DNA from: Acidobacteriota bacterium
GTDB taxonomy: Bacteria; Acidobacteriota; Terriglobia; Terriglobales; Acidobacteriaceae
Length of the DNA stretch: 64,000 bases
NCBI GenBank assembly: GCA_021792795.1
Contig: JAJYUB010000001.1
Location: forward strand, 124,001 to 188,000
Direction of reading: 5' to 3'
Notes under the pieces: generated by a model
What the model saw: the letters and a program-made list of their open reading frames with translations, nothing else
Databases searched by the model: none
What the model was told of the DNA's origin: nothing
Made by a program: the position numbers and the translations under genes
Shown here: one piece after another, positions 1-64,000 of the stretch
How the letters are laid out: every line of letters starts with the position of its first letter
Numbering within the stretch: the first letter of the stretch is position 1

Positions 1-2
1 TC

Positions 3-1847
3 GGCCTGAGAACGAACCTGACCGGGATCGACTGGCTGATTATGCTGGTCTATTTCGCGTTTGTGCTGGGCATTGGCTTTTTGCTGAAACGGCACATGCG
101 CACCAGCACCGATTTTTTCCTGGCAGGGCGGGCGCTGCCTGCCTGGGTGTGCGGACTGGCCTTTATTTCCGCCAACCTGGGAGCGCAGGAAGTGATCGGC
201 ATGGGCGCCTCGGGCGCAAAGTATGGCATTGCGACCAGCCAGTTTTACTGGATCGGCGCGATTCCGGCGATGGTGTTTGTCGGCCTGTTTATGATGCCGT
301 TCTATTATGGGTCGAAGGCGCGTTCGGTGCCGGAATATCTGAAGCTGCGCTACGACGAGAAAACGCGGGCGTGGAATGCCGGCTCGTTCGCCATTATGAC
401 TGTGTTTTCCTCCGGCATTTCCATGTACGCCATGGCCAAGCTGATCCAGGTGCTGCATATTTTCGACGGGCTGTTTCTTCACTTTGGGCTGCCGCTGGGC
501 TGGATCTTTCACTTCTCCATATTTCTCTCCGCGGTGATTGTGCTGGGCTACATCTCGCTGGGCGGGCTGACCAGCGCCATCTACAACGAGGTGCTGCAAT
601 TCTTTTTGATCGTCGCCGGATTTATGCCGCTGGTCTGGATCGGGCTGAAGAACGTGGGGGGATGGCACGGCATTCAACGCGCGCTGGGACCGGCCTATAC
701 CCACTCCTGGCGCGGCATGGCGCACGCCAGCACCAACCCGCTGGGCACGCAATGGTATGCGCTGGTGTTTGGCCTGGGGTTCGTGCTTTCCTTTGGATAT
801 TGGTGTACGGATTTTCTTGTGATCCAAAGCGCGATGGCCGCCGAGTCGCACCTGGCCGCGCGGCGCGTGCCGTTGATCGCTGCCATCCCAAAAATGTTTT
901 TTCCGTTTCTGGTGATCCTGCCGGGGCTGATTGCGATCTCCGTTCCGACGGTGTCGCAGCGGATGATGGGGCAGGCGAAAACCGCGCCGACATCGGCTGC
1001 CGCGCGGGGATCTGTGGCCTCCGGAGCCTCTTCGGCGCTGGTTGGCAGGGGACTGGTCCCGGTCAAGATCGATCCGGTGAATGGCCGCGTGCTGACCGAC
1101 AACAAAGGCAAGCCGCTGCTCGACTACGACCTGGCGACGCCCAACATGCTGCTGCATTTTTTCCCCACGGGAATGCTGGGGCTGGGGTTGACGGCGCTGC
1201 TTGCCAGCTTTATGTCCGGCATGGCGGGCAACGTGACCGCGTTCAATACGGTGTGGACCTACGACATCTATCAGTCCTACATCCATAAGCATGGGAGCGA
1301 TGCGCATTATCTGTGGATGGGTCGCATGGCGATGATCGGCGGGGTGGCGCTTTCGATTGGCGCGGCGTATTTTGTCACGTCGTTCAACAACATCATGGAC
1401 GCGCTGCAACTGGTCTTCTCCTTTGTGAATGCGCCCCTGCTGGCGACGTTTCTGCTGGGCATGTTCTGGAAGCGCACCACCGGCCACGGCGCATTCTTGG
1501 GATTGCTGTCGGGCACCTGCGCGGCGGCGTTGCATACGGGTCTAACTTTGCCAGCGGATGTTTCCGGTGTCGGCATTCACGGTGGATGGATCGCCGTGCT
1601 GCACGTCTATCCCAGCACCATGGCGCAGACGTTTTGGACCGCGATCTGGGCCTTCTGCGTTTGCTTGGCGATGACGGTGGGGTTGAGCCTGATGACAAAG
1701 CCGCGCGATGAGAAAGAACTGGTTGGGCTGGTATATTCGTTGACGCCCAAGCCTGCTGAAGGGCATCTGCTGTGGTATCAGCGGCCGGCATCGTTGGCCA
1801 TTCTGGTGCTGGCGATGGTGGTGGTGTTGAACCTGGTGTTCTTGTAG
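3..1847 (+). CDS. Sodium/solute symporter (SSS family), 5' end outside window
   Basis: Integral membrane transporter of the sodium:solute symporter family, expected to couple Na+ (or H+) entry to uptake of a sugar or related solute. The frame is open from base 3, and the residues before the first ATG (at 42) read like the family N-terminus (LTGIDWLIMLVYF), so the true start lies upstream of the window. About a dozen hydrophobic segments are visible, with the family-typical SGLT-like stretch FFLAGRALPAWVCGLAFISAN near the start and GGLTSAIYNEVLQFF around nt 560-610. A hydrophilic Ala/Ser/Gly-rich loop (nt about 957-1150) interrupts the core between two helices. Substrate cannot be told from the sequence. 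The next gene is a small membrane protein, separated by a repeat element. Confidence 0.85.
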   Translation, partial: GLRTNLTGIDWLIMLVYFAFVLGIGFLLKRHMRTSTDFFLAGRALPAWVCGLAFISANLGAQEVIGMGASGAKYGIATSQFYWIGAIPAMVFVGLFMMPFYYGSKARSVPEYLKLRYDEKTRAWNAGSFAIMTVFSSGISMYAMAKLIQVLHIFDGLFLHFGLPLGWIFHFSIFLSAVIVLGYISLGGLTSAIYNEVLQFFLIVAGFMPLVWIGLKNVGGWHGIQRALGPAYTHSWRGMAHASTNPLGTQWYALVFGLGFVLSFGYWCTDFLVIQSAMAAESHLAARRVPLIAAIPKMFFPFLVILPGLIAISVPTVSQRMMGQAKTAPTSAAARGSVASGASSALVGRGLVPVKIDPVNGRVLTDNKGKPLLDYDLATPNMLLHFFPTGMLGLGLTALLASFMSGMAGNVTAFNTVWTYDIYQSYIHKHGSDAHYLWMGRMAMIGGVALSIGAAYFVTSFNNIMDALQLVFSFVNAPLLATFLLGMFWKRTTGHGAFLGLLSGTCAAALHTGLTLPADVSGVGIHGGWIAVLHVYPSTMAQTFWTAIWAFCVCLAMTVGLSLMTKPRDEKELVGLVYSLTPKPAEGHLLWYQRPASLAILVLAMVVVLNLVFL

Positions 1848-1853
1848 TTCAAG

Positions 1854-2022
1854 CGGATTTACAGATTCTGTAATCTAAATTAGAGAAGTCATTCTGAGCG
1901 CAGCGAAGAATCCAGGGAGCGATGGAAGCGTCTACGGTGCATACATCGTCTGGATTCTTCACTTCGGTCGCTGTGGCGACCTTCGTTCAGAATGACTCTC
2001 TATCACAAATGACTACACAAAC
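1854..2022. repeat. MITE-like interspersed repeat, copy 1
   Basis: Starts with CGGATTTACAG and carries nested inverted repeats: GTCATTCTGA (1888-1897) pairs with TCAGAATGAC (1987-1996), and GAATCCAG (1908-1915) pairs with CTGGATTC (1950-1957). The same left end and core recur at 44652-44853, and the core at 9443-9550. It lies directly behind the symporter stop codon and could fold into a long hairpin in the transcript. No coding capacity. Confidence 0.7.
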
Positions 2023-2056
2023 GGGAGATCCACAATAGGGCGGAAAGGGAACTGCA

Positions 2057-2323
2057 ATGGGACTTGACATTCGACTGCCGCTTGGCCTGCTGTTTCTCGT
2101 CACGGGCGGCATGATGGCGGTGTACGGACTGTTTACCCACGGCAGCGCGATTTACGAGAAATCGCTGGGGATCGACATCAACCTTGCGTGGGGATTGGTG
2201 CTGTCGTTGTTCGGTCTGTCGATGCTGTTGCTGGCGTATCTCGATCGTCGCCGCATGGCCGCTGCGCCGCCCGTCATTTCGTCGAACGATGAAGCGCCGT
2301 CGAGTCGTCCGCGCGGGCATTGA
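2057..2323 (+). CDS. Small two-helix membrane protein, unknown function
   Basis: An 88-residue protein with two clear hydrophobic helices (about residues 8-27 and 43-61) and a charged, proline-containing tail that would sit in the cytoplasm after the RRR cluster. A reasonable ribosome binding site (AAAGGGA) precedes the ATG. It follows the symporter gene in the same direction, but the repeat element lies between them, so co-transcription is uncertain. No family name is offered; it may be an accessory or simply a conserved small inner-membrane protein. Confidence 0.6.
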   Translation: MGLDIRLPLGLLFLVTGGMMAVYGLFTHGSAIYEKSLGIDINLAWGLVLSLFGLSMLLLAYLDRRRMAAAPPVISSNDEAPSSRPRGH

Positions 2324-2369
2324 TACTAGCTGCTCGGGATGATTGGAGAGCGAGTTCGCCAGGTTGGCG

Positions 2370-3653
2370 CTACGTCGCCGCGATCGATGCCTGACAATGT
2401 GCGGCCAACTCGTCCAGAGTTGCCGCCAATTTTTCCGCCACGATCGATCCCTGGGCCATGTCTTTCGAGCCGCCGCCGCGTCCGCCGTGGGTCGCCAAGG
2501 TTGATCGCAACACGGTTCCGCAGTCGAGATCAAGATCGCCGCTGCGCGACAGCACCACGGTCGCCGGTGCTGCGGCATCGTCCGGCTGCCAGCCGATGAC
2601 CGCAGCCGTTTGCTTGGCGTGTGCAGCGATTTTGCTCGCCAATAATTTTGCATAGGCCGCATCGTTTTGTCGCGCGGCCGTCAACAGCAGCCGTATCAGC
2701 CGCAGGCCAGCTTTCACCGGAGTTTGCGCGACCAACTCCGCTGCCTGATACTGCGCCAGCTCATTGGTCAGCCGCAGCGTGTGCTTGGCGGCTTGCTTCG
2801 CGTCCGCCTGCAGGCGATGGATGGCTTGCGGCACTTCTTCAAACCCCACGGAAAGCTGCCGCGCCGACTCAGTCAGTCGGGCAAAATCATTTCGCGCCGT
2901 CCGCGCCGCGCGCAGGCCGCAGGCAAATTCGACGCGCAGTCCTTGCTTTACTTTTTCCAGTCCGCGAAGGTGCAGGCCGCCGATCTGCCCAGTGGAGCGC
3001 ACATGCGTGCCTCCGCAGGCGTTGCGGTCGAAGTTGGCGATGGTGACGATGCGCAGATCGCCCTGGCGCGGCGGCAATTTGCGCAGTTCTCCCGCCGCCA
3101 GCAACGATTCCGCCTGCGCGCGTTGCACGACGCTCATCGTCACAGGTCGATCTTCCGCGACGATCCGGTTCGCCATCTCCTCCACCTGCTCCAGCGTGCT
3201 CGTCTTCAAGTTGTCGACATCGAGATCGATCGTCGAACTAAATTCGCCGAGGTGGAAGGAAACCGTTCGCGCTCCGCAAACCTGAATGAATGCAGCCGAC
3301 AACAGATGCTGGCCGGAATGTTGCTGCATGTGATCGAGCCGCCGCGCCTGATCGACTACACCGCGCACCGCTGTACCGGCGACCAGCGGCTTTGCGGTGT
3401 GGTGCCACACTTCACCGCAGTCGTCCTCTTCCACGTCGACAATCTCCGCGGTCAATTCCGCTCCGCTTGGCGCGGTCGCGATCAGGCAGCCGGTGTCATA
3501 CGGTTGTCCGCCGCCGGTGGGATAAAACGCGGAGCGATCCAGCGCCACCCGCCACAGGGACTGTCCGCCGGCGCGGGAAAGCTCCTGAATGTCCGTGACC
3601 ACGGCATCGAATGTCGTCAGAAATGAGTCGGTGGAGTAGAGGCGTTCTGTCAT
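2370..3653 (-). CDS. Alanyl-tRNA editing protein, AlaX-L type with DHHA1 domain
   Basis: Free-standing homologue of the editing half of alanyl-tRNA synthetase, expected to hydrolyse Ser-tRNA(Ala) or Gly-tRNA(Ala). The N-terminal beta-barrel region carries AFYPTGGGQPYD (about 42-53). The zinc/editing site is complete: H112-x3-H116 in QHSGQHLL, and C213-G-G-T-H217. The C-terminus ends in a DHHA1-like segment with GGRGGGSKDMAQG (about 391-403), the part that contacts tRNA in AlaRS. At 427 residues it matches the long AlaX form; the aminoacylation domain is absent. It is transcribed alone, convergent with the small membrane protein upstream. Confidence 0.88.
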   Translation of the reverse strand: MTERLYSTDSFLTTFDAVVTDIQELSRAGGQSLWRVALDRSAFYPTGGGQPYDTGCLIATAPSGAELTAEIVDVEEDDCGEVWHHTAKPLVAGTAVRGVVDQARRLDHMQQHSGQHLLSAAFIQVCGARTVSFHLGEFSSTIDLDVDNLKTSTLEQVEEMANRIVAEDRPVTMSVVQRAQAESLLAAGELRKLPPRQGDLRIVTIANFDRNACGGTHVRSTGQIGGLHLRGLEKVKQGLRVEFACGLRAARTARNDFARLTESARQLSVGFEEVPQAIHRLQADAKQAAKHTLRLTNELAQYQAAELVAQTPVKAGLRLIRLLLTAARQNDAAYAKLLASKIAAHAKQTAAVIGWQPDDAAAPATVVLSRSGDLDLDCGTVLRSTLATHGGRGGGSKDMAQGSIVAEKLAATLDELAAHCQASIAAT

Positions 3654-3677
3654 GGTCTCCCGATTGAAGCATCGCGA

Positions 3678-3893
3678 TTATTGCGGAATGATGATGCCGC
3701 CGATGCGCGCGCGTCGCGGCATTCGAACGCCGCGATGGTCATATTCCCACCCCACCGAGCTACGCTCGTCCGGGGCCCCGGTTTCGCGATCGGCGTCTTT
3801 TTCGTGGACATCGGCAGGCGCGACCGGACCCTTCTGCCGATCTGCGTTGGCGGGCGCGCCGCATGCCGGGCAACGCGAATCCTGCTTCGTCAT
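3678..3893 (-). CDS. Small hypothetical protein with one CPAC motif
   Basis: A short ORF (71 residues from the chosen ATG at 3893) beginning MTKQDSRCPACGAPAN, followed by a charged hydrophilic middle and a basic tail ending GIIIPQ. GGGAG and GGAG sequences just upstream favour this start over the longer frame beginning at 3938. Only one CxxC pair is present, so a full zinc ribbon is not demonstrated; it could bind zinc as a dimer. It is divergent from the HAD phosphatase gene. Short length makes this a moderate call. Confidence 0.4.
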   Translation of the reverse strand: MTKQDSRCPACGAPANADRQKGPVAPADVHEKDADRETGAPDERSSVGWEYDHRGVRMPRRARIGGIIIPQ

Positions 3894-3960
3894 CTCCCAT
3901 GCTCCCGCGAATTTCAAGCTGACCATACGAATCTTCATTGTCGCCGATTAGACTGGAACT

Positions 3961-4905
3961 ATGCCACCCCAACTGCCCAGTTGTCCCCGTTTGCTCGCCT
4001 GCGATCTTGATGGAACACTGCTGAACGGTAAAGGGGCCCTTACCGAAGCGACCGCCGGCGCGCTGCGACAAGCCATCGCCAGCGGTGTTGAGGTGGTCAT
4101 TGCCACGGGCAGGCGGCACAGTTTTGCCTGGCAGATTCTCGCTCCGCTTGGGCTCGGTCCGGAGACGGTGCTGATCAGCTCGAATGGGGCGATCGCGCGC
4201 ACCTTTGGCGGACGCTTGATCCATCGCATTGGACTGCCGGTGGCAACGGCCCTGCTGCTATGCCGCCAGTTGGACGCATTTCGCGACTCGCTGGTGTTTA
4301 CGTTCGACCGCACTGGCCCAGGCACCATGGTGGTTGAAAACATTGGGGCGCTGCAGGCGCGGTTGACGCGATGGGTGGAGCTGAACCTGCGAGAAATTGA
4401 GGAAGTGCTTCCATTGGAGCGCGTATTTGACTGTGGAGAAGAGCCGGTGCAGGCGATGATCTGCGGCACCCTCTCCTCGATGCGCGAAGCGCTGGCCGTG
4501 CTGGATACGGCGACGGCGGAGGCGGAGAATTTGCGGCAGAGGATCTCCATTCACAGGACGGTCTATGCCGCGCGCGACCTTTCCATTGTGGACCTGATGC
4601 CGACCGGATGCTCCAAAGGAAATGCTGTTGCGCGGGTGGCGGCCGAGCGCGGCATCGACCCCGCGGAAGTCGCCGCCATCGGCGACAACATGAACGATGC
4701 GGAGATGCTGGCGTATGCCAGGCGCGCGGTGGTGATGGAGAATGCTCCAGCGGAACTGCATGCCATGGCTGCGGCCAGCGGGTGGACAGTGACGGGAAGC
4801 AACGAAAGCGATGGCGCGGCGCAGGCGATTTTGCGTATGCTGGAAGAAGACTTTCGATCTGGCCTGGGTCGCCGCGGCGACCGGGCTGCCGCGCTTGCCG
4901 ACTAA
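3961..4905 (+). CDS. Cof-type HAD-IIB family phosphatase
   Basis: Cytoplasmic phosphohydrolase of the HAD superfamily, subfamily IIB (Cof/YidA type), which dephosphorylates sugar phosphates or similar metabolites. Motif I is DLDGT (D15 nucleophile, D17 general acid), motif II lies in VIATGRR, and the motif III lysine and motif IV aspartates are in CSKGNAV and IGDNMNDAEM near residues 220-250. Length (314) is a little above the usual 270 because of a long C-terminal tail. The specific substrate cannot be predicted. It is followed 26 nt later by the lytic transglycosylase gene. Confidence 0.85.
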   Translation: MPPQLPSCPRLLACDLDGTLLNGKGALTEATAGALRQAIASGVEVVIATGRRHSFAWQILAPLGLGPETVLISSNGAIARTFGGRLIHRIGLPVATALLLCRQLDAFRDSLVFTFDRTGPGTMVVENIGALQARLTRWVELNLREIEEVLPLERVFDCGEEPVQAMICGTLSSMREALAVLDTATAEAENLRQRISIHRTVYAARDLSIVDLMPTGCSKGNAVARVAAERGIDPAEVAAIGDNMNDAEMLAYARRAVVMENAPAELHAMAAASGWTVTGSNESDGAAQAILRMLEEDFRSGLGRRGDRAAALAD

Positions 4906-4931
4906 GCGGATTGAAGGCTGACCGAATCTGG

Positions 4932-5684
4932 ATGGAAACGTGTCGCAAACTCGCGCTGCTTGGAGCCTTGGCGGGCCTTGTTGGGTCTGTCGCGGCTGCC
5001 CGTGCCGCGGAGCGAGTGACGCTGCGCAGTGGAGCGGACCTGGTCTGCGATCATCAAAAAGATTTGAATGGCCAAGTGCGGCTGTATCTGACGGCGTCGG
5101 AAGAGAATTATCTGGACGTTGCGGCGGCCGACATTGTTGCGGTGGAGAACGTTCGCGCGGAGGACGCCGTTACGCCGAGGACGACCTCCGAGGCAACGGG
5201 CCTGTCGCAGGCGCAAACCACTTTTCCAGCGGACATTCCTGCGTTGCTGCATCAGGCGGGCCTGGAGCATCATCTCGACCCGGACTTGCTGGCCAGCGTT
5301 GTACATGCGGAAAGCGCGGGCAGAGTCCACGCGGTTTCTCCGGTTGGCGCGCGCGGGTTAATGCAATTGATGCCAGCCACGGCGAAAGATCTAGGCGTGC
5401 GCGACAGCTTTGCGGCGGAGCAGAATATTGCCGGCGGCACAACGTACCTGGACGCGCTGCTGATGTATTACCACGAGAATATTGCGCTGGCGCTGGCGGC
5501 ATATAACGCAGGCCCGGCAGCCGTGGACCGCTATCACGGCATCCCACCGTATGCGGAAACGCGCCGCTATGTGGAACGCGTGATCCATGATTTCAATCGG
5601 CGGAAAATGCGCGAAGCGCGACGGCAGGCCTCTCGCGCGCCGTTGCTTTCGATGGCCGCAATTGCCGACGCGGCGGCAAAATAA
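4932..5684 (+). CDS. Lytic transglycosylase, SLT domain, exported
   Basis: Periplasmic muramidase-like enzyme that cleaves peptidoglycan glycan strands with formation of anhydromuramic ends. From the ATG at 4932 a signal peptide is evident (LALLGALAGLVGSVAAARAA). A short region with basic and acidic residues follows, then a Slt70-type domain from about residue 100: catalytic glutamate E127 in HAESAG, the GLMQLMPATA motif, NIAGGTTYL, and AAYNAGPAAV. The frame is open further upstream (to 4608), but this overlaps the HAD gene and has no signal sequence, so the internal start is preferred. Sits between the HAD phosphatase and a flippase-like gene on the same strand. Confidence 0.88.
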   Translation: METCRKLALLGALAGLVGSVAAARAAERVTLRSGADLVCDHQKDLNGQVRLYLTASEENYLDVAAADIVAVENVRAEDAVTPRTTSEATGLSQAQTTFPADIPALLHQAGLEHHLDPDLLASVVHAESAGRVHAVSPVGARGLMQLMPATAKDLGVRDSFAAEQNIAGGTTYLDALLMYYHENIALALAAYNAGPAAVDRYHGIPPYAETRRYVERVIHDFNRRKMREARRQASRAPLLSMAAIADAAAK

Positions 5685-5714
5685 ATTCCGACAAGGGAAG
5701 CTGAAAAGGCCCGC

Positions 5715-6770
5715 ATGAAACGACATCGATGGCTTGTTATGGGCGCAGTTTTCGCCCTGCTGGTGGTCTTGCTCTACATCCAGTTTCGGACGTTAAAGAG
5801 CTTCGAGTGGTCCACCCTCGCGCAGGCCTTCGGCTCGATTCGCTGGATGCAACTGGTGCTGGCGACCGCGCTGATCTATGGGGCCTACATCGCGCGCGCC
5901 TTTCGTTGGAGCGTGTTTCTACGTCCCACCAAGCCCGCCTCTCCGGCGCAGATGGTCCCCGCGCAATTCATCGGCTTTACGTCTGTCGCCGTTCTGGGTC
6001 GTCTGGGAGAATTTGTGCGGCCGTATCTGGTGGCGCGGCGGCAGCAGGCGACCTTCACCTCGCAGTTGGCGGTGTACGCGGTCGAACGCGTTTTCGATTT
6101 GCTGGCCGCTGCCGGCATCATCGCAATCACGCTTTCCATCAGTCCGTCGGTGCGAAGCCTTCCGTATCATGAGCAGTTCCGACGCGCCGGATATTTTGGC
6201 ATTGGACTGGCGCTGCTGCTGGCGCTGGTCGCCGTGGCGATTCGCTTGAACGGGCCGAGGATTGCCGATTTCGCCAGCCGCGCGTTGGGGACCATTTCAA
6301 AAAAAATGGCGCGCGCGGTGCATGAAAAAATCCTCGCGTTCAGCCATGGACTGGATGCCATTGCCGGGTGGGGTGCGCTCCTGGAAGCGCTGTTTTATTC
6401 CTTCCTGACGTGGGGCTTAATCGCGCTTGCCTATGTAGTTGTTGTGCATTCTTTCACCGTTCCGGAGCTGGCCTCGATTCCCCCGGCGCAAACCATTTTG
6501 CTGATGGCGGGGAGCTTGTTCGGCTCCTTTGCGCAACTGCCGGCGATCGGCGGCGGCTCGCAGGTCGCGATTATTTACGTGTTGACCAGCGTGCTGCGGG
6601 TTGGGCCGGAGGCGGCCACGGCGTGCGCGTTGACGCTCTACGTGGTGACATTTCTCACCGTGATTCCGGCGGGCCTGGCGTTTGCGCGGGTCGAGCATGT
6701 CTCGCTGCGAAACGTGGCCAAGGCCTCGGAGACGGAAGAAGATCTGCTGGTGGAAGAGGGCACGCTTTGA
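5715..6770 (+). CDS. Lysylphosphatidylglycerol synthase/flippase-like membrane protein (UPF0104)
   Basis: Multi-spanning inner membrane protein of the UPF0104/MprF-N family, a fold linked with lipid flipping or polyprenyl-linked glycan synthesis. Seven to eight hydrophobic segments are visible. Characteristic features are the early YGAYIARAFRWSVFL segment, the GRLGEFVRPYLVARR stretch (about 95-110), and the late GGGSQVAIIYVL motif. At 351 residues it has only the membrane domain and lacks the C-terminal lysyltransferase of MprF. It starts 30 nt after the lytic transglycosylase and may be co-transcribed with it. The true substrate is unknown. Confidence 0.75.
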   Translation: MKRHRWLVMGAVFALLVVLLYIQFRTLKSFEWSTLAQAFGSIRWMQLVLATALIYGAYIARAFRWSVFLRPTKPASPAQMVPAQFIGFTSVAVLGRLGEFVRPYLVARRQQATFTSQLAVYAVERVFDLLAAAGIIAITLSISPSVRSLPYHEQFRRAGYFGIGLALLLALVAVAIRLNGPRIADFASRALGTISKKMARAVHEKILAFSHGLDAIAGWGALLEALFYSFLTWGLIALAYVVVVHSFTVPELASIPPAQTILLMAGSLFGSFAQLPAIGGGSQVAIIYVLTSVLRVGPEAATACALTLYVVTFLTVIPAGLAFARVEHVSLRNVAKASETEEDLLVEEGTL

Positions 6771-6772
6771 TT

Positions 6773-6795
6773 CCGCATTCGTTCCGCGAATGCGG
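6773..6795. terminator. Hairpin between convergent genes
   Basis: Perfect 9-bp inverted repeat CCGCATTCG / CGAATGCGG with a 5-nt loop, placed between the stop of the flippase-like gene and the end of rseP, which converge here. No T-tract is present on either side, so its efficiency is uncertain. Confidence 0.5.
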
Positions 6796-6821
6796 GGCAC
6801 GCGGCGCGGCAGCGAAACTGC

Positions 6822-8222
6822 CTACAGTTTCAGGCGGGCCAGGCTGGGGATCTTCGACAGATCGTTGAACAGCACGAAGACCATCAGCAGGACGAAAAAT
6901 ACGAAGGCGGTTTGATAGACCCGCTCTTTCAGGGTCTCGCTCAAATCGCGCCGCATCACGGATTCAATCAGCAGAAAGAAAATCATCCCGCCGTCAAGGA
7001 TGGGGATGGGCAGCAGGTTCAACACGCCGAGCTGCACGCTGATGAACGCCGTCCAGGCCATCATGGGCGACCATCCCGGCAGGGACACAACGTAGCCGGT
7101 TTGCCGCGCAATGCCGACGGGGCCGCTGAGCGTGCGGGCCGACATCCGGTGGGTGACGACGCGGCGCAGGATGTCCAGCAATAAGGTCGATTCCTTGATG
7201 CACTCGCCGGCGGCCTTGGAAAAAGCTTGGGGGAAAGAAAGCCGCTCAATGTGCGAGGGCGGCGGATCGGTGTTGAAGCCTATCTCGTACCTGGGCTGGC
7301 CATCGGGCCCGGTTGTTTTTTCCGGCGCCACTGTCAATGTAGTTGGAGTTCCATTGCGCAGAATGGAAAGAGTCACAGGTCGGCTGCCGTTCTGTTGCAG
7401 ATACAAAATCATCGACGGCAGGGAATGCAACTGCGTGCCGTCCACGGATACGATCCGGTCGCCGGATTGGAGGCCGGCTTTTGCGCCCGGCATGTCCGCT
7501 TCGACCAGAGCGACTTTCAGCGGTTTTTGCTGGATTTCCGGCGTCAGCCCCACGTCGCCCAACCCGAAGTCGTCCGGGTTGACGGGAGACTTCAGAAACA
7601 GCGAGGTTTCCTTCTGGGCGCCATTCTGGCGTTGCACCATCATCGACACGGAATGGTTCAGGTTCAGAGCCGATCGCTCAAGGACCTGGTCCCAATTCGG
7701 GTCCTCGACGCCGTCGTAACGGACAATGCGGTCGCCATGCTGCAAGCCGGCCTTTGCCGCAGCGGAATTCGGCACAACGTAGTCCACGATTGCGGGCTGG
7801 CTGAGGTAGTTTTCAACCTCGTTATGGCCGATATAGACCGCGGTCATCAAAAAGATTGCCAGCAGGAAGTTGGATGCCGGACCGGCGCAGGCAATCAGGA
7901 TGCGCTGCCAGCGGGGCTTTGAATTCAGGTCGCCGGAGTCGCGCGGCGCAGTGCCCAATGCGCCCGCGCCGCTCATGGGTATTGTGCCATCGCCGCCCAG
8001 TTCGCCCGCCATTTTGACGTAGCCGCCCAGAGGAAGCAGGCTGATGCGATAGTCGGTGTCGCCGCGGCGGAAGCCGAACAGGCGCTTGCCAAAACCGATG
8101 GAAAAGGTCTCGATGCGCACGCCGCAAAGCTTGGCGACGGCGAAGTGGCCGAACTCATGCACCAGCACCAACACGCCGAGGACAACGAGCATGGAAACGA
8201 GGCTTACAAGGACAAATGACAT
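6822..8222 (-). CDS. rseP: Site-2 zinc metalloprotease RseP
   Basis: Inner-membrane intramembrane protease (S2P family) that cuts anti-sigma factors and remnant signal peptides. The N-terminal helix carries the catalytic HEFGH (H22, E23, H26), followed by GFGKRLFGF and the conserved LLPLGGYVKMAGE. Two PDZ-like regions are visible in the middle (NSAAAKAGLQHGDRIV and MPGAKAGLQSGDRIV). The C-terminal membrane part has the metal-ligand motif LNLLPIPILDGG. The length of 466 fits the two-PDZ RseP form. It is the last gene of the cdsA-dxr-rseP row, 29 nt after dxr. Confidence 0.95.
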   Translation of the reverse strand: MSFVLVSLVSMLVVLGVLVLVHEFGHFAVAKLCGVRIETFSIGFGKRLFGFRRGDTDYRISLLPLGGYVKMAGELGGDGTIPMSGAGALGTAPRDSGDLNSKPRWQRILIACAGPASNFLLAIFLMTAVYIGHNEVENYLSQPAIVDYVVPNSAAAKAGLQHGDRIVRYDGVEDPNWDQVLERSALNLNHSVSMMVQRQNGAQKETSLFLKSPVNPDDFGLGDVGLTPEIQQKPLKVALVEADMPGAKAGLQSGDRIVSVDGTQLHSLPSMILYLQQNGSRPVTLSILRNGTPTTLTVAPEKTTGPDGQPRYEIGFNTDPPPSHIERLSFPQAFSKAAGECIKESTLLLDILRRVVTHRMSARTLSGPVGIARQTGYVVSLPGWSPMMAWTAFISVQLGVLNLLPIPILDGGMIFFLLIESVMRRDLSETLKERVYQTAFVFFVLLMVFVLFNDLSKIPSLARLKL

Positions 8223-8251
8223 GCTGGTTAGGGGGTATCCGTTCTGTGGTT

Positions 8252-9421
8252 TTACGCTCTCCGGCCGTTCGCGAGCAACTCGCGGGCTGTGACCCGTGCC
8301 CGCGCATCTGCGTCCAGCACCTCGGCAACGGTTGCGGGATGCCGACGCGGGGTCTGCTGCAGCACCTGTTCAATTGTACGCGGTATGGCGAGAAAAGGTA
8401 TGCGTTTCGCCAGGAATGCCTCGACTGCGATTTCATCGGAAGCATTCAGGGCGATGCAATGCTCGCCGCCCAGTTCCGCCGCCTCGTAGGCAAGGCGCAG
8501 GCAAGGGAAGCGGTCGAAGTCGGGAGGAGAAAAATCCAGCTCCGCCAGGCTGCGCATGTTGAAGGTCAGGTCGGACGGGACACGCTCCGGATAGGTCAAC
8601 GCATAGAGGATCGGCAGACGCATGTCCGTGACGGAAAGCTGCGCCAGAATGCTGCCGTCGACAAACTCCACCAAGGAATGGATCGTCGATTGAGGATGGA
8701 CCGTCACACGCACGGCGCTGGGCGGCAGGTCGAACAATCGGCAGGCTTCGATGATCTCCAGGCCCTTGTTCAGCATGGTGGCGGAATCGATGGTGATGCG
8801 CTGGCCCATGACCCAGGTGGGATGGCGCAAGGCCTGCTCCACGGTGATGCCGGCGAATTGCTGCAGCGGCATGTCGCGAAACGGGCCGCCCGAGGCGGTC
8901 AGCCAGATGGAGCGCACTTCCTGCGGCAGGCCGCCGCGCATGCATTGATGGATGGCGTTGTGTTCGCTGTCGATGGGCAGCAGCATCACCTTTTTGCGCC
9001 GCGCCTCTTCGATCAGGATTTCGCCCGCCGCCACCAGGCATTCCTTGTTCGCGATTCCGATGGTTTTGCCGGCTTGAATGGCGGCGTAGGTGGCTTCCAG
9101 ACCGGCGACACCGACGATGGCGCTGACGACAAAGTCGACCTCCGGCAAGGTGGCGGCATGGACCGTGCCGGCCGGTCCGTAGACAACTTCCATGCCGGAA
9201 ATGCCTGCGGTTCGCAGTCGCTGACGCAATGTTTCCGCCAGCGATTCGTCGGCGAGCGAGACCACCCTGGGTCGCCAGCGCCGGCACTGCTCAAAAACGG
9301 TGTCGAGATTGCGGCCCGCGGCCAGGCTGGCCACGGCGAACCGCTCCGGATAGCTTTCGACGATGCGCAGCGTGCTCTGGCCAATGGAGCCGGTGGAACC
9401 GAGAATTGCAAGATGTCTCAA
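8252..9421 (-). CDS. dxr: 1-deoxy-D-xylulose 5-phosphate reductoisomerase
   Basis: Second enzyme of the MEP isoprenoid pathway: NADPH-dependent rearrangement and reduction of DXP to 2-C-methyl-D-erythritol 4-phosphate. The N-terminus has the nucleotide-binding motif GSTGSIG (8-14). The substrate and metal-binding part includes NKECLVAAGE, LPIDSEHNAI and SGGPFRD, followed by NPTW-equivalent HPTWVMGQRITIDSATMLNKGLE. Full length (389). The start codon is TTG, preceded by AGGA. In this cluster it supplies precursors for the UppS product, the lipid carrier of cell-wall synthesis. A repeat element separates it from cdsA upstream. Confidence 0.96.
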   Translation of the reverse strand: MRHLAILGSTGSIGQSTLRIVESYPERFAVASLAAGRNLDTVFEQCRRWRPRVVSLADESLAETLRQRLRTAGISGMEVVYGPAGTVHAATLPEVDFVVSAIVGVAGLEATYAAIQAGKTIGIANKECLVAAGEILIEEARRKKVMLLPIDSEHNAIHQCMRGGLPQEVRSIWLTASGGPFRDMPLQQFAGITVEQALRHPTWVMGQRITIDSATMLNKGLEIIEACRLFDLPPSAVRVTVHPQSTIHSLVEFVDGSILAQLSVTDMRLPILYALTYPERVPSDLTFNMRSLAELDFSPPDFDRFPCLRLAYEAAELGGEHCIALNASDEIAVEAFLAKRIPFLAIPRTIEQVLQQTPRRHPATVAEVLDADARARVTARELLANGRRA

Positions 9422-9442
9422 AAAATGTCCTGACGTTTCGGC

Positions 9443-9550
9443 ATGTCATTGTAAGCGCAGCGAAGATCCCAGAGGGAGATGGCCCCACTCAGCATGTGAA
9501 TATACTCTGGATTCTTCACTCCGCTACGCTCCGTTCAGAATGACTCTCTT
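9443..9550. repeat. MITE-like interspersed repeat, copy 2 (core only)
   Basis: Degenerate copy of the repeat at 1854-2022. AAGCGCAGCGAAGAT on the left is followed, after about 60 nt, by CTGGATTCTTCACTCCG and TTCAGAATGAC on the right. It lies inside the cdsA-dxr intergenic gap, so it is probably transcribed as part of the operon mRNA and could act as a processing or attenuation hairpin. The outer CGGATTTACAG end is not present. Confidence 0.6.
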
Positions 9551-9583
9551 GTACTGTGGCTGCTCGAAGGCGCCACCACCGGC

Positions 9584-10408
9584 TCAATAGGCCTGCCGCA
9601 ACAGCAGCGCATACCACAAGACTGGCAGGGCCAGCAGCAGGGCGTCAATGCGATCGAGCACGCCGCCATGCCCCGGCAGCAAAGTGCCGGAATCCTTCAC
9701 GCCCGCGCCACGTTTCAGGGCCGACTCCAGCAGGTCGCCGATCTGCGCCGCCACATTCAACAAGACTGCCATCCCGATCCAATACCACCATGGTTGAGCA
9801 TAGAACAATAGGTCGATGCCGTGGCGATAGAGACGGGTCCCGGCCAGGACAATTCCCAGACCGGCCGCGACGCTGCCGACCACCGACCCGGCCGCGCCCT
9901 CCCAGGTTTTTTTCGGGCTGAGTTGCGGCGCCATCGGATGACGACCCATCGATCGCCCGACATAGAGAGCGACAATGTCGCCGGCCCACACCACCACCAG
10001 CAGGAACAACAACAGGGAGGCGCCATTTTCCTGCACCGTCAACATGGGAGCCAACACCAATGGGAACGCAACATAGATCAGGCCAAAGAAGCCGGCAGCC
10101 GCATCGGGCAATATCCGTTCCACCGGCGAGCGGAGGGAGCAAACTCCTAACAGCGCCAGCGCAGAGGTTCCCATGGCCGCGAGCAGAAGCGCGGGCTGCC
10201 AATAGGCCACGGCAAACAACAGGGCGCAGCAGACCAGCGCCAGCCAGCGTGGGACCCGCGCGCCGGAGGCGTCCGCCAATACCAGATACTCGTGCAGCGC
10301 CAGCTCCGCAATGATCCATGCTGCCAGCATCTGCAGCCACAACGGACCCCACAGAATCAACGCCAATACCAGCGGAATTAAAATGACCGCCGTCAGAATA
10401 CGTTTCAT
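9584..10408 (-). CDS. cdsA: Phosphatidate cytidylyltransferase
   Basis: Integral membrane enzyme that makes CDP-diacylglycerol from phosphatidic acid and CTP, the branch point of phospholipid synthesis. About eight hydrophobic helices are seen. The C-terminal half contains the family landmarks: GRSMGRHPMAPQLSPKKTWEG and the signature GHGGVLDRIDALLLALPVL close to the end. Length of 274 is normal. It normally sits directly after uppS; here an extra 396-aa gene lies between the two. Confidence 0.93.
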   Translation of the reverse strand: MKRILTAVILIPLVLALILWGPLWLQMLAAWIIAELALHEYLVLADASGARVPRWLALVCCALLFAVAYWQPALLLAAMGTSALALLGVCSLRSPVERILPDAAAGFFGLIYVAFPLVLAPMLTVQENGASLLLFLLVVVWAGDIVALYVGRSMGRHPMAPQLSPKKTWEGAAGSVVGSVAAGLGIVLAGTRLYRHGIDLLFYAQPWWYWIGMAVLLNVAAQIGDLLESALKRGAGVKDSGTLLPGHGGVLDRIDALLLALPVLWYALLLRQAY

Positions 10409-10609
10409 TCGATAGCACTTCTCCTATTGGCGCTGGTTCGCGCATACCGGCACATTTACCGTTAGGCCGCCACGGCGACCTGGGAATGAACTTTTACTCT
10501 ATAGCATCTGAAGAAGTGTCTAACGTCTTTTCGTTCGAATTTGGTCTGTAGCCGCTCGCGGGAGGGCTGTGCTCCAGGATTGGCCTGTTCATCATTATCC
10601 AATCTGGCC

Positions 10610-11906
10610 TGGGTATTTACTTGATGCAGCCGGACACAACTAGTTGCAACGGTCACCTAACAAGATAGGGCTTGTTGATAACATCAGCCATCTCCGGGCC
10701 TTTGTTGTATGGCTTGATAAACCGCAGCACGTGGTCTTTCATGCCGACCCCGCAAGCTTGGTTCTTCCAGTGGCCGCGAACTGTGAATCGAAATGAGAGC
10801 TTTCGCTTCTCTCCAAGAAGCGGTGAGAGCATTTCTCCCTTATCCGGGCCTGAGATGCTCTTGCCTACAACAATGTAGGGCAGCCTGGATGCGTGGCGTG
10901 CCGCTTGTTTCATCTCGCGTCTCTTTACCGATGAGCTAATCGCAGCGAGACGCTCCTGCAATCCTTCCAGTTCTGATGGTCTTTGCTCCACGTCCGCGTC
11001 TGCCGACGAAAGATAAAGAACGGCATTGAGGACGATCCGGAAGAAAAGTAGACCATCGCCGTAAAATATGTCATCGCTGACGGAATTCCATCCGTTCTCG
11101 TAATCCCAGCGGGTTCTCTGTTTATAGAGATTCTTGTCCACGTTTACCCAATCAGTTGTAAGCGCTTCGTTTAGGGTCAAATTGTCTGCAAGGCAGAGCG
11201 ACCTCTTGACAGTCATGTGAACTTCCTCCTGATTAGCGTGGAAGGCGACGATTTCAAGGTGTCGAAACGGCTGTTCCGCATTTGGTTCACACAAAATGAG
11301 AAAGACCGAGACCGGAGATTTGTAGTCAACGAACGCCCGCTGTTTCACGGCGGGGATAGTGGCAAAGTGGATATGGTAGAGGGCGTCGATCGCGTCGCGA
11401 CTTGTCAAGACGAACATGCACGCAGGAAAGGGAAGCTGAAGCAGGGGAGCTACGACATTCATCTCGGTACATGCCAATTGTTGCACTAGATCGTCCTGCA
11501 AGTAGAACGTCTTCGCCCCAAACAATTCAAAGTTGAGCACTGGATAGTATTCGCACGCCATTGCGCGCTCCTGCCATTCCAAGACATTTCGCGTCTCTGA
11601 ATCCTGTTCTGCTGACCTAAGTACCTGGGCAATGCTGACGTGTTGTTCTCTAGCTACGAACTCGATCAAACGCCGGCATTCGGCGTCCCAAATTTGACTA
11701 AAACGCGAGGGGTATGAGTCCAGGTCAGGCACGGGACTGGAACACCCTCCTTGGCGAAGAGAATCGACATCCTGAGCAATGGCCTCGTACATCGAAGAGA
11801 CTTGTTTTTTGCGAATATCGTAGAAGGTGGAGGGTAGCAACATTTCCGGCTCCGTAAATGGCGGTTGACGAGCGTTGTGTGCCCGGTCTCGTGAAATAAA
11901 TACCCA
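10610..11906. mobile_element. Possible 1.3-kb insertion bounded by 15-bp inverted repeats
   Basis: TGGGTATTTACTTGA at 10610-10624 and the inverted TGAAATAAATACCCA at 11892-11906 match at 13 of 15 positions and bracket the orphan gene at 10653-11843. The bracketed segment is visibly less GC-rich than its neighbours and separates uppS from cdsA, genes that are usually adjacent. No transposase, integrase or clear target-site duplication was seen, so this may be a decayed or nonautonomous element, or the repeats may be coincidental. Confidence 0.35.
10653..11843 (-). CDS. Orphan 396-aa protein, unknown, inserted between uppS and cdsA
   Basis: I do not recognise this protein with confidence. It is soluble, with no signal peptide or membrane helix, and has an unusual amino-acid makeup for the region (many Tyr, Phe, Asn, Lys). 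The C-terminus has a compact motif block, RFTVRGHWKNQACGVGM, followed by an aromatic/basic stretch ending near FIKPYNKGPEM. A GHW...G...I.P...G arrangement is reminiscent of the C-termini of AcrVA2-like and related mobile-element proteins, but this is from memory and weak. The codon and base use differ from uppS and cdsA. It reads in the same direction as the surrounding operon. Role unknown; an acquired accessory or defence/anti-defence gene is one possibility. Confidence 0.6.
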   Translation of the reverse strand: MLLPSTFYDIRKKQVSSMYEAIAQDVDSLRQGGCSSPVPDLDSYPSRFSQIWDAECRRLIEFVAREQHVSIAQVLRSAEQDSETRNVLEWQERAMACEYYPVLNFELFGAKTFYLQDDLVQQLACTEMNVVAPLLQLPFPACMFVLTSRDAIDALYHIHFATIPAVKQRAFVDYKSPVSVFLILCEPNAEQPFRHLEIVAFHANQEEVHMTVKRSLCLADNLTLNEALTTDWVNVDKNLYKQRTRWDYENGWNSVSDDIFYGDGLLFFRIVLNAVLYLSSADADVEQRPSELEGLQERLAAISSSVKRREMKQAARHASRLPYIVVGKSISGPDKGEMLSPLLGEKRKLSFRFTVRGHWKNQACGVGMKDHVLRFIKPYNKGPEMADVINKPYLVR

Positions 11907-11959
11907 ATTTATCTAATGGTATCGAATGAATGCGAAAACGCCGCGGAAACGAACTGGAA

Positions 11960-12024
11960 ACGCAGGTTCCTCCACTTCGGTCGCGTCACCTAGGCGACCG
12001 ACCTCCGGTCGGAATGACAAATTT
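11960..12024. repeat. Partial interspersed repeat (right-half type)
   Basis: Contains CCACTTCGGTCGCGTCAC and CCTCCGGTCGGAATGACA, matching the right half of the family at 1854-2022. A GGCGACCGACC / GGTCGG palindrome is included. It sits just upstream of the orphan gene and downstream of uppS. No coding capacity. Confidence 0.45.
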
Positions 12025-12050
12025 ATGTTGTGAATTTCCGATTCGCCGCA

Positions 12051-12851
<801 letters not shown>

Positions 12852-12980
12852 CTCGTCGGCGGACAATTCATGGAGACGGCTGGGTGGGGTCACGGTGGAC
12901 AAGGGAAAATACCTCAACTTGCTTCGACCGTAGCATAGTGCCAAGAGGGGTCGCAAATAGGATGCCGGCAAGCCTGCTGG

Positions 12981-13013
12981 CAGCCACGATTTCAGCGCAA
13001 ATTGTCGTGGCTG
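12981..13013. terminator. Hairpin between XRE regulator and uppS
   Basis: Perfect 9-bp inverted repeat CAGCCACGA / TCGTGGCTG around a 15-nt loop, about 50 nt beyond the stop of the XRE regulator gene on the minus strand. No clear U-tract; it may be a weak terminator or a folded leader of uppS. Confidence 0.35.
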
Positions 13014-13059
13014 TCCCGGTTTGACAGCGTCTTGCTAGGCCTGCGTGGGGGAGCAAGTC

Positions 13060-13635
13060 CTAAGCCGTGCGGCGGCCGCCGTTTGCCATCTCTCGAATGT
13101 GACCGAGCACCATGGCGCGATGCAGGTTGTCGAGCCCCGAGGCCCATTGTGCGATTTCCGACAGGAAAGGATCTTCCATCATGACCGCAATGTCGCGCTC
13201 CCGCTCATACCGCGCATCATGCACCATTTCAGACATGGGAACTTCCAAGGCGTTTGCCAGCCGCTGCAGCGACGACAGGGTCGGCATCGCGCGACCATTC
13301 TCAATTTTCGAGATGTAGGTGCGAGGTACCTCCAACCGGGCCGCAAGTTGCCGTTGACTTAAGTGCCGGACGTTGCGAATTTCTCGCAAACGCACGGCGA
13401 CTCTGGACTGCCGGTTTCCCGGCGCGTGCGTGCCCACTACCTCAACAGGCGAGGACACCGTAGGTTCCGGTTCTGCTACTTCCAGGGGTTTGTGGCAGCG
13501 TCGACACAGCATATTGCTGGTGCTGAATTGCACCAAGCTGCAGCGGTCGCAACGTAGAACCTCCCTTGAAGCAACGGGAGCCATCATAGTTGCCATAGAT
13601 TCATTTACGGAGGCCAGAGCTGACATCCGTCGCAT
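13060..13635 (-). CDS. XRE-family regulator with N-terminal zinc ribbon
   Basis: Predicted DNA-binding regulator. Residues about 29-50 form a zinc ribbon (CDRC ... CRRC). A proline-rich linker follows, and then a Cro/CI-type helix-turn-helix from about residue 80: RLREIRNVRHLSQRQLAARL, with recognition region VPRTYISKIENGRAMPTLSSLQRLA. The C-terminus is a short alpha-helical tail. The zinc ribbon plus XRE combination suggests a regulator that also senses or is stabilised by metal. The start is uncertain: ATGs at 13635, 13626 and 13596 are possible and none has a strong ribosome binding site. It is divergent from the HD-domain gene across a 140-nt gap holding an inverted repeat. Confidence 0.8.
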   Translation of the reverse strand: MRRMSALASVNESMATMMAPVASREVLRCDRCSLVQFSTSNMLCRRCHKPLEVAEPEPTVSSPVEVVGTHAPGNRQSRVAVRLREIRNVRHLSQRQLAARLEVPRTYISKIENGRAMPTLSSLQRLANALEVPMSEMVHDARYERERDIAVMMEDPFLSEIAQWASGLDNLHRAMVLGHIREMANGGRRTA

Positions 13636-13658
13636 GGGTGGTACATGCGTCTTTTGAT

Positions 13659-13682
13659 AAGTTGCTGGTTCCTCAGCAACTT
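13659..13682. promoter_or_regulatory. Inverted repeat upstream of XRE regulator, possible operator
   Basis: AAGTTGCTG and CAGCAACTT form a perfect 9-bp inverted repeat with a 6-nt spacer, 24 nt before the XRE start. A consensus TTGACA lies on the minus strand at 13687-13682, overlapping one arm. A placement this close to a promoter element fits an autoregulatory operator; a transcript hairpin is the alternative. Confidence 0.4.
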
Positions 13683-13776
13683 GTCAAGAGAAAAATGAAG
13701 AAAAGCCTTCAACAGCCGAAAATAACCGGCAAGTCCCCCCAATTTTCATGGATCATAACAGGAGGAGATAGGCTGC

Positions 13777-14496
13777 ATGGCGGACATAACCTCGAATCCT
13801 TCGCTTAACGATCATTTGTCCAAGTCGCGCCTGAACGTACCCTCGGAAACCGGTGCAGGCAAGGACCGCGCGGCCGCTTGGAGACTGCTGAATCAATACA
13901 CGCAGTCCGTCAGTTTGTTGAAGCACGCGCTCAGCGTGGAAGCGTGTGCGCGCGCCTATGGCGAGCAACGCGCCGCTGAGCTTGGCCTGGCGCCGGATGA
14001 GGCCCGCAGCCTGGTCGAGACGTATGCCATCACTGGCCTGTTGCACGACTTCGACTATGAGAAGCATCCCTCGCCGGAGGAACACCCGTGGGTTGGCAAT
14101 CGCATCCTGACCGAGCAGTGCTGGCCGGAAGAGGTACGCCACGCGATCCTGGCGCATGCGGAATACACTCACACGCCGCGCGTTTCACATCTGGACAAGG
14201 TCCTGTTTGCATGCGATGAGCTGGCAGGGTTTTTGACCGCCAACGCCTTAGTGAAGCCGACCAAGTCGATCCACGACGTCAATGCTCCTTCCGTGCTGAA
14301 AAAGATGAAAGACAAGGCCTTCGCCAGGGGAGTGAATCGGGAGGATATCGTGGGTGGCGCGGCCGAGTTGGGCGTCGATCTGCCCGATCACGTGGCTTTC
14401 TGCCTGGCAGCCATGCAGCGGAATGCCGAGGCGCTGGGGCTGGCGGGCACGGCTGCTCCCCTCGCAGCGGGCACTGAGCCTGGGAATCGCCGATAG
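13777..14496 (+). CDS. HD-domain protein (HDIG-type phosphohydrolase)
   Basis: Predicted metal-dependent phosphohydrolase of the HD superfamily. The metal-binding HD pair is in YAITGLLHDFDYEKHP (about residues 86-101); an upstream histidine in LLKHALSVEACARAY and the later HAILAHAEYTHTP complete the usual H...HD...H/D pattern. The protein has a 25-residue polar N-terminal extension and a low-complexity Ala/Gly-rich tail. A very strong Shine-Dalgarno (AGGAGGAGA) precedes the ATG. Related small HD proteins act on nucleotides, but the substrate here is unknown. Confidence 0.82.
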   Translation: MADITSNPSLNDHLSKSRLNVPSETGAGKDRAAAWRLLNQYTQSVSLLKHALSVEACARAYGEQRAAELGLAPDEARSLVETYAITGLLHDFDYEKHPSPEEHPWVGNRILTEQCWPEEVRHAILAHAEYTHTPRVSHLDKVLFACDELAGFLTANALVKPTKSIHDVNAPSVLKKMKDKAFARGVNREDIVGGAAELGVDLPDHVAFCLAAMQRNAEALGLAGTAAPLAAGTEPGNRR

Positions 14497-14612
14497 TCCA
14501 TCGTGCTGCGGCGCAATTTCCAGGGGAATGAAATTTTTTTGTCGTTTTTCGATTTCGCACTCTCTAAGGTCGCGCGCTTGCAGTCGATAAGAGCAGGAGG
14601 AGGGTTTCCTTC

Positions 14613-14810
14613 ATGCTCGCTCCAATTTCGATGTCATCCGCCCAAGTCCGACAGACGCAGTCGGCCCAGGCGCAAGCCCAGGCCGTTGCCGTACTGTCCA
14701 GTTCCGCAGCTCAACCCGCGAGCGCGAGCCTCAAGCCGGACACGGTCAGCCTAAGTTCGCAGGGGCAGACGGCGTCCGTTGGCCACGACGGCGACAGCGA
14801 CGGCCACTAG
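14613..14810 (+). CDS. Small Ser/Ala/Gln-rich protein, unknown
   Basis: A 65-residue ORF with an excellent ribosome binding site (GGAGGAGGG about 9 nt upstream), which is the main reason to accept it. The protein begins MLAPISMSSAQVRQTQ, is rich in Ala, Ser and Gln, contains SLKPDTVSLSSQGQ, and ends in an acidic Asp/His tail (HDGDSDGH). The tail could bind metal. No domain is recognised. It lies between the HD-domain gene and the aquaporin gene. Confidence 0.5.
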   Translation: MLAPISMSSAQVRQTQSAQAQAQAVAVLSSSAAQPASASLKPDTVSLSSQGQTASVGHDGDSDGH

Positions 14811-14861
14811 GGAACTGCGATTGGCGCATTTTTTCATGGGCCCTCCCTGTCACTCCGGTGT

Positions 14862-14867
14862 ATACTC
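14862..14867 (+). promoter_or_regulatory. Possible -10 element for aquaporin gene
   Basis: TATACT, 40 nt before the aquaporin ATG and followed by a good ribosome binding site (CGGAGGA). No convincing -35 hexamer is visible at the right distance, so this is tentative. Confidence 0.3.
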
Positions 14868-14906
14868 AGTCGATTGCCTGCTTGACTTCCTTCCGGAGGA
14901 TACTTC

Positions 14907-15662
14907 ATGAAGAAATATTTCGCGGAGTTGGTGGGGACGTTCGTTCTGGTGTTTGGCGGCGTGGGAAGCGCGGTGCTGGCCGGAAAGCATATCGGCTTTG
15001 TCGGCGTTGCCTTTGCGTTTGGATTGTCGTTGCTGGCGATGGTCTACACCATTGGGCCGATTTCAGGCTGTCACATCAACCCTGCCGTCACGTTTGGCGT
15101 CCTGCTGTCCAGGAAGATCGGCGGTAAGGATGCCGCCATGTATGTCCTGGCGCAAATTCTTGGCGCAATCGTTGCCGCGTGGCTGGTGCTTACGATCGCC
15201 CGCGGAGTTCCGGGCGGCTACGTCGCCTCGGTCAGCGGGCTTGGCTCCAACGGCTTCGGGATGCATTCTCCCGACCTCTACAGCATGCATGCGGCTTTCC
15301 ATACGGAAATCATCCTGACGGCGTTTCTGGTGCTGACGGTGCTGGGCGCGACCGACATCAAGGCCCCGGTGGGCTTTGCCGGCCTGGCGATCGGCCTGGT
15401 CCTCACGTTGATTCACCTGGTCGGCATTCCCATCGACAACACCTCGGTCAACCCGGCGCGCAGCATCGGGCCCGCCATTTTCGTTGGAGGGTGGGCGATC
15501 CAGCAACTTTGGCTGTTCATCGTCGCGCCGTTGATTGGGGCCGCGATCGCCGCGGGGATTTATGCTGCGATTCGCACTCCTGAAGAACGCGTCATCACGA
15601 CTCGCACGGCGGAGCGTTCGCTGGGAAGCCAACAGCAGGAACGCGGCAAGCATACGACGTGA
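14907..15662 (+). CDS. Aquaporin (MIP family), AqpZ-like
   Basis: Inner-membrane water or small-solute channel of the major intrinsic protein family. Both half-helix signatures are intact: HINPAVTFGVLL in the first half and SVNPARSIGPAIF in the second. Six hydrophobic segments are visible. The protein begins KKYFAELVGTFVLVFGGVGSAVL, typical of AqpZ, and has a 30-residue polar C-terminal tail. The SVNPARS context and overall similarity favour a water channel rather than a glycerol facilitator. It appears to be transcribed alone. Confidence 0.93.
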   Translation: MKKYFAELVGTFVLVFGGVGSAVLAGKHIGFVGVAFAFGLSLLAMVYTIGPISGCHINPAVTFGVLLSRKIGGKDAAMYVLAQILGAIVAAWLVLTIARGVPGGYVASVSGLGSNGFGMHSPDLYSMHAAFHTEIILTAFLVLTVLGATDIKAPVGFAGLAIGLVLTLIHLVGIPIDNTSVNPARSIGPAIFVGGWAIQQLWLFIVAPLIGAAIAAGIYAAIRTPEERVITTRTAERSLGSQQQERGKHTT

Positions 15663-15794
15663 GATTTGGAGTGGTTGCCGCCGGATATTACGACATCGGC
15701 TCCGGCGTCGTCACGTTGCTAGACTAGAAAATACTCTGCGACTGCTGCACAATCTCATAGGCTCGGGATGCACCGATAAGCGAATATTTCTGTA

Positions 15795-15823
15795 TTGACA
15801 AACGGACAGCGATGTCATAGTAA
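15795..15823 (+). promoter_or_regulatory. Possible sigma70-type promoter
   Basis: TTGACA at 15795-15800 is a perfect -35 hexamer. With 17-nt spacing the -10 would be TAGTAA (15818-15823), a poor match. It lies about 50 nt before the zinc-ribbon membrane protein gene. Confidence 0.3.
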
Positions 15824-15871
15824 TCTTCACAAAACAAATTTCGCTTGAATCCTGTCTAGAAAGATTGAATT

Positions 15872-16246
15872 TTGAAAACCTACCTGCATCTCCCACCGTG
15901 TGTGATTGCGTGTATCCTGCTCGATCTATGCGGACAGGCTGCTCTAGCTCAAACCAATAACGGTGATGCCGCGGCTGGGTGTCTTGGACTCAGCACTTGT
16001 CTGGCGATCCCAATCATATTGTTCATTCTCAACATCGCTCTTCTGATTTGGGTCGCGCGCGATGCAAAGGCACGCGGGATGGACAGTGCCGTCCTTTGGA
16101 TGATTTTAGTCATGTTTACAAGTGTTATCGGGTTAGTTATCTATATTTTTTCACGGCCCCAGGGAAATACAATTCAGTGCTCAAACTGTGGCAACAAGCG
16201 ACTGCAAGCAAGCATAAAATGCCCGCACTGTGGCGTTGGCGGCTGA
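15872..16246 (+). CDS. Exported/membrane protein with C-terminal zinc ribbon
   Basis: A 124-residue protein. The N-terminal hydrophobic segment ends in AALAQT and looks like a signal peptide. Two further helices follow (about 41-60 and 72-92), then a cytoplasmic C-terminal zinc ribbon with paired cysteines CSNCGNKR ... CPHCG. The arrangement of two phospholipase D-N-like helices plus a zinc ribbon is common in small bacterial membrane proteins of unknown role. The start codon appears to be TTG. Its 3' end overlaps the YidD-like gene by 28 nt in another frame. Confidence 0.6.
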   Translation: MKTYLHLPPCVIACILLDLCGQAALAQTNNGDAAAGCLGLSTCLAIPIILFILNIALLIWVARDAKARGMDSAVLWMILVMFTSVIGLVIYIFSRPQGNTIQCSNCGNKRLQASIKCPHCGVGG

Positions 16247-16551
16247 ACCGTCCGGAAGTATACTTACTGCTAGTGGCTATAGTGTTTGCTTCTATGGTGG
16301 CGGATGCAATACGTCCCCCGCGTAGGCAGTTGACCGCGCAGGTGTATATAGGGGTTGTCCACGATTACCAGCGATACCTCCATCCATTCACCCATCATTT
16401 CGTCCGCTGCCGATACCGTCCAACGTGCTCAAGATACTCTATCGAGGCAGTGGAGAAATATGGACTATTTCGAGGAGTTCTACTCTCAGGGAGGCGCATA
16501 TTATCCTGCCGTAGTAACGTTCCCGCCGGAACCTACGACCCGGTACCCTGA
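16219..16551 (+). CDS. YidD-like membrane protein insertion efficiency factor
   Basis: A 110-residue protein with the YidD (haemolytic domain) signature: CRYRPTCSRYSIEAVEKYGLFRG and a C-terminal RRILSC ... GTYDPVP, which matches the conserved end of the family. An N-terminal hydrophobic helix (about 16-30) would anchor it at the membrane, where YidD assists YidC-dependent insertion. It starts inside the end of the preceding gene, in another frame. The usual neighbours rnpA and yidC are absent, so this may be a second, displaced copy. The usual third cysteine context reads SCRSN rather than RC.P, a mild divergence. Confidence 0.72.
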   Translation: MPALWRWRLNRPEVYLLLVAIVFASMVADAIRPPRRQLTAQVYIGVVHDYQRYLHPFTHHFVRCRYRPTCSRYSIEAVEKYGLFRGVLLSGRRILSCRSNVPAGTYDPVP

Positions 16552-16637
16552 TCACAAATCAAACGCTTGATCGAGTAGGTTTGCGCCCGCTTATCCGGAT
16601 CGCAGGCCGAAAAATTCTTGGCCGATGACTGAGAGTG

Positions 16638-17057
16638 TTACGACGGGGCTTTTGTGCGCAATTTTCTGGCGCGCGATTCCACGTGCGCGGGCCTGGGCCT
16701 GCCCCAATAGCCAGCGATGGCCCCGCCATAGTGCGTTTCCCAGGTCAGCAGTTCCTCGCCGGTCAGGTGATTGATATGCTGCTCGATCCCGCGCAACTGG
16801 GCAGCGGCCCGCTTGATGTCCTCGCCATTGAACCAGCCGAAGGCAGCGATCAACAGAAGCAGCAGCGCCGCGCCCGCCCAGAAACGGCCATCCAGATTGC
16901 GGCCAAGCAGCCAGGTCGCCAGCACCGCGCAAATAATCACCACCTGGTACACGTGGGCGATGCGTTGTTGGATTTCGTCGCGCAGCGAATCGTATTCATG
17001 CAGCAATACCTGGACCCGTTCGAAATCTGAGAATCCCACCGCCTGCTTTTCCGTCAT
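16638..17057 (-). CDS. Small membrane protein, unknown
   Basis: A 139-residue protein with a charged, probably helical N-terminal part (about 1-36) and two adjacent transmembrane helices (about 38-52 and 59-76). A cytoplasmic basic tail follows. An AGGAGC ribosome binding site precedes the ATG. No known domain is recognised. It lies beside the restriction-modification island, but its codon use resembles the chromosome. Confidence 0.55.
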   Translation of the reverse strand: MTEKQAVGFSDFERVQVLLHEYDSLRDEIQQRIAHVYQVVIICAVLATWLLGRNLDGRFWAGAALLLLLIAAFGWFNGEDIKRAAAQLRGIEQHINHLTGEELLTWETHYGGAIAGYWGRPRPAHVESRARKLRTKAPS

Positions 17058-17150
17058 GATTTGCTCCTGACAGATGAGTCTATCGCTCCTCCGCGCGGAA
17101 CGCTTGCGAACATTTGCGCGTGGACTTCAATCGATCGAGCGGAAATTTTG

Positions 17151-18020
17151 TCAGAGTAGATATCCACGATCCAAGCCGTGTTTTATCCCGCCGACCCACG
17201 GTTCTGTGAGGTGTTTACGCACGGATTCATAAAGATGCATCACGACTTCGGCGGATATAGGCTTCTTCTCGTAGTCCGGTAAAAAACGATATTCTCGATC
17301 CGTGTTCTTTTGTTTTCTTAGCACATATATCTGGTCCACTTTATATTTCTTAAGATTTATGTCTTCGGTAAGTTTTAGCCATTCCATCACGACAATATAG
17401 ATCGCGTTCGGAGTTCGAATCTTTATCTGCTCCGCCGCGTTCGACGATCCCTCCAACATCGTTTTATCCAGATATGTCTTGCACTCAATGGCGACAGCGG
17501 GAAGTTGAATGTGTTCTTGCTCATGTTTTTCTGAGCCAGTGCAGTGAATGTCGACAGTTACATTGGCGCCGATAACAAAATCGTGGTCTTTTTTCTCGAT
17601 TCGCGCGTGGGGCGCCAATACCATTTCCGAGTAAGACGGCGGCGCGAAGAAGATATCTTTGAATGTCGCAGCTTTTCCAACTGTGGCGGCTCCACTCACG
17701 TCCTTAACCAAATCGCGAAATAGGTAGAAGATAAATTCTTCAAGGACCGATGAATGAAGGTTGGAGCGTGAGTCAAACGCCTCGGCATATTTCTGACTAT
17801 CGATAAAGTCCTTGTATGCAGAAAGAAGACTCACCCGCTTAATGAGGATAGATTCGTCCTCAGCAGATTTCTGGCGAGTTGGCCCAACTAAGGAAAGGTT
17901 CGCGTCTTTCCATTTATCGTATTCAACGCGAATTTCCTGCAAGTACTTCCTGCACTTGGAGTTGGTGTATTTTTGCTGATGGTTCTCTTTCTGAAGCAGA
18001 TTCTGGCCATGTACGAACAC
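17151..18020 (-). CDS. Type II restriction endonuclease, Bpu10I family
   Basis: Predicted restriction enzyme. The sequence resembles the Bpu10I family as I remember it: HGQNLLQKENHQQKY near the N-terminus, EAFDSRSNLHSSVLEEF, KDHDFVIGANVTVDI, AVAIECKTYLDKTM and YKVDQIYVLRKQKNTDREYRF. The D...ECK arrangement (D in KDHDFVIGA region, then ECK) fits a PD-(D/E)XK catalytic site. The GTG at 18020 puts HGQN at the N-terminus as in the family and has GGGAG upstream; the frame is open to 18041. It overlaps the end of the methylase gene by about 98 nt. Base composition is clearly lower in GC than the flanks. Recognition site unknown; Bpu10I itself cuts CCTNAGC. Confidence 0.78.
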   Translation of the reverse strand: MFVHGQNLLQKENHQQKYTNSKCRKYLQEIRVEYDKWKDANLSLVGPTRQKSAEDESILIKRVSLLSAYKDFIDSQKYAEAFDSRSNLHSSVLEEFIFYLFRDLVKDVSGAATVGKAATFKDIFFAPPSYSEMVLAPHARIEKKDHDFVIGANVTVDIHCTGSEKHEQEHIQLPAVAIECKTYLDKTMLEGSSNAAEQIKIRTPNAIYIVVMEWLKLTEDINLKKYKVDQIYVLRKQKNTDREYRFLPDYEKKPISAEVVMHLYESVRKHLTEPWVGGIKHGLDRGYLL

Positions 18021-19233
18021 TGGTGTCAAGACTCCCTTCAATTTGGCTCAGTAGATGAGTCGCCAACGCCTTCGCCAGAAGGGGAGGCACGGCATTCCCG
18101 ATCTGGTTATATTGACAAAGAAACTTCTCATCCCAACGTTCTTCTCGGGCGAGCAGCTTATGGCTAACGACAGTAGGCTTTCCCTTAAAAACATACCAAT
18201 CCGGGAAAGACTGTAACCGTGCACCTTCGCGTGGGGTGAAGTTCCGATTGGCAAAGGGATGTACAAAGTTTGCGTAAAAGGCGGCAGGGATAGTGTGGCA
18301 TGGGCGATCCGGGTGCATTCTACGATTGTTTTGATCGTAGACCTTTCCCGAGATGGTGCCGTTCCCGTTTCTGGCAAAAGGCTTTAGATGAGCCGGGACG
18401 TCCGTGCCTGATTCTCCGCACTTCATCGTTGAGAATCGTTCCACTATTCTCTTTGAATGCTTCATTGCTTTGTGATTGAAAAGGATCGTAGACCCTTGTC
18501 TCAGTTGGGTTTGATATTCGTTTTGAGATGGCCCAGGGTATTCCATTTCCTCTGAGCCTTGGCCTGCGGCAAGACTCGGCAGGTCCGAAATTGCTTCCCA
18601 AAGCGTCGGCGTTCTGAGAGATGCTGAAAAAAGATTTGCAGATGAATCAGATGAATGTGTGGGCGCTGGAAAACTACTCAGCAGAACCAATTTCGAAGCA
18701 ACAATGAACAGCCGTTTTCGTATTTGAGGAATGCCAAAGTCGACAGCTTCAAGGATCGAGAATTCAACGCTATAGCCAAGATGCTGGAGTTCTCTACAAA
18801 TGATCTCGATTACCGCTTCCCCGGAGGCGGTTTTCGCCTTGATGAGGTTTGGCACGTTCTCCAAAATGAGCAACTCCGGGGAAAGCAGGGCGCCAAGACG
18901 AATGAACTCCTCAAATAGAGAGTTCCTCGGGTCGTCGGGGTCACCAGAATGCTGGCGACATACAGAGAATCCTTGACATGGAGGCCCTCCCACAATGATA
19001 AAGGGCCTTGGATCACCAAACGTTTGCAGTATCTCTGAGTCAGATAGCCGTTCGATGTCCGTCACTAATACCTTCGCTTCCGGATGGTTGAACGCAAAGG
19101 TTTCTGACGCCCATGCATCGCGCTCTATGGCCCCCAAAATTGAGCAGCCAGCCAGCTGGAATCCTAAGCTGAACCCTCCAGCTCCAGCGAATGCGTCCAG
19201 GACGAGGGGCCGTCTTGCCTTTTGCATCTGCAC
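17923..19233 (-). CDS. DNA (cytosine-5-)-methyltransferase, type II R-M
   Basis: S-adenosylmethionine-dependent C5-cytosine methylase protecting host DNA from the partner nuclease. Conserved motifs in order: I (LDAFAGAGGFSLGF), IV (GGPPCQGFS with the catalytic Cys), VI (LILENVPNL), VIII (QIRKRLFIVA), IX (REGARLQSFPDWY) and X (QIGNAVPPLLAKAL). At 436 residues it is of normal size and complete. It lies upstream of the Bpu10I-like nuclease gene and overlaps it. A nuclease with an asymmetric site would usually need two methylases; only one is present here. Lower GC than surroundings indicates horizontal transfer. Confidence 0.93.
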   Translation of the reverse strand: MQMQKARRPLVLDAFAGAGGFSLGFQLAGCSILGAIERDAWASETFAFNHPEAKVLVTDIERLSDSEILQTFGDPRPFIIVGGPPCQGFSVCRQHSGDPDDPRNSLFEEFIRLGALLSPELLILENVPNLIKAKTASGEAVIEIICRELQHLGYSVEFSILEAVDFGIPQIRKRLFIVASKLVLLSSFPAPTHSSDSSANLFSASLRTPTLWEAISDLPSLAAGQGSEEMEYPGPSQNEYQTQLRQGSTILFNHKAMKHSKRIVERFSTMKCGESGTDVPAHLKPFARNGNGTISGKVYDQNNRRMHPDRPCHTIPAAFYANFVHPFANRNFTPREGARLQSFPDWYVFKGKPTVVSHKLLAREERWDEKFLCQYNQIGNAVPPLLAKALATHLLSQIEGSLDTSVRTWPESASEREPSAKIHQLQVQEVLAGNSR

Positions 19234-19421
19234 ACCTTTGTATTATCGATTCTAGATGAATATACGTTTATCATGCCTGCCGTCTGTTCAGTGGGCTTTA
19301 TCTCGTACAAGCACGCCGTCGATCCGTAGACCATCACACCATTCCTGAATTGGAATCGATTTGCCCCTTAAACTCCCGTACTCTATTCTGAGCAGGCTTC
19401 CGCTTCTTGCCCTCACCTATG

Positions 19422-21146
19422 ACTGCGAACAGTCCTCAACCGCCGAACGATCCGTTGCCGAATGTGCTTCCGTCCGCCATGGACACGGGCAGCGAACGTT
19501 TTCATTCGAACGCTGCCGCCATGCGCAGCCTGCTGGCAGAATTTGAAGCCGAGCAGGCGATCATCCGCCAGGGAGGCGGCGCAAAGGCCATCGAAGCGCA
19601 ACACAAGAAAGACCGCCTTACGGTGCGCGAGCGACTCGATCTGCTGCTGGATCCTGGCGCCGAGTTTTACGAGCTGAGCATCTACGCCGCGCACGGCATG
19701 TATGAAGACTATGGCGGCGCGCCGGCGGCTGGCACAGTTACAGGCGTGGGTCGCGTCGCAGGACGACTGGTCATGATCGTCGCCAACGATGCAACGGTGA
19801 AGGCCGGCGCATTTTTCCCCATGACGGCGAAGAAGGTGCTGCGCGCCCAACGCATCGCGATGGAGAATCATATTCCCACGCTGTACCTGGTCGACTCTTC
19901 CGGCGTGTTTCTGCCGCTGCAAGAAGATGTCTTTCCAGATCAGGACGATTTTGGACGCGTCTTTCGCAACAACGCCGTCATGTCGGCGCGCGGCATTCCG
20001 CAGATGACCGCCATCATGGGCATGTGCGTTGCCGGCGGCGCGTATCTGCCGGTGATGACCGACCACGTATTGATGACGGAAGGCAGCGGATTGTTTCTCG
20101 CCGGGCCCGCGCTGGTGCAGGCGGCGATCGGCCAGAAAGTTTCCGCGGAGGAGCTGGGCGGCGCAACCATGCACGCGGAAATCTCCGGTACCGTCGACTT
20201 TAAAGAACCGAACGATCCCCTCTGCATTGCGCGAATGCGTTCTCTGGTTTCTCGGTTTGGGCATCGTTTGGGCGCGCCGTTCGATCGCGTTGCCTATGAC
20301 GACGCGACGGACGCCCCAAAATATTCCGCGGAAGATTTGCTCGGCATTCTCAACCCCGACCCCGCAGCCGCTACGCACAGCTACGATATGCGCGCCGTCA
20401 TCGCTCGAATCGTGGATGGCTCGCGCTTCGACGAGTACAAGCCGGATTACGGCCAGACGCTGCTGTGCGGGTATGCGCGCATCGGGGGCTTTGCCGTGGG
20501 CATCGTCGCGAACCAAAAGATGCATCGAATGCAGACCAGCCAGACCGGCGACAAGCGCATGGAGTTTGGCGGAGTCATTTATTCCGAGTCCGCCGACAAG
20601 GCGGCGCGTTTCGTCATGGATTGCAATCAGAATTTAATCCCGCTGATTTTCCTCCACGACGTCAACGGATTTATGGTGGGCCGCGATGCGGAATGGAGCG
20701 GTATCATCCGTTCTGGCGCGAAGATGGTCTCCGCCGTCGCGAACAGCGTGACGCCGAAAATTTCCGTCATTGTCGGCGGCTCGTTTGGAGCGGGGAATTA
20801 CGCGATGTGCGGCAAGGCATACGATCCGCGATTTATCTTTGCGTGGCCCACGGCAAAGTATGCCGTGATGAGCGGCGCCTCCGCTGCGAGCACGTTGGTG
20901 GAAATTAGAATTAGGCAACTGGAACGCGGCGGCCACAAACTCAGCGACGCGGAAAAGAAGACGCTGTTCGACTCGACCAAAGCAGCTTACGATGAGCAGA
21001 CCGATCCGCGCTACGCGGCCGCGCGTTTATGGGTGGACGCGATCATCGACCCCAGAAAGACCCGCGACGTGCTGCGGATGGCGCTGGAAGCGGTCGCGCT
21101 CAATCCGGACGTCCCGCGGTTCAATCCGGGTATCCTGCAGACTTAA
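19422..21146 (+). CDS. Acyl-CoA carboxylase beta (carboxyltransferase) subunit, MccB-like
   Basis: Carboxyltransferase subunit of a biotin-dependent acyl-CoA carboxylase. The N- and C-domains of the crotonase-like fold are both present. Sequence YLVDSSGVFLPLQEDVFPD and MCVAGGAYLPVMTD is typical of the methylcrotonyl-CoA carboxylase branch; the C-half has GAKMVSAVANSVTPKISVIVGGSFGAGNYAMCGKAYDPRF. The start at 19422 (MTANSP) is chosen; 19407 is also possible. The HMG-CoA lyase gene follows after 23 nt, which supports a leucine-breakdown role. The biotin carboxylase/BCCP subunit is not in the window. Geranyl- or propionyl-CoA specificity is possible. Confidence 0.88.
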   Translation, partial: TANSPQPPNDPLPNVLPSAMDTGSERFHSNAAAMRSLLAEFEAEQAIIRQGGGAKAIEAQHKKDRLTVRERLDLLLDPGAEFYELSIYAAHGMYEDYGGAPAAGTVTGVGRVAGRLVMIVANDATVKAGAFFPMTAKKVLRAQRIAMENHIPTLYLVDSSGVFLPLQEDVFPDQDDFGRVFRNNAVMSARGIPQMTAIMGMCVAGGAYLPVMTDHVLMTEGSGLFLAGPALVQAAIGQKVSAEELGGATMHAEISGTVDFKEPNDPLCIARMRSLVSRFGHRLGAPFDRVAYDDATDAPKYSAEDLLGILNPDPAAATHSYDMRAVIARIVDGSRFDEYKPDYGQTLLCGYARIGGFAVGIVANQKMHRMQTSQTGDKRMEFGGVIYSESADKAARFVMDCNQNLIPLIFLHDVNGFMVGRDAEWSGIIRSGAKMVSAVANSVTPKISVIVGGSFGAGNYAMCGKAYDPRFIFAWPTAKYAVMSGASAASTLVEIRIRQLERGGHKLSDAEKKTLFDSTKAAYDEQTDPRYAAARLWVDAIIDPRKTRDVLRMALEAVALNPDVPRFNPGILQT

Positions 21147-21169
21147 TCGACAGACGAAATGAACGACGA

Positions 21170-22045
21170 ATGATCGGCGACGAAATCAAAATCATCGAAT
21201 GCCCGCGCGATGCCTGGCAGGGATTGCCGAAACTTGTTCCCGCCGAGTTGAAGGCAGCGTACCTGCGCGATTTGATTGCCGCCGGGTTCCAACACATCGA
21301 TGCTGTGTCTTTTGTATCGCCAAAAGCCGTGCCGCAGATGGCGGACTCGGAGCAGGTGCTGCGCCTGTTGCAGGCCCCGGAAGAGGTGGACATTATCGGC
21401 ATCGTGGTCAATGAAAAAGGGGCCGAGCGTGCCATTGCGACCGAATCCGTGCGTACCCTCGGCTTCCCGTATTCCATTTCTCCAGGGTTCCTGGAGCGCA
21501 ATCAACATCAGACGCCGGAAGAATCTCTCGACGCGCTCGACGGCATCGCGGAACAGGCATATCAGGCCGGTCTGGACCTGGTTGTTTATCTCTCGATGGC
21601 TTTCGGCAATCCCTACGGCGATGCGTGGAGCCTCGATGAAGTGGTCGAGGCCTGCGGTCTGCTGACGGAGATGGGGGTCGAACAGATTTCTCTGGCCGAT
21701 ACGATCGGCGTGGCCGGTCCGGAGCAGATAGCGGCGCTGGTCTCGGCGGTGCTCGCGACCGACGACCGGGTGGAGTTTGGGGTGCATCTGCATGCCCGTC
21801 CCGATAGGGTTGAGGAGAAAGTTCTGGCGGCGTATCACGCCGGTTGCCGCCGATTCGACATGGCCATGGGCGGCCTGGGAGGATGCCCCTTCGCGCAGGA
21901 CTCGCTGGTCGGCAACATCGCCACGGAGCAGGCGCTCTCCGCACTTCGCAGTGCGGGCGCCAAGCTGCCGGAGTTGGCCCAGCCGGCAGACCTGCTGGCG
22001 CGAACTCGACAGATTGCGGCTGAGTTTGGGCCGCCATTGCAGTAG
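21170..22045 (+). CDS. Hydroxymethylglutaryl-CoA lyase
   Basis: TIM-barrel enzyme that splits 3-hydroxy-3-methylglutaryl-CoA into acetyl-CoA and acetoacetate, the last step of leucine catabolism. The barrel signatures are present: IIECPRDAWQGL at the start, VSFVSPKAVPQMADS, FGVHLHARPDRVEEK and the active-site loop GLGGCPFA followed by GNIATE. The open frame extends to 21029, but the ATG at 21170 gives the standard 291-residue protein. It is only 23 nt from the carboxylase gene, indicating an operon. Other DRE-TIM aldolases are less likely because of the GGCPFA loop. Confidence 0.88.
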   Translation: MIGDEIKIIECPRDAWQGLPKLVPAELKAAYLRDLIAAGFQHIDAVSFVSPKAVPQMADSEQVLRLLQAPEEVDIIGIVVNEKGAERAIATESVRTLGFPYSISPGFLERNQHQTPEESLDALDGIAEQAYQAGLDLVVYLSMAFGNPYGDAWSLDEVVEACGLLTEMGVEQISLADTIGVAGPEQIAALVSAVLATDDRVEFGVHLHARPDRVEEKVLAAYHAGCRRFDMAMGGLGGCPFAQDSLVGNIATEQALSALRSAGAKLPELAQPADLLARTRQIAAEFGPPLQ

Positions 22046-22071
22046 GGCCGCGCAACCCAGGCGGTGGAGTT

Positions 22072-22091
22072 ACATCGTAATACGATATAAT
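22072..22091 (+). promoter_or_regulatory. MarR-type operator overlapping a -10 box
   Basis: ACATCGTA-A-TACGATAT is an inverted repeat (7 of 8 paired positions) of the ATCGTAnTACGAT type used by many MarR-family repressors. It overlaps TATAAT at 22086-22091, which lies 7 nt before the MarR gene start. This fits autorepression and joint control of the following ClC channel gene. Confidence 0.55.
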
Positions 22092-22097
22092 CCATGC

Positions 22098-22568
22098 ATG
22101 ACCCACGCAGGCGCAAAGCAGGACCCGAATCAGCCTCTCCATCGGGCATTGGCGGAATTCCGGCGTCAGTTGCGCGGGTTCCTTTTGGCCAGTGAAAATG
22201 CGGCCAACGAAGCGGGCCTGCATCCGCAACAGCACCAGCTTCTACTGGCGGTCGCGGGGGTGCCCGCCGGTATTTCTCCTTCCATCGCCTATGCGGCCGA
22301 AGCCCTTGGACTGAAGCACAATACGGTCGTGGAACTGGTCGATCGCTGCGAAAAAGAAGGTCTGCTCATGCGCGCAACCGATCCAGAAGATCGTCGCCGG
22401 GTTTGCCTGCGAACGACGGCCCGCGGCCAAAGAGTGCTTGGCCGACTTTCGCAGGTCCATTTGCGGGAACTGAATCTGCAAGGGCCGCTCCTGATCCAGG
22501 CACTGCAAAACGTTGTGAATGCCAAAAGTCGCGGCGTGCCGTACCGCAACCGGAAAAGAAATGGATAA
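22098..22568 (+). CDS. MarR-family transcriptional regulator
   Basis: Winged helix-turn-helix repressor of the MarR type. From the ATG at 22098 the protein has 156 residues. The DNA-binding core runs through SIAYAAEALGLKHNTVVELVDRC and the beta-wing DPEDRRRVCLRTTARG, both typical. The start is supported by a -10 box and an operator-like palindrome directly upstream. The C-terminus overlaps the start of the ClC channel gene by 8 nt, so the two are translationally coupled. The likely role is ligand-controlled expression of itself and the channel. Confidence 0.85.
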   Translation: MTHAGAKQDPNQPLHRALAEFRRQLRGFLLASENAANEAGLHPQQHQLLLAVAGVPAGISPSIAYAAEALGLKHNTVVELVDRCEKEGLLMRATDPEDRRRVCLRTTARGQRVLGRLSQVHLRELNLQGPLLIQALQNVVNAKSRGVPYRNRKRNG

Positions 22569-24006
22569 GAAAATTGCGATGGCCGAAGCGACGCCGACCA
22601 GGCCCAACGCAAGATTCAAGTCTCGGCTGATTGAGCATCCGCTGCTGCGCAAGCACTTTCCCTTGGTCGCGGAAGACCTGGCCGCTACCTATACGCGCGA
22701 TCTGCATAAGTGGCTTATTATCGCGCCGATCATCGGCATTGCCACGGGACTTGCCGTTACCGCAGTTGCTCTCATCATTCTGAAGGAACTGTGGCCGCCG
22801 GTGTTGCATCTTTTTTTACGGCGATCGTGGACGATTCTTCCGGTGATGACGGCGGCATTCGCGGTCACCGGACTCATCATGCAATTTCTGACGCCCGATC
22901 CGGACGAGCATTCGACGGAAGAAATTATTCGTTCGTATCACGAGCACCAGGGCGACATCGATGTCCGGTCATTTTTTCCGAAACTCCTGGCGGCCATCAC
23001 GACGGTTGGATTCGGCGGCAGCGCAGCTCTTGAGGGGCCCAGTATTTACGGGGGCGGAGCGATCGGGTCGTGGCTGTGGAGCAAGTTGCAGCGCGTCGGA
23101 TTGGAACCGCGCGACCGGCGAATTATGCTGATCAGCGGCGCCGCGGCCGGAATGGCAGCGGTATTTCGCGCGCCGATGACTGGACTTGTCTTTGCGCTGG
23201 AAATGCCGTACAAGGACGACCTGGCGCATGAGGCGCTGCTGCCTTCGCTGATCGCGTCGGTGGTTTCCTATGTGACGCTGGCATTTTTTCTGGGCGCCGC
23301 TCCACTGTTCAACTTCGCCAGCGCCACTTCGTTCACGGGCCGCGATCTTTTGTGGTGCGCCCTGCTCGGCGTTCTCATCGGCCTGGTCGCCATGGCCTTT
23401 ACGATCACGTTCCGCCGCGCACGCGTGTTTATGGTCCACTGGGGCATTCCCCATTGGCAGAAGCTGACGATAGGCGGCTTTTTCGCCGGAGTGTGCGGCC
23501 TTGGATTTTTGTCGCTGTATCACGGAGCGCTGGTCCCGCTCGGCCCAAATTATGAAGCAGTCGGAGAGATTCTCGGCCATCACCACAGTTCGCTGGAGCT
23601 GGTTGTTTTCGGAGTACTCAAACTGGCCGCAACTTTGTTCACGCTTGCCAGCGGCGGCGTCAGTGCCATGTTCGTGCCGCTGTTTCTGACCGGGGGCAGT
23701 TTCGGCGCCGCATTCGCGCAGTCGATTGTCCATTCCAGTTCTGTTGAACTGTATGCGGCGGTGGGGATGGCGGCGTTCATTGCAGCCGGATATAAGACGC
23801 CGCTGGCCGCCGTTGTGTTTGTCGCGGAAGCCACGGGCGGTCATGCCTTCATTGTCCCCGCTTTGATTGGCGCCGCCGTCGCCTATGCCGTTTCCGGCGA
23901 GGCATCCGCATCCGGCGATCAGCGTCTGCATGAAGGCACTCGTTCGCTGCCAACAGAGGTCGGCGACCTTCCGCAGGTTGCTTCGCCTGAAAAAGCCGGA
24001 CCATAG
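22561..24006 (+). CDS. ClC-family chloride channel/transporter
   Basis: Polytopic membrane protein of the ClC family, moving chloride or another anion such as fluoride, possibly in exchange for H+. Over ten hydrophobic helices are visible. Selectivity-filter elements: GGSAALEGPSIYGGGA (the gating glutamate is kept as in GxEGP) and SGGVSAMFVPLFLTGG (GxFxP). YKTPLAAVVFVAEATGG follows. The ATG at 22561 overlaps the MarR gene; 481 residues. There are no CBS domains. The substrate is uncertain; fluoride-specific CLC(F) members have different filter motifs. Confidence 0.85.
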   Translation: MDKKIAMAEATPTRPNARFKSRLIEHPLLRKHFPLVAEDLAATYTRDLHKWLIIAPIIGIATGLAVTAVALIILKELWPPVLHLFLRRSWTILPVMTAAFAVTGLIMQFLTPDPDEHSTEEIIRSYHEHQGDIDVRSFFPKLLAAITTVGFGGSAALEGPSIYGGGAIGSWLWSKLQRVGLEPRDRRIMLISGAAAGMAAVFRAPMTGLVFALEMPYKDDLAHEALLPSLIASVVSYVTLAFFLGAAPLFNFASATSFTGRDLLWCALLGVLIGLVAMAFTITFRRARVFMVHWGIPHWQKLTIGGFFAGVCGLGFLSLYHGALVPLGPNYEAVGEILGHHHSSLELVVFGVLKLAATLFTLASGGVSAMFVPLFLTGGSFGAAFAQSIVHSSSVELYAAVGMAAFIAAGYKTPLAAVVFVAEATGGHAFIVPALIGAAVAYAVSGEASASGDQRLHEGTRSLPTEVGDLPQVASPEKAGP

Positions 24007-24106
24007 AGCGACCGCCAACCCAAAAAGTTTCCTGGCCCGACATAAGTGACTTGCGTCATTCCATCCTCTACTATGGATTTGCGCGCGTTTCGCTGCAGGA
24101 GCCAGG

Positions 24107-24916
24107 ATGCCTTATCAAACGCTGTACATCGCGGAGACGGAGGACATCGTCACCGTCACGTTCAATCGCTCCGAGCGCCGCAATGCGCTTACTCCGCAGA
24201 TGATCGATGAGTTGATCGCGACCCTTGAAAGCCTGACGGACCGAAATTGCGGCGTCTTGATCCTGACCGGCCGAGGGCCCGCTTTTTGCGCCGGACTCGA
24301 CCTGGAGCATCTGCAGTCCCTCATCGGCAAAACGCTGCCACAGCACAATGCAGACGCGGAACGCATGGCGCATCTGCTTCGCCGTCTGTATGACCTGCCG
24401 CTTCCCACTATCGCCGCCGTCAACGGGCACGCCATTGCCGGAGGCATGGGACTGGCGACGGTGTGCGACTTCACGCTGGCGGTACCGGAGGCGAAGTTTG
24501 GATATACAGAGGCGCGCATCGGTTTCATTCCGGCGATCGTCGCCTCGTTCCTGACCTTGCAGGTGGGCGAAAAGCAAGCGAGGGACTTGCTTTTGACGGC
24601 GCGGCTGATCACAGCGGAAGAGGCGCGCCAGATGGGCCTGGTGAATGAAGTTGTGCGTGATTCCGGCCTGATGGAGCGTGCCATGCGCCTGGCGCATCAA
24701 CTGCTGAAAAACAGCCCCGACTCCATGCGCGCCACCAAGCAATTGCTTTCCGCCCACGTCAAAGAGCGGCTGGATCGTCAGTTGCAGGCGGCTGTCGAAA
24801 TGAATGCAAATGCGCGCAGCACGGAGGATTTTCGCGAGGGAGTGTCCGCATTTCTCGAGCGCCGCACGCCCATTTGGCCCTCCCGCAAACGCAGCAAAAC
24901 CCCTGTCCACGTTTGA
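24107..24916 (+). CDS. Enoyl-CoA hydratase/isomerase family protein
   Basis: Crotonase-fold enzyme of acyl-CoA metabolism. The oxyanion-hole sequences are FCAGLDLEHL and NGHAIAGGMGLATVCDF, and the active-site region has FGYTEARIGFIPAIVA. In many hydratases the catalytic acid is one of the glutamates here (EARIGF). Length of 269 is normal. An upstream CAGGAGCCAGG gives a strong ribosome binding site. Being close to carboxylase beta and HMG-CoA lyase, it may be methylglutaconyl-CoA hydratase, which links those two steps; this is inferred from context. Confidence 0.85.
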   Translation: MPYQTLYIAETEDIVTVTFNRSERRNALTPQMIDELIATLESLTDRNCGVLILTGRGPAFCAGLDLEHLQSLIGKTLPQHNADAERMAHLLRRLYDLPLPTIAAVNGHAIAGGMGLATVCDFTLAVPEAKFGYTEARIGFIPAIVASFLTLQVGEKQARDLLLTARLITAEEARQMGLVNEVVRDSGLMERAMRLAHQLLKNSPDSMRATKQLLSAHVKERLDRQLQAAVEMNANARSTEDFREGVSAFLERRTPIWPSRKRSKTPVHV

Positions 24917-24928
24917 GGAGATTCACGC

Positions 24929-25360
24929 GTGAACGAATTGCCTTCCAATGGGAATCAAGTGATCGGTGAGGTCCGCCTGCGCGTGCGGTATGCGGAAACC
25001 GACCAGATGGGCGTCGTCTACTACTCGAATTTTCTGGTCTGGTTTGAGATTGGGCGCGTGGAATTGCTGCGCAAGCTCGGCTTCGATTACAAGACCATGG
25101 AAATTGAGGACGACTGCTTTATTCCGGTGGTCGAGGCCAATTGCCGTTACAAATCTCCTGCTCGCTACGACGACGAACTGATCGTTGAAACTCGCGTGAC
25201 CGGCGTGCGCGGCGCAGTCCTGAAGTTTCGCTATCGCATTACGCGCATCAGCGATCGGCAATTGCTGGCAGAAGGCGAGACCACGCACGTCGTCACCGAT
25301 CGCACGATGACAAAGCGCGCGCTGCCGGAAAAATATGTCCAGGCGCTGAAGGGCGCATGA
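24929..25360 (+). CDS. YbgC/FadM-type acyl-CoA thioesterase
   Basis: Hotdog-fold thioesterase of the 4-hydroxybenzoyl-CoA thioesterase family. The signature VRYAETDQMGVVYYSNFLVWFEIGRVELLR contains the catalytic aspartate. The rest of the short hotdog fold is complete (143 residues). The start is GTG with a GAGGAG ribosome binding site, 12 nt after the enoyl-CoA hydratase stop, so the two genes form an operon. It would release free acids from short or medium-chain acyl-CoAs. Confidence 0.88.
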   Translation: MNELPSNGNQVIGEVRLRVRYAETDQMGVVYYSNFLVWFEIGRVELLRKLGFDYKTMEIEDDCFIPVVEANCRYKSPARYDDELIVETRVTGVRGAVLKFRYRITRISDRQLLAEGETTHVVTDRTMTKRALPEKYVQALKGA

Positions 25361-25411
25361 ACCATGGTTCAACTTCGCCCGCTGACTTCTCGAATCAGCA
25401 GACGGACCGGC

Positions 25412-25813
25412 TTACTCGCAGTTGATCATCCAGGGTACGCCGAAGGAATCGGTAAACATGGCGAACCGTTTCGCCCAAAATGTTTCCTGGATTGGCATCT
25501 GCACCGTTCCGTTGGCCGACAAGGCATGAAAGACGCGGTCTGCCTCGGCGATGTCTTTCAGATTGAGCGACACGGAAAAGCCCTGCGGTACTTGATATCG
25601 TCCGTCGGGTGCATCGGAGCCCATCAGCACTGTTTTCCCCATGGTCATTCGGGCGTGCATCACCTTATCTCGCCATTCAGGGGAGAAGTGTTTCTCCATC
25701 GGTGAACCGCCGTAGGTGTGTATTGCCTCGATTTTTCCGCCGAGATGCTGTTCGTAAAACTTGAACGCTGCCTCGCAATTGCCGTTGAAAAGTAAATATG
25801 GATTGAGTTCCAT
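25412..25813 (-). CDS. VOC-superfamily protein (PhnB-like)
   Basis: Vicinal-oxygen-chelate fold protein of the PhnB/YjdN type. The N-terminus NPYLLFNGNCEAAFKFYEQHLGG and the C-terminal FAMFTDSFGVPWMINCE are typical. Members are often annotated as glyoxalase or 3-demethylubiquinone methyltransferase-like, but catalytic function is generally unknown. It lies 42 nt downstream of the DoxX gene on the same strand, at the end of the HxlR/propeller/MoaD-like row. Confidence 0.82.
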   Translation of the reverse strand: MELNPYLLFNGNCEAAFKFYEQHLGGKIEAIHTYGGSPMEKHFSPEWRDKVMHARMTMGKTVLMGSDAPDGRYQVPQGFSVSLNLKDIAEADRVFHALSANGTVQMPIQETFWAKRFAMFTDSFGVPWMINCE

Positions 25814-25855
25814 GGTTCTCTCCAGGTGTGGCGAAGATATGAATGCGGACGGGAT

Positions 25856-26242
25856 TTATTTCTCAACCGCCTTCTGGACAAGTAAGGGCGCAAAATAGGC
25901 GCGCAATCTCCAAACTAAAATCAGCCAGAGAATGGACGCGAACAGGCCGGGCGGCAAACCGCTGGGCTGCATGGTGATATGGAAAACAAGAATGTTGTAG
26001 AGCACGGGCGCCAACAGCGCCAGCGCCAGCGGTACGAACCGGTTGACCAACAGCAGCGCGCCGGCAATCACTTGAACGACAGCAACGAAATAGACGAAGT
26101 GGCTGGCCACGAGCGTGCTAAGAAAGGTTCCAGCCAAGCCTGGGGGCAGCGGCGCGTGCATAAAGTTCAGAAATCCATTCAGGCCGAAGACAAAGAACAT
26201 CAGGCCGAGTAGGATGCGTGCAAGGATCGAGACAATTTTCAT
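25856..26242 (-). CDS. DoxX-family membrane protein
   Basis: Small four-helix inner-membrane protein (128 residues). From the ATG at 26242 it begins MKIVSILARILLGLMFFVFGLNGF, the standard DoxX opening, and contains VQVIAGALLLVNRFVPLAL. GGAGAGCTCGA precedes the ATG. Proteins of this family have been linked with thiol-redox and oxidative stress homeostasis. Its gene is just upstream of the VOC gene and 125 nt downstream of the MoaD-like gene. Confidence 0.82.
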   Translation of the reverse strand: MKIVSILARILLGLMFFVFGLNGFLNFMHAPLPPGLAGTFLSTLVASHFVYFVAVVQVIAGALLLVNRFVPLALALLAPVLYNILVFHITMQPSGLPPGLFASILWLILVWRLRAYFAPLLVQKAVEK

Positions 26243-26367
26243 TCGAGCTCTCCATTTGGTTCTGGCGAATTTGCCGTCCGCGAAGTAGTGTGGTCCTTGC
26301 TGAGGCAGACTTGATGATGTTCGCAAATCGTACATTGATGCAAGGAATTTCGCGCCAGGCCAGATAA

Positions 26368-26673
26368 TTATCCGCCGGCGATGGCACCCAGGACAATCAA
26401 CGGTTCCTTTCCTGATACCACGGCCTCCGGCAATGGAGCGTCCGGGGGCTCATGCGACAGGTCCTCCTGGCAGGCGAAAAATCGCAGGAACGGCCGACGC
26501 TGGTGCGTGACCTGGTCGCGAATGGTCCCGCGCAACATGGGATAGCGGGCCTCCAGCGCGGCCAGCGCGGAACGCAGCGTGACAGCGCCGTCAATTTCCA
26601 GCGCGACCTCGCGGCCAACACCTGCCAGCGTCCGCAAATGGGCGGGCAACTCGATTCGGACCGTCGCCGTCAT
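26368..26673 (-). CDS. MoaD/ThiS-family small protein ending in Gly-Gly
   Basis: A 101-residue beta-grasp (ubiquitin-like) protein. The N-terminal part ([24 protein letters not shown]) and the [15 protein letters not shown] helix match the MoaD/ThiS pattern, and the C-terminus ends [11 protein letters not shown] with the free diglycine that is adenylated and thiocarboxylated in sulfur carriers. Its ATG overlaps the stop of the propeller gene (ATGA at 26673-26670), so they are translationally coupled. No activating MoeB/ThiF, MoaE or thiamin gene is in the window. It may be a sulfur donor for a specialised reaction rather than for molybdopterin or thiamin. Confidence 0.78.
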
Positions 26674-27785
26674 CGCAACGTCTGGACCTCGACTGAGAGC
26701 ACCGCGGGAAGGTCGCGCACAATCGGATTCCAACTGTCGCCGGCATCGGCGGAACAGTACACCTGACCGCCCGTCGTGCCGAAGTAGATGCCGCAGTCGT
26801 CCAGCGAGTCGACAGACATCGCGTCGCGCAGCACGTTCACATAGCAATCCTTCTGCGGAAGGCCCTTGGTCATTGCCTCCCATTCGTTGCCGCCGGTGCG
26901 GCTGCGATGCACTTGCAGCTTGCCGTCGATCGGATAATGCTCCGAATCGCTCTTGATCGGGACCACGTAGAGCGTCTCCGGTTCATGCGCATGCACGTCG
27001 ATCGCGAATCCAAAGTCCGTGGGCAGATTTCCGCTGACCTCCTGCCAGGAGTCGCCGCCGTTGTCGCTGCGCATTACGTCCCAGTGTTTCTGCATGAACA
27101 ACACGTTCGGGCGCGAGGGGTGCATCGCAATGTGATGCACGCAGTGTCCCACCTCGGCATTCGGATCGGGAATGTACTGCGAATGCAGCCCACGGTTGAT
27201 GGGTCGCCAGGTCTCGCCGCCGTCGTCCGTGCGAAACGCGCCTGCGGCAGAGATCGCAATGTAAATGCGTTTAGGACTGGCAGGATCAAGCAGGATTGTG
27301 TGCAGGCAGAGGCCGCCGGCGCCGGGTTGCCAGCGCGGGCCGGTGCCGTGTTTGCGGAGTCCAGAAAGCTCCTGCCAGGACTGTGCCCCGTCGGTGGAGC
27401 GGAACAGCGCGCCATCTTCCACCCCGGCGTATACGGTGTCCGGATCGGTCAGCGATGGTTCCAGATGCCACACTCGCTTGAACTCCCATGGATGCGGCGT
27501 GCCGTCGTACCACTGATGCGTACCGGGAATGCCGTCGTAGACAAACTTGTTATCGACCGGCTCCCAGGTTTTGCCGCCGTCGTTGGAGCGCTGAATCAAC
27601 TGGCCGAACCAGCCGCTGGTTTGCGACGCATACACGCGATTGGGATCGGCAGGCGACCCCTTCAGGTGATACATCTCCCAGCCGCCAAAATGCGGGCCAC
27701 TGACATCCCAATTCTTGCGCTTGCCATCCGCCGTCAAAATAAACGCACCTTTTTTCGTGCCCACCAATACGCGTACACTGCTCAT
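26670..27785 (-). CDS. BNR/Ycf48-like beta-propeller protein
   Basis: A 371-residue repeat protein. It has at least five Asp-box (BNR) motifs of the type S.DGG.TW, for example [42 protein letters not shown] and [10 protein letters not shown]. This predicts a six- or seven-bladed sialidase/Ycf48-type propeller. No signal peptide is seen, so it is probably cytoplasmic, unlike most bacterial BNR proteins. Catalytic residues of sialidases are not evident, so a binding or scaffold role is more likely. It is coupled by 4-nt ATGA overlaps to HxlR before and the MoaD-like gene after. Confidence 0.8.
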
Positions 27786-28276
27786 CCTTTTCTCCTTTCA
27801 TTGCTCCGGGTTGAAGTATCTTGCGGTATTTCGTCAAAGCGGGGAATCAGGGGCGTCGAATCCCGTTCCCGCCATCGTCTTCGAGTTTCGGCGAGAACTT
27901 GGTCGCGTCCTTTTTCCATCTGGTCGATCAACCCGCATGGCGCCGCGGTCGCTTCATACTTTGCGCCCCAGATCAGCATCTCCAGCATGACGGGCGCGAG
28001 ATCGATGCCTTTCTGCGTTAGCCGGTAGTTGACTCGCCGCGCATCGGTCTCATTCGGCTCGGTCATCAAAATGCCCGCGGCTTCCAGGGTTTTCAGCCGG
28101 CCAGCGAGGATGTTCGAGGAAATGCCTTCGCCGGACCCTTGAAACTCCTTGAAGGTGCGATAGCCGCGCACCATCATGTCGCGGACAATCAGTAGGGACC
28201 AGCGATCTCCAAACTGCTCCAGAGACATGCTGACGGGGCAGCCGGATCGAGGTCTCGATTTTGATCTTTCAGGCAT
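27782..28276 (-). CDS. HxlR-family transcriptional regulator
   Basis: Winged-helix regulator of the HxlR (DUF24) family, many of which sense electrophiles or oxidants through a cysteine near the N-terminus. Here [23 protein letters not shown] holds that conserved Cys (about residue 13). The DNA-binding part is [24 protein letters not shown], with the wing near [13 protein letters not shown]. It is longer (164) than usual because of a charged C-terminal tail. It is first in the operon with the propeller and MoaD-like genes, and two matching palindromes lie just upstream of its ATG. Confidence 0.88.
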
Positions 28277-28291
28277 GGGGGTATGCCGTCT

Positions 28292-28318
28292 ATGTTACTT
28301 GCAAAAGGCAAGTAACAT
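28292..28318. promoter_or_regulatory. HxlR-type operator 1
   Basis: A perfect inverted repeat of 11 bp (ATGTTACTTGC and its complement) with a 5-nt spacer. The core is ACTTG-N7-CAAGT. It lies 16 nt upstream of the HxlR start. Palindromes of this form are the known type of binding site for HxlR/YodB regulators, so autoregulation is likely. Confidence 0.65.
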
Positions 28319-28334
28319 GCAGAAATTAACAGAA

Positions 28335-28355
28335 TCACTTGCGAAATACAAGTGA
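28335..28355. promoter_or_regulatory. HxlR-type operator 2
   Basis: TCACTTG and CAAGTGA with a 7-nt spacer, sharing the ACTTG-N7-CAAGT core with operator 1 and centred 40 nt away, close to four helical turns. The two sites are between HxlR and the divergent DUF4136 gene. Confidence 0.55.
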
Positions 28356-28563
28356 ATAACGCTTGAATTTTCGACAGAAAACCCCTTGGTTCGGTTGTTT
28401 GAGGCGGAGACGCAGGGATGCCGATTTTGTCCGCCAGCAACCTAAAAAGCGCGGGCTTCGTCCAACTGAGTGTTCGGACGCGGGAAATACAAATTTATTG
28501 AAGTCTCTCGCGATCCAATCGTTTGGCCTTAAAAGAACAGTTTTCATGAAAAGGAGAAAGTTC

Positions 28564-29148
28564 GTGAGAAAGTTTTCGTGTCGTCGCTCCATATTTCCGT
28601 TTGCATTGGCTGTTACCGCGCTGCTTGCCCTTCCAGCCATCCTGCAAGCGCAGTCCGTTCGAGTCAACTGGGCCAAAACAGCCTCATTCGCAAGCGATAA
28701 AACGTATGCATGGATTCCCAGCAAGGACACGAACCATCCCTTTTACCGCCAGTATGTCGGGCAATTTGTGCGGGCGGACCTTGCCAAAAAGGGGCTGCGA
28801 GAGGTTTCCGCCTCGCAGTCGCCCGATTTGCTGGTGACCTATCACTTCCTGACCCAGGAGACCGAAGACCTACAAACGAATGGCTACGGCTACGGTGGTG
28901 GCGGATGGGGCGGTTGGGGTTGGGGCATGGGAATGGGCATGGGTGGGATGGGCATTGAAGATACCACAACCACTGAAGTGCCGGTGACCATGGGAGTCCT
29001 GACGGTGGACATGATCGACGCAAAGACAAAAACAATCATCTGGCGGGGGCAGGCGACGGAAGACAATGTATTGAAGAGCACGAAGGGTGAAGAGAAAAAG
29101 GTCAGAAGCGCCGTTGATAAGATGCTCGACCATTTCCCACCCAAATAG
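28564..29148 (+). CDS. DUF4136 exported protein
   Basis: Predicted envelope protein with a DUF4136 domain. From the GTG at 28564 (AAGGAGA ribosome binding site 7 nt upstream) the protein starts MRKFSCRRS, with a signal peptide ending LPAILQAQS. The domain has SVRVNWAKTASFASDKTYAW, DLLVTYHF and a C-terminal IIWRGQATEDNV segment. A stretch near residues 105-125 is extremely rich in Gly, Trp, Tyr and Met. Function of DUF4136 is unknown. It is divergent from the HxlR operon and may share its operators. Confidence 0.78.
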   Translation: MRKFSCRRSIFPFALAVTALLALPAILQAQSVRVNWAKTASFASDKTYAWIPSKDTNHPFYRQYVGQFVRADLAKKGLREVSASQSPDLLVTYHFLTQETEDLQTNGYGYGGGGWGGWGWGMGMGMGGMGIEDTTTTEVPVTMGVLTVDMIDAKTKTIIWRGQATEDNVLKSTKGEEKKVRSAVDKMLDHFPPK

Positions 29149-29207
29149 GCGTAGATTCACTGAATTGCGTGAACATCGAGCAGTCGCGCGATCCAGGTCG
29201 CCCAACG

Positions 29208-29247
29208 AACAGGCAAGCTGCGGGCTTCGGTCCACAGCTTGCCTGTT
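29208..29247. terminator. Strong hairpin between convergent genes
   Basis: Perfect 13-bp inverted repeat (AACAGGCAAGCTG and its complement) with a 14-nt loop, between the stops of the DUF4136 gene (+) and the DUF2892 gene (-). It ends with TTT on the plus strand, so it can serve both genes. Confidence 0.7.
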
Positions 29248-29268
29248 TGCCAAGCGATGCTGCGCGAG

Positions 29269-29466
29269 CTACTTCTGCTGTAGAGGGCAAGTACGTATGT
29301 GCAGCAGGGCATAACCGGGACAGATGCCCACCAACCCCGTGATCAGCGGGGCCAGGCCAATCAATCCGAACCAGTGGGCCGGGCCGTGCAATAAAAACAG
29401 CAGGCTCAAAATACCAAGTCCAACGATGACTCGAATGACTCGATCCGCCAACCCTTCATTTTTCAT
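29269..29466 (-). CDS. DUF2892 (YgaP-like) membrane protein
   Basis: A 65-residue inner-membrane protein beginning MKNEGLADRVIRVIVGLGIL, with two helices and a conserved GLVGICPGYALLHIRTC end, which is the DUF2892 pattern. The Cys pair (GICPGY and RTC) is typical. The GGGAGGA ribosome binding site supports the ATG at 29466. It is close to the end of the mutase small-subunit gene (38 nt after it) on the same strand. Confidence 0.82.
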   Translation of the reverse strand: MKNEGLADRVIRVIVGLGILSLLFLLHGPAHWFGLIGLAPLITGLVGICPGYALLHIRTCPLQQK

Positions 29467-29504
29467 TGTGTTCCTCCCATAGAAACGTTGTTCGCGCACG
29501 CCCG

Positions 29505-29945
29505 TTAGGCGGCGAGGCCGCGCGGCTTGACGTGGGCGCGAATAAAATCCACCGTGGTTTCCAGCGGGGTGCCGGGGCCGAAGATGGCGGCGACCCCTTG
29601 CTGCTTGAGGAATTCGATGTCCTGCGCGGGAATGGTGCCGCCGAGGACGACGAGGATGTCGTCGGCGCCGCGCTCTTTCAGCAGCGCCATCAAGCGCGGG
29701 ACGATGGCGTTGTGCGCGCCGGAAAGAATACTCAAGCCGATGCACTGCACATCTTCCTGGATGGAAGCGTTCACGATCATTTCCGGCGTCTGGCGCAGGC
29801 CGGTGTAGATGACTTCCATGCCGGCATCGCGCAGCGCGCGCGCGATGACCTTGGCGCCGCGGTCATGGCCGTCCAGGCCGGGCTTGGCGACCAGCACGCG
29901 GATTGGGAATTTATTTTGCTGCGCGACTCGGGGCTCGGTTGTCAA
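29505..29945 (-). CDS. Methylmalonyl-CoA mutase, B12-binding subunit
   Basis: Cobalamin-binding subunit for the methylmalonyl-CoA mutase whose catalytic chain is encoded 21 nt upstream. The base-off/His-on motif DGHDRG (DxHxxG) is present, followed by GLSILSGAH and [10 protein letters not shown], the standard contacts with the nucleotide loop. At 146 residues it contains only the B12 domain. Together with the large subunit it interconverts succinyl-CoA and methylmalonyl-CoA for propionate or odd-chain metabolism. Confidence 0.92.
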
Positions 29946-29966
29946 AGGGTTCCTCGCGGAATTCTG

Positions 29967-31763
<1,797 letters not shown>

Positions 31764-31900
31764 ACGGTACCCCTACAGGCTTTGGCGAGCTGGGAAGAAC
31801 CCTTCAGCATAGGGTATTGCACGCGGGACAGGCAAACCGGGGAGGTTGCATCGAAGCGGAAAAAGTCGGATGGAAAGGCGACAAAACGAGCGAAGGCAAC

Positions 31901-31940
31901 AGACCCAGGTTAGCTGCGCGAACCGGGGGCACCCGGCGTA
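31901..31940 (+). repeat. REP-like hairpin repeat
   Basis: CCCAGGTTAGC followed by a near-palindromic partner (AACCGGGG) and GCACCCGGCG. The same unit occurs inverted at 32788-32830 and direct at 33340-33400, on either side of the REP-associated transposase gene. The left flank (GGCAACAGACCCAGG) is also shared with the copy at 33340. It lies in the promoter region of the beta-barrel gene. Confidence 0.6.
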
Positions 31941-31950
31941 TAGCCAAGAA

Positions 31951-31956
31951 TATAAT
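31951..31956 (+). promoter_or_regulatory. -10 element for beta-barrel gene
   Basis: TATAAT, 32 nt before the beta-barrel protein ATG. The -35 position falls on the edge of the REP-like repeat and shows no consensus hexamer. Confidence 0.35.
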
Positions 31957-31987
31957 TGAGGCGAACGGTTTCTAAAGAGGTCGCTTC

Positions 31988-32677
31988 ATGGGCAAACTCT
32001 TCAGCCGGGTCCTTGTTTCGGGGTTCGCATTGCTTCTATTCGGTTCGCTGCAAGGATGGGCGCAGACCGATGTGGCCGTCAGCGCGTATGGCGCATTCAA
32101 TCAATCGACCAGTGGAAATGGCACGGTGCAAAGCCCGTCGAACCAGGCCGGGTTCCTGATCGAGGCACGACATATCAGAAACCCCCTGGTCGGTTATGAA
32201 GCGACGTATGCATACAACCGCGCCAATCAGGCGTATTCCTCCCAATCCTTCCCTACGTGTCCCTCAGCCGTCTGCGGCGGAACGACGACAAAGACGGCGG
32301 CCATTCCGGCCAATGCGCACGAGTTCACCGCGGATTGGGTGGCCTCGCTCAAGCTGGCCAATCTCAAGCCCTTTGCTCTCGCCGGTGGTGGACTACTCGT
32401 CAATGTGCCCAGCGGCGGCACCTTGACCACGGTCACTTGTGGCCAGTTCAACCCACTTTGTCTTCAATCCACCACCAACGCTCCCACAAATACCGCAACC
32501 AAAGCGGTCTTCGTCTACGGCGCTGGCGTGGACTGGACATTGCTCCCACGCCTGGGCCTGCGTTTTCAGTACCGCGGCAACCTATACAAGGCCCCGGCCC
32601 TGACAACAGCCTTTTCCTCGACAGACAGTTTTACTCACACGGCGGAGCCGATGTTGGGAGCATTTTTCCGGTTCTGA
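31988..32677 (+). CDS. Outer-membrane beta-barrel protein
   Basis: A 229-residue exported protein with a signal peptide ending in LQGWAQT. The mature part alternates short amphipathic strands, with a Gly/Asn/Thr-rich composition. The last residue is Phe in GAFFRF, the typical signal for outer-membrane barrel assembly. Two cysteine pairs (FPTCPSAVCGG and VTCGQFNPLC) could form disulfides. Size fits an eight-stranded OmpW/OmpA-like barrel. Function is not evident. Confidence 0.7.
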   Translation: MGKLFSRVLVSGFALLLFGSLQGWAQTDVAVSAYGAFNQSTSGNGTVQSPSNQAGFLIEARHIRNPLVGYEATYAYNRANQAYSSQSFPTCPSAVCGGTTTKTAAIPANAHEFTADWVASLKLANLKPFALAGGGLLVNVPSGGTLTTVTCGQFNPLCLQSTTNAPTNTATKAVFVYGAGVDWTLLPRLGLRFQYRGNLYKAPALTTAFSSTDSFTHTAEPMLGAFFRF

Positions 32678-32787
32678 CTGGATGGACGCTTTGCCGGGCA
32701 TCCCTGGAAAAAAGACGAAAGCATTGCCCATGCAGAATTGTCCTACGTGAAGCGATCCGCCGTACTCTGGATTCCGGTCCTGTCGCC

Positions 32788-32830
32788 AGGCGCCGGGTGC
32801 CCCAGGTTCGCGAAGCTAACCTGGGTGTTT
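32788..32830 (-). repeat. REP-like hairpin, inverted copy upstream of RAYT
   Basis: CGCCGGGTGCCCCAGGTT then AACCTGGG with a 9-nt loop: perfect 8-bp stem. On the minus strand it matches the unit at 31901-31940. It lies 20 nt upstream of the transposase start. Confidence 0.65.
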
Positions 32831-32848
32831 TCTCTTATACTTCAAAAC

Positions 32849-33352
32849 ATGCCGTGGGGACTGGAGCGATATCAACAGGCAGGCGATCTGCACTTTGTCA
32901 CCTTCAGTTGCTATGGACGAGCGCCGTATCTTCGTTTGCAGGCGGCCCGCAACCTATTTGAAACTTCCCTGGAGAAAATGCGACAGCAATATGGATTCTT
33001 CATTGCAGGGTATGTAGTGATGCCCGAACATGTCCACCTGCTGTTAAGCGAACCACAAGAAAAGCCGTTGGCGCTGGCCTTGAAGGCAATCAAAGTGTCC
33101 GTTGCCAAGCAATCGCGAGAACGGCCTTTCAGGCAGCCTCGCTACTACGACTTCAATGTCTACACCGAGCGCAAGCGCATCGAGAAATTGAAGTACATGC
33201 ATCGCAATCCTGTGAAGCGTGGATTTGTCGAGAGGCCGGAGGACTGGCCATGGTCGAGCTTTCGGCATTATTCGACAGGAGAAGACGGGCTGGTTGAGAT
33301 TGAGTCGCAATGGACGGCGGCACGCAGGTCGAGGCAAACAGACCCAGGTTAG
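32849..33352 (+). CDS. REP-associated tyrosine transposase (RAYT)
   Basis: Domesticated Y1-HUH transposase of the IS200-like/RAYT family (TnpA-REP). From the ATG at 32849 it has 167 residues. The HUH site is H61-V-H63 in VMPEHVHLLL, and the family C-terminal signature LKYMHRNPVKRGFVERPEDWPWSSFRHY is intact; candidate catalytic tyrosines lie near residues 99-105. The last codons run into a REP copy. RAYTs act on REP hairpins in trans, and the inverted REP pair flanking this gene fits that. The gene has no frameshift and appears functional. Confidence 0.88.
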   Translation: MPWGLERYQQAGDLHFVTFSCYGRAPYLRLQAARNLFETSLEKMRQQYGFFIAGYVVMPEHVHLLLSEPQEKPLALALKAIKVSVAKQSRERPFRQPRYYDFNVYTERKRIEKLKYMHRNPVKRGFVERPEDWPWSSFRHYSTGEDGLVEIESQWTAARRSRQTDPG

Positions 33353-33400
33353 TCCGCCGTGGCGGACGAACCTGGGGCACCCGGCGGACGAGCCTGGGCA
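33340..33400 (+). repeat. REP-like hairpin(s) downstream of RAYT
   Basis: GACCCAGGTTAG opens a hairpin whose stem is extended by TCCGCC / GGCGGA before AACCTGGGGCACCCGG. A second half-unit (CGGACGAGCCTGGGCACCC) follows directly, making a BIME-like pair. It overlaps the end of the RAYT reading frame. Confidence 0.65.
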
Positions 33401-33469
33401 CCCACTGTCGTGTCTTGGAAACCTTCTCCGCGACATCGGTTTAACTCGCACATCCACCTTAATTCGCCC

Positions 33470-33497
33470 TTGACAAGTCGAGTCGATCTTATATCAT
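33470..33497 (+). promoter_or_regulatory. Sigma70-type promoter
   Basis: TTGACA (33470-33475) and TATCAT (33492-33497) with 16-nt spacing, about 130 nt upstream of the gene at 33627. The leader between them contains a small GGTTG/CAACC hairpin. Confidence 0.55.
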
Positions 33498-33626
33498 CGC
33501 CTCACCCCCCTAGCAACAAAGCCATCGCACATACAACTTTAGGTTGCATATCGCTGCTTCAACCAGGAGATCGATTGAAGATGTGCATGGAAATTCGTTG
33601 ATGAAAGTGCAAAAACGGAGGGTGCA

Positions 33627-34379
33627 ATGAAGAGCAAACATATTCCGATTTATTGTCTAGCGACCATGGCGTTGTTTTTCGCCACCAGTTTTATGCATGC
33701 TTCCACCTCGAAAGAAGCGCAGGAGGCGCTTAGCAAGGCGCTGTTGGGCAAAGATGCAAAGGCGCTGATCGATATGCCCGCCTACAAGGAAGGGATCGAC
33801 ATCTACTACACGCCGCCATCGAACAAGCGCACCGACGATCGCGGGATCGACCTGAAGGGCCTGACGAAGTGGCTGAAGGCCAAGGGCGTCGGCGTGGAAA
33901 AGGGCGAGGACGTCACTATTACCAACGTGAAGGTCGATAGCAGGATGATCGAGATCCACCTGGGCGGCGGCGGCGAAGGCAGACGCGGCAGCAACCATGC
34001 CAATAAGGTGAATGCGGGCTTCAAACGCGCTGGAGGTTCCCGCATCAATTTTCGCTATCAACGAGATCTGACTGACGCGGACCTACAAACGAGCAATTTT
34101 TTCAAGTTCATGGGTCGGGTTGTGGACGTGAGCGGGATCGAGACCCAATTGGACGTGAAGAAAATGCCCGCCGTCGACCAGGGTGCCATTGACAACCACA
34201 CCGTCATCAACGGCATGACCTACGAAATGGTGCTGTTGAGCTTTGGCGACCCGGAACAGAAAAAAGTAGAAGACAGCACCGGCAGTACCTTCAAAGAAAC
34301 CTGGTATTACCTGAAGGACGGACACCGCTGGATACTGCACTTTGAGAATGGCAAGGTGGCGCAAATCCAGACGTTCTGA
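33627..34379 (+). CDS. Secreted protein of unknown function
   Basis: A 250-residue protein with a signal peptide (MKSKHIPIYCLATMALFFATSFMHA). The mature part begins with an alpha-helical KEAQEALSKALLGKDAKALID segment. It then has mixed strands with a Gly-rich segment near residues 112-122 (HLGGGGEGRRG) and a late YEMVLLSFGDPEQKKVED, reminiscent of SmpA/OmlA-like sequences. The last 25 residues (TWYYLKDGHRWILHFENGKV) are typical of those small lipoprotein-assembly folds. A strong GGAGGGTGCA ribosome binding site precedes the ATG. No firm family. Confidence 0.65.
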   Translation: MKSKHIPIYCLATMALFFATSFMHASTSKEAQEALSKALLGKDAKALIDMPAYKEGIDIYYTPPSNKRTDDRGIDLKGLTKWLKAKGVGVEKGEDVTITNVKVDSRMIEIHLGGGGEGRRGSNHANKVNAGFKRAGGSRINFRYQRDLTDADLQTSNFFKFMGRVVDVSGIETQLDVKKMPAVDQGAIDNHTVINGMTYEMVLLSFGDPEQKKVEDSTGSTFKETWYYLKDGHRWILHFENGKVAQIQTF

Positions 34380-34487
34380 ATTGCGGGGTTCAATCCCATG
34401 TCTCAAGAGCGAGACCCTTCGACAAGCTCAGGGCAGGCTCTGGGGCACCCAGGTCCATGTTGCGCGAGCGAGTCAGCCGGAGTCGAT

Positions 34488-34982
34488 CTAATCCTTCCAG
34501 GCGCCGAGTTGTTTGCGCAACAGGACCAACTGGCCGAGGTGATAGCTGGTGTGGTCGCCCGCCAGCAGAATCTCTCGCAGGATGGTTTGGCCGTCTCCCC
34601 AGGGAATCTTTGCGGTGAGGTCGGTCCTAGGATCCTGGATTAGCTTGTCGAGAGCTTTTAAGTCCTTATGAACCGCAGCGACGGAATGGTCCCACGCCGA
34701 GGACGATTTGGGCGACTCTTCAGCAGGCCAATACCCGGCGGGCCACTCGGGCGCCTCATATTTTGGATTGGTACAAAACTCCAACAGATCATGCAGGGCG
34801 ATGCGAATATGTTCCAGCATCTGCCATGCATTGTGCGGCGAGCGCGCGGGCTTTTTGTCGAGCAGGGAAGCAGGCATTTCCTTCACTGCTGCATCGAGCG
34901 TGGCGTGGGCCTGGTCGCCTCGGAGAAATGCCGACAACTCCTGTCGAATGGAGCGGTCCTGCGTGGATGGATGGCCGGGCAT
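34488..34982 (-). CDS. DinB-family protein
   Basis: Four-helix-bundle protein of the DinB/YfiT superfamily. The chosen ATG at 34982 has AGGAG five nucleotides upstream; the frame is open to 35024. The conserved first metal histidine lies in NAWQMLEHIRIALHDLLEF, and the C-terminal pair in LLAGDHTSYHLGQLVLLRKQLG (HxxxH). Many members are thiol-dependent metalloenzymes (for example bacillithiol transferases), but the substrate here is unknown. Confidence 0.85.
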   Translation of the reverse strand: MPGHPSTQDRSIRQELSAFLRGDQAHATLDAAVKEMPASLLDKKPARSPHNAWQMLEHIRIALHDLLEFCTNPKYEAPEWPAGYWPAEESPKSSSAWDHSVAAVHKDLKALDKLIQDPRTDLTAKIPWGDGQTILREILLAGDHTSYHLGQLVLLRKQLGAWKD

Positions 34983-35188
34983 TGGGGCTCCTATGGCGAT
35001 GTTCGTTGGTTTAGATGCTGCCATCGGCGAAGAGGGCGCATCTTACAGGTGGGGAATTCAGGGGAGGGGCGCGAGAAAACCGCGGGTCCCTCCCCTACCC
35101 CTTCGACTGCGCGCAGGGTCCGGTCGGGATGACAAGTTTTTTGTTTTTGGTCGGAGCGATGCCGGAAGCCAGCGGCTCGGGCGCGTAT

Positions 35189-35524
35189 CTAGCTGAGGAT
35201 GACTTCGGCGTTGCCGAGATGCTCGGTGATCAGGCGGCCGACGAGCGGCTTGAGGGACTCACCGGTTTTGGGGAACACAAACTGCTGGGCGGTCTCGTCC
35301 CAATCCAATTTGAAACTGGTGGAAAGAGCGGAAATCCATATCTGGCGGACGGGAGCGTTGGGGGTGAGAACGAATTTGGAGGGCGGCTCGTCGAAGCCGA
35401 TGTTGAGGACGCCGTTCTGTTCTTCCACCTCAAAGTCGGCATCGGACTCGGCAAGGATGAGCGCTTTTTTCAGGGACTCCAAAGCGCTGTCCGCGTGGCG
35501 CCGAAAGGCGATTTCGTCGATCAT
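35189..35524 (-). CDS. cyaY: Iron donor protein CyaY (frataxin)
   Basis: Small iron-binding protein that modulates Fe-S cluster assembly. The 111-residue protein from the ATG at 35524 starts MIDEIAFRRHADSALESLKKAL, an acidic helix typical of frataxin. The beta-sheet part includes FEVEEQNGVLNIGF, PVRQIWISALSTSFKLDWDET and FVFPKTGESLKPLVGRL, the family core. No iscS/iscU genes are in the window. Confidence 0.9.
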   Translation of the reverse strand: MIDEIAFRRHADSALESLKKALILAESDADFEVEEQNGVLNIGFDEPPSKFVLTPNAPVRQIWISALSTSFKLDWDETAQQFVFPKTGESLKPLVGRLITEHLGNAEVILS

Positions 35525-35568
35525 AGAGCCAGTGTACCAACATTCCCGCCGCACCGGATGCACGTAGC

Positions 35569-36945
35569 ATGAAGGCATCGATGCGTAGGGATGCCTGCGG
35601 GCAGAAGAGTTTCCGAGTTGTGACAAGTCGCGGAAAAGGCCGCCGGCCAACTCAGTTGAGCCTCGTATATTTTTCGGTTGTGCTGCTGTTGTTGTGGATG
35701 TTACCGCAGGCGACGGACGCCTATTCATTTCTGACGCATGAAGACCTGGTCGATGTGGCCTGGCACGGGTCGATCCGGCCGGCATTGCTGGCCAGATTTC
35801 CAAAGACCACGGCGGCGCAATTGCGCGAGGCCCGCTCCTACGCCTACGGCGGGACCACCATCCAGGATCTGGGCTATTACCCTTTCGGACATCAGCTTTT
35901 CAGCAATCTGACGCACTACGTGCGGTCGGGCGAATTTGTGAACAACCTGATTCGCGACTCTCGCAATGTGGATGAATACGCGTTTGCGCTGGGCGCGCTG
36001 TCGCACTATGTGGGAGACAGCGACGGACATCGCTTCGCGACCAATCCTTCGACGCCGATCGAGTTTCCGTCGCTTGGGGAAAAGTATGGGCCGGTCGTGA
36101 CCTACGATGAAGCTCCGCATGCGCATGTGCGGACGGAGTTTGCCTACGATGTGGAGCAGTTGGGCCGGCATGAATTTGCGCCGGTGGGATACATGCATGC
36201 GATGGGGTTCAAGGTCCCGCGCAAGCTGGTGGAGCGGGCATTTTTTGAAACCTACGGACTGACGTTGCGGAGCGTGCTGGGACGTCCGCGTCCCGCGTTT
36301 GAAAGCTACGATTCCGCTGTGGGCAAAATGCTGCCGGCAGTTGCCGATGCGGAGGTCCTGATCCACCGCAAGGATTTTCCAGCGGCAGCGGACTTGCAGG
36401 CATTTCATCAGTTTTCCAGTCGGCAGGAGCAAGCGGGGGTTGAGAACGACTGGACCCGGTACAAGCAGAAAGCCGGATTTAAAGTGTATTTCGTTGCATT
36501 CCTGATTCGCATTGCGCCGAAGATTGGGGCCGTTTCCGATTTGGCGATTCGCGGCCCCAGCGCGGAGACGGACCGGTGGTACATCGAGAGCGTCAATCGA
36601 TCCATGGACGATTACGAGCGGATGCTGCGCGAGTTGGCCAAAGACCCGAAGCATGCGCTGGACCTGCCGAATCGGGACCTGGATACGGGCAGCCTGGTGC
36701 GGCCCGGCGCTTACGTGCTGACCGACAAAACCTATGCGGAGCTACTGAAGCATCTGACCGCCGACCCGGAGCGCCGCGTTCCGCCCGGCCTGCGCAACGA
36801 TGTGCTGGCGTATTATGCGGACCCGAACGCGCCGATTTCAACCAGGAAGAATTTGAAGGCATGGAAGCGGGTACAGACGGAGCTGACGACGCTGCGGGGA
36901 ATGCAAACTGCGGGGACCAAGAAAGTCGCCATGCTGCGGCGATAA
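35569..36945 (+). CDS. Zinc-dependent phospholipase C family protein, exported
   Basis: Exported hydrolase with a zinc-dependent phospholipase C/S1-P1 fold. After a signal-like hydrophobic segment (LVYFSVVLLLLWMLPQATDA) the mature protein starts with YSFLTHEDLVDVAWH. Zinc-ligand histidines follow in HQLFSNLTHYVRSGEFV and ALGALSHYVGDSDGHRFATN. The C-terminal half is helical. At 458 residues it is longer than the PLC of clostridia. It could act on phospholipids or phosphate esters for nutrient release. The exact start is uncertain since the N-terminal region before the hydrophobic core is long. Confidence 0.75.
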   Translation: MKASMRRDACGQKSFRVVTSRGKGRRPTQLSLVYFSVVLLLLWMLPQATDAYSFLTHEDLVDVAWHGSIRPALLARFPKTTAAQLREARSYAYGGTTIQDLGYYPFGHQLFSNLTHYVRSGEFVNNLIRDSRNVDEYAFALGALSHYVGDSDGHRFATNPSTPIEFPSLGEKYGPVVTYDEAPHAHVRTEFAYDVEQLGRHEFAPVGYMHAMGFKVPRKLVERAFFETYGLTLRSVLGRPRPAFESYDSAVGKMLPAVADAEVLIHRKDFPAAADLQAFHQFSSRQEQAGVENDWTRYKQKAGFKVYFVAFLIRIAPKIGAVSDLAIRGPSAETDRWYIESVNRSMDDYERMLRELAKDPKHALDLPNRDLDTGSLVRPGAYVLTDKTYAELLKHLTADPERRVPPGLRNDVLAYYADPNAPISTRKNLKAWKRVQTELTTLRGMQTAGTKKVAMLRR

Positions 36946-37042
36946 TCTTTGCGAAGATTTTGTATTTGAAAATTGCGGCGGAAGATTTTGTTGCTGACGA
37001 AGTGACTTGGGGCAGCCAATTTCGTTGACGCTAGGCGGCTGC

Positions 37043-37474
37043 ATGGCCAACAATAGGCTCATGGCAAAAACTGCAGGTTCAGGATCTGGCGCGGGCGATT
37101 TCGGACTGCTCGTGTTGCGCGTTGTGCTGGGAGCGACGCTGTTTTTCAAGCATGGGTTGGAGAAGATCACCCACTTCTCGCAGATGTCCGCTCATTTTCC
37201 TAACCCCCTCCACGTCGGTTCGCATGTCAGCCTGATTTTCGCGCTGCTGTCGGACGCAATCTGCTCGCTGCTGGTGGTGTTGGGACTGGGTACGCGCTTC
37301 GCGGCGTTCATCATTGCCGTGAATATGAGCGTGGCGCTTTATTTTGTGCATCACATGGCGCTGAGGTCGGAACATGGCGAGATGATGCTGATCTACATTG
37401 CCGGATTTCTGGCGCTGATTTTCGCCGGCGGCGGGCGATTCAGCCTCGACTGGAAGTTCTGGGGACGCAGCTAG
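37043..37474 (+). CDS. DoxX-family membrane protein
   Basis: Second DoxX-type protein in the window, unrelated in position to the first. It has four hydrophobic helices: LLVLRVVLGATLFFKHGLEKI opens the domain, followed by SLIFALLSDAICSLLVVLGLGTRFAA, the VALYFVHHMALRSEHGE stretch, and the last helix before GGGRFSLDW. The ATG at 37043 is chosen from the family length. No clear operon partner. Confidence 0.82.
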   Translation: MANNRLMAKTAGSGSGAGDFGLLVLRVVLGATLFFKHGLEKITHFSQMSAHFPNPLHVGSHVSLIFALLSDAICSLLVVLGLGTRFAAFIIAVNMSVALYFVHHMALRSEHGEMMLIYIAGFLALIFAGGGRFSLDWKFWGRS

Positions 37475-37906
37475 GTATGTGTCGGGCATAGATTTGTGGC
37501 GGAGCCTATGGCGTGGGCAGCAGGTTCTGTTTTATGTTCGATTCATGGGCCAGAACTTTATTGCCGGCACGGTCAACCAGACGCTGCTGTTTCCCCCTCG
37601 CTTCACGAGTGGCTTCCCGAGGGCCATCTGGCGCGGTTCCTGGCCGGGGGGCGTTTTACCCGAAACTGCACCGAAGGCTTGCTATAGGCTAGCAACGGGA
37701 TTACGGCCCGCGCCCCCAGTTCGAACACCAGCCCTGCGAACCGCTGCATCGCCCTTGGCAAAACGCTATGCCCGACACGCGCCTAGAAATATTCCCGTCC
37801 AACTTCCGCGCTGGTTTGCCGGCAATTGCATGAAAGCCTGCAACGCAACGATGTAGTTCGCGCCGGTCGACAAATGCACAGCGCGAAACTGATATATTCG
37901 TTGGAG
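37475..37906. other. Gene-poor stretch with transposase remnant
   Basis: A 432-bp gap between the DoxX and DUF6677 genes. Apart from the short decayed transposase fragment at 37544-37680, no coding sequence, repeat or RNA gene was recognised. A weak GATATATTCG lies about 20 nt upstream of the DUF6677 start. Confidence 0.5.
37544..37680 (+). pseudogene. Remnant of an IS1182-type transposase N-terminus
   Basis: The frame from 37544 begins MGQNFIAGTVNQTLLFPP. The next frame continues SLHEWLPEGHLARFLAG, together matching the usual opening of IS1182-family transposases. A one-base loss in the CCCCC run separates the two halves. No later transposase motifs follow, so this is a short decayed fragment. 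Confidence 0.55.
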
Positions 37907-38332
37907 ATGTCCACACCGAAGACCACTACAAGGGAAAATGCGGCGCGTCCGGACGCGGGTCCTCATGGATATGCTGCTGGAATCGTGCTGATTGCCGGCT
38001 GGCTGGTCCCCGGACTCGGCCACCTGGTGCAAGGCAAATGGATCCGGGCAGTGCTGCTCTTTGTCTCCGTCACCTGCATGTTTTCTCTCGGCCTCGCCAT
38101 GCATGGCAAGATTTACGCGGCGAACTCCGGAGAACTGCTCGACATGCTTGGATTTGTCGGCGATCTGGGCAATGGCGCGCTCTATGTCCTGTCCGCTTTT
38201 TTTGGCTGGGGACAAAACATCGTTCAGGTTGTCACTGCGGATTACGGCACCAAATTTATCGTGGTTGCCGGACTGCTGAACTTCATTTCCGCCGTCGATG
38301 CGCACAGCCTTCGGTTGGGGAGGAAGCGCTAA
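37907..38332 (+). CDS. DUF6677 membrane protein
   Basis: Small membrane protein (141 residues from the ATG at 37907) with three or four helices. It begins MSTPKTTTRENAAR. The family-typical AAGIVLIAGWLVPGLGHLVQGKW segment is followed by helices and FISAVDAHSLRLGRKR at the end. The family is widespread in acidobacteria and has no known function. Its stop codon overlaps the next gene's start (TAATG). Confidence 0.72.
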   Translation: MSTPKTTTRENAARPDAGPHGYAAGIVLIAGWLVPGLGHLVQGKWIRAVLLFVSVTCMFSLGLAMHGKIYAANSGELLDMLGFVGDLGNGALYVLSAFFGWGQNIVQVVTADYGTKFIVVAGLLNFISAVDAHSLRLGRKR

Positions 38333-38511
38333 TGTACACTCCCTCGCACTTCACCGCGGTGCTGCTGTTCGCTCTTTTTGCCTCCGTGGTATTCGGCATC
38401 ACGCAACGCTCGGAGACTCGCGCCATGGTCCGCTACGGCGTGTACTGTTTTTGCCTGTTTGTGCTGGGAACGATCGCCGCCAGTTGGGCGATGTGGCTCA
38501 TCAAGCACTGA
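38332..38511 (+). CDS. Small membrane protein coupled to DUF6677
   Basis: A 59-residue protein with two helices (about 6-22 and 37-55), beginning MYTPSHFTAVLLFALFASVVFGITQ. Its ATG overlaps the stop of the DUF6677 gene, a strong sign of translational coupling and of a two-protein unit. No function known. Confidence 0.65.
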   Translation: MYTPSHFTAVLLFALFASVVFGITQRSETRAMVRYGVYCFCLFVLGTIAASWAMWLIKH

Positions 38512-38580
38512 AGGGTCCCATGCGCCCTTGCTAGCCGGCTGTAGGTTGGGAAGGTTCCCCGCGCGGGCGATTTGCCCCCA

Positions 38581-39582
38581 TCAATGCCAGCGCTTCTCCC
38601 ACAGCATCGCGTCGAAGCGGTGCTGCACGCGGTAGCCAAGCCGCCGATAGAGGCTGATGGCGCTTTGGTTCTGCTCGGTGACGGTCAGCGTTACGGCCTT
38701 GCATCCGCTGGCCCGGATAGAGGCCGCGGACAAATCGAGTAGTTTCTCCCCAATCCCCTGGCGCTGGAATTCCGGCAGAACGCATACCTGAATCACATGG
38801 CCGACACTGGCGCTCACCCGCGAACACAACAGCAGGCCAAATAGCCGATCGTCGTTCGGCGCCGCCAATACCCAGGATGCCTGTTCCTCAAAAATTCCAC
38901 ACCCTGGGAATCGCACAACATTGTGCAAAAATCGCTGCGCTCCTCCCAGCGACACATATTGATCGTTGATTCCACTGTCGATATGCCCCGCGTAAGACGC
39001 GGTAATCAGTTGCGGCGACAGTTCGAAGTCGGAGTTCTTCCATCGCCGGTAATGACCGCCTCCGGGGCCTTCGAATTCGTCGGGATGTACCGCGAGAGCG
39101 GCCCCGGATGGCTCGGGCGGATCCAATTCCAATTCCATGAACAGCCGCGGATACAGTTGAAACCCGGCCCGCTCGAACGGTCCGCGATGCAGGTCGTGCG
39201 GATGCAGCAACAGTTGCGCTTCCACGCGGGTCAGGTCGGGCGAGTGCAGCAGGGTCTCCAGCAACCGATCGATCAACTGCTGTTCAATTTTGATCGCTGC
39301 GGCTTCGTCCACCGCTTGGCGCGAAGCGAAGACATCCCCAATGACCGCTTTATTGGTTTCGTACACGCAAAAGATATAGCCGCAGACCCGGCCCTGGTCC
39401 AGGGCAGCGTAGCCGCTGAGCAAATGCGACTCGATGTACTGCAATACAAGGCTGGCTGAACTGCGATAGTCCCAGTGAAGGCGCTGGCTCCACAGCGCGC
39501 TTTCCTCCTCCAGCAGGGGACGAAGATGCTGCGCGGAAAAATGGCGCAGATCCAGAAATTCGAGTTGGAGCACGGAGGTCAT
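38581..39582 (-). CDS. GNAT-family N-acetyltransferase (double domain)
   Basis: Predicted acetyltransferase of about 333 residues. The C-terminal GNAT domain is clear: QVCVLPEFQRQGIGEKLLDL is the acetyl-CoA loop (motif A), followed by KAVTLTVTEQNQSAISLYRRLGYR. The N-terminal half (from MTSVLQLEFLDLRHFSAQHL) probably forms a second, degenerate GNAT fold with ALDQGRVCGYIFCVYE. The chosen ATG at 39582 starts before the first domain; the frame is open to 39738. Substrate unknown. Confidence 0.78.
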   Translation of the reverse strand: MTSVLQLEFLDLRHFSAQHLRPLLEEESALWSQRLHWDYRSSASLVLQYIESHLLSGYAALDQGRVCGYIFCVYETNKAVIGDVFASRQAVDEAAAIKIEQQLIDRLLETLLHSPDLTRVEAQLLLHPHDLHRGPFERAGFQLYPRLFMELELDPPEPSGAALAVHPDEFEGPGGGHYRRWKNSDFELSPQLITASYAGHIDSGINDQYVSLGGAQRFLHNVVRFPGCGIFEEQASWVLAAPNDDRLFGLLLCSRVSASVGHVIQVCVLPEFQRQGIGEKLLDLSAASIRASGCKAVTLTVTEQNQSAISLYRRLGYRVQHRFDAMLWEKRWH

Positions 39583-39776
39583 GGTCAAATGCGCAGTCGA
39601 ATCCTGAAGCGAGGTTCGCGATTGCGCGCGGCCAACGATATCGACCGTATGGCGCGAGTGTACGGCATTGCGGGCCAAATCGAAAAGCCGCAAACCGGGA
39701 AATAGGGCCGGATTTTCGGGGCGTATATCAACTGACACCGCCCGGTCGACATCCGCAATCGATGCGTGCTGGAGCT

Positions 39777-41510
39777 TTATTGAGCCTGCGGGCTCACCCG
39801 ATAGACTGTCAGGTCCTGCGGGCGATAGAAAAAGAGCGGCTCATATTGTCGCCCCGCCAACAACTTCTTCAGTTGGTCACGGGAGAGCTGCTCTTCCTCC
39901 TCGTTGGAAAAATCCTGCACCACCAGCAGATGTTCTTCCGGTGGAACTCCGGACCGCTGATAGTTGGAAACGCGCTCGTTCAAGTAAAAGCCCAGGCCAT
40001 ACTGGACGTCGCGGCGGGCCTGGTACACGGCAACGATACGGGGAGCATCCGGGAGGGCAGCGACTTCATGGGCCAGGGTGCGCGCTGAATATTTTTGATC
40101 GAGCAGGATGCCATTGCGCGTTCCCAGAAGGAACACGAGAATCAGCGCCACTGGCACCAGCGTTGCCACGCGGAGCCGGTTCATCCCAAAGCGCGCCACC
40201 ACCACCACCACCCCGATGCCGACGGCCGTGCCGTCCATCAGGGCGGCGGCGATCACGCGCGGAGGCGGCCATTGGCGCGGATGGACCAGAATCATTGGCA
40301 ACATCAGCGTCGCCGCCACCAGCGCACCCACCACGATGGCATGGATCGTCAGCAGAGGCATCTTCAGCCCGCGCTTGCGGATGCGATTCAGATAGTCGCC
40401 GCAAAGAATGGTGATCGGCGGCAACGCGGGCAGTATGTATCCGGGCAGTTTCGACTGGGAGAAACTGAAAAAGACGATGGGAAACGCGGCCCACAACACA
40501 AGAAATTCAGGGAACGCATCCCCCGCCCTGGGATTTCCAATGTATCGGTCGGGATTGCGACGGACCTTCCATTCATCGATGGAATCGCGCACCGCGTCCC
40601 AGCAGGCGGTCCATGCCAGGGCAAGCCATGGCAGCAGCGCCAGCGCCGTGATCGGAATATAGAACCAGATGGCTTGAGAATGCCGGAAGCGGTCGGTGGC
40701 AAAACGTTCCAGATTGTGTTCCCAGAAAAACACCCGTAAGAACTGCGGGTTTCGATGCTGGACGGCAATAAACCAGGGCAACACCATGGCCAGATACAAC
40801 ACAATCCCCGGCATCCAGATGGTGCGGCGCAGTAGCGACCACTCCTTGCGCAGCGCCGCAAACAGAAAAATAATGGCGAACGCCATCATGGGCGCTACAG
40901 GGCCTTTGGCGAGCGTGGCGGCGCCTCCAAAAAAATAGAGGTCGAACAGCCAGAATTTTTTGTCGGTTTCATACCAGGCATACCAGCCCAGCATTCCAAT
41001 GCAGAAAGGCGCTGCCAGTTGCATGTCCGTGGAGGCTCCGCGGGCGAATCCAATGATTCCGGCGCAGGAGACGGTGATCAGCGCGGCATCCAGTTGCCCA
41101 CCCGGACGAAACCGGCGCATGTGCAGGTAAATCAGGACGATCAAAATAAATGCGAATTCAGCCGAAGGCAGGCGCGCCGACCAGTCATGCACGCCAAAGT
41201 CTTTAAAGGAGAACATGGCCCGCCAGTAGTACAGCGCGGGCTTTTCCAGCCACGGCTTGCCATATAAAACGGGAGTGATAAAGTCATGCCGGGCCAGCAT
41301 TTCCCGCGCGATTTGCGCGTAGCGTGGCTCGTCGGCGCCCACCAGGCCAATCACCGACCCTCCCAGGTAGGGAACCAGCCCATACCCAAGAAAAAACGTC
41401 GTGAAGCCCAGTAGCGTGGCAAACTCAGCCACCGTCGCTGCGGTGAGATTCTGCCAGAAGCTTCCTCCTGGCAGGTATTGCCTCCAATTGTCGCTTCGGT
41501 TTGCGGTCAC
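39777..41510 (-). CDS. GT39/ArnT-type membrane glycosyltransferase
   Basis: Integral membrane glycosyltransferase of the PMT/ArnT group that uses a polyprenyl-phosphate sugar donor. The first extracytoplasmic loop has VGADEPRYAQIAREMLARHD and PWLEKPALYYW, the conserved catalytic DE plus KPP/KPA motif. Around a dozen hydrophobic helices follow, then a C-terminal soluble domain (last ~100 residues). 577 residues is typical. It is read convergently with the next gene upstream. Likely target is a surface lipid or glycan; not determinable from the sequence. Confidence 0.85.
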   Translation of the reverse strand: MTANRSDNWRQYLPGGSFWQNLTAATVAEFATLLGFTTFFLGYGLVPYLGGSVIGLVGADEPRYAQIAREMLARHDFITPVLYGKPWLEKPALYYWRAMFSFKDFGVHDWSARLPSAEFAFILIVLIYLHMRRFRPGGQLDAALITVSCAGIIGFARGASTDMQLAAPFCIGMLGWYAWYETDKKFWLFDLYFFGGAATLAKGPVAPMMAFAIIFLFAALRKEWSLLRRTIWMPGIVLYLAMVLPWFIAVQHRNPQFLRVFFWEHNLERFATDRFRHSQAIWFYIPITALALLPWLALAWTACWDAVRDSIDEWKVRRNPDRYIGNPRAGDAFPEFLVLWAAFPIVFFSFSQSKLPGYILPALPPITILCGDYLNRIRKRGLKMPLLTIHAIVVGALVAATLMLPMILVHPRQWPPPRVIAAALMDGTAVGIGVVVVVARFGMNRLRVATLVPVALILVFLLGTRNGILLDQKYSARTLAHEVAALPDAPRIVAVYQARRDVQYGLGFYLNERVSNYQRSGVPPEEHLLVVQDFSNEEEEQLSRDQLKKLLAGRQYEPLFFYRPQDLTVYRVSPQAQ

Positions 41511-41691
41511 TTCGTCCTGAGCACTCGGCTTCGCATCGATTTGCGCGCGAAGACCTTTCTCAGCCTACCAAATGCTGCGGTGAATGACGATGGAAAGCGA
41601 AAATGCGCGAAAGGAACACTGCTTCGTTGGCAGAGGAATGCACGAATGCCCCTGTCCAAGGTATCGTTTTAATCTGACAGGATATTTTGTT

Positions 41692-42555
41692 ATGGAAATC
41701 TCCAGACGCCGCATGTTGGAAAGTATCGTCGCCGGCGCGGCAATGGCGACAGGCGCGCCGGCACTGTGGTCTGCGAGTGGTCCCCCTGTCCCGCGGCGAG
41801 GACGGATCCAGCAATCCGTGTGCCGCTGGTGTTATCCGAAGATCCAGTTGGACGACCTGAGTGCGTACGCGGCGCACATCGGCCTCAAGGGCGTCGATCT
41901 CCTCAATCCCGACGAGTACGAAATTCCGCGGCGCTATGGATTGATCTGCACCATGGGCTACGCCGGCGGCGGCCAGATTGCCCAGGGCTTGAATCGCCTC
42001 GAAAATCACGCAGCCATTGAAAACGCATTTCGCCAGAACATTCCTGTGGCGTCTAAAGCCGGGGTGCCGAATGTCATCGCATTCTCCGGCAATCGCGCCG
42101 GGCTCTCCGACGAGCAAGGCGCGAAGAACACGGTGCTTGGATTGAACCGAGTGAAAAAAATTGCCGAGGACCACGGCGTCACCATCTGCATGGAGCTGTT
42201 GAACAGCAAGGTCAATCATAAGGATTACATGTGCGACCATACCGCCTGGGGAGTGGATGTGATGCGGCAGGTGAACTCACCCAATGTCAAACTGCTGTAC
42301 GACATCTACCACATGCAAATTATGGAAGGCGATTTAATCGACACTATCCAGCAGAACATTCAATGGCTCGGCCACTTCCACACCGGCGGCGTTCCAGGGC
42401 GGCACGAACTCAACGACCGGCAGGAAGTCCAGTGGGACGGCGTGATGCGCGGAATCCTGGCTACGAACTATCACGGATATGTTGCGCACGAGTTTGTCCC
42501 CGCCGGCGATCCTTGCGCAGCCTTGTTGCAGGCAGCCAACCTTTGCGACGTGTAG
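41692..42555 (+). CDS. Tat-exported TIM-barrel sugar isomerase-like protein
   Basis: Hydroxypyruvate isomerase/sugar phosphate isomerase-epimerase family (AP endonuclease 2 fold). From the ATG at 41692 the N-terminus is MEISRRRMLESIVAGAAMAT, a twin-arginine signal. The barrel carries TICMELLNSKVNHKDY and LLYDIYHMQIMEGDLIDTIQ, with metal-binding Glu, Asp and His residues, followed by WLGHFHTGGVPGRHE, typical of Hyi-like proteins. Secreted members are common in acidobacteria and planctomycetes. Substrate unknown. Confidence 0.83.
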   Translation: MEISRRRMLESIVAGAAMATGAPALWSASGPPVPRRGRIQQSVCRWCYPKIQLDDLSAYAAHIGLKGVDLLNPDEYEIPRRYGLICTMGYAGGGQIAQGLNRLENHAAIENAFRQNIPVASKAGVPNVIAFSGNRAGLSDEQGAKNTVLGLNRVKKIAEDHGVTICMELLNSKVNHKDYMCDHTAWGVDVMRQVNSPNVKLLYDIYHMQIMEGDLIDTIQQNIQWLGHFHTGGVPGRHELNDRQEVQWDGVMRGILATNYHGYVAHEFVPAGDPCAALLQAANLCDV

Positions 42556-42584
42556 CCGGCGCAATCCGACAGAGACCCGGCTCG

Positions 42585-43652
42585 TTACGCTTCTCCGGCG
42601 GCGGCATGGAGATGAAGATGCCGGCGCACTGCATCTAGAATGCGGTCGGTGGCCGCGTCGATGGGCCCATCCATGGTGCAGCCGCTGGCATTTTCGTGCC
42701 CGCCGCCGCCAAACTGCTCCGCCACAGGGGTCACTCGAACCGTGCTCTTGCTGCGTAAACTGACGCGAATCCGCCGGTCCGCCATCTCGCGCAGAAATAC
42801 CGCGACCTCGACGCCGGAAATCCCAATCGCATAGTTGACGATGCCGAGCGAATCTTCGTCGCTGGCCCCCAGTCGGACCATATCGTCATGTGTGACCCAC
42901 AACCAGGCCACGCTGCCCTCCCTTTGCAATGTCGTCAGCGCCGCGCCCAGCAGACGCATCTTGGAGAGCGGATTGCTGAAGTACAGGTCCTCGGCAATGC
43001 GCGCCGGGGTCGCTCCCATGTCGACCAGGTCCCTGGCCAGCGCGAAGGTGCCGGCGTCCGTGCCTTCATAACAAAATGAACCGGTATCGCTCAACAGGGC
43101 GGTGTAGAGGCAGGTCGCCATCGCCGGCGTTACCGTCACTTTGGCCGCGACGGCCAGCCGGTAGACCATCTCCGCAACTGCACTTGCCCTTGTGTCGATC
43201 CAATTGACGCTGGCAAACGGGTTGCCGCTGGTATGGTGGTCGATGTTGATCAGAAATGTATCTTCCAGCCCTTGGAGCCGCGACCGCTCCACGCTGTCGC
43301 ACTCCAGAAAAATCACAGCGTCCGCCTCAAAACCATGCGCCAGGCCGGCGCAGCGGCGGATCTGTTCCGCGGCAGGAAGTGTTCGATAGATGACAGGCAC
43401 GGGATCGTAGAGCTGCATTTCCGCCTGCTTGCCCATCGCGTTCAGCGTCATCCACAACGCCAGCAGGGACCCGACGGCATCGCCATCCGGGCGACAGTGC
43501 GACGTCAGCAGAAAACGCTGCCGCTGCCGGATCGCCTCCAGCACCGCTGCGATCGGCTGGCCCAATGCGTCCCGCGCCGGCGTGTCGATGCGACCTCCGT
43601 GTTCAACTGGACTTCCTGGCGTTCGCCGTTCGGTCGTGGTGGGTTCCGTCAT
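42585..43652 (-). CDS. nrnA: DHH phosphoesterase NrnA-like (oligoribonuclease/pAp phosphatase)
   Basis: Cytosolic DHH/DHHA1 phosphoesterase that removes nucleotides from short oligoribonucleotides and hydrolyses pAp. Motifs in order: SHCRPDGDAVGSLLAL (motif I), LECDSVER (motif II), NIDHHTSG (DHH motif III), SAVAEMVYRL (motif IV), and the C-terminal DHHA1 motif FGGGGHENASG. Full length (355). The start codon is 2 nt after the rbfA stop, so they form an operon, the common rbfA-nrnA arrangement. Confidence 0.9.
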   Translation of the reverse strand: MTEPTTTERRTPGSPVEHGGRIDTPARDALGQPIAAVLEAIRQRQRFLLTSHCRPDGDAVGSLLALWMTLNAMGKQAEMQLYDPVPVIYRTLPAAEQIRRCAGLAHGFEADAVIFLECDSVERSRLQGLEDTFLINIDHHTSGNPFASVNWIDTRASAVAEMVYRLAVAAKVTVTPAMATCLYTALLSDTGSFCYEGTDAGTFALARDLVDMGATPARIAEDLYFSNPLSKMRLLGAALTTLQREGSVAWLWVTHDDMVRLGASDEDSLGIVNYAIGISGVEVAVFLREMADRRIRVSLRSKSTVRVTPVAEQFGGGGHENASGCTMDGPIDAATDRILDAVRRHLHLHAAAGEA

Positions 43653-43654
43653 TT

Positions 43655-44092
43655 TTATTCGTGCCCGCTCGATGCCGGCTTCATCGTCGCGGCGGCCTGC
43701 GCGCTTTCTTGTTGCAACCTTTCTTTTTGCCGGTTGCGCCGTTCCACCCGTCCCAGCAGTTCGTCGATTCTCGCCCGCACCGGTTCGGAGTGGTCCACCT
43801 GAAAAAACAACTCCGGAATATGGCGTACGCCCATCCGCTGCAGCAATTGATGGCGAATGTAGCCGCGCGCCGCTTCCAGGCCAGCCAGCATGTCTTCCTC
43901 GTCCTTGCTGTCTCCGTCCACGGCCACATAAATCCGCGCCGATTTTCCCCCGGGGGCCATCACCACTTCGCTCACGTAGCCGAAGTTGATGCGTGGATCG
44001 CTGAGCTGGCCTTCCAGCATGGCGCTGATTTCCTCGCGCAGCGTCTCCGCCACGCGGTTCCTGTGATAGGTGCGTCCGCGTTGTTCCGCCAT
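43655..44092 (-). CDS. rbfA: 30S ribosome-binding factor A
   Basis: KH-domain-like assembly factor for the small ribosomal subunit (late 16S rRNA 5' maturation and cold response). The N-terminal HRNRVAETLREEISAMLEGQLSDPRI and the later DEEDMLAGLEAARGYIRHQLLQRMGVRHIPELFFQVD match the family. A Lys/Arg/Gln-rich tail extends it to 145 residues. It is followed closely by nrnA and preceded by the ylxP-like gene after about 100 nt. Confidence 0.93.
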   Translation of the reverse strand: MAEQRGRTYHRNRVAETLREEISAMLEGQLSDPRINFGYVSEVVMAPGGKSARIYVAVDGDSKDEEDMLAGLEAARGYIRHQLLQRMGVRHIPELFFQVDHSEPVRARIDELLGRVERRNRQKERLQQESAQAAATMKPASSGHE

Positions 44093-44196
44093 CGTGTCAC
44101 CCCTTTGGATTTCATTGCATCGGACCGCTGCTACAAAGAATGCTGCAGACGAATGAGGATATCAAACTTGCGCCGCAATCAACCAATGCGCATGTC

Positions 44197-44496
44197 TTAT
44201 TCTTCCGGAAAGAATTCCACGAAACTGTCGCTGACCTGGGCGCCGTGCGTTTCCGCAATGCGAACGCAGGTTTCTTCCACCTGCCGCATTTGGCCGCGCA
44301 GATAGTCTCTGGACGCGGAAACCGCGGCAATTCCCACGGTAGCGCGCTGCCATACAACTACTTCGTCCAGCTCCGCCACTGAAACGTTGAAGCCGTGGCG
44401 CAGCGACTCCTTCAGACTGCGGACGCACTGGCGCCGATCTTTCAGCGACCGGGCGTATTCCAGTTTCAGCTCCAGGGTAAGGACCGCGAGGTGCAT
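44197..44496 (-). CDS. YlxP-like DUF503 protein
   Basis: Short protein (99 residues from the ATG at 44496) of the DUF503 family, usually found between infB and rbfA. It begins MHLAVLTLELKLEYARSLKDRRQCVRSLKE and has FNVSVAELDEVVVWQRATVGIAAVS, which fits. The longer frame to 44562 is probably not used. infB is not present upstream here; a repeat element and the HU gene take its place. Confidence 0.85.
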   Translation of the reverse strand: MHLAVLTLELKLEYARSLKDRRQCVRSLKESLRHGFNVSVAELDEVVVWQRATVGIAAVSASRDYLRGQMRQVEETCVRIAETHGAQVSDSFVEFFPEE

Positions 44497-44651
44497 GGAA
44501 AATGATACGGCGTCCGCATCGTCGACGGCGAACGTCCCGCGGGCGTCATTCATCCAGAGCATGAAGTTGTCTCAGGTTCGCGAGGCCCTCGCGCTGGCGC
44601 AAGCAGGCGGAATTTCGAAGGCCCTTCTTGTTCCCCGGCACCGCTCTAAAA

Positions 44652-44853
44652 CGGATTTACAGATTTACAGATACTGTAATCGAAAGAAGAGGAGTCATTC
44701 TGAGCGCAGCGAAGAATCCAGAGGGTGATGGCAGCATTTACGATGCGGATATCGCCTGAATTCTTCACTTCGCTGCGCGGAGCCTGCCCTGAGCGTAGCC
44801 GAAGGGTTCCGAATGATTCCCTACCACAAGCAACTACGCAAACTGTAAATACG
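44652..44853. repeat. MITE-like interspersed repeat, copy 3 (most complete)
   Basis: The copy with both outer ends: CGGATTTACAG (44652-44662) and CTGTAAATACG (44843-44853) match at 10 of 11 inverted positions. The core carries GTCATTCTGAGCGCAGCG and AATCCAGAGGG as in copy 1, plus a CCCTGAGCGTAGCCGAAGGG hairpin insertion. It fills most of the gap between ylxP and HU, ending three bases before the HU stop codon. No open reading frame of note. Confidence 0.7.
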
Positions 44854-44855
44854 CT

Positions 44856-45197
44856 CTAGACCGTGGGGGTGTCCGCTGCGCGCTCATTCTGCGCCGGGAC
44901 AGTGCGGTCCGCAGCCTTCGCCTGTTGGTTCACCAGGTCGCGCAGGTCCTTGCTGGGCTTGAAGTACGGTACCCGTTTCGATGGAACTTCAACGCGCGCG
45001 CCGGTCTTCGGGTTGCGCCCAATGCGCGGATTGCGCTGCCGCGTGCGGAAGCTGCCGAATCCGCGGATTTCGATCTTGTCTCCGGAGCGCAAAGCAGCCA
45101 CGACGGAATCGAAGATGGTTTCGATGATCGTCTCCGCGTCGGAACGCGTCAGGTCCCCCAGTCGCATTACGTCCACTACCAGGTCGGCTTTTGTCAT
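44856..45197 (-). CDS. HU/IHF-family DNA-binding protein
   Basis: Nucleoid-associated protein that bends DNA. It begins MTKADLVVDVMRLGDLTRSDAETIIETIF and has the beta-arm GFGSFRTRQRNPRIGRNPKTGARVEVPSKRVPYFKPSKDL, in which RNPRIGRNP is the DNA-contacting tip. The 20-residue C-terminal tail after LVNQ is an acidobacterial-type extension. It sits 67 nt downstream of sppA on the same strand. Confidence 0.95.
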   Translation of the reverse strand: MTKADLVVDVMRLGDLTRSDAETIIETIFDSVVAALRSGDKIEIRGFGSFRTRQRNPRIGRNPKTGARVEVPSKRVPYFKPSKDLRDLVNQQAKAADRTVPAQNERAADTPTV

Positions 45198-45264
45198 TGA
45201 AAGGCCCTTTCCTTTTCAGAGTATAGGATGCAGCCCGGGGTTTGCGCATCGCTATTGCAACAAC

Positions 45265-46209
45265 TTATTGCCACAGAAAATAAAACCCGGGGCTCTTCTC
45301 CAGCAGGGACTGCAACTCTTCCGGATTCGGGAACGCCAGCTTGGAATCGGCCCCAAGAACCAGATCGACCAGGCCCGGATGCGGTTCCCGAGGACGTACG
45401 ATCTCCGGCTCTCCTTTGATGCCCACGGCGCGGGCGGTGTCCAGCAGCGCCACGCGAAATCCGCCGGCCTGGTCAATCAGATGCAGTCCCAGCGCCTGCT
45501 GGCCTGTCCATACCTGCCCCGTCGCCAGGGTTTGAATGTCCTTTACAGGCAGCCGACGCCCGGTGGCTACGTCCTGGATAAACTGCGTATGCATATTGTC
45601 GATCAGGCCCTGAAAATAGGCCTGTTCCGCCGGCGTCAGGTCGCGGGTGGGCGATCCGGCATCCTTCAGCGCGCCGGCCTTCAATGTTACATCCTTCAGC
45701 TTCGCCCATTTCAGCAGGTCTCCGTAGTTGATCCACTGCATGATGACGCCGACGCTGCCGACGATGCTGGCGTCATTGGCATAAATGCGATCGGTTGCGG
45801 TGGCAACATAGTAGGCGCCGCTGGCGCCGACACTCTCAATGGATGCGACGATGCGCTTTTTATGGTGACTGCGGATGCGCAAGACTTCGTGATAGATTTC
45901 CTGCGAAGCGGCCGCGCCGCCGCCGGGAGAATCAATGTGCAGAATGATGGCCTTGACGGAGTCGTCGTTGGCGAACTTTTCCAGTTGCTCATCCGTTTTG
46001 TCCGCCGAAAGGATCACGCCCTTCAGGTCCACCACGGCAATCTTGCCGGAGCCGAATCCATCAAAACCGGAGGTGCTGCCGCCGGAAGATCGCATCACCT
46101 GCCATGCCGCTGTCCATAGCAGCACAACGAACAGCAGAAACAGCCCGCCCACCAGGCTGAGCCAAAACCAGAAGGAGTGTCCTCGTGTTGTCTCGGTTCG
46201 CGCGTCCAT
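45265..46209 (-). CDS. sppA: Signal peptide peptidase SppA (S49)
   Basis: Membrane-anchored serine protease that degrades leftover signal peptides. The N-terminal transmembrane helix (SFWFWLSLVGGLFLLFVVLLW) is followed by an S49 domain with IILHIDSPGGGAAASQEIYHEV and the nucleophile region SIESVGASGAYYVATATD. 314 residues from the ATG at 46209, the single-domain (short) SppA form. The frame is open to 46251. HU follows downstream. Confidence 0.9.
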   Translation of the reverse strand: MDARTETTRGHSFWFWLSLVGGLFLLFVVLLWTAAWQVMRSSGGSTSGFDGFGSGKIAVVDLKGVILSADKTDEQLEKFANDDSVKAIILHIDSPGGGAAASQEIYHEVLRIRSHHKKRIVASIESVGASGAYYVATATDRIYANDASIVGSVGVIMQWINYGDLLKWAKLKDVTLKAGALKDAGSPTRDLTPAEQAYFQGLIDNMHTQFIQDVATGRRLPVKDIQTLATGQVWTGQQALGLHLIDQAGGFRVALLDTARAVGIKGEPEIVRPREPHPGLVDLVLGADSKLAFPNPEELQSLLEKSPGFYFLWQ

Positions 46210-46384
46210 ACGGGCGAGTGTAGCATCCGGAGGCCGGTTGGTTACACTCATCCATCATTCCCCGAGCCCGACAGTCGAGATTGCAGAAATGCCGGCGTTC
46301 CACCATAATTGGGGCAGACTCCGCGCCCGGCATGCGGCATTCTCCTCTAACCTTGAAATTTGCACGGCACGAATTCGGCAAGCG

Positions 46385-47197
46385 ATGACCATGGATCAGC
46401 CGCAATACAGCATCGTCATTCCCGCGTTTAACGAGCAGGCGCGCATCGGCGCGACCCTGGAACGTGTCATGGAATGCATCCGCGTCCGCGCCTGGACCGC
46501 CGAGGTGCTGGTGGTCAACGACGGCTCCCGCGACCGGACAGCGGCCATCGTTTCGGCTGCGGCCCTCAAACATCCCAATCTCCGGCTGATCGAAAATCCC
46601 GGCAATCGCGGCAAAGGCTATTCCGTGCGCAACGGAATGCTGCAAGCCCGCGGCGCAATCGTCATGTTTACAGACGCCGACTTGTCCGCTCCCATTGAGG
46701 AGGCCGAGCTGCTGTTCGCCGCCATTGCCAACGGCGCCGACGTCGCCATTGGATCGCGATGGCTGGACCGCTCTCGCCAGACCCTTCGCCAGCCCATCTA
46801 CCGCCGGTTTTTCGGTCGCTGCTTCAACTGGCTCACGCGGCTGGTCATGAACCTTCCCCTGGCCGACACGCAATGCGGATTCAAGGCATTTCGCAGGGAA
46901 GCGGCCCAGACCATCTTCATCCGCCAGCGGATTGAGCGATGGGGATTCGATCCTGAGATCCTCTATATCGCCTTGCGATTGGGAATGCGTATCGACGAGG
47001 TCCCCGTTACCTGGGGCCATGACGAGCGTTCACGCATCAGCTACCTGAAAGACGGCTTAAAGATGATGGAAGACTTGTTGCGGGTCCGCTTCTACTCTCT
47101 TGCCGGATGCTATCGCGGAGATCCGTGTCAGGACGGCGGCCTTGGCGGGTGCGGCGACTGCCGCAAAACCAAGGCCGCACCCGTCGCCAAGACCTGA
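46385..47197 (+). CDS. GT2 glycosyltransferase, DPG/ALG5-like
   Basis: Family 2 glycosyltransferase, probably transferring a sugar to a polyprenyl phosphate. The sugar-nucleotide site is YSIVIPAFNEQARI, EVLVVNDGSRDRTAAI and ENPGNRGKGYSVRNGM. The catalytic DxD-like motif is MFTDADLSAP, and QCGFKAFRREAA plus RWGFDPEIL are typical of dolichyl-phosphate glucosyltransferase-like members. The tail has Cys-rich PCQDGGLGGCGDC, which may bind a metal. 270 residues; no C-terminal membrane helices. Confidence 0.85.
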   Translation: MTMDQPQYSIVIPAFNEQARIGATLERVMECIRVRAWTAEVLVVNDGSRDRTAAIVSAAALKHPNLRLIENPGNRGKGYSVRNGMLQARGAIVMFTDADLSAPIEEAELLFAAIANGADVAIGSRWLDRSRQTLRQPIYRRFFGRCFNWLTRLVMNLPLADTQCGFKAFRREAAQTIFIRQRIERWGFDPEILYIALRLGMRIDEVPVTWGHDERSRISYLKDGLKMMEDLLRVRFYSLAGCYRGDPCQDGGLGGCGDCRKTKAAPVAKT

Positions 47198-47235
47198 CGG
47201 GTCGCCTGCGATGTTCCTACATTCAGGATGAAGAT

Positions 47236-47499
47236 TTACAGCGCAGGCGCCGCCGACGGGGCCCGATACGTGGCCCGGAAGCGCCGCCGCTTCCTTTCCA
47301 CCACCTGGATGCCATTCTCTCCATCCATCGTCAGCGTCCATTCGTTCGAGCACGCTCCGCACAACCAATAATATTCAAGCAACTGCAGCGTTTTCGAGTT
47401 CTGTTTCGATGCATTTTTGCGGGAGAACAGGAATACTTTCCCCTCGCGCAGATAGTGGAGCGGTTTGTTGCAATTCGGATTGGCGCAATGACCGACCAT
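47236..47499 (-). CDS. Small zinc-ribbon protein, unknown
   Basis: An 87-residue protein with CANPNC near the N-terminus and CGAC near residue 47, a split pair fitting a zinc ribbon. Sequence PLHYLREGKVFLFSRKN between them is basic. A good AAGGAG lies about 10 nt before the ATG at 47499. No functional assignment. Confidence 0.55.
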   Translation of the reverse strand: MVGHCANPNCNKPLHYLREGKVFLFSRKNASKQNSKTLQLLEYYWLCGACSNEWTLTMDGENGIQVVERKRRRFRATYRAPSAAPAL

Positions 47500-47842
47500 G
47501 CGAGGCAAACTCCTTCGAGTGGGAGAAGTAGGTAGGAGATCCAGAACACAACGTTGACAAGCGGACCGCAGTCATTCTGCCTCGAACTTCTATTTTCGTT
47601 CTTATCCAGTTGGACGCTGAGTTGGAACGTAAGTTAGCCTGCGCGGTTCGCATGGAAGCGCGCAGGCGCCTTTAAAAGAGCGATGAACGGAATGAAGGAG
47701 CGATGTGCGGAATGGGAAAGAAAGTAAAATTCTTTCGCCGCGCAGCGGTTGGATCGTGGCGGCCTGAAACCAGGGTGTGTACATCCGGGCGAGAATCGGT
47801 GGGATCCTCGCTCAGATGCCGATATGCAGGTTTCCGCGCGCG
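47500..47842. other. Non-coding stretch
   Basis: No gene is supported here. The only structure seen is a pair of imperfect direct repeats (about 20 bp, GAGCGATG...GGAATG) at 47679-47720. Both neighbouring genes are on the minus strand and the region may hold the promoter of the small zinc-ribbon gene. Confidence 0.5.
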
Positions 47843-48424
47843 CTACTTTCCCTTGGGGCGGCTGGAGGGCGGGACGATGCCATTCATGCGCAGATACTCC
47901 ACCATCTGCCCGAAATGGTCGTTCATGTGGACGGTGGCGAACAACATGATTCCCGCCCGGGTGTCGACTCCATCGACTGGTTTCACTACCTCCATGGCAT
48001 TGTCCGTGTCCAGTGTTGCGATGGCCTTGTGCGCAAACGCGAACGAGTCTTTCAGTCCCTGGACCAACTGCGCCTTCGTCTTCATGCTTTTCACCGCCTG
48101 CATGTCCGGGGGTTTGATGGAAGCGGCGGCGCCGAACATGTAATAGTTGGCGGCGATAACGTGCTGTACCTGCTCTCCAAATGTTCGCACGCCCTTGAAA
48201 TTTCCGTTGGTTGGAGCAAAATTGAATTTGTCGGCGGGCATGGCTTCCACCAGCGGGACCATTTCACCCTCCACCATGCTCAACAATTGATCCACCACCT
48301 GCGCCGGCGTGGTGGTTGCGGCGGCAGCGGCGCTCATGTCCGATTGCGCCTCAATCGGCGGCATGGTCCACAGTCCGGCAACGGCCAGAACGGCGGAGAG
48401 TACGGCAAGATTCCTCATTTTCAT
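47843..48424 (-). CDS. Exported DinB-family protein
   Basis: DinB-like four-helix protein with a signal peptide (MKMRNLAVLSAVLAVAGLWTMPPIEAQS). The conserved first-helix region (QVVDQLLSMVEGEMVPLVEAMPADKFNF), FGEQVQHVIAANYYMFGAAA, and a late HMNDHFGQMVEYLRMNGIVPP carry the metal-ligand histidines. Secreted DinB proteins are typical of acidobacteria. The ATG at 48424 is chosen since AAAGGG precedes it and the longer frame has no signal sequence. Confidence 0.82.
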   Translation of the reverse strand: MKMRNLAVLSAVLAVAGLWTMPPIEAQSDMSAAAAATTTPAQVVDQLLSMVEGEMVPLVEAMPADKFNFAPTNGNFKGVRTFGEQVQHVIAANYYMFGAAASIKPPDMQAVKSMKTKAQLVQGLKDSFAFAHKAIATLDTDNAMEVVKPVDGVDTRAGIMLFATVHMNDHFGQMVEYLRMNGIVPPSSRPKGK

Positions 48425-48601
48425 ACGAGACCCTTTCCGTGCAAAAATTTGCAACGCCTGAGCGTAGCAGGAGCCGCCTGTGCGCGGCAAACTGACATGG
48501 AGCCAGCCATAGAACCCGTCGCCTGCATTCCCCGGCGACCCATGAGCGCAATCGAGTGTCCACGGTTGCAAAATAATTGAACCGAGGAAGGATGAAGGTC
48601 G

Positions 48602-49000
48602 ATGAAGACGGCAGATTTCGACAACACGGCCGCCATTCTGGTGTTGGTTCTACACCTTGCATGGATCCTGTGGGTGATCCTTGGCGCATTCTGGACTTCT
48701 GGCCGCCGCTGGCTGACCGCATTTCACATCGCCTCGCTGCTATGGGGCATCGCGGTGGAGATCGGACCCTGGCCGTGCCCTTTGACGATGGCCGAGGATT
48801 TTTTTCAGCGCCGCGTCGGCCTCGCTCCCGACCGCGGCAGTTTCCTGCTGCACGCCATCGGCTCGCTGGTCTACCCCAACCTGTCGGCGATGTTGCTGAC
48901 AATCTGCGGAGTGGCCGTCTGCGTTGTGAACCTTGCAATCTATGCTTGGCGGGCCTTCCAATGGGCAGGCAGCAATCGCGCCGAGTCTCAACTGCCCTGA
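48602..49000 (+). CDS. DUF2784 membrane protein
   Basis: Four-helix membrane protein of the DUF2784 family. The pattern LHLAWILWVILGAFWTSGRRWLTAFHIASLLWGIAVEIGPWPCPLTMAEDFF is diagnostic, including the conserved WPCPLT. A GAAGG ribosome binding site precedes the ATG. Function unknown; the family is widespread. Confidence 0.85.
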   Translation: MKTADFDNTAAILVLVLHLAWILWVILGAFWTSGRRWLTAFHIASLLWGIAVEIGPWPCPLTMAEDFFQRRVGLAPDRGSFLLHAIGSLVYPNLSAMLLTICGVAVCVVNLAIYAWRAFQWAGSNRAESQLP

Positions 49001-49166
49001 ATGCTGCGGCTTGCAATATTGCATGCAATTCCTTGCGCGCCTAAGATGCAACATTCCTGGAATGAGGCGCTTCCCCAATCCAGATTTTGTACCAGTTTTC
49101 CGCAACGGAAATGGCACCCGGCCGCATCTGTTATCTGATAGAGTTTGCCATAAGGAGTACCCCGAT

Positions 49167-49445
49167 ATGGAACAGGAAATGACTTGGTTGCGGGCGCTGG
49201 CAGCCGGATCTTTGGTTGCCGCAGCTGCGCTGTTGCTGACCGGACGGAAGAAGGCTGCGTTGACAGCTTCAGGATTGGGAGCAGCGGTCATTCTATCCGA
49301 GGACCCGGATGCGATGAAGGAGCTTTGGAGGCATGTTCCGGACTTGCTGCAGGACGGTCATGAGATGTTGGGTCGCCTGGAAGGCGTTCTCGACGGCATT
49401 ACCGAGCAGGGTGGTCGCGTCCGGCAACTGGTTCGGCGAGCCTAG
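49167..49445 (+). CDS. Small membrane-associated hypothetical protein
   Basis: A 92-residue protein from the ATG at 49167 (AAGGAG ribosome binding site 10 nt upstream). One hydrophobic helix (LRALAAGSLVAAAALLLTGRKKAALTASGLGAAVIL) precedes a charged amphipathic C-terminal helix (DLLQDGHEMLGRLEGVLDGI). No family recognised. It does not look like a translated fragment of the neighbouring DUF2784 gene. Confidence 0.5.
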   Translation: MEQEMTWLRALAAGSLVAAAALLLTGRKKAALTASGLGAAVILSEDPDAMKELWRHVPDLLQDGHEMLGRLEGVLDGITEQGGRVRQLVRRA

Positions 49446-49599
49446 CAGCATCCATTCCCCGTGTTTCCCCCCAAAGAAACCTGGTTCTAGGCTTCCTGCG
49501 GAAGTGACCCCTACAAACGGCAGGCGAGGTTGCGCCTGAGCGCGCGCGAATAACTCCGCCCGCTCTCCCTGACGACCGTTTCATCGCATCGCGACCGCT

Positions 49600-50028
49600 C
49601 TAAAATATCTTCCGCATCAGGTCGTCGCCCAGGCCGAATCCCAGGCCCATTTCCATGGCGCGGCCAAAGCCAGACTGCAAAAATCCTCCTAGCCCTCCGA
49701 TCGGTTGCGCCGCTCCCGGCCCACTCCCAGGGACAAATCCAGGCTGCGGATAGCCGCTCTGCACGGGCGCCGGATAACCCGCGCCGTAGCCCTGATTTTG
49801 GTTCGCCACAAAACCATGGATCGCCTGCAATAGATTCATGGTTTGCTGCTGCTGCGACTGGATCGCCAGCGCGATTTCTTTCAAATCCAACACCCATTCG
49901 CGAGCTTGAGGATTACCGCTCGCGGACTCAGCTTGCAGCTTTGTCGCCAGTTCTTTCAGTTCCTCAACCACTTGCTGCGAAGCATTCTGTAACTGGCCGT
50001 ACTGTTGGTCGATTGTTTGGATATCCAT
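49600..50028 (-). CDS. Hypothetical protein with helical N-terminus and Gly/Pro/Tyr-rich tail
   Basis: A 142-residue protein starting MDIQTIDQQYGQLQNASQQVV with AAGGAG upstream of the ATG. The first two-thirds are predicted alpha-helical with heptad-like Gln/Leu patterns. The last third is rich in Gly, Pro and Tyr (GYGAGYPAPVQSGYPQPGF) and ends GLGDDLMRKIF. No family recognised; a structural or cell-surface-associated role is possible. Confidence 0.55.
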   Translation of the reverse strand: MDIQTIDQQYGQLQNASQQVVEELKELATKLQAESASGNPQAREWVLDLKEIALAIQSQQQQTMNLLQAIHGFVANQNQGYGAGYPAPVQSGYPQPGFVPGSGPGAAQPIGGLGGFLQSGFGRAMEMGLGFGLGDDLMRKIF

Positions 50029-50395
50029 TTTTCCTACTCCTTCGCAAATTGTAACTTGGCACCCGGACTGAGCAAGCAATCGGCCTTCCCCCCACGCGTG
50101 GTCGGCAACGCTCGGCTGCTCCATCCCATTTGCTTGTCCCGCGCGTTCCGCGTCCGCCTACATCCGCCATATCTGTCAATCGAAGAATTCTTCCGGCGCT
50201 TGCCGGACAGTAACAGGATTTTCATGCTGCTGTAACGAAAGCACAATGTGTTCCCGCCACGATAGACACATTGCCTGTCGATGAGCAGCGGTGGATTTCC
50301 TGGAAATACATCCTTCCCGCATTGGCAGCGGAGGTAGAGCGCCCATCGGTATCACCCATCCTGAAAGACCCAAAACATTGTTGGAGGAGGAGTTC
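50029..50395. other. Intergenic region upstream of TonB receptor
   Basis: A 367-bp divergent gap between a minus-strand hypothetical gene and the TonB receptor gene. It should hold both promoters; no strong sigma70 hexamer pair, operator or riboswitch was recognised. The receptor's Shine-Dalgarno GGAGGAGG ends it. Confidence 0.4.
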
Positions 50396-53092
50396 ATGGT
50401 GCAGAGATTTCTGGTCGTGTGTGGACTTATATTTTGTTGTGTGTTTTCAGCTTTGGCTCAACCCTCAGCGGGAATTCGCGGGAGCGTGCTGGACGCGGCC
50501 GGTGCCGCCATCGCGGGCGCGGAAATCACGGTCACAAATGCGGCCACAGGTGTTGTCTCCAGCGCGGTAAGCGATGCGAATGGGGATTTTGCAGTGTCCG
50601 GGCTGGCTGTGGGCCAGTATTCCATCTCGGCCTCGAAAGCGGGTTTCGTTGCGTTTCATCAGGACAGCCTGCAACTCAAATCCGGCGAGACGCTGACCGC
50701 CGATGTATCGATGTCTCTGCCCGCCGTGACGCAATCGGTCACAGTGCATGGAACGCTCGACGGGGTGACGACCAAGCCTTCGCAGGAACAGGTGCTACTG
50801 TCCAACCAGTCCATCCGCGTTATTGACCGCCAGCAGATGAGCATCGTGGGCCCCGTCGCTGGCGGTGCGCAGATCATTTCCACTGCTCCGGGTGCCATCG
50901 TCACCGGCTACGGCAACACGGGGGCCACGAAATACACGATCACCCTGAACGGACTGAATCAGGGCTGGGGCGGCTACGGCGGTTACACCGGCGGCGGTGC
51001 GCTGGGTGTTACGTTCGATGGCGTGCCCATTGTCGATTCCGCGAGCGACCTATGGCCGTCGGCAACCATCCCGGAAAACGGTCTGATTCAGAACGTCAAC
51101 GTCACCTATGGCCCAGGCAATCCAGCGGACCGCTGGTACACCAATGTCGGCGGCGCGGTGGAGTTTACCCCAGTCCAGCCGACTGCGAAACCGCAGGCCA
51201 ACGTGACGGCAACGTATGGCAGCTATCGGCAAAAGGACATTGTTGCCAGCGGCAGCACTGGCCTGTATCGCGGCTGGTCGACAGTGGTTTCGGGCGGCGC
51301 GGGAAGCGGCAACGACTTCCGCGTGGCCCCAGATGGATTTGCCAATCCCAGCAAGGATTGGGCCGTTCAGGCCAAGGCGCTGAAAACCTTTCAAGGAAGC
51401 AGCTTGGAACTGGGGGGCTATAACTCCTACGCCGGCGGTTATCGGTCGCAGGTGATCCCGGTCGCAGCGAATCCGTACATCACCATTGATGGGAATTTAG
51501 GCAGCCAGCAATATAGTCAACCGTCCTCCGGTTATTACAGCACCTTGGCGTATAACATCTACAACAAGTACGACGTCAATCAAATGGGGCTGATCTATGG
51601 GCGGGAGACCATGCGCCTGGATGACACGACCTCCGTGCAAAACCTGTCATGGTACATGCACATCGCGCGCTTGCACAATCGCCTCAACGATGCCTATCAG
51701 GACAATTCCGGCCCTACCGGCAACCAGCAGCAAAACGAATACAACAATCCGTACTCCAACACCATTGGAGACAAGCTCCTTCTCACCAAAAGCCTGCCGA
51801 GGAACACGGTCAGTGGCGGCGGCTACTTTATCCATGAACTCTACAACAGCCGGAACAACTTCTATGGTCCCACATGGGGTGGCTCCAAGACGACCGTGAA
51901 CCAGGGCGGCAATATCCGTTCCAGCTACTTCAACACAAACGACTTTTCCATCTTCCTGCAGGATGACATTCATCCCATTCCGATACTGCACATCACGCCT
52001 GGCATCCGTTATGTAGGCTTTGCCACGGGCTTCTATAACGCAGTGCAGCAGGACTTTACCCTTGCGCCGGGGGCAGTCCTGAGTACAAACTGCCGATACA
52101 TTCCCGGCTACGGTACGAAAAATTCGGTCGGCGTGCAGGACGCCTGCCCAGCCGCAAACGAGAATCGCAGTGGGGTCGAGCCATCCGTGGACGTCACTGT
52201 GCAGGCACGTCCATGGCTGAACCTGTATGGCGGGTTCTATGAGGCGCTGCGCTCGCCGGGGTTGGGCGGCGGCGGCGGCATGTTTCAGGCCGTCGATCCC
52301 GTCAGTTATCACTTGGAGCGCGGAACGTATTATCAAGCCGGCTTCAAGATGCACACCGAAGGAACTGGCTTCCGCAACAATTTTATCTTCGGCGCCGCTT
52401 ACTACCATCAGCAGTTCGCCAACCAGGAGATTGACACTACCCTGGCCAACGGGGATACGTTCGACGCCAATGGCACGTCCAATTACAATGGCGTCAACAT
52501 CTTTGCCGATGATGACCCGATCCACAACCTGCACCTGTTCACCAACGCAAACATCGAAGCTGCCAGCTATAGCAGTTATGTTACAGGTGGACTTTTCGTA
52601 AATGGCGCGGCAACATGCACAAATCCCAATGGCAGTCCTGTCGCCGGCTGCCTGAATTACAACGGTTACCCGGTATCGTACGTGCCTACATCCACGCTGA
52701 ATGCCGGCGCCTTTTATACCCTGCATCCCGCGGAGCATTTCGTCGTCGAGCCAACGGCCTCGTTCCAGTTCATTGGCAGTCAGCATCTCTTCGACAACTG
52801 CGCGGAAGTGGCGGGTGCCTGCACCAGCCCGGCACCCAGCAAGAATGTCACCATGCCCGCCTACGCCACACTCAACCTGGGCGCGAAGGTCCCCTACAAG
52901 CACTTTGACGCCACAGTCATGGTTTTGAATGTGTTGAACAAGGGCTACAACATCTACGAATACATCTCCGCTGGCAGCTATTTCAACACCTCATCGACAG
53001 CGCCCGCGGGTTCTCCATACGCCTACAACTATGTCACCGCCTATCCCGGAGCGCCGGTCACCGCCTATATCAGCCTCGACGCCCATTTCTAG
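50396..53092 (+). CDS. TonB-dependent receptor with carboxypeptidase-like domain
   Basis: Outer-membrane TonB-dependent transporter. From the ATG at 50396 (GGAGGAGG upstream) the 898-residue protein starts with a signal peptide (VQRFLVVCGLIFCCVFSALAQP). A CarboxypepD_reg-like beta-sandwich follows (GIRGSVLDAAGAAIAGAEITVTNAATG). The plug domain comes next, with LLSNQSIRVIDRQQM and an unusually Gly-rich TYNLNGL-type strand region, then a long beta-barrel ending YISLDAHF. Substrate is unknown; in acidobacteria such proteins usually import sugars or iron complexes. It is followed by a glucose-6-phosphate isomerase gene. Confidence 0.85.
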   Translation: MVQRFLVVCGLIFCCVFSALAQPSAGIRGSVLDAAGAAIAGAEITVTNAATGVVSSAVSDANGDFAVSGLAVGQYSISASKAGFVAFHQDSLQLKSGETLTADVSMSLPAVTQSVTVHGTLDGVTTKPSQEQVLLSNQSIRVIDRQQMSIVGPVAGGAQIISTAPGAIVTGYGNTGATKYTITLNGLNQGWGGYGGYTGGGALGVTFDGVPIVDSASDLWPSATIPENGLIQNVNVTYGPGNPADRWYTNVGGAVEFTPVQPTAKPQANVTATYGSYRQKDIVASGSTGLYRGWSTVVSGGAGSGNDFRVAPDGFANPSKDWAVQAKALKTFQGSSLELGGYNSYAGGYRSQVIPVAANPYITIDGNLGSQQYSQPSSGYYSTLAYNIYNKYDVNQMGLIYGRETMRLDDTTSVQNLSWYMHIARLHNRLNDAYQDNSGPTGNQQQNEYNNPYSNTIGDKLLLTKSLPRNTVSGGGYFIHELYNSRNNFYGPTWGGSKTTVNQGGNIRSSYFNTNDFSIFLQDDIHPIPILHITPGIRYVGFATGFYNAVQQDFTLAPGAVLSTNCRYIPGYGTKNSVGVQDACPAANENRSGVEPSVDVTVQARPWLNLYGGFYEALRSPGLGGGGGMFQAVDPVSYHLERGTYYQAGFKMHTEGTGFRNNFIFGAAYYHQQFANQEIDTTLANGDTFDANGTSNYNGVNIFADDDPIHNLHLFTNANIEAASYSSYVTGGLFVNGAATCTNPNGSPVAGCLNYNGYPVSYVPTSTLNAGAFYTLHPAEHFVVEPTASFQFIGSQHLFDNCAEVAGACTSPAPSKNVTMPAYATLNLGAKVPYKHFDATVMVLNVLNKGYNIYEYISAGSYFNTSSTAPAGSPYAYNYVTAYPGAPVTAYISLDAHF

Positions 53093-53313
53093 CGGCTCGG
53101 TAAAACTGCGCGAAAGACTGTTGTGCTTGCGAATGGCCCATGCCTCGTGTGGGTCATTTCTCTTTATGCGCCTGGGAAGCCGTTTCAATCCATCCGCCGG
53201 GCGCCGAACAAGACAACGTTGTGCCCAAATTCTCATCGCCGGCGTCTAACATGAAAGATGCAACCAACAAGGTCCCCCGAATCGCAATCCAAAGAATGAG
53301 AGAAGTCGACACC

Positions 53314-55026
53314 ATGGAAATTCGTTATTCGCTTCCCGCAAAGCTTGAACAGGATTTTTCAGCCGCCGTTGCAGACTGGCAGAACGGAAAGATCGATCGC
53401 CTGTGGGCACGCGACGCTTCCTTGTGGACCCATCAGGATGAGTCGAAATGGCTCGGCTGGCTCGACATTGTCGAGCGCCAGCAGAAAGAGCTGGAGAAGT
53501 TTCGCGCGCTTGCCCAGGACATCCAGACCGCCGGCTTTCAATATGCGCTGCTGCTCGGCATGGGCGGCTCCAGCTTGTGTCCAGAGGTGCTGGCGGAGAC
53601 ATTTGGCCGGCAACCAGGATTCCCGCGGCTTTCGATTGTCGATTCCACCGATCCCGCCCAGGTGCGCGCCGCCGAGCAAAGTGTCGACCTGAAAAAGACA
53701 ATCATCATCGTGTCCAGCAAGTCCGGTTCCACGCTGGAACCGAACATCCTGAAGCAATATTTCATGTCGCGCATGAAAGATGCCGTCGGCGCGGAAGCAG
53801 GGAAGCACTTCATCGCGGTGACCGATCCCGGCTCGCACATGGAGCAGGTGGCCAAGGCAGACGGATTCCGCCACATTTTCTACGGCGATCCGCAGATTGG
53901 CGGGCGGTATTCCGCACTGTCGAACTTCGGCATCGTTCCCGCCGCCGTCATGGGCCTGGATGTGGAGAAATTGCTGGCCAAGGCGAAGACCGCCGTCGAC
54001 GCATGCCATGCGTCCAACATCAAGAAAAATCCCGGCGTGCAATTGGGTCTGGTTCTCGGGGTCGCGGCGAATGCCGGGCACGACAAGATCACCTTCTTTA
54101 CTTCGCCCAGCGTCTACGACATGGGGGCATGGTTTGAGCAGTTGATTGCGGAATCGACGGGCAAACAAGGCAAGGGAATCACTCCCGTCGATCTGGAAGA
54201 AATTGCCGACCCCGATGAGTATGGCGAGGACAGAATTTTTGCGTATGTGCGACTGGAAGGCGCGGACAACGCCCACCTGGATGCCGCCGTCGAAAAACTG
54301 GAGAAGGCCGGCCAGCCGGTGGTGCGTCTGGCGATGCGCGATGTCTACGATGCCGCCGAACAGTTTTTCACCTGGGAAATTGCGACGGCCGTGGCCGGGT
54401 CGGTCATCGGCATCGACGCCTTCAATCAACCGGATGTCGAGGCCGCGAAGATTGAAGCGCGCCGCCTGACCGACGAATATGAAAAGACCGGAAAGCTCCC
54501 GGAGCAGACGCCGATCTTTGACGATGGAAAAGTGAAGCTGTTCGCCGACCCAAGTTACGCCGCGGTCCTCCATGGCGGACAGGACATAGGTCAGTCGGAT
54601 TTACCTGGGTATTTGCGCGCCCATCTGGCCCAATTGAAGCCCGGAGATTATTTCGCCGCGCTCGGCTTCATCCAGCGAGATCGCGAGCACGAAAAGACCC
54701 TGCAACAACTGCGCCACAAAGTCCGCGACAGCAAGAAAGTCGCCACCTGTCTCGGCTTTGGCCCGCGCTTTCTGCACTCCACCGGACAGGATTACAAAGG
54801 CGGCCCGAACACCGGTGTGTTTCTCCAGGTCACCGCCGACCACGCGCAGGACCTTGCCATTCCGGACCGGAAATATACCTTTGGCGTGGTCATCGATGCC
54901 CAGGCCGCTGGAGACTTGAGCGTCTTGCAGCAGCGGGGACGCCGCGCCTTGCGCGCTCATCTCGGCAAGGATGTGGCAGCGGGGCTGCAGTATCTTTCCG
55001 ATGCCGTGCGGAAGGCGCTCGGCTAG
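53314..55026 (+). CDS. Glucose-6-phosphate isomerase (Tal-Pgi-type C-half, free-standing)
   Basis: Converts glucose 6-phosphate to fructose 6-phosphate. The SIS-fold motifs are present: LGMGGSSLCPEVLAETFG, IIVSSKSGSTLEPNI and the Lys/Gln region near the C-terminus (GPNTGVFLQVT). The sequence is nearer to the Pgi half of transaldolase/Pgi fusion enzymes than to the classical E. coli Pgi, but no transaldolase domain precedes it. 570 residues from the ATG at 53314; the frame is open to 53140 with ATGs at 53251 and 53296. It may form a sugar-processing unit with the preceding TonB receptor. Confidence 0.82.
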   Translation: MEIRYSLPAKLEQDFSAAVADWQNGKIDRLWARDASLWTHQDESKWLGWLDIVERQQKELEKFRALAQDIQTAGFQYALLLGMGGSSLCPEVLAETFGRQPGFPRLSIVDSTDPAQVRAAEQSVDLKKTIIIVSSKSGSTLEPNILKQYFMSRMKDAVGAEAGKHFIAVTDPGSHMEQVAKADGFRHIFYGDPQIGGRYSALSNFGIVPAAVMGLDVEKLLAKAKTAVDACHASNIKKNPGVQLGLVLGVAANAGHDKITFFTSPSVYDMGAWFEQLIAESTGKQGKGITPVDLEEIADPDEYGEDRIFAYVRLEGADNAHLDAAVEKLEKAGQPVVRLAMRDVYDAAEQFFTWEIATAVAGSVIGIDAFNQPDVEAAKIEARRLTDEYEKTGKLPEQTPIFDDGKVKLFADPSYAAVLHGGQDIGQSDLPGYLRAHLAQLKPGDYFAALGFIQRDREHEKTLQQLRHKVRDSKKVATCLGFGPRFLHSTGQDYKGGPNTGVFLQVTADHAQDLAIPDRKYTFGVVIDAQAAGDLSVLQQRGRRALRAHLGKDVAAGLQYLSDAVRKALG

Positions 55027-55202
55027 GCCTGAAGCATGGCGAGAGAAGAAATTCGCTCGCCATTCGTAACAGAACATTCAACGTCAATTTTTCGAAACTT
55101 CAAGAGAAAAAAATATCGGACGGGTAGGTTTGAGGCGTCGCGCAAGCAGCCAATTTCCGGTTGCGAACGCGACTCCATCTCTCCTCAAAAGGACCCGCCC
55201 TC

Positions 55203-57233
55203 ATGCAACGAAACAGGTTCAATTCCCACAGTTGGCCCCTGAAATGCAGCGCAGTGTTTCTGGCTGGACTGCAAATGTTCGCGAGCTGCTCCATCGCCGC
55301 CTACGCGCAAGATAACGACCATCGGCCCAGCAACCGTACCCGCACGCCGATCAAGCACGTCATCGTCATCATCGGCGAAAACCGCAGCTTCGATCACGTC
55401 TTCGCCACTTATAAGCCCAAACGCGGCGAGAGTGTGGACAATCTGCTGTCGAAAGGCATCGTCAACGCGGACGGCACTCCAGGGCCGAATTACTCCATAG
55501 CAAGTCAATACACGGCCGTGGATTCAAATGGCGACGGATACGAACAAAGCCCGATGAACAAGGCAATTTATCCATTGCTGCCGGTGCCATTGGCCGGTGG
55601 ACCCACGAAGCCTTACATTTCGACCATTGCGGAAGCCCAAGCTCTCGAAAATGGCCTGCCCGATTCCTATTACGAATATCTGACCACGGGCGGCACAGGT
55701 TTGAAGGGCGGCACGCCAGATACCCGCGTTCTGAACTATAACGACCTGCCTCCGGGGCCATTCCAACTGACTCCGGGCGTTCCCTACGATGCCTATGCGG
55801 CCAGCCCGGTGCATCGCTTTTACCAGATGCGGCAGCAGACCGACTGCAACACGGACTACGCAACGCAGTGGGACCCGAGCGGATGCAAGTCCGACCTGTT
55901 CCCATGGGTGGAAATCAACGTCGGCTCGAACGAGAACGGCAAGCCGCAGCCCAAGTCTTTCACGGAAGCAACGACTGGCGAAGGCCCGGCGTCGATGGGC
56001 TTTTACAACGTGCAGCAGGGCGATGCTCCATACCTCACCTACCTGGCCAACAACTACGCGATGAGCGACAACTATCACCAGGGCGTAATGGGCGGAACGG
56101 GCCCGAACCACATCATGCTGGGTACGGGAGACATGATCTGGTACAGCGATGGGCACGGCCAGCCTCAGCGACCGCCAGAGAACCAGATGGTTGCAGCCGG
56201 AACGCCGAACGCGGGCGTTGTGAATGAAATCGAAAACCCCAATGCCCAGCCGGGAACCAACGATTGGTGGATACAAGACGGCTACGGCGGCGGCTCGTAT
56301 GGTTCTGCATCTTACGGCGGCGGCAGTTACAGCAACTGCTCCGACTCCGACGCTCCAGGCGTCGGCTCCGTGTTGGATTACCTGAGTTCGCTTCCGTATA
56401 AAGTGAATCCAATGTGCGACCCAGGCCACTTCTATCTGCTGAACAACTACAACCCCGGCTACTACGGCAATGGCGTCGTTGCCTCCACCGACACCAGCGC
56501 GGGCAACACAGTGTTCACCGTCCCTCCTTCGACCGTCCGCAATATCGGCGATGCGCTGCTGGAAAAGAACATTTCCTGGAAGTACTATGGCGACCAGTGG
56601 AACGAGTACAAGGCGAATCCAGACGGGAACTATGTGGATCCGACGGACGAATACTGCAATATTTGCAACTTCTTCCAGTACTCCACCTCGATCATGACCA
56701 ACCCAGCCGTGGTCAGCGCGCACCTGCAAGACACTGTGGACCTGTATAACGACATCCAGAACGGCACCCTGCCGGCCGTTTCCTTCGTCAAGCCGAGCGG
56801 CTACGTCGATGGCCACCCGGCGTCATCCAAGCTGGACCTGTTTGAAGGTTTCGTGAAGAAGATTGTGGACGGAGTGCAGGCGAATCCAGAACTCTGGAAG
56901 AGCACTGCCATCTTCATCACAGTGGATGAGGGCGGCGGCTATTACGACTCCGGCTACATTCAGGCGCTGGATTATTTTGGGGATGGGACGCGTATTCCGA
57001 TGATCGTCGTCTCTCGCTTTACCAAGCCGGGGCATATCTCCCACCAGTACAACGACCATGTTTCCATTCTCAAGTTCATTGAAGCGAACTGGGGTCTGGA
57101 TCCGCTTACCAAGCGTAGCCGCGATAACTTTCCCAATCCTCGCCAGAACGGCGTCAATCCTTATGTTCCCACCAACAGTCCGGCCATCGGAGACCTGATG
57201 GATTTGTTCAGCTTCAACGACCGGGGCAAGTGA
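55203..57233 (+). CDS. Phospholipase C-type phosphoesterase (AlkP/AcpA superfamily), exported
   Basis: Secreted phosphoesterase of the bacterial non-specific phospholipase C/acid phosphatase A group. From the ATG at 55203 a signal peptide ends IAAYAQD. The catalytic core starts IKHVIVIIGENRSFDHVF, with a conserved metal Asn and Ser/Thr region, followed by GGTGPNHIMLGTG and the C-terminal AIFITVDEGGGYYDSGYIQALDYFG with GHISHQYNDHVSILKFIEANWG. A Gly/Ser/Tyr-rich insertion lies about residues 375-400. It could release phosphate or head groups from lipids. 676 residues. Confidence 0.88.
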   Translation: MQRNRFNSHSWPLKCSAVFLAGLQMFASCSIAAYAQDNDHRPSNRTRTPIKHVIVIIGENRSFDHVFATYKPKRGESVDNLLSKGIVNADGTPGPNYSIASQYTAVDSNGDGYEQSPMNKAIYPLLPVPLAGGPTKPYISTIAEAQALENGLPDSYYEYLTTGGTGLKGGTPDTRVLNYNDLPPGPFQLTPGVPYDAYAASPVHRFYQMRQQTDCNTDYATQWDPSGCKSDLFPWVEINVGSNENGKPQPKSFTEATTGEGPASMGFYNVQQGDAPYLTYLANNYAMSDNYHQGVMGGTGPNHIMLGTGDMIWYSDGHGQPQRPPENQMVAAGTPNAGVVNEIENPNAQPGTNDWWIQDGYGGGSYGSASYGGGSYSNCSDSDAPGVGSVLDYLSSLPYKVNPMCDPGHFYLLNNYNPGYYGNGVVASTDTSAGNTVFTVPPSTVRNIGDALLEKNISWKYYGDQWNEYKANPDGNYVDPTDEYCNICNFFQYSTSIMTNPAVVSAHLQDTVDLYNDIQNGTLPAVSFVKPSGYVDGHPASSKLDLFEGFVKKIVDGVQANPELWKSTAIFITVDEGGGYYDSGYIQALDYFGDGTRIPMIVVSRFTKPGHISHQYNDHVSILKFIEANWGLDPLTKRSRDNFPNPRQNGVNPYVPTNSPAIGDLMDLFSFNDRGK

Positions 57234-57258
57234 GTCGTAAATTTATCGATTGCCGGCA

Positions 57259-57286
57259 GCCGGCGAGGAACACCTTCCTCGCCGGC
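57259..57286. terminator. Strong hairpin after phospholipase gene
   Basis: A 12-bp perfect inverted repeat (GCCGGCGAGGAA and complement) with a CACC loop, about 25 nt after the stop codon. No T-tract follows; likely a terminator or mRNA 3' end. Confidence 0.65.
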
Positions 57287-57367
57287 GGAACGATTGTAGG
57301 CTGATAGTCGGCATCGGACATCGTTTTTTCCGCTTGCACGTATAATTGGGAAGGGAATACAGCCTGT

Positions 57368-57784
57368 TTGGAACTCCTCCTCAATCTCGTTTGGTTGTTG
57401 CTGTCGCTGGCCCTGCTAGTAGGCGCATGGAGCAGTTGGTGTTGTGTTCAGGGCCCTCCTGGCCGGTCCGAGAGACGCCGTCGCTATTTAACGGTGTTTG
57501 TTTTGTCGTTTCTGCTTCTCCCTGTCATTTCCATGACAGACGATCTCCATGCCATGACCACCATGGCGGAGAGTGAACGTACCGATTTAAAAGTCGCCGC
57601 CGTCCAATCCCAGCACCTGCAAGACCTGACGCAGATTCACCCCGCGTTCTCCGCAGGCCCCGACTATCTTGAGGTTCGTTGTATTTGCATTGGGCTAATC
57701 GGCCCCTTCCGCCTTCTGCCCGACGTGGCAGCCCCGCCTATTGCCCTTCAGTCGGACCGCGCCCCTCCAGTAATCGCCTCGTAA
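57368..57784 (+). CDS. Small membrane protein, acidobacterial hypothetical
   Basis: A 138-residue protein with two helices in the first half (ELLLNLVWLLLSLALLVGAW and TVFVLSFLLLPVISMTDDLHAM). The VISMTDDLHAM end of the second helix is a pattern I have seen in acidobacterial proteins. A soluble Pro-rich C-terminal part follows. The start is probably TTG. No function known. Confidence 0.6.
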   Translation: MELLLNLVWLLLSLALLVGAWSSWCCVQGPPGRSERRRRYLTVFVLSFLLLPVISMTDDLHAMTTMAESERTDLKVAAVQSQHLQDLTQIHPAFSAGPDYLEVRCICIGLIGPFRLLPDVAAPPIALQSDRAPPVIAS

Positions 57785-57946
57785 TACCACCTTCCAATAC
57801 GTCGCTGCGCAATCTTTGCCTGATGGTTTCTGTGCATATCGAAGGCCATGAAGCCGTCCCTCTGCTTATGCGGGAGAGGGCCCCACGGATATTTTTCGCA
57901 ACGGCAACTTTTAGCGAAGGCTTCCAAAGCGATTTGGAGAATTGAA

Positions 57947-58951
57947 ATGAATTTTTTGGGTAGAGTGCATGCCTCAGTGGTGGCTTTTTTATTGATAGGG
58001 GCGTTGACGGTATTTTCCGCTCATGGGCACGCGCAAAAGAGTTGGGGGCCGTTGACGAGTGGGCCGTTCTATACGGGAACGGCGGATGCGAATCCTCCGC
58101 AGTCCGGCTATGTTGAGCCGTTCTTCTTCGATTCGGTGTCCTCCTCCCTGGGGCAATCTCAAATTTCCATGCCGCAGAGGGTCAGCTACGGCATCGTCAA
58201 CAATCTGGAAATAGACTTCTATGTTCCCATCGATTACAACCGCGTGGGGCCTCCCAGCACTTCAAATGGCCAGACCGTCACTGCATCCGGAATGGGCAAC
58301 CTGCACTTTGAGCTGAAAAAACAGTTCATGAAGGATGGAAACGATTTTCGCTTTTGGGCGCGGCCCTCCTTGGCCCTTACCTATATCCAGTTCATCCCGA
58401 CGGGAAAATACAAGAACCTCAATCCGGCGTTGTATGGGGCGGACCAAAATGGCAGTGGGACTTATAACGAGGGACTGAATCTGCTGGCACGCAAGCGATT
58501 CAAGCCATTTGAAGGATATTTTCAGTTTGGAGATCTTGTTGAAAACCCCAACCATGTAGGCAGTGGATATACCTATAACAATGGCTTCACGACCGTCCCG
58601 AATGGCGAACAATTGCGCGTGGTGAATGGAAATCTTCTGTACTACGCTGGCGCCTTTGAAGACGTTCTGAACAGCAAGCATGGACTGGGCTATCTCATCG
58701 AATACAACGGCGAGTCGCAGAGCAAAACCAATCTGCTGTTCGGTCATGCGAATGCTCCAAGCTGGACGTTCTTGCATATATCTCCTGAAGCCGAGTACAC
58801 ATGGCCGAACAATAAGAGTTTCGCGATCACCTGGGGCGGAGGGATCACTCTGTCGGCAGCGGAATCCGGCTACATCCGCTCTAAAACGCCCATGTTCACC
58901 GTCTCCTTCTACCGCAACGGAAAGCACGGCTATCGCGGAGAAGGCGATTGA
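57947..58951 (+). CDS. Outer-membrane beta-barrel (porin-like/transporter) protein
   Basis: A 334-residue exported protein from the ATG at 57947 (GGAGAATTGAA upstream). The signal peptide ends SAHGHAQK. The mature part alternates short beta-strands (RVSYGIVNNLEIDFYVPIDYNR, FRFWARPSLALTYIQFIPTGKY, ISPEAEYTWPNN), like the small beta-barrel proteins sometimes named phenol MetA-type transporters. It ends in a short charged tail. It is convergent with, and overlaps by 22 nt, the uracil-DNA glycosylase gene. Confidence 0.65.
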   Translation: MNFLGRVHASVVAFLLIGALTVFSAHGHAQKSWGPLTSGPFYTGTADANPPQSGYVEPFFFDSVSSSLGQSQISMPQRVSYGIVNNLEIDFYVPIDYNRVGPPSTSNGQTVTASGMGNLHFELKKQFMKDGNDFRFWARPSLALTYIQFIPTGKYKNLNPALYGADQNGSGTYNEGLNLLARKRFKPFEGYFQFGDLVENPNHVGSGYTYNNGFTTVPNGEQLRVVNGNLLYYAGAFEDVLNSKHGLGYLIEYNGESQSKTNLLFGHANAPSWTFLHISPEAEYTWPNNKSFAITWGGGITLSAAESGYIRSKTPMFTVSFYRNGKHGYRGEGD

Positions 58952-59793
58952 TGGCTGAGTGCCGATTCATGAGGGGAATTTTCTGCAAGTCCCGCGAGCG
59001 CTCGCGCGCGCAAAAATACTTCCCGCAACATCTCGCGCGTCAGCAGGCCGGTGTTCGTATTCTGCAGCGATGGATGGTACGTCGCCAGAATATGTTGGCC
59101 GTCAGGAAGCGAATACTCTGCGCCGTGGCGGAAGACCAATCCTTTGCGGCTAGAGATTTTTCCCGTTCGTAGCAGGTGCGCAACGTATCCGTCGAACGCG
59201 ATCTTTCCCAGGCATACGACGACGCGCAGATTTTCCAGGATCGCGATTTCCTCATCGACAAATGCGGCGCAGTTTTTGATCTCCGTCGGAAGAGGCTTGT
59301 TGCCCGGCGGCGCGCAGCGAACCACAGAAGTGATGCGTAGGTCGTCCAGCCGCATTCCGTCTTCGCGCGATTGAGCGTTCGGCTGCGATGCAAATCCTGT
59401 CTCATGCAACACCGGGTACAGGAAATTTCCGGATCCATCCCCGGTAAACGGACGGCCGGTGCGGTTGGAGCCATGCGCGCCTGGAGCGAGCCCCAGTGCC
59501 AGTACGCGCGCCTTGGGGTCGCCAAAGGAGGGAACCGGTCTGCCCCAATACGTCTGGTCCGCATACGCGCGACGCCGCGCCCGTGCAATTTCCACGCAAT
59601 AGGTGCGCAGGCGCGGGCAAAGTTCGCAGACCTCGATGCGCTGGGCAAGCTCTGCAAATTGCACCGTCGCTTGCTGCCTTCCTGGCGCGTGTTCGCCGCG
59701 AGCAAGATTTCTGTCGATGGCTTGCGCCTTTAAGGTGCGTTTGCGAGTCACAAGAAAAATTGTACGGGCTGCATTCCTGAGTAGGCCCGGCAT
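58930..59793 (-). CDS. Uracil-DNA glycosylase, family 5 (UdgB)
   Basis: Base-excision repair enzyme removing uracil and some other deaminated bases. Family-5 features: LALGLAPGAHGSNRTGRPFTGDGSG (motif A, replacing the Asp of other families) and ILATYHPSLQNTNTGLLT (motif B). A 4Fe-4S cluster is predicted from VCELCPRLRTYC and further cysteines (VVRCAPPGNK and NCAAF). 287 residues, with a long N-terminal extension before CELC; the start is uncertain. Confidence 0.88.
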   Translation of the reverse strand: MPGLLRNAARTIFLVTRKRTLKAQAIDRNLARGEHAPGRQQATVQFAELAQRIEVCELCPRLRTYCVEIARARRRAYADQTYWGRPVPSFGDPKARVLALGLAPGAHGSNRTGRPFTGDGSGNFLYPVLHETGFASQPNAQSREDGMRLDDLRITSVVRCAPPGNKPLPTEIKNCAAFVDEEIAILENLRVVVCLGKIAFDGYVAHLLRTGKISSRKGLVFRHGAEYSLPDGQHILATYHPSLQNTNTGLLTREMLREVFLRARALAGLAENSPHESALSHQSPSPR

Positions 59794-59943
59794 TGAGGTA
59801 TGGATTCAATCTTTGAATTTGTTTTGTTGACGGGGGAGACTCCTCGTGTCGGTGCGCGGAACTTCCAATCGCCAAGAGGTAAACTATGCGTATTGCACGC
59901 GGATCTGCGGTGATATTCGCGCGGAACGAAAGAGGTTGAAAGG

Positions 59944-61221
59944 TTGCAACAGATCGATGCTCGAATGAATGTGCTCAAAAGGACGGTGCTGGCCGGTCTG
60001 TTGCCGGTGGCCCTGATTGGTTGGAATCTTGGCTGTCAGTCGCGGCCCAGCGCGCCGCCGCCTACCCCCACCGCCACCGCGTCGGCGAATTTGCCCGATG
60101 TCGGCGGCCAGAAAGCCATCGAATTGCGCCGTCTGCAAAGCGGCGTGGGAGCGACGCCGGAGTTTCTAAGCGTGACTCTCCTGCCGGGGCGCGGCATGAA
60201 CGTTTTCCAGATCACCGCCTACCTTCCCGGAAGGGGCGAGGTCCCCTTGCTGGCATCGCCATCTCTTGAGGCCGCGACCAAGTTCCTGAACGGTGGCCCG
60301 GACGATCGACAAGGGGACAAGAGCTTCTCCATGGGCGGGGCACTCCTGTTTCCGTTTGCCAACCGCATCGTCGGTCCGGTGACGGTCGACAAGAAAACCG
60401 GCGAGCATATTGTGGCCGCCGTCTGGCATGGACGCAGCGTGCCGATCGTGGCCAATTGGCATGGCGCCGAGCCGGGCGCTCCCTGGTGTGCCATGCACGG
60501 GCAGATGCTGGCCGCCAAGGCTGACAATGTTTCCGTCAAGTCGGATTTCGACACCGCCGCCGCCATCGCAGACTACAACCTTCCCGCCAACGGTCACTGG
60601 TTCTCCGACAACGAAGTGCAAGTGACCATTGCTCTGGAGCGCGACACCGTCACCGCGACCATGACCGCAACCAACCGCGGAGATACATCGGAACCCGTCG
60701 GCATGGGGTGGCACCCGTACTTTCAAATGCCCAGCGGAACCCGGGCCAATGCGCGACTGCATGTTCCGGCGACGATGCGAGCGGAAGTCAATAACGGCGC
60801 CGATGTTTTTCCCACCGGGAAACTGGCGCCGGTGATGGGAACGGATTATGACTTCAATGCGCTGGAGGGCGCGCCGTTGCCCGACCATCTGGTGGATGAC
60901 TCGTTTGTCGACTTGGAACGTAATGCCCAAGGCAACGTCGTGTCGGAGCTGCGGGACCTCGGCGCCAACTACGGTATGCGGGTCACGGCAATGTCACCCA
61001 ATATTCGCGCGATCCAGGTGTATTCGCCGGTCGACAAGTCTTTTGTCGCGCTCGAACCTCAGTTCAACTACAACGATCCTTTTGGCAGCGAGTGGCACGG
61101 CGCCGATACCGGCATGGTGACGCTGGCGCCGGGAGAATCTGCGACCTGGAAGGTGCAATTGCAGTTGTTCCAGCCTGCCAACGACATGGTGGGGCAAGCT
61201 CCCCATCCCAGCTTTCAATGA
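59944..61221 (+). CDS. Aldose 1-epimerase lipoprotein (GalM-like)
   Basis: Predicted mutarotase that interconverts alpha and beta aldose anomers. The N-terminal LAGLLPVALIGWNLGCQS is a lipobox, so it is membrane-anchored in the periplasm after a Pro/Thr-rich linker. The galactose-mutarotase fold follows: GGALLFPFANRI, the conserved GMGWHPYFQMPSG (catalytic His) and LEPQFNYNDPFG (substrate Glu). A TTG start at 59944 has a good AGAGG upstream; an ATG at 59965 is an alternative. The nearby sugar isomerase and TonB receptor suggest a sugar-uptake context. Confidence 0.82.
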   Translation: MQQIDARMNVLKRTVLAGLLPVALIGWNLGCQSRPSAPPPTPTATASANLPDVGGQKAIELRRLQSGVGATPEFLSVTLLPGRGMNVFQITAYLPGRGEVPLLASPSLEAATKFLNGGPDDRQGDKSFSMGGALLFPFANRIVGPVTVDKKTGEHIVAAVWHGRSVPIVANWHGAEPGAPWCAMHGQMLAAKADNVSVKSDFDTAAAIADYNLPANGHWFSDNEVQVTIALERDTVTATMTATNRGDTSEPVGMGWHPYFQMPSGTRANARLHVPATMRAEVNNGADVFPTGKLAPVMGTDYDFNALEGAPLPDHLVDDSFVDLERNAQGNVVSELRDLGANYGMRVTAMSPNIRAIQVYSPVDKSFVALEPQFNYNDPFGSEWHGADTGMVTLAPGESATWKVQLQLFQPANDMVGQAPHPSFQ

Positions 61222-61430
61222 GCGCGGATGAAGAATCGAAATCGCACTCCAAAGTAAGGTCGTTGAATCGTGACTTCCAGTTTGACCCACTGTTCGTAAC
61301 CACCTACCATGGAGCGTAGAAGGGTCATTGTTTCGCTCCGCGCCAAGCGGTCCGTGGTTGCCGTCTGCCATGGTCCCTTTTTCGCCGGATCGGCAGATGA
61401 CAAGCTCTTTTTCTGGAAGGCATACACCCC

Positions 61431-62891
61431 TTGAGTCCCACTGAATCGACCACCCCCCCACAGACCGGGGAAGACACCCAGCAGCCGATGGAAACCGGCG
61501 CGCCCGAAGCGCCCCACGCGACCGATCGGGACCAGAATTCCGCATCGGAAAATTCCGCCGCCCTCGCGCGCGACCCCGACCATGACCATCCACGCGAACA
61601 CGGTCCGACATTGAACCCGGAATGCACTCGCCAGGTAAACGTGGAAGTGCCTGCGGAGGAAGTGACCCGCGCCTTTGCCGCAGTGGTGAAGCGGTTTCGC
61701 CGCGCGGCCCGCATCCCCGGCTTTCGCGCCGGCAAGGTTCCGGAATCCGTGGTCCGCAGAAAATTCGCCGACCAGATCCAGCAGGACGTTCTGGAACGAA
61801 TTCTGCCGCCCCAGTTTCGCGCCGCCATCGAAAAGCAGGGCATTCAGCCGGTATCCCAGCCTCAGGTGACCAGCCTGCGCCTGGTCGATGGCGAACCGAT
61901 GCAATTCCAAGCTGCGTTTGAGGTGCTCCCCGCCATCGACATCGCCGGATATGACCAGATCAAAGTCGATCGACCGGACGCTTCCCTTGAGGGTTCCGAA
62001 TTCGAAGCGGAACTCGCGCGCATACGCGAATCGCACGCTATCATGGAGCCGGTCGAGGAAGATCGTCCGATTGTCGATGGAGACTTCGCCCAGATTCGAT
62101 TCGCGGGATTGCTCCACGCCGAAGATGGCAGCGCCGAGGGTGACACCGCCAAGCCGATTGAAGGCGACGACGCTACGGTGGAGATCGGCGGTCCCAATAC
62201 GGTCGAGGCCTTTACCGCCGCATTGCGCGGTGCCAAGGTCGGACAGCAGATGCAATTTGAAGTCTCCTACCCGCAGGACTTCACCGAAAAGCGCCTCGCG
62301 GGAAAGACCGTTGCGTACGACGTGGAAGTGAAGGGAATTCGCAAAAAGGTCCTGCCGGAATTGGACGACGCCTTTGCCAAGCAGATGGGGGAGTACGAGA
62401 CCATCGACCAATTCAAAGAGAAACTGCGCGAGCGCATGGCGAGCGACAAGCGCCGCCGGCTGGAATCCGCAGCGAAAGACAAACTGATCGGCTCGTTTGT
62501 TGAGCGCTTTCAGTTTCCGGTGCCGGAATCGTTGCTGCAACAACAGATCGATGCGCGCCTCGATCGCGGACTGCGCGCCCTGGCAGCCCAGGGAGTGACG
62601 ACGGAACAGATGCGCAATCTGGATTTCACCCGGCTGCGCGCCGCCCAACGGGACTCTGCTTTGAATGAGCTGCGCGGTTCGTTGATTCTGGACCGCATTG
62701 CAGCCATTGAGAACATTGAAGTTGCCGAGGAAGAGATGGAAACGCAACTCCAGATGTTGGCGTATCAGGCACGGGAACCATTGGAGATACTGCGGAAGCG
62801 TTTGACTGGGGACGGTGGGCTGACTAGAATCCGAGAACAACTACGTAGAGAGAAAACAATGGATCGGCTCTTTGACAGGTTGGCCGCCTAA
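61431..62891 (+). CDS. tig: Trigger factor
   Basis: Ribosome-associated folding chaperone with peptidyl-prolyl isomerase activity. An acidic, Pro/Thr-rich N-terminal extension of about 60 residues precedes the ribosome-binding domain (NVEVPAEEVTRAFAAVVKRFRRAARIPGFRAGKVPESVVRRKF, containing the GFRxGK signature). The PPIase domain is reduced and acidic (DGDFAQIRFAGLL), and the C-terminal helical chaperone part ends in LRREKTMDRLFDRL. The start codon is TTG with GGAAGG upstream. It leads into clpP and clpX. Confidence 0.93.
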   Translation: MSPTESTTPPQTGEDTQQPMETGAPEAPHATDRDQNSASENSAALARDPDHDHPREHGPTLNPECTRQVNVEVPAEEVTRAFAAVVKRFRRAARIPGFRAGKVPESVVRRKFADQIQQDVLERILPPQFRAAIEKQGIQPVSQPQVTSLRLVDGEPMQFQAAFEVLPAIDIAGYDQIKVDRPDASLEGSEFEAELARIRESHAIMEPVEEDRPIVDGDFAQIRFAGLLHAEDGSAEGDTAKPIEGDDATVEIGGPNTVEAFTAALRGAKVGQQMQFEVSYPQDFTEKRLAGKTVAYDVEVKGIRKKVLPELDDAFAKQMGEYETIDQFKEKLRERMASDKRRRLESAAKDKLIGSFVERFQFPVPESLLQQQIDARLDRGLRALAAQGVTTEQMRNLDFTRLRAAQRDSALNELRGSLILDRIAAIENIEVAEEEMETQLQMLAYQAREPLEILRKRLTGDGGLTRIREQLRREKTMDRLFDRLAA

Positions 62892-62962
62892 CGCTTTTTG
62901 GATAGTGGCCGATGGTATGTACCGAAGGCCCGCAACCGCTAGAGAGGCAATAAGGTAACGGT

Positions 62963-63553
62963 ATGGGTTTAGTTCCAATGGTGGTAGAGCAGACGAGTCG
63001 GGGCGAGCGCGCCTACGACATTTATTCTCGCCTGCTGCGCGACAACATCATTTTTCTGGGCACTCCGATCGACGATCAGATTGCAAATCTCATCATCGCC
63101 CAGATGCTGTTCCTGTCCGGCGAAGACCCGGACAAGGACCTGCAGCTCTACATCAATTCTCCCGGAGGTTCCATTTCCGCCGGGCTTGCGATTTACGATA
63201 CGATGCAGTTCATCAAGAACGACGTGGTAACGTATTGCATCGGGCAAGCGGCCAGCATGGGAGCGTTTTTGCTGATGTCCGGCACCAAGGGAAAACGGTT
63301 CGCATTGCCCAACTCCCGTATCCTGATCCACCAGCCGTCCATGGGCGGGCTGTCGGGCCAGGCGACGGACATTGACATTCACGCCCGCGAGATCCTTCGC
63401 ATTCGTGAAATTACCAATCGTTTGATGTCCAAGCACACCGGTCAACCCATTGAGCGGATTGAACGCGATGTAGAGCGCGACTTTATTATGAACGCGCCGC
63501 AATCGAAAGAGTACGGCATCATCGATGAGATCATTGACAGGCCAAGGACGTAA
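62963..63553 (+). CDS. clpP: ATP-dependent Clp protease proteolytic subunit
   Basis: Serine protease ring that degrades proteins fed by ClpX or ClpA/C. The catalytic triad is visible: S98 in [12 protein letters not shown]123 in LIHQPSMGG and D173 in ERDFIMNAP. The typical [20 protein letters not shown] is intact. 196 residues, standard. It lies 71 nt after tig and 52 nt before clpX. Confidence 0.97.
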
Positions 63554-63605
63554 ACCGGGACCGAGCTCGAACGCGGGCCGGGACCGGTGGCAGTGAGGAG
63601 ACGCA

Positions 63606-64000
63606 ATGATGAAGACACGCGCGGGTTCCGACGATGTACTCCGTTGTTCGTTCTGCCATAAATCGCAGGACGCGGTGGCCAAGCTGATTTCCTCGCCCAG
63701 CGATTATCCCCGGGCTTACATCTGCGACGAATGCGTTGCCGTTTGCAACTCCATTCTGGAAGACGACAAGAACGAGGCGCGCCCGGCCGCCGCTCCGGCG
63801 CATCTGCCCAAGCCCCAGGAAGTAAAAGCCTTCATGGATGAGTATGTGATTGGGCAGGAGACGACCAAGAAGAAGCTGGCGGTCGCCGTCTACAACCACT
63901 ACAAGCGCATCCAGATGAACCGCGCCCGCACCAACGACGTGGAGCTGACCAAGTCGAACATCCTCTTGATCGGCCCGACCGGCAGCGGCAAGACCCTGAT
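63606..64000 (+). CDS. clpX: ClpX, ATP-dependent protease ATPase subunit (5' part)
   Basis: Unfoldase partner of ClpP. The visible 131 residues contain the N-terminal zinc-binding domain (C14, C17, C40, C43 in CSFC ... CDEC), the linker [18 protein letters not shown], and the Walker A motif [10 protein letters not shown] reached right at the window end. The gene is cut off there. A strong GAGGAG ribosome binding site lies a few nucleotides before the ATG. Part of the tig-clpP-clpX operon. Confidence 0.96.

Follow-up and report, generated by a model that had tools for sequence, protein, structure and literature searches.

A probable IS1595-type cassette with a distant AcrVA2/FinQ relative as its cargo in a uppS-cdsA operon

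A foreign stretch of about 1.3 kb separates uppS from cdsA in the window (the whole 64,000-nucleotide stretch of DNA that was analyzed). It is best read as a transposase-less, non-autonomous cassette of the IS1595 type, MIC-like in its organization, and the protein it encodes, P0001, appears to be a remote relative of AcrVA2 and FinQ. We give a probability of roughly 0.6 to the explanation as a whole, in which an IS1595-type cassette carries AcrVA2/FinQ-related cargo that acts as an mRNA silencer. The gene and its neighbors are arranged as listed here, and uppS, cdsA, dxr, and rseP are what we take the neighboring ORFs to be.

6822-8222, minus strand: rseP ORF
8252-9421, minus strand: dxr ORF
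9584-10408, minus strand: cdsA-like gene, the downstream neighbor (ORF)
10653-11843, minus strand: cargo gene P0001, 396 aa (ORF), probable distant AcrVA2/FinQ relative
12051-12971, minus strand: uppS-like gene, the upstream neighbor (ORF), start codon uncertain

The preliminary description of this DNA had noted that a 396-aa gene of lower GC content parts uppS from cdsA, and both the position of the ORF and its composition bear this out. The GC content of the gene is 0.512, compared with 0.609 for uppS and 0.622 for cdsA, and its GC3 is 0.587 against 0.75-0.77 across the four operon neighbors. P0001 is read from the same strand as the uppS/cdsA operon genes and is the sole long ORF between the repeat ends described below; transposase is absent from the insert (no Pfam or NCBIfam match at E 1). 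Likewise, no toxin-antitoxin gene was recognized when the ORFs of the insert were read by eye, and a scan of the insert for promoters and terminators gave nothing that beat shuffles.

The same description had considered the gene to be an orphan of unrecognized family and had proposed a profile search of its protein. Pfam, NCBIfam, and PADLOC were indeed silent for P0001, but phrog_15934 (function unknown) matches its C-terminus with E 1.5e-11, and the orphan label was overturned by a comparison of family profiles. The alignment of the P0001 family (A3) has eight rows, among them plasmid rows from Citrobacter, Leptospira, Burkholderia, and Shinella. It omits the Shewanella relative L034 (protein accession same as that of L033), L107 (match same as that of L106), the partial plasmid matches (two Ruegeria, four Mycolicibacterium, three Mycobacterium, and one Rothia), and the matches in genomes G091 and G297. 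The AcrVA2/FinQ alignment (A4) has nine rows, chosen among the 20 phage and 30 plasmid matches listed out of 49 and 607 matching records, respectively. When A3 was aligned with A4 by hhalign, the two families matched over 239 columns with Prob 96.4, a score of 76.6, and E 1.2e-9.

Membership of A4 follows from the AcrVA2-like gene of Shewanella phage Y11 (OQ927986), which is so named in a passage of PMC10846135 and matches PDB 7ci1 with E 1.5e-72. Relatives of this gene occur in the phage and plasmid records just mentioned, and 22 of 30 among the plasmid matches listed are annotated finQ. The FinQ frame itself aligns with phage Y11 AcrVA2 at 25% identity over 362 columns (E 2e-22). On the E. 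coli plasmid NZ_CP058882.1 (L139), the annotated finQ (477-1256) begins 312 bases inside a longer frame (165-1256), and homology to AcrVA2 already sets in at 201, ahead of the annotated start. The open-access literature that was searched contains no paper naming FinQ together with AcrVA2 or with anti-CRISPR.

Several controls bear on the match between the profiles. Scored by script, the A3-A4 comparison reached 71.5, the 30 column-shuffled controls reached at most 20.9, and a reversed profile reached 11.4; unrelated uppS and transposase profiles used as hhalign controls gave at most 17.7. The hhalign alignment is colinear and brings the RGHW...G segments of the two families together, with RGHWKNQACGVG at P0001 residues 356-367 aligned with RGHWHGVWRGTG. 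This C-terminal segment is present in four of the six A3 rows that reach it and is changed in the two Burkholderia rows.

The relationship is nevertheless a remote one. A profile for phrog_6160, the PHROG to which AcrVA2-like phage proteins belong, matches all nine A4 rows versus two of the eight A3 rows (best E 0.0013), and it does not match P0001 itself. Compared alone with AcrVA2/FinQ, P0001 gives a BLASTP E of 0.016 over 23 residues in a single comparison and single-sequence hhalign E-values of 0.05-0.19, none of them significant. The complete A3 matches the three closest AcrVA2 sequences with E 3.6e-4, and A3 cut to four rows without Burkholderia gives E 3.2e-6 against A4 and E 0.016 against those three sequences, where each reduced-row E-value refers to one comparison rather than to a whole database. 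Because P0001 alone is not significant, lacks a phrog_6160 match, and has a link that weakens as rows are removed, we regard it as a distant relative within the superfamily and not as an AcrVA2. That it is such a distant homologue of AcrVA2 and FinQ we hold to be highly likely.

Structure prediction is consistent with this assignment. Passages of PMC10846135 describe AcrVA2 as having N-terminal helices, an alpha/beta core, and a loose C-terminus. The model of P0001 (mean pLDDT 63.9, with residues 329-396 below 50) aligns 229 residues with AcrVA2 (Z 12.6, rmsd 5.0), and the next unrelated chain scores 3.7. A model of the alphaproteobacterial relative L104, which has a pLDDT of 51.7 and was built on the same four sequences as the P0001 model, gives Z 10.9 over 211 residues (rmsd 4.4), the next chain scoring 4.0. 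These comparisons were made by VIA-align and cover the best 1,000 chains from Foldseek. Foldseek itself returned no PDB match for the P0001 model under E 0.001 and, among viral models, one uncharacterized phage protein (E 2.3e-4). Searches of the PDB by sequence gave no match for profile A1 or for the Leptospira relative, and for A3 and P0001 they gave unrelated chains only, with E 0.61 or worse. Thus, as far as predicted models of modest confidence can indicate, the fold of the P0001 family matches that of AcrVA2.

Because matches among plasmids, contigs, and genomes of the phylum are few, the P0001 family appears to be sparse, and where its context could be read it often resides on plasmids. 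A tblastn search with P0001 matched 15 plasmid records, of which four are covered over at least 80% at 26.5-36.2% identity: the Citrobacter and Shewanella IncC plasmids (36.2%), a Leptospira plasmid (27.0%), and a Burkholderia plasmid (26.5%). A profile search of the genome_contigs collection recovered four loci, two of which give one identical match, and among 396 genomes of the phylum there were three matches, namely the window's own and two partial, distant ones (G091 and G297). No match was obtained for P0001 alone in genome_contigs, viral_contigs, or phage records, nor for profile A1 in viral_contigs.

The surroundings of these relatives are diverse. On the IncC plasmids (L033, 9454-15241, and L034), a Tn3-family transposon carries the relative, which sits directly behind an RHH/ParE-type pair and before an integrase gene. 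In an alphaproteobacterial assembly (L104, 4376-7203), it lies directly behind a HipA-type gene. The Shinella plasmid (L037, 4562-5651) carries the N-terminal part of a relative, the match ending after query residue 158, directly downstream from an ORF that by eye resembles the end of a HerA-type ATPase. Finally, L106 (5854-6495) and L107 carry a partial relative that corresponds to query residues 188-391; these two loci come from differently named assemblies and give an identical match, and in L106 the open frame of the relative overlaps the end of the preceding frame.

What P0001 might do can be considered in light of its two named relatives. Passages of PMC13131331 report that AcrVA2 recognizes the nascent N-terminus of Cas12a and triggers decay of cas12a mRNA by machinery described there as unknown. 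According to portions of PMC8744291, FinQ is a fertility inhibitor of IncI conjugative plasmids that ends F tra transcription at several sites. Since both AcrVA2 and FinQ lower a specific transcript, the simplest function that P0001 could have inherited would be transcript-specific silencing guided by a nascent protein. By analogy with AcrVA2, its alpha/beta core would recognize a short peptide emerging from the ribosome, and its C-terminal segment with RGHW...G would be required for the mRNA under translation to be lost. The outcome would be that one protein of a rival element or of the host is switched off, and the silenced gene might belong to another mobile element. This mechanism of mRNA loss directed by a nascent chain, including the activity, the role of the C-terminus, and the nature of the target, is drawn from analogy, and we consider it tentative, at somewhat less than even odds.

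Cas12a (TIGR04330) was found in none of 10 genomes of the genus, a result to be read alongside its equal absence from all 14 control genomes. The window's genome does have a weak Cas1-like piece near a contig end (C103, 237-557; G000, L143), which matches with E 6.6e-6 and 26.2 bits, over the Pfam cut-off.

An alternative that keeps the cassette but assigns its cargo another purpose is that the AcrVA2-like fold serves, for example, as the third component or a regulator of toxin-antitoxin modules. Two of the gene contexts suit this proposal, in that the Citrobacter/Shewanella relative directly follows an RHH/ParE-type pair and the alphaproteobacterial relative follows a HipA gene, and a fold in common need not mean a function in common. 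However, passenger modules of a transposon may adjoin without acting jointly, no annotated toxin or antitoxin occurs within the 8-kb flanks of the Leptospira and Burkholderia plasmid relatives, and the insert in the window lacks a recognized toxin-antitoxin gene. We judge such another use of the fold to be unlikely and retain the silencer as the preferred, if tentative, reading.

The case for a cassette is carried by the ends of the insert. The preliminary description had reported 15-bp inverted repeats, complementary at 13 of 15 positions, on either side of the gene. They are located where it had placed them, with TGGGTATTTACTTGA at 10610-10624 on the plus strand and TGGGTATTTATTTCA at 11892-11906 on the minus strand. 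Such a pair alone is not evidence for an element because the window contains 108 pairs of 15-nt arms that are complementary at 13 or more positions and spaced 1.0-1.6 kb apart. The longer ends are as follows.

10610-10640, plus strand: right terminal repeat, IS1595-type; 25/31 identical to the IS end of the sister species (G009)
11876-11906, minus strand: left terminal repeat, IS1595-type; 19/31 identical ungapped, better with one small gap

In gapped alignments with eight IS1595 ends of the genus, none of 5,000 random stretches scored as high as the right end, and 26 of 5,000 scored as high as the left end, whose ungapped 19/31 lies within the range of 17-20 reached by chance in unrelated stretches. 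Aligned to each other with gaps, the two longer ends are equaled by 18 of 20,000 random pairs. An earlier proposal to seek the 15-bp ends elsewhere in the genome was also productive. Allowing at most one mismatch, the end pattern occurs at four places in the 4.04-Mb genome (reversed control, zero), two of them being the ends of the insert. The other two are on contigs C86 and C58, in each case near a contig end, and the similarity there runs on to TGGGTATTTACTTKACTCAGGYGACCCCAAC. Within the window, positions 39980-39994 match the end sequence with two mismatches, and a 31-nt scan reveals no longer end there. A reading of the repeats as integron cassette (attC) sites, judged by eye, was dropped because the GTTAGGT match falls within the coding end.

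In MICs and transporter ISs, the ends of an insertion sequence surround a passenger gene. Because of the end matches, we read the insert as an IS1595-type element of this kind, in which a passenger gene replaces the transposase. That the stretch is an insertion with IS1595-type ends is very probable. The IS1595 family is reportedly the subject of Siguier et al. 2009.

Similar ends occur elsewhere in the genus. The end on C58 runs into a stretch that shares 82% identity with an IS left end from the sister species. This stretch, used as a query, matched six of 61 genomes: the window's own genome at two places (one being the query itself), G009 (11 places), three further congeners with one or two places each, and, weakly (E 0.008), G059 from another family. 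In the sister species G009, the left end of the IS occurs in 10 exact copies, and one IS1595-family IS has expanded there, with ten left ends (on contigs C32, C100, C123, C145, C161, C181, C183, C212, C217, and C219; L050, L055, and L058-L065) and seven right ends located at contig ends. Comparison of the 10 left with the 7 right flanks at 16 offset combinations yielded exactly two identical 8-mers, at one common offset. The target duplications of this IS, two of which were thus found, are 8 bp and begin 2 nt outside TGGG.

Complete elements whose ends are related to those of the insert, and not identical, encode an IS1595 transposase (NF033547, PF12762, PF12760). The genus yielded 20 loci with an IS1595 transposase, of which five have an end pair spaced 857-1,030 bp apart, five have one end, and 10 have none. 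The ten loci with ends hold when the window's own end is left out as a probe, but two of the end probes come from two of the elements counted. Read by eye, the flanks of three further complete IS1595 elements from the genus show no evident target duplication. The window's genome contains one transposase fragment below the family cut-off in addition to the broken-off IS ends.

The question of whether the site was once empty was addressed by comparison with relatives, as the preliminary description had suggested. Relatives of uppS at E 1e-40 or better were present in 37 of 41 genomes. A search for cdsA covered 11 loci and matched nine, these being eight congeners and L011 (another genus of the same family), with L012 and L013 giving none. 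In eight of nine congeners uppS adjoins cdsA, and the ninth (L012) is unreadable at a contig edge; hence all eight readable congeners have the empty site. The distance from the uppS match to cdsA is 167-309 bp in these eight versus 1,645 bp in the window, measured alike. Far from standing at the same place in all relatives, P0001 had no match at E 0.001 in any of 60 relatives, which include nine congeners and several incomplete assemblies. These empty sites, together with the IS1595-type ends, agree with the original proposal that a small cargo element landed in the operon in the direction of its genes.

Five of the eight available congeners were aligned to the joined flanks of the insert. They have in common a block, CATTCAT..GATAATG, upstream of cdsA, and the insertion cuts this conserved block in two.

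10594-10599, minus strand: GATAAT core of the conserved block upstream of cdsA; GATAATG in 4/5 aligned congeners
11920-11932, minus strand: left part of the conserved block, CATTCATTCGATA, from the congener alignment

The fifth aligned congener (L008) has GAGTATGG in place of GATAATG. The GATAAT block may be a promoter, and a consensus scan gave no site.

The same alignments locate the junctions. Homology to the congeners ends 13 nt outside the left repeat and 10 nt outside the right one. The claim that the repeats bound the insert therefore holds in that they are IS1595-like and lie no more than 13 nt from the junctions, but the junctions do not coincide with them exactly. No perfect 8-bp target duplication was found at the insert. 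A weak, imperfect candidate is as follows.

10595-10602, minus strand: right-hand copy of the candidate duplication (8 bp, imperfect), TTGGATAA, lying 7 nt beyond TGGG; weak
11909-11916, minus strand: left-hand copy of the candidate duplication (8 bp, imperfect), TTAGATAA, lying 2 nt beyond TGGG; weak

TTAGATAA and TTGGATAA are identical at 7 of 8 positions, a value reached by 208 of 5,000 flank shuffles, and the right copy lies 5 nt farther out than in the IS of the sister species. A perfect 4-bp GATA duplication also fits the empty site. We tentatively prefer the 8-bp candidate because the GATA duplication would put the junctions 10-13 nt beyond the IS1595 ends.

These imperfections could be taken to mean that the insert arrived otherwise, by plasmid or phage recombination or with a different transposon, and that its IS1595-like ends are remnants or partly due to chance. 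An end pair of the IS1595 type was found within 1.5 kb of none of nine loci with P0001 relatives, where the best single end matched 20/31, within background; because of this, the association between cassette and gene comes from the window locus alone. The displaced junctions, the missing perfect duplication, and the weakly matched left end would be explained by such a route. We consider it improbable, since the foreign stretch lies between two IS1595-type ends that face inward, no random stretch out of 5,000 equals the right one (25/31), and the three complete IS1595 elements of the genus read by eye are likewise devoid of an evident duplication.

A further proposal, that P0001 has long belonged to the operon and disappeared from the relatives, can point to the gene's location on the operon's strand and is exceedingly improbable, as it is contradicted, unless many independent clean losses took place, by the empty sites in all eight readable congeners, the lack of a match in 60 relatives, the divergent GC3, and a family found in three of 396 phylum genomes, of which one is the window's own and two are partial and distant.

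To return to the IS1595-type cassette, its insertion most likely dates after the split of the window's species from the sampled congeners. An IS1595-family transposase acting in trans is the most likely agent to have put the cassette in the uppS-cdsA gap in the orientation of the operon.

Cargo cassettes without a transposase were already known. Within the open-access literature searched, the combination of such a cassette with an AcrVA2/FinQ relative and the P0001 branch itself appear new: no paper there joins AcrVA2 with an insertion sequence, and AcrVA2 together with a transposon does occur. Part of PMC12230656 reports that many uncharacterized proteins (342 hits) share the AcrVA2 fold. If the link proposed here is true, FinQ and AcrVA2 would be relatives of a broad and mostly unnamed family, comparison of its branches could help to explain how recognition of a peptide by AcrVA2 leads to disappearance of the mRNA, and targets beyond Cas12a would become testable for such proteins. 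A bolder generalization, which we put forward as speculative and rather doubtful, is that AcrVA2, FinQ, and the P0001 family form one superfamily of mRNA silencers directed by nascent peptides, serving as single-gene weapons of mobile elements beyond CRISPR and Proteobacteria, with IS1595-type cassettes as one vehicle into chromosomes.

MICs and transporter ISs are the nearest known parallel for the insert, which similarly has IS-type ends around a passenger and no transposase of its own. Both kinds of element are described in PMC3129680. The insert differs in that its ends are of the IS1595 type, its passenger is an AcrVA2/FinQ relative, and it is present as a single copy with no perfect target duplication. 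Like the IS1595 insertion sequences of the genus (for example, the copies in G005, G002, and G009), the insert has a terminal repeat of about 31 bp and a comparable size (1,297 bp, compared with 857-1,030 bp), whereas it holds another gene in place of the transposase.

FinQ was reportedly sequenced in 1989. Its frame forms one row of the A4 profile that matches the P0001 family; however, FinQ is distant from P0001, is carried by conjugative plasmids, and has F tra transcripts as its target. Among relatives of P0001 itself, the hypothetical protein WP_089069035.1 from the Tn3-family transposon of the IncC plasmids is 36% identical over 100% of P0001 and is likewise transposon cargo, but it adjoins a Tn3-family transposase, the RHH/ParE-type pair, and an integrase. 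From AcrVA2 (PDB 7CI1/7CI2), which is an anti-CRISPR protein directed at Cas12a, P0001 is set apart by 8% identity in the structural alignment, by the lack of a phrog_6160 match, and by a distinct C-terminal tail, KGPEMADxxNKPYLV. Despite these differences, the predicted fold of P0001 has the same succession of N-terminal helices, alpha/beta core, and loose C-terminus, and the profile alignment of its family with AcrVA2 is colinear through RGHW...G.
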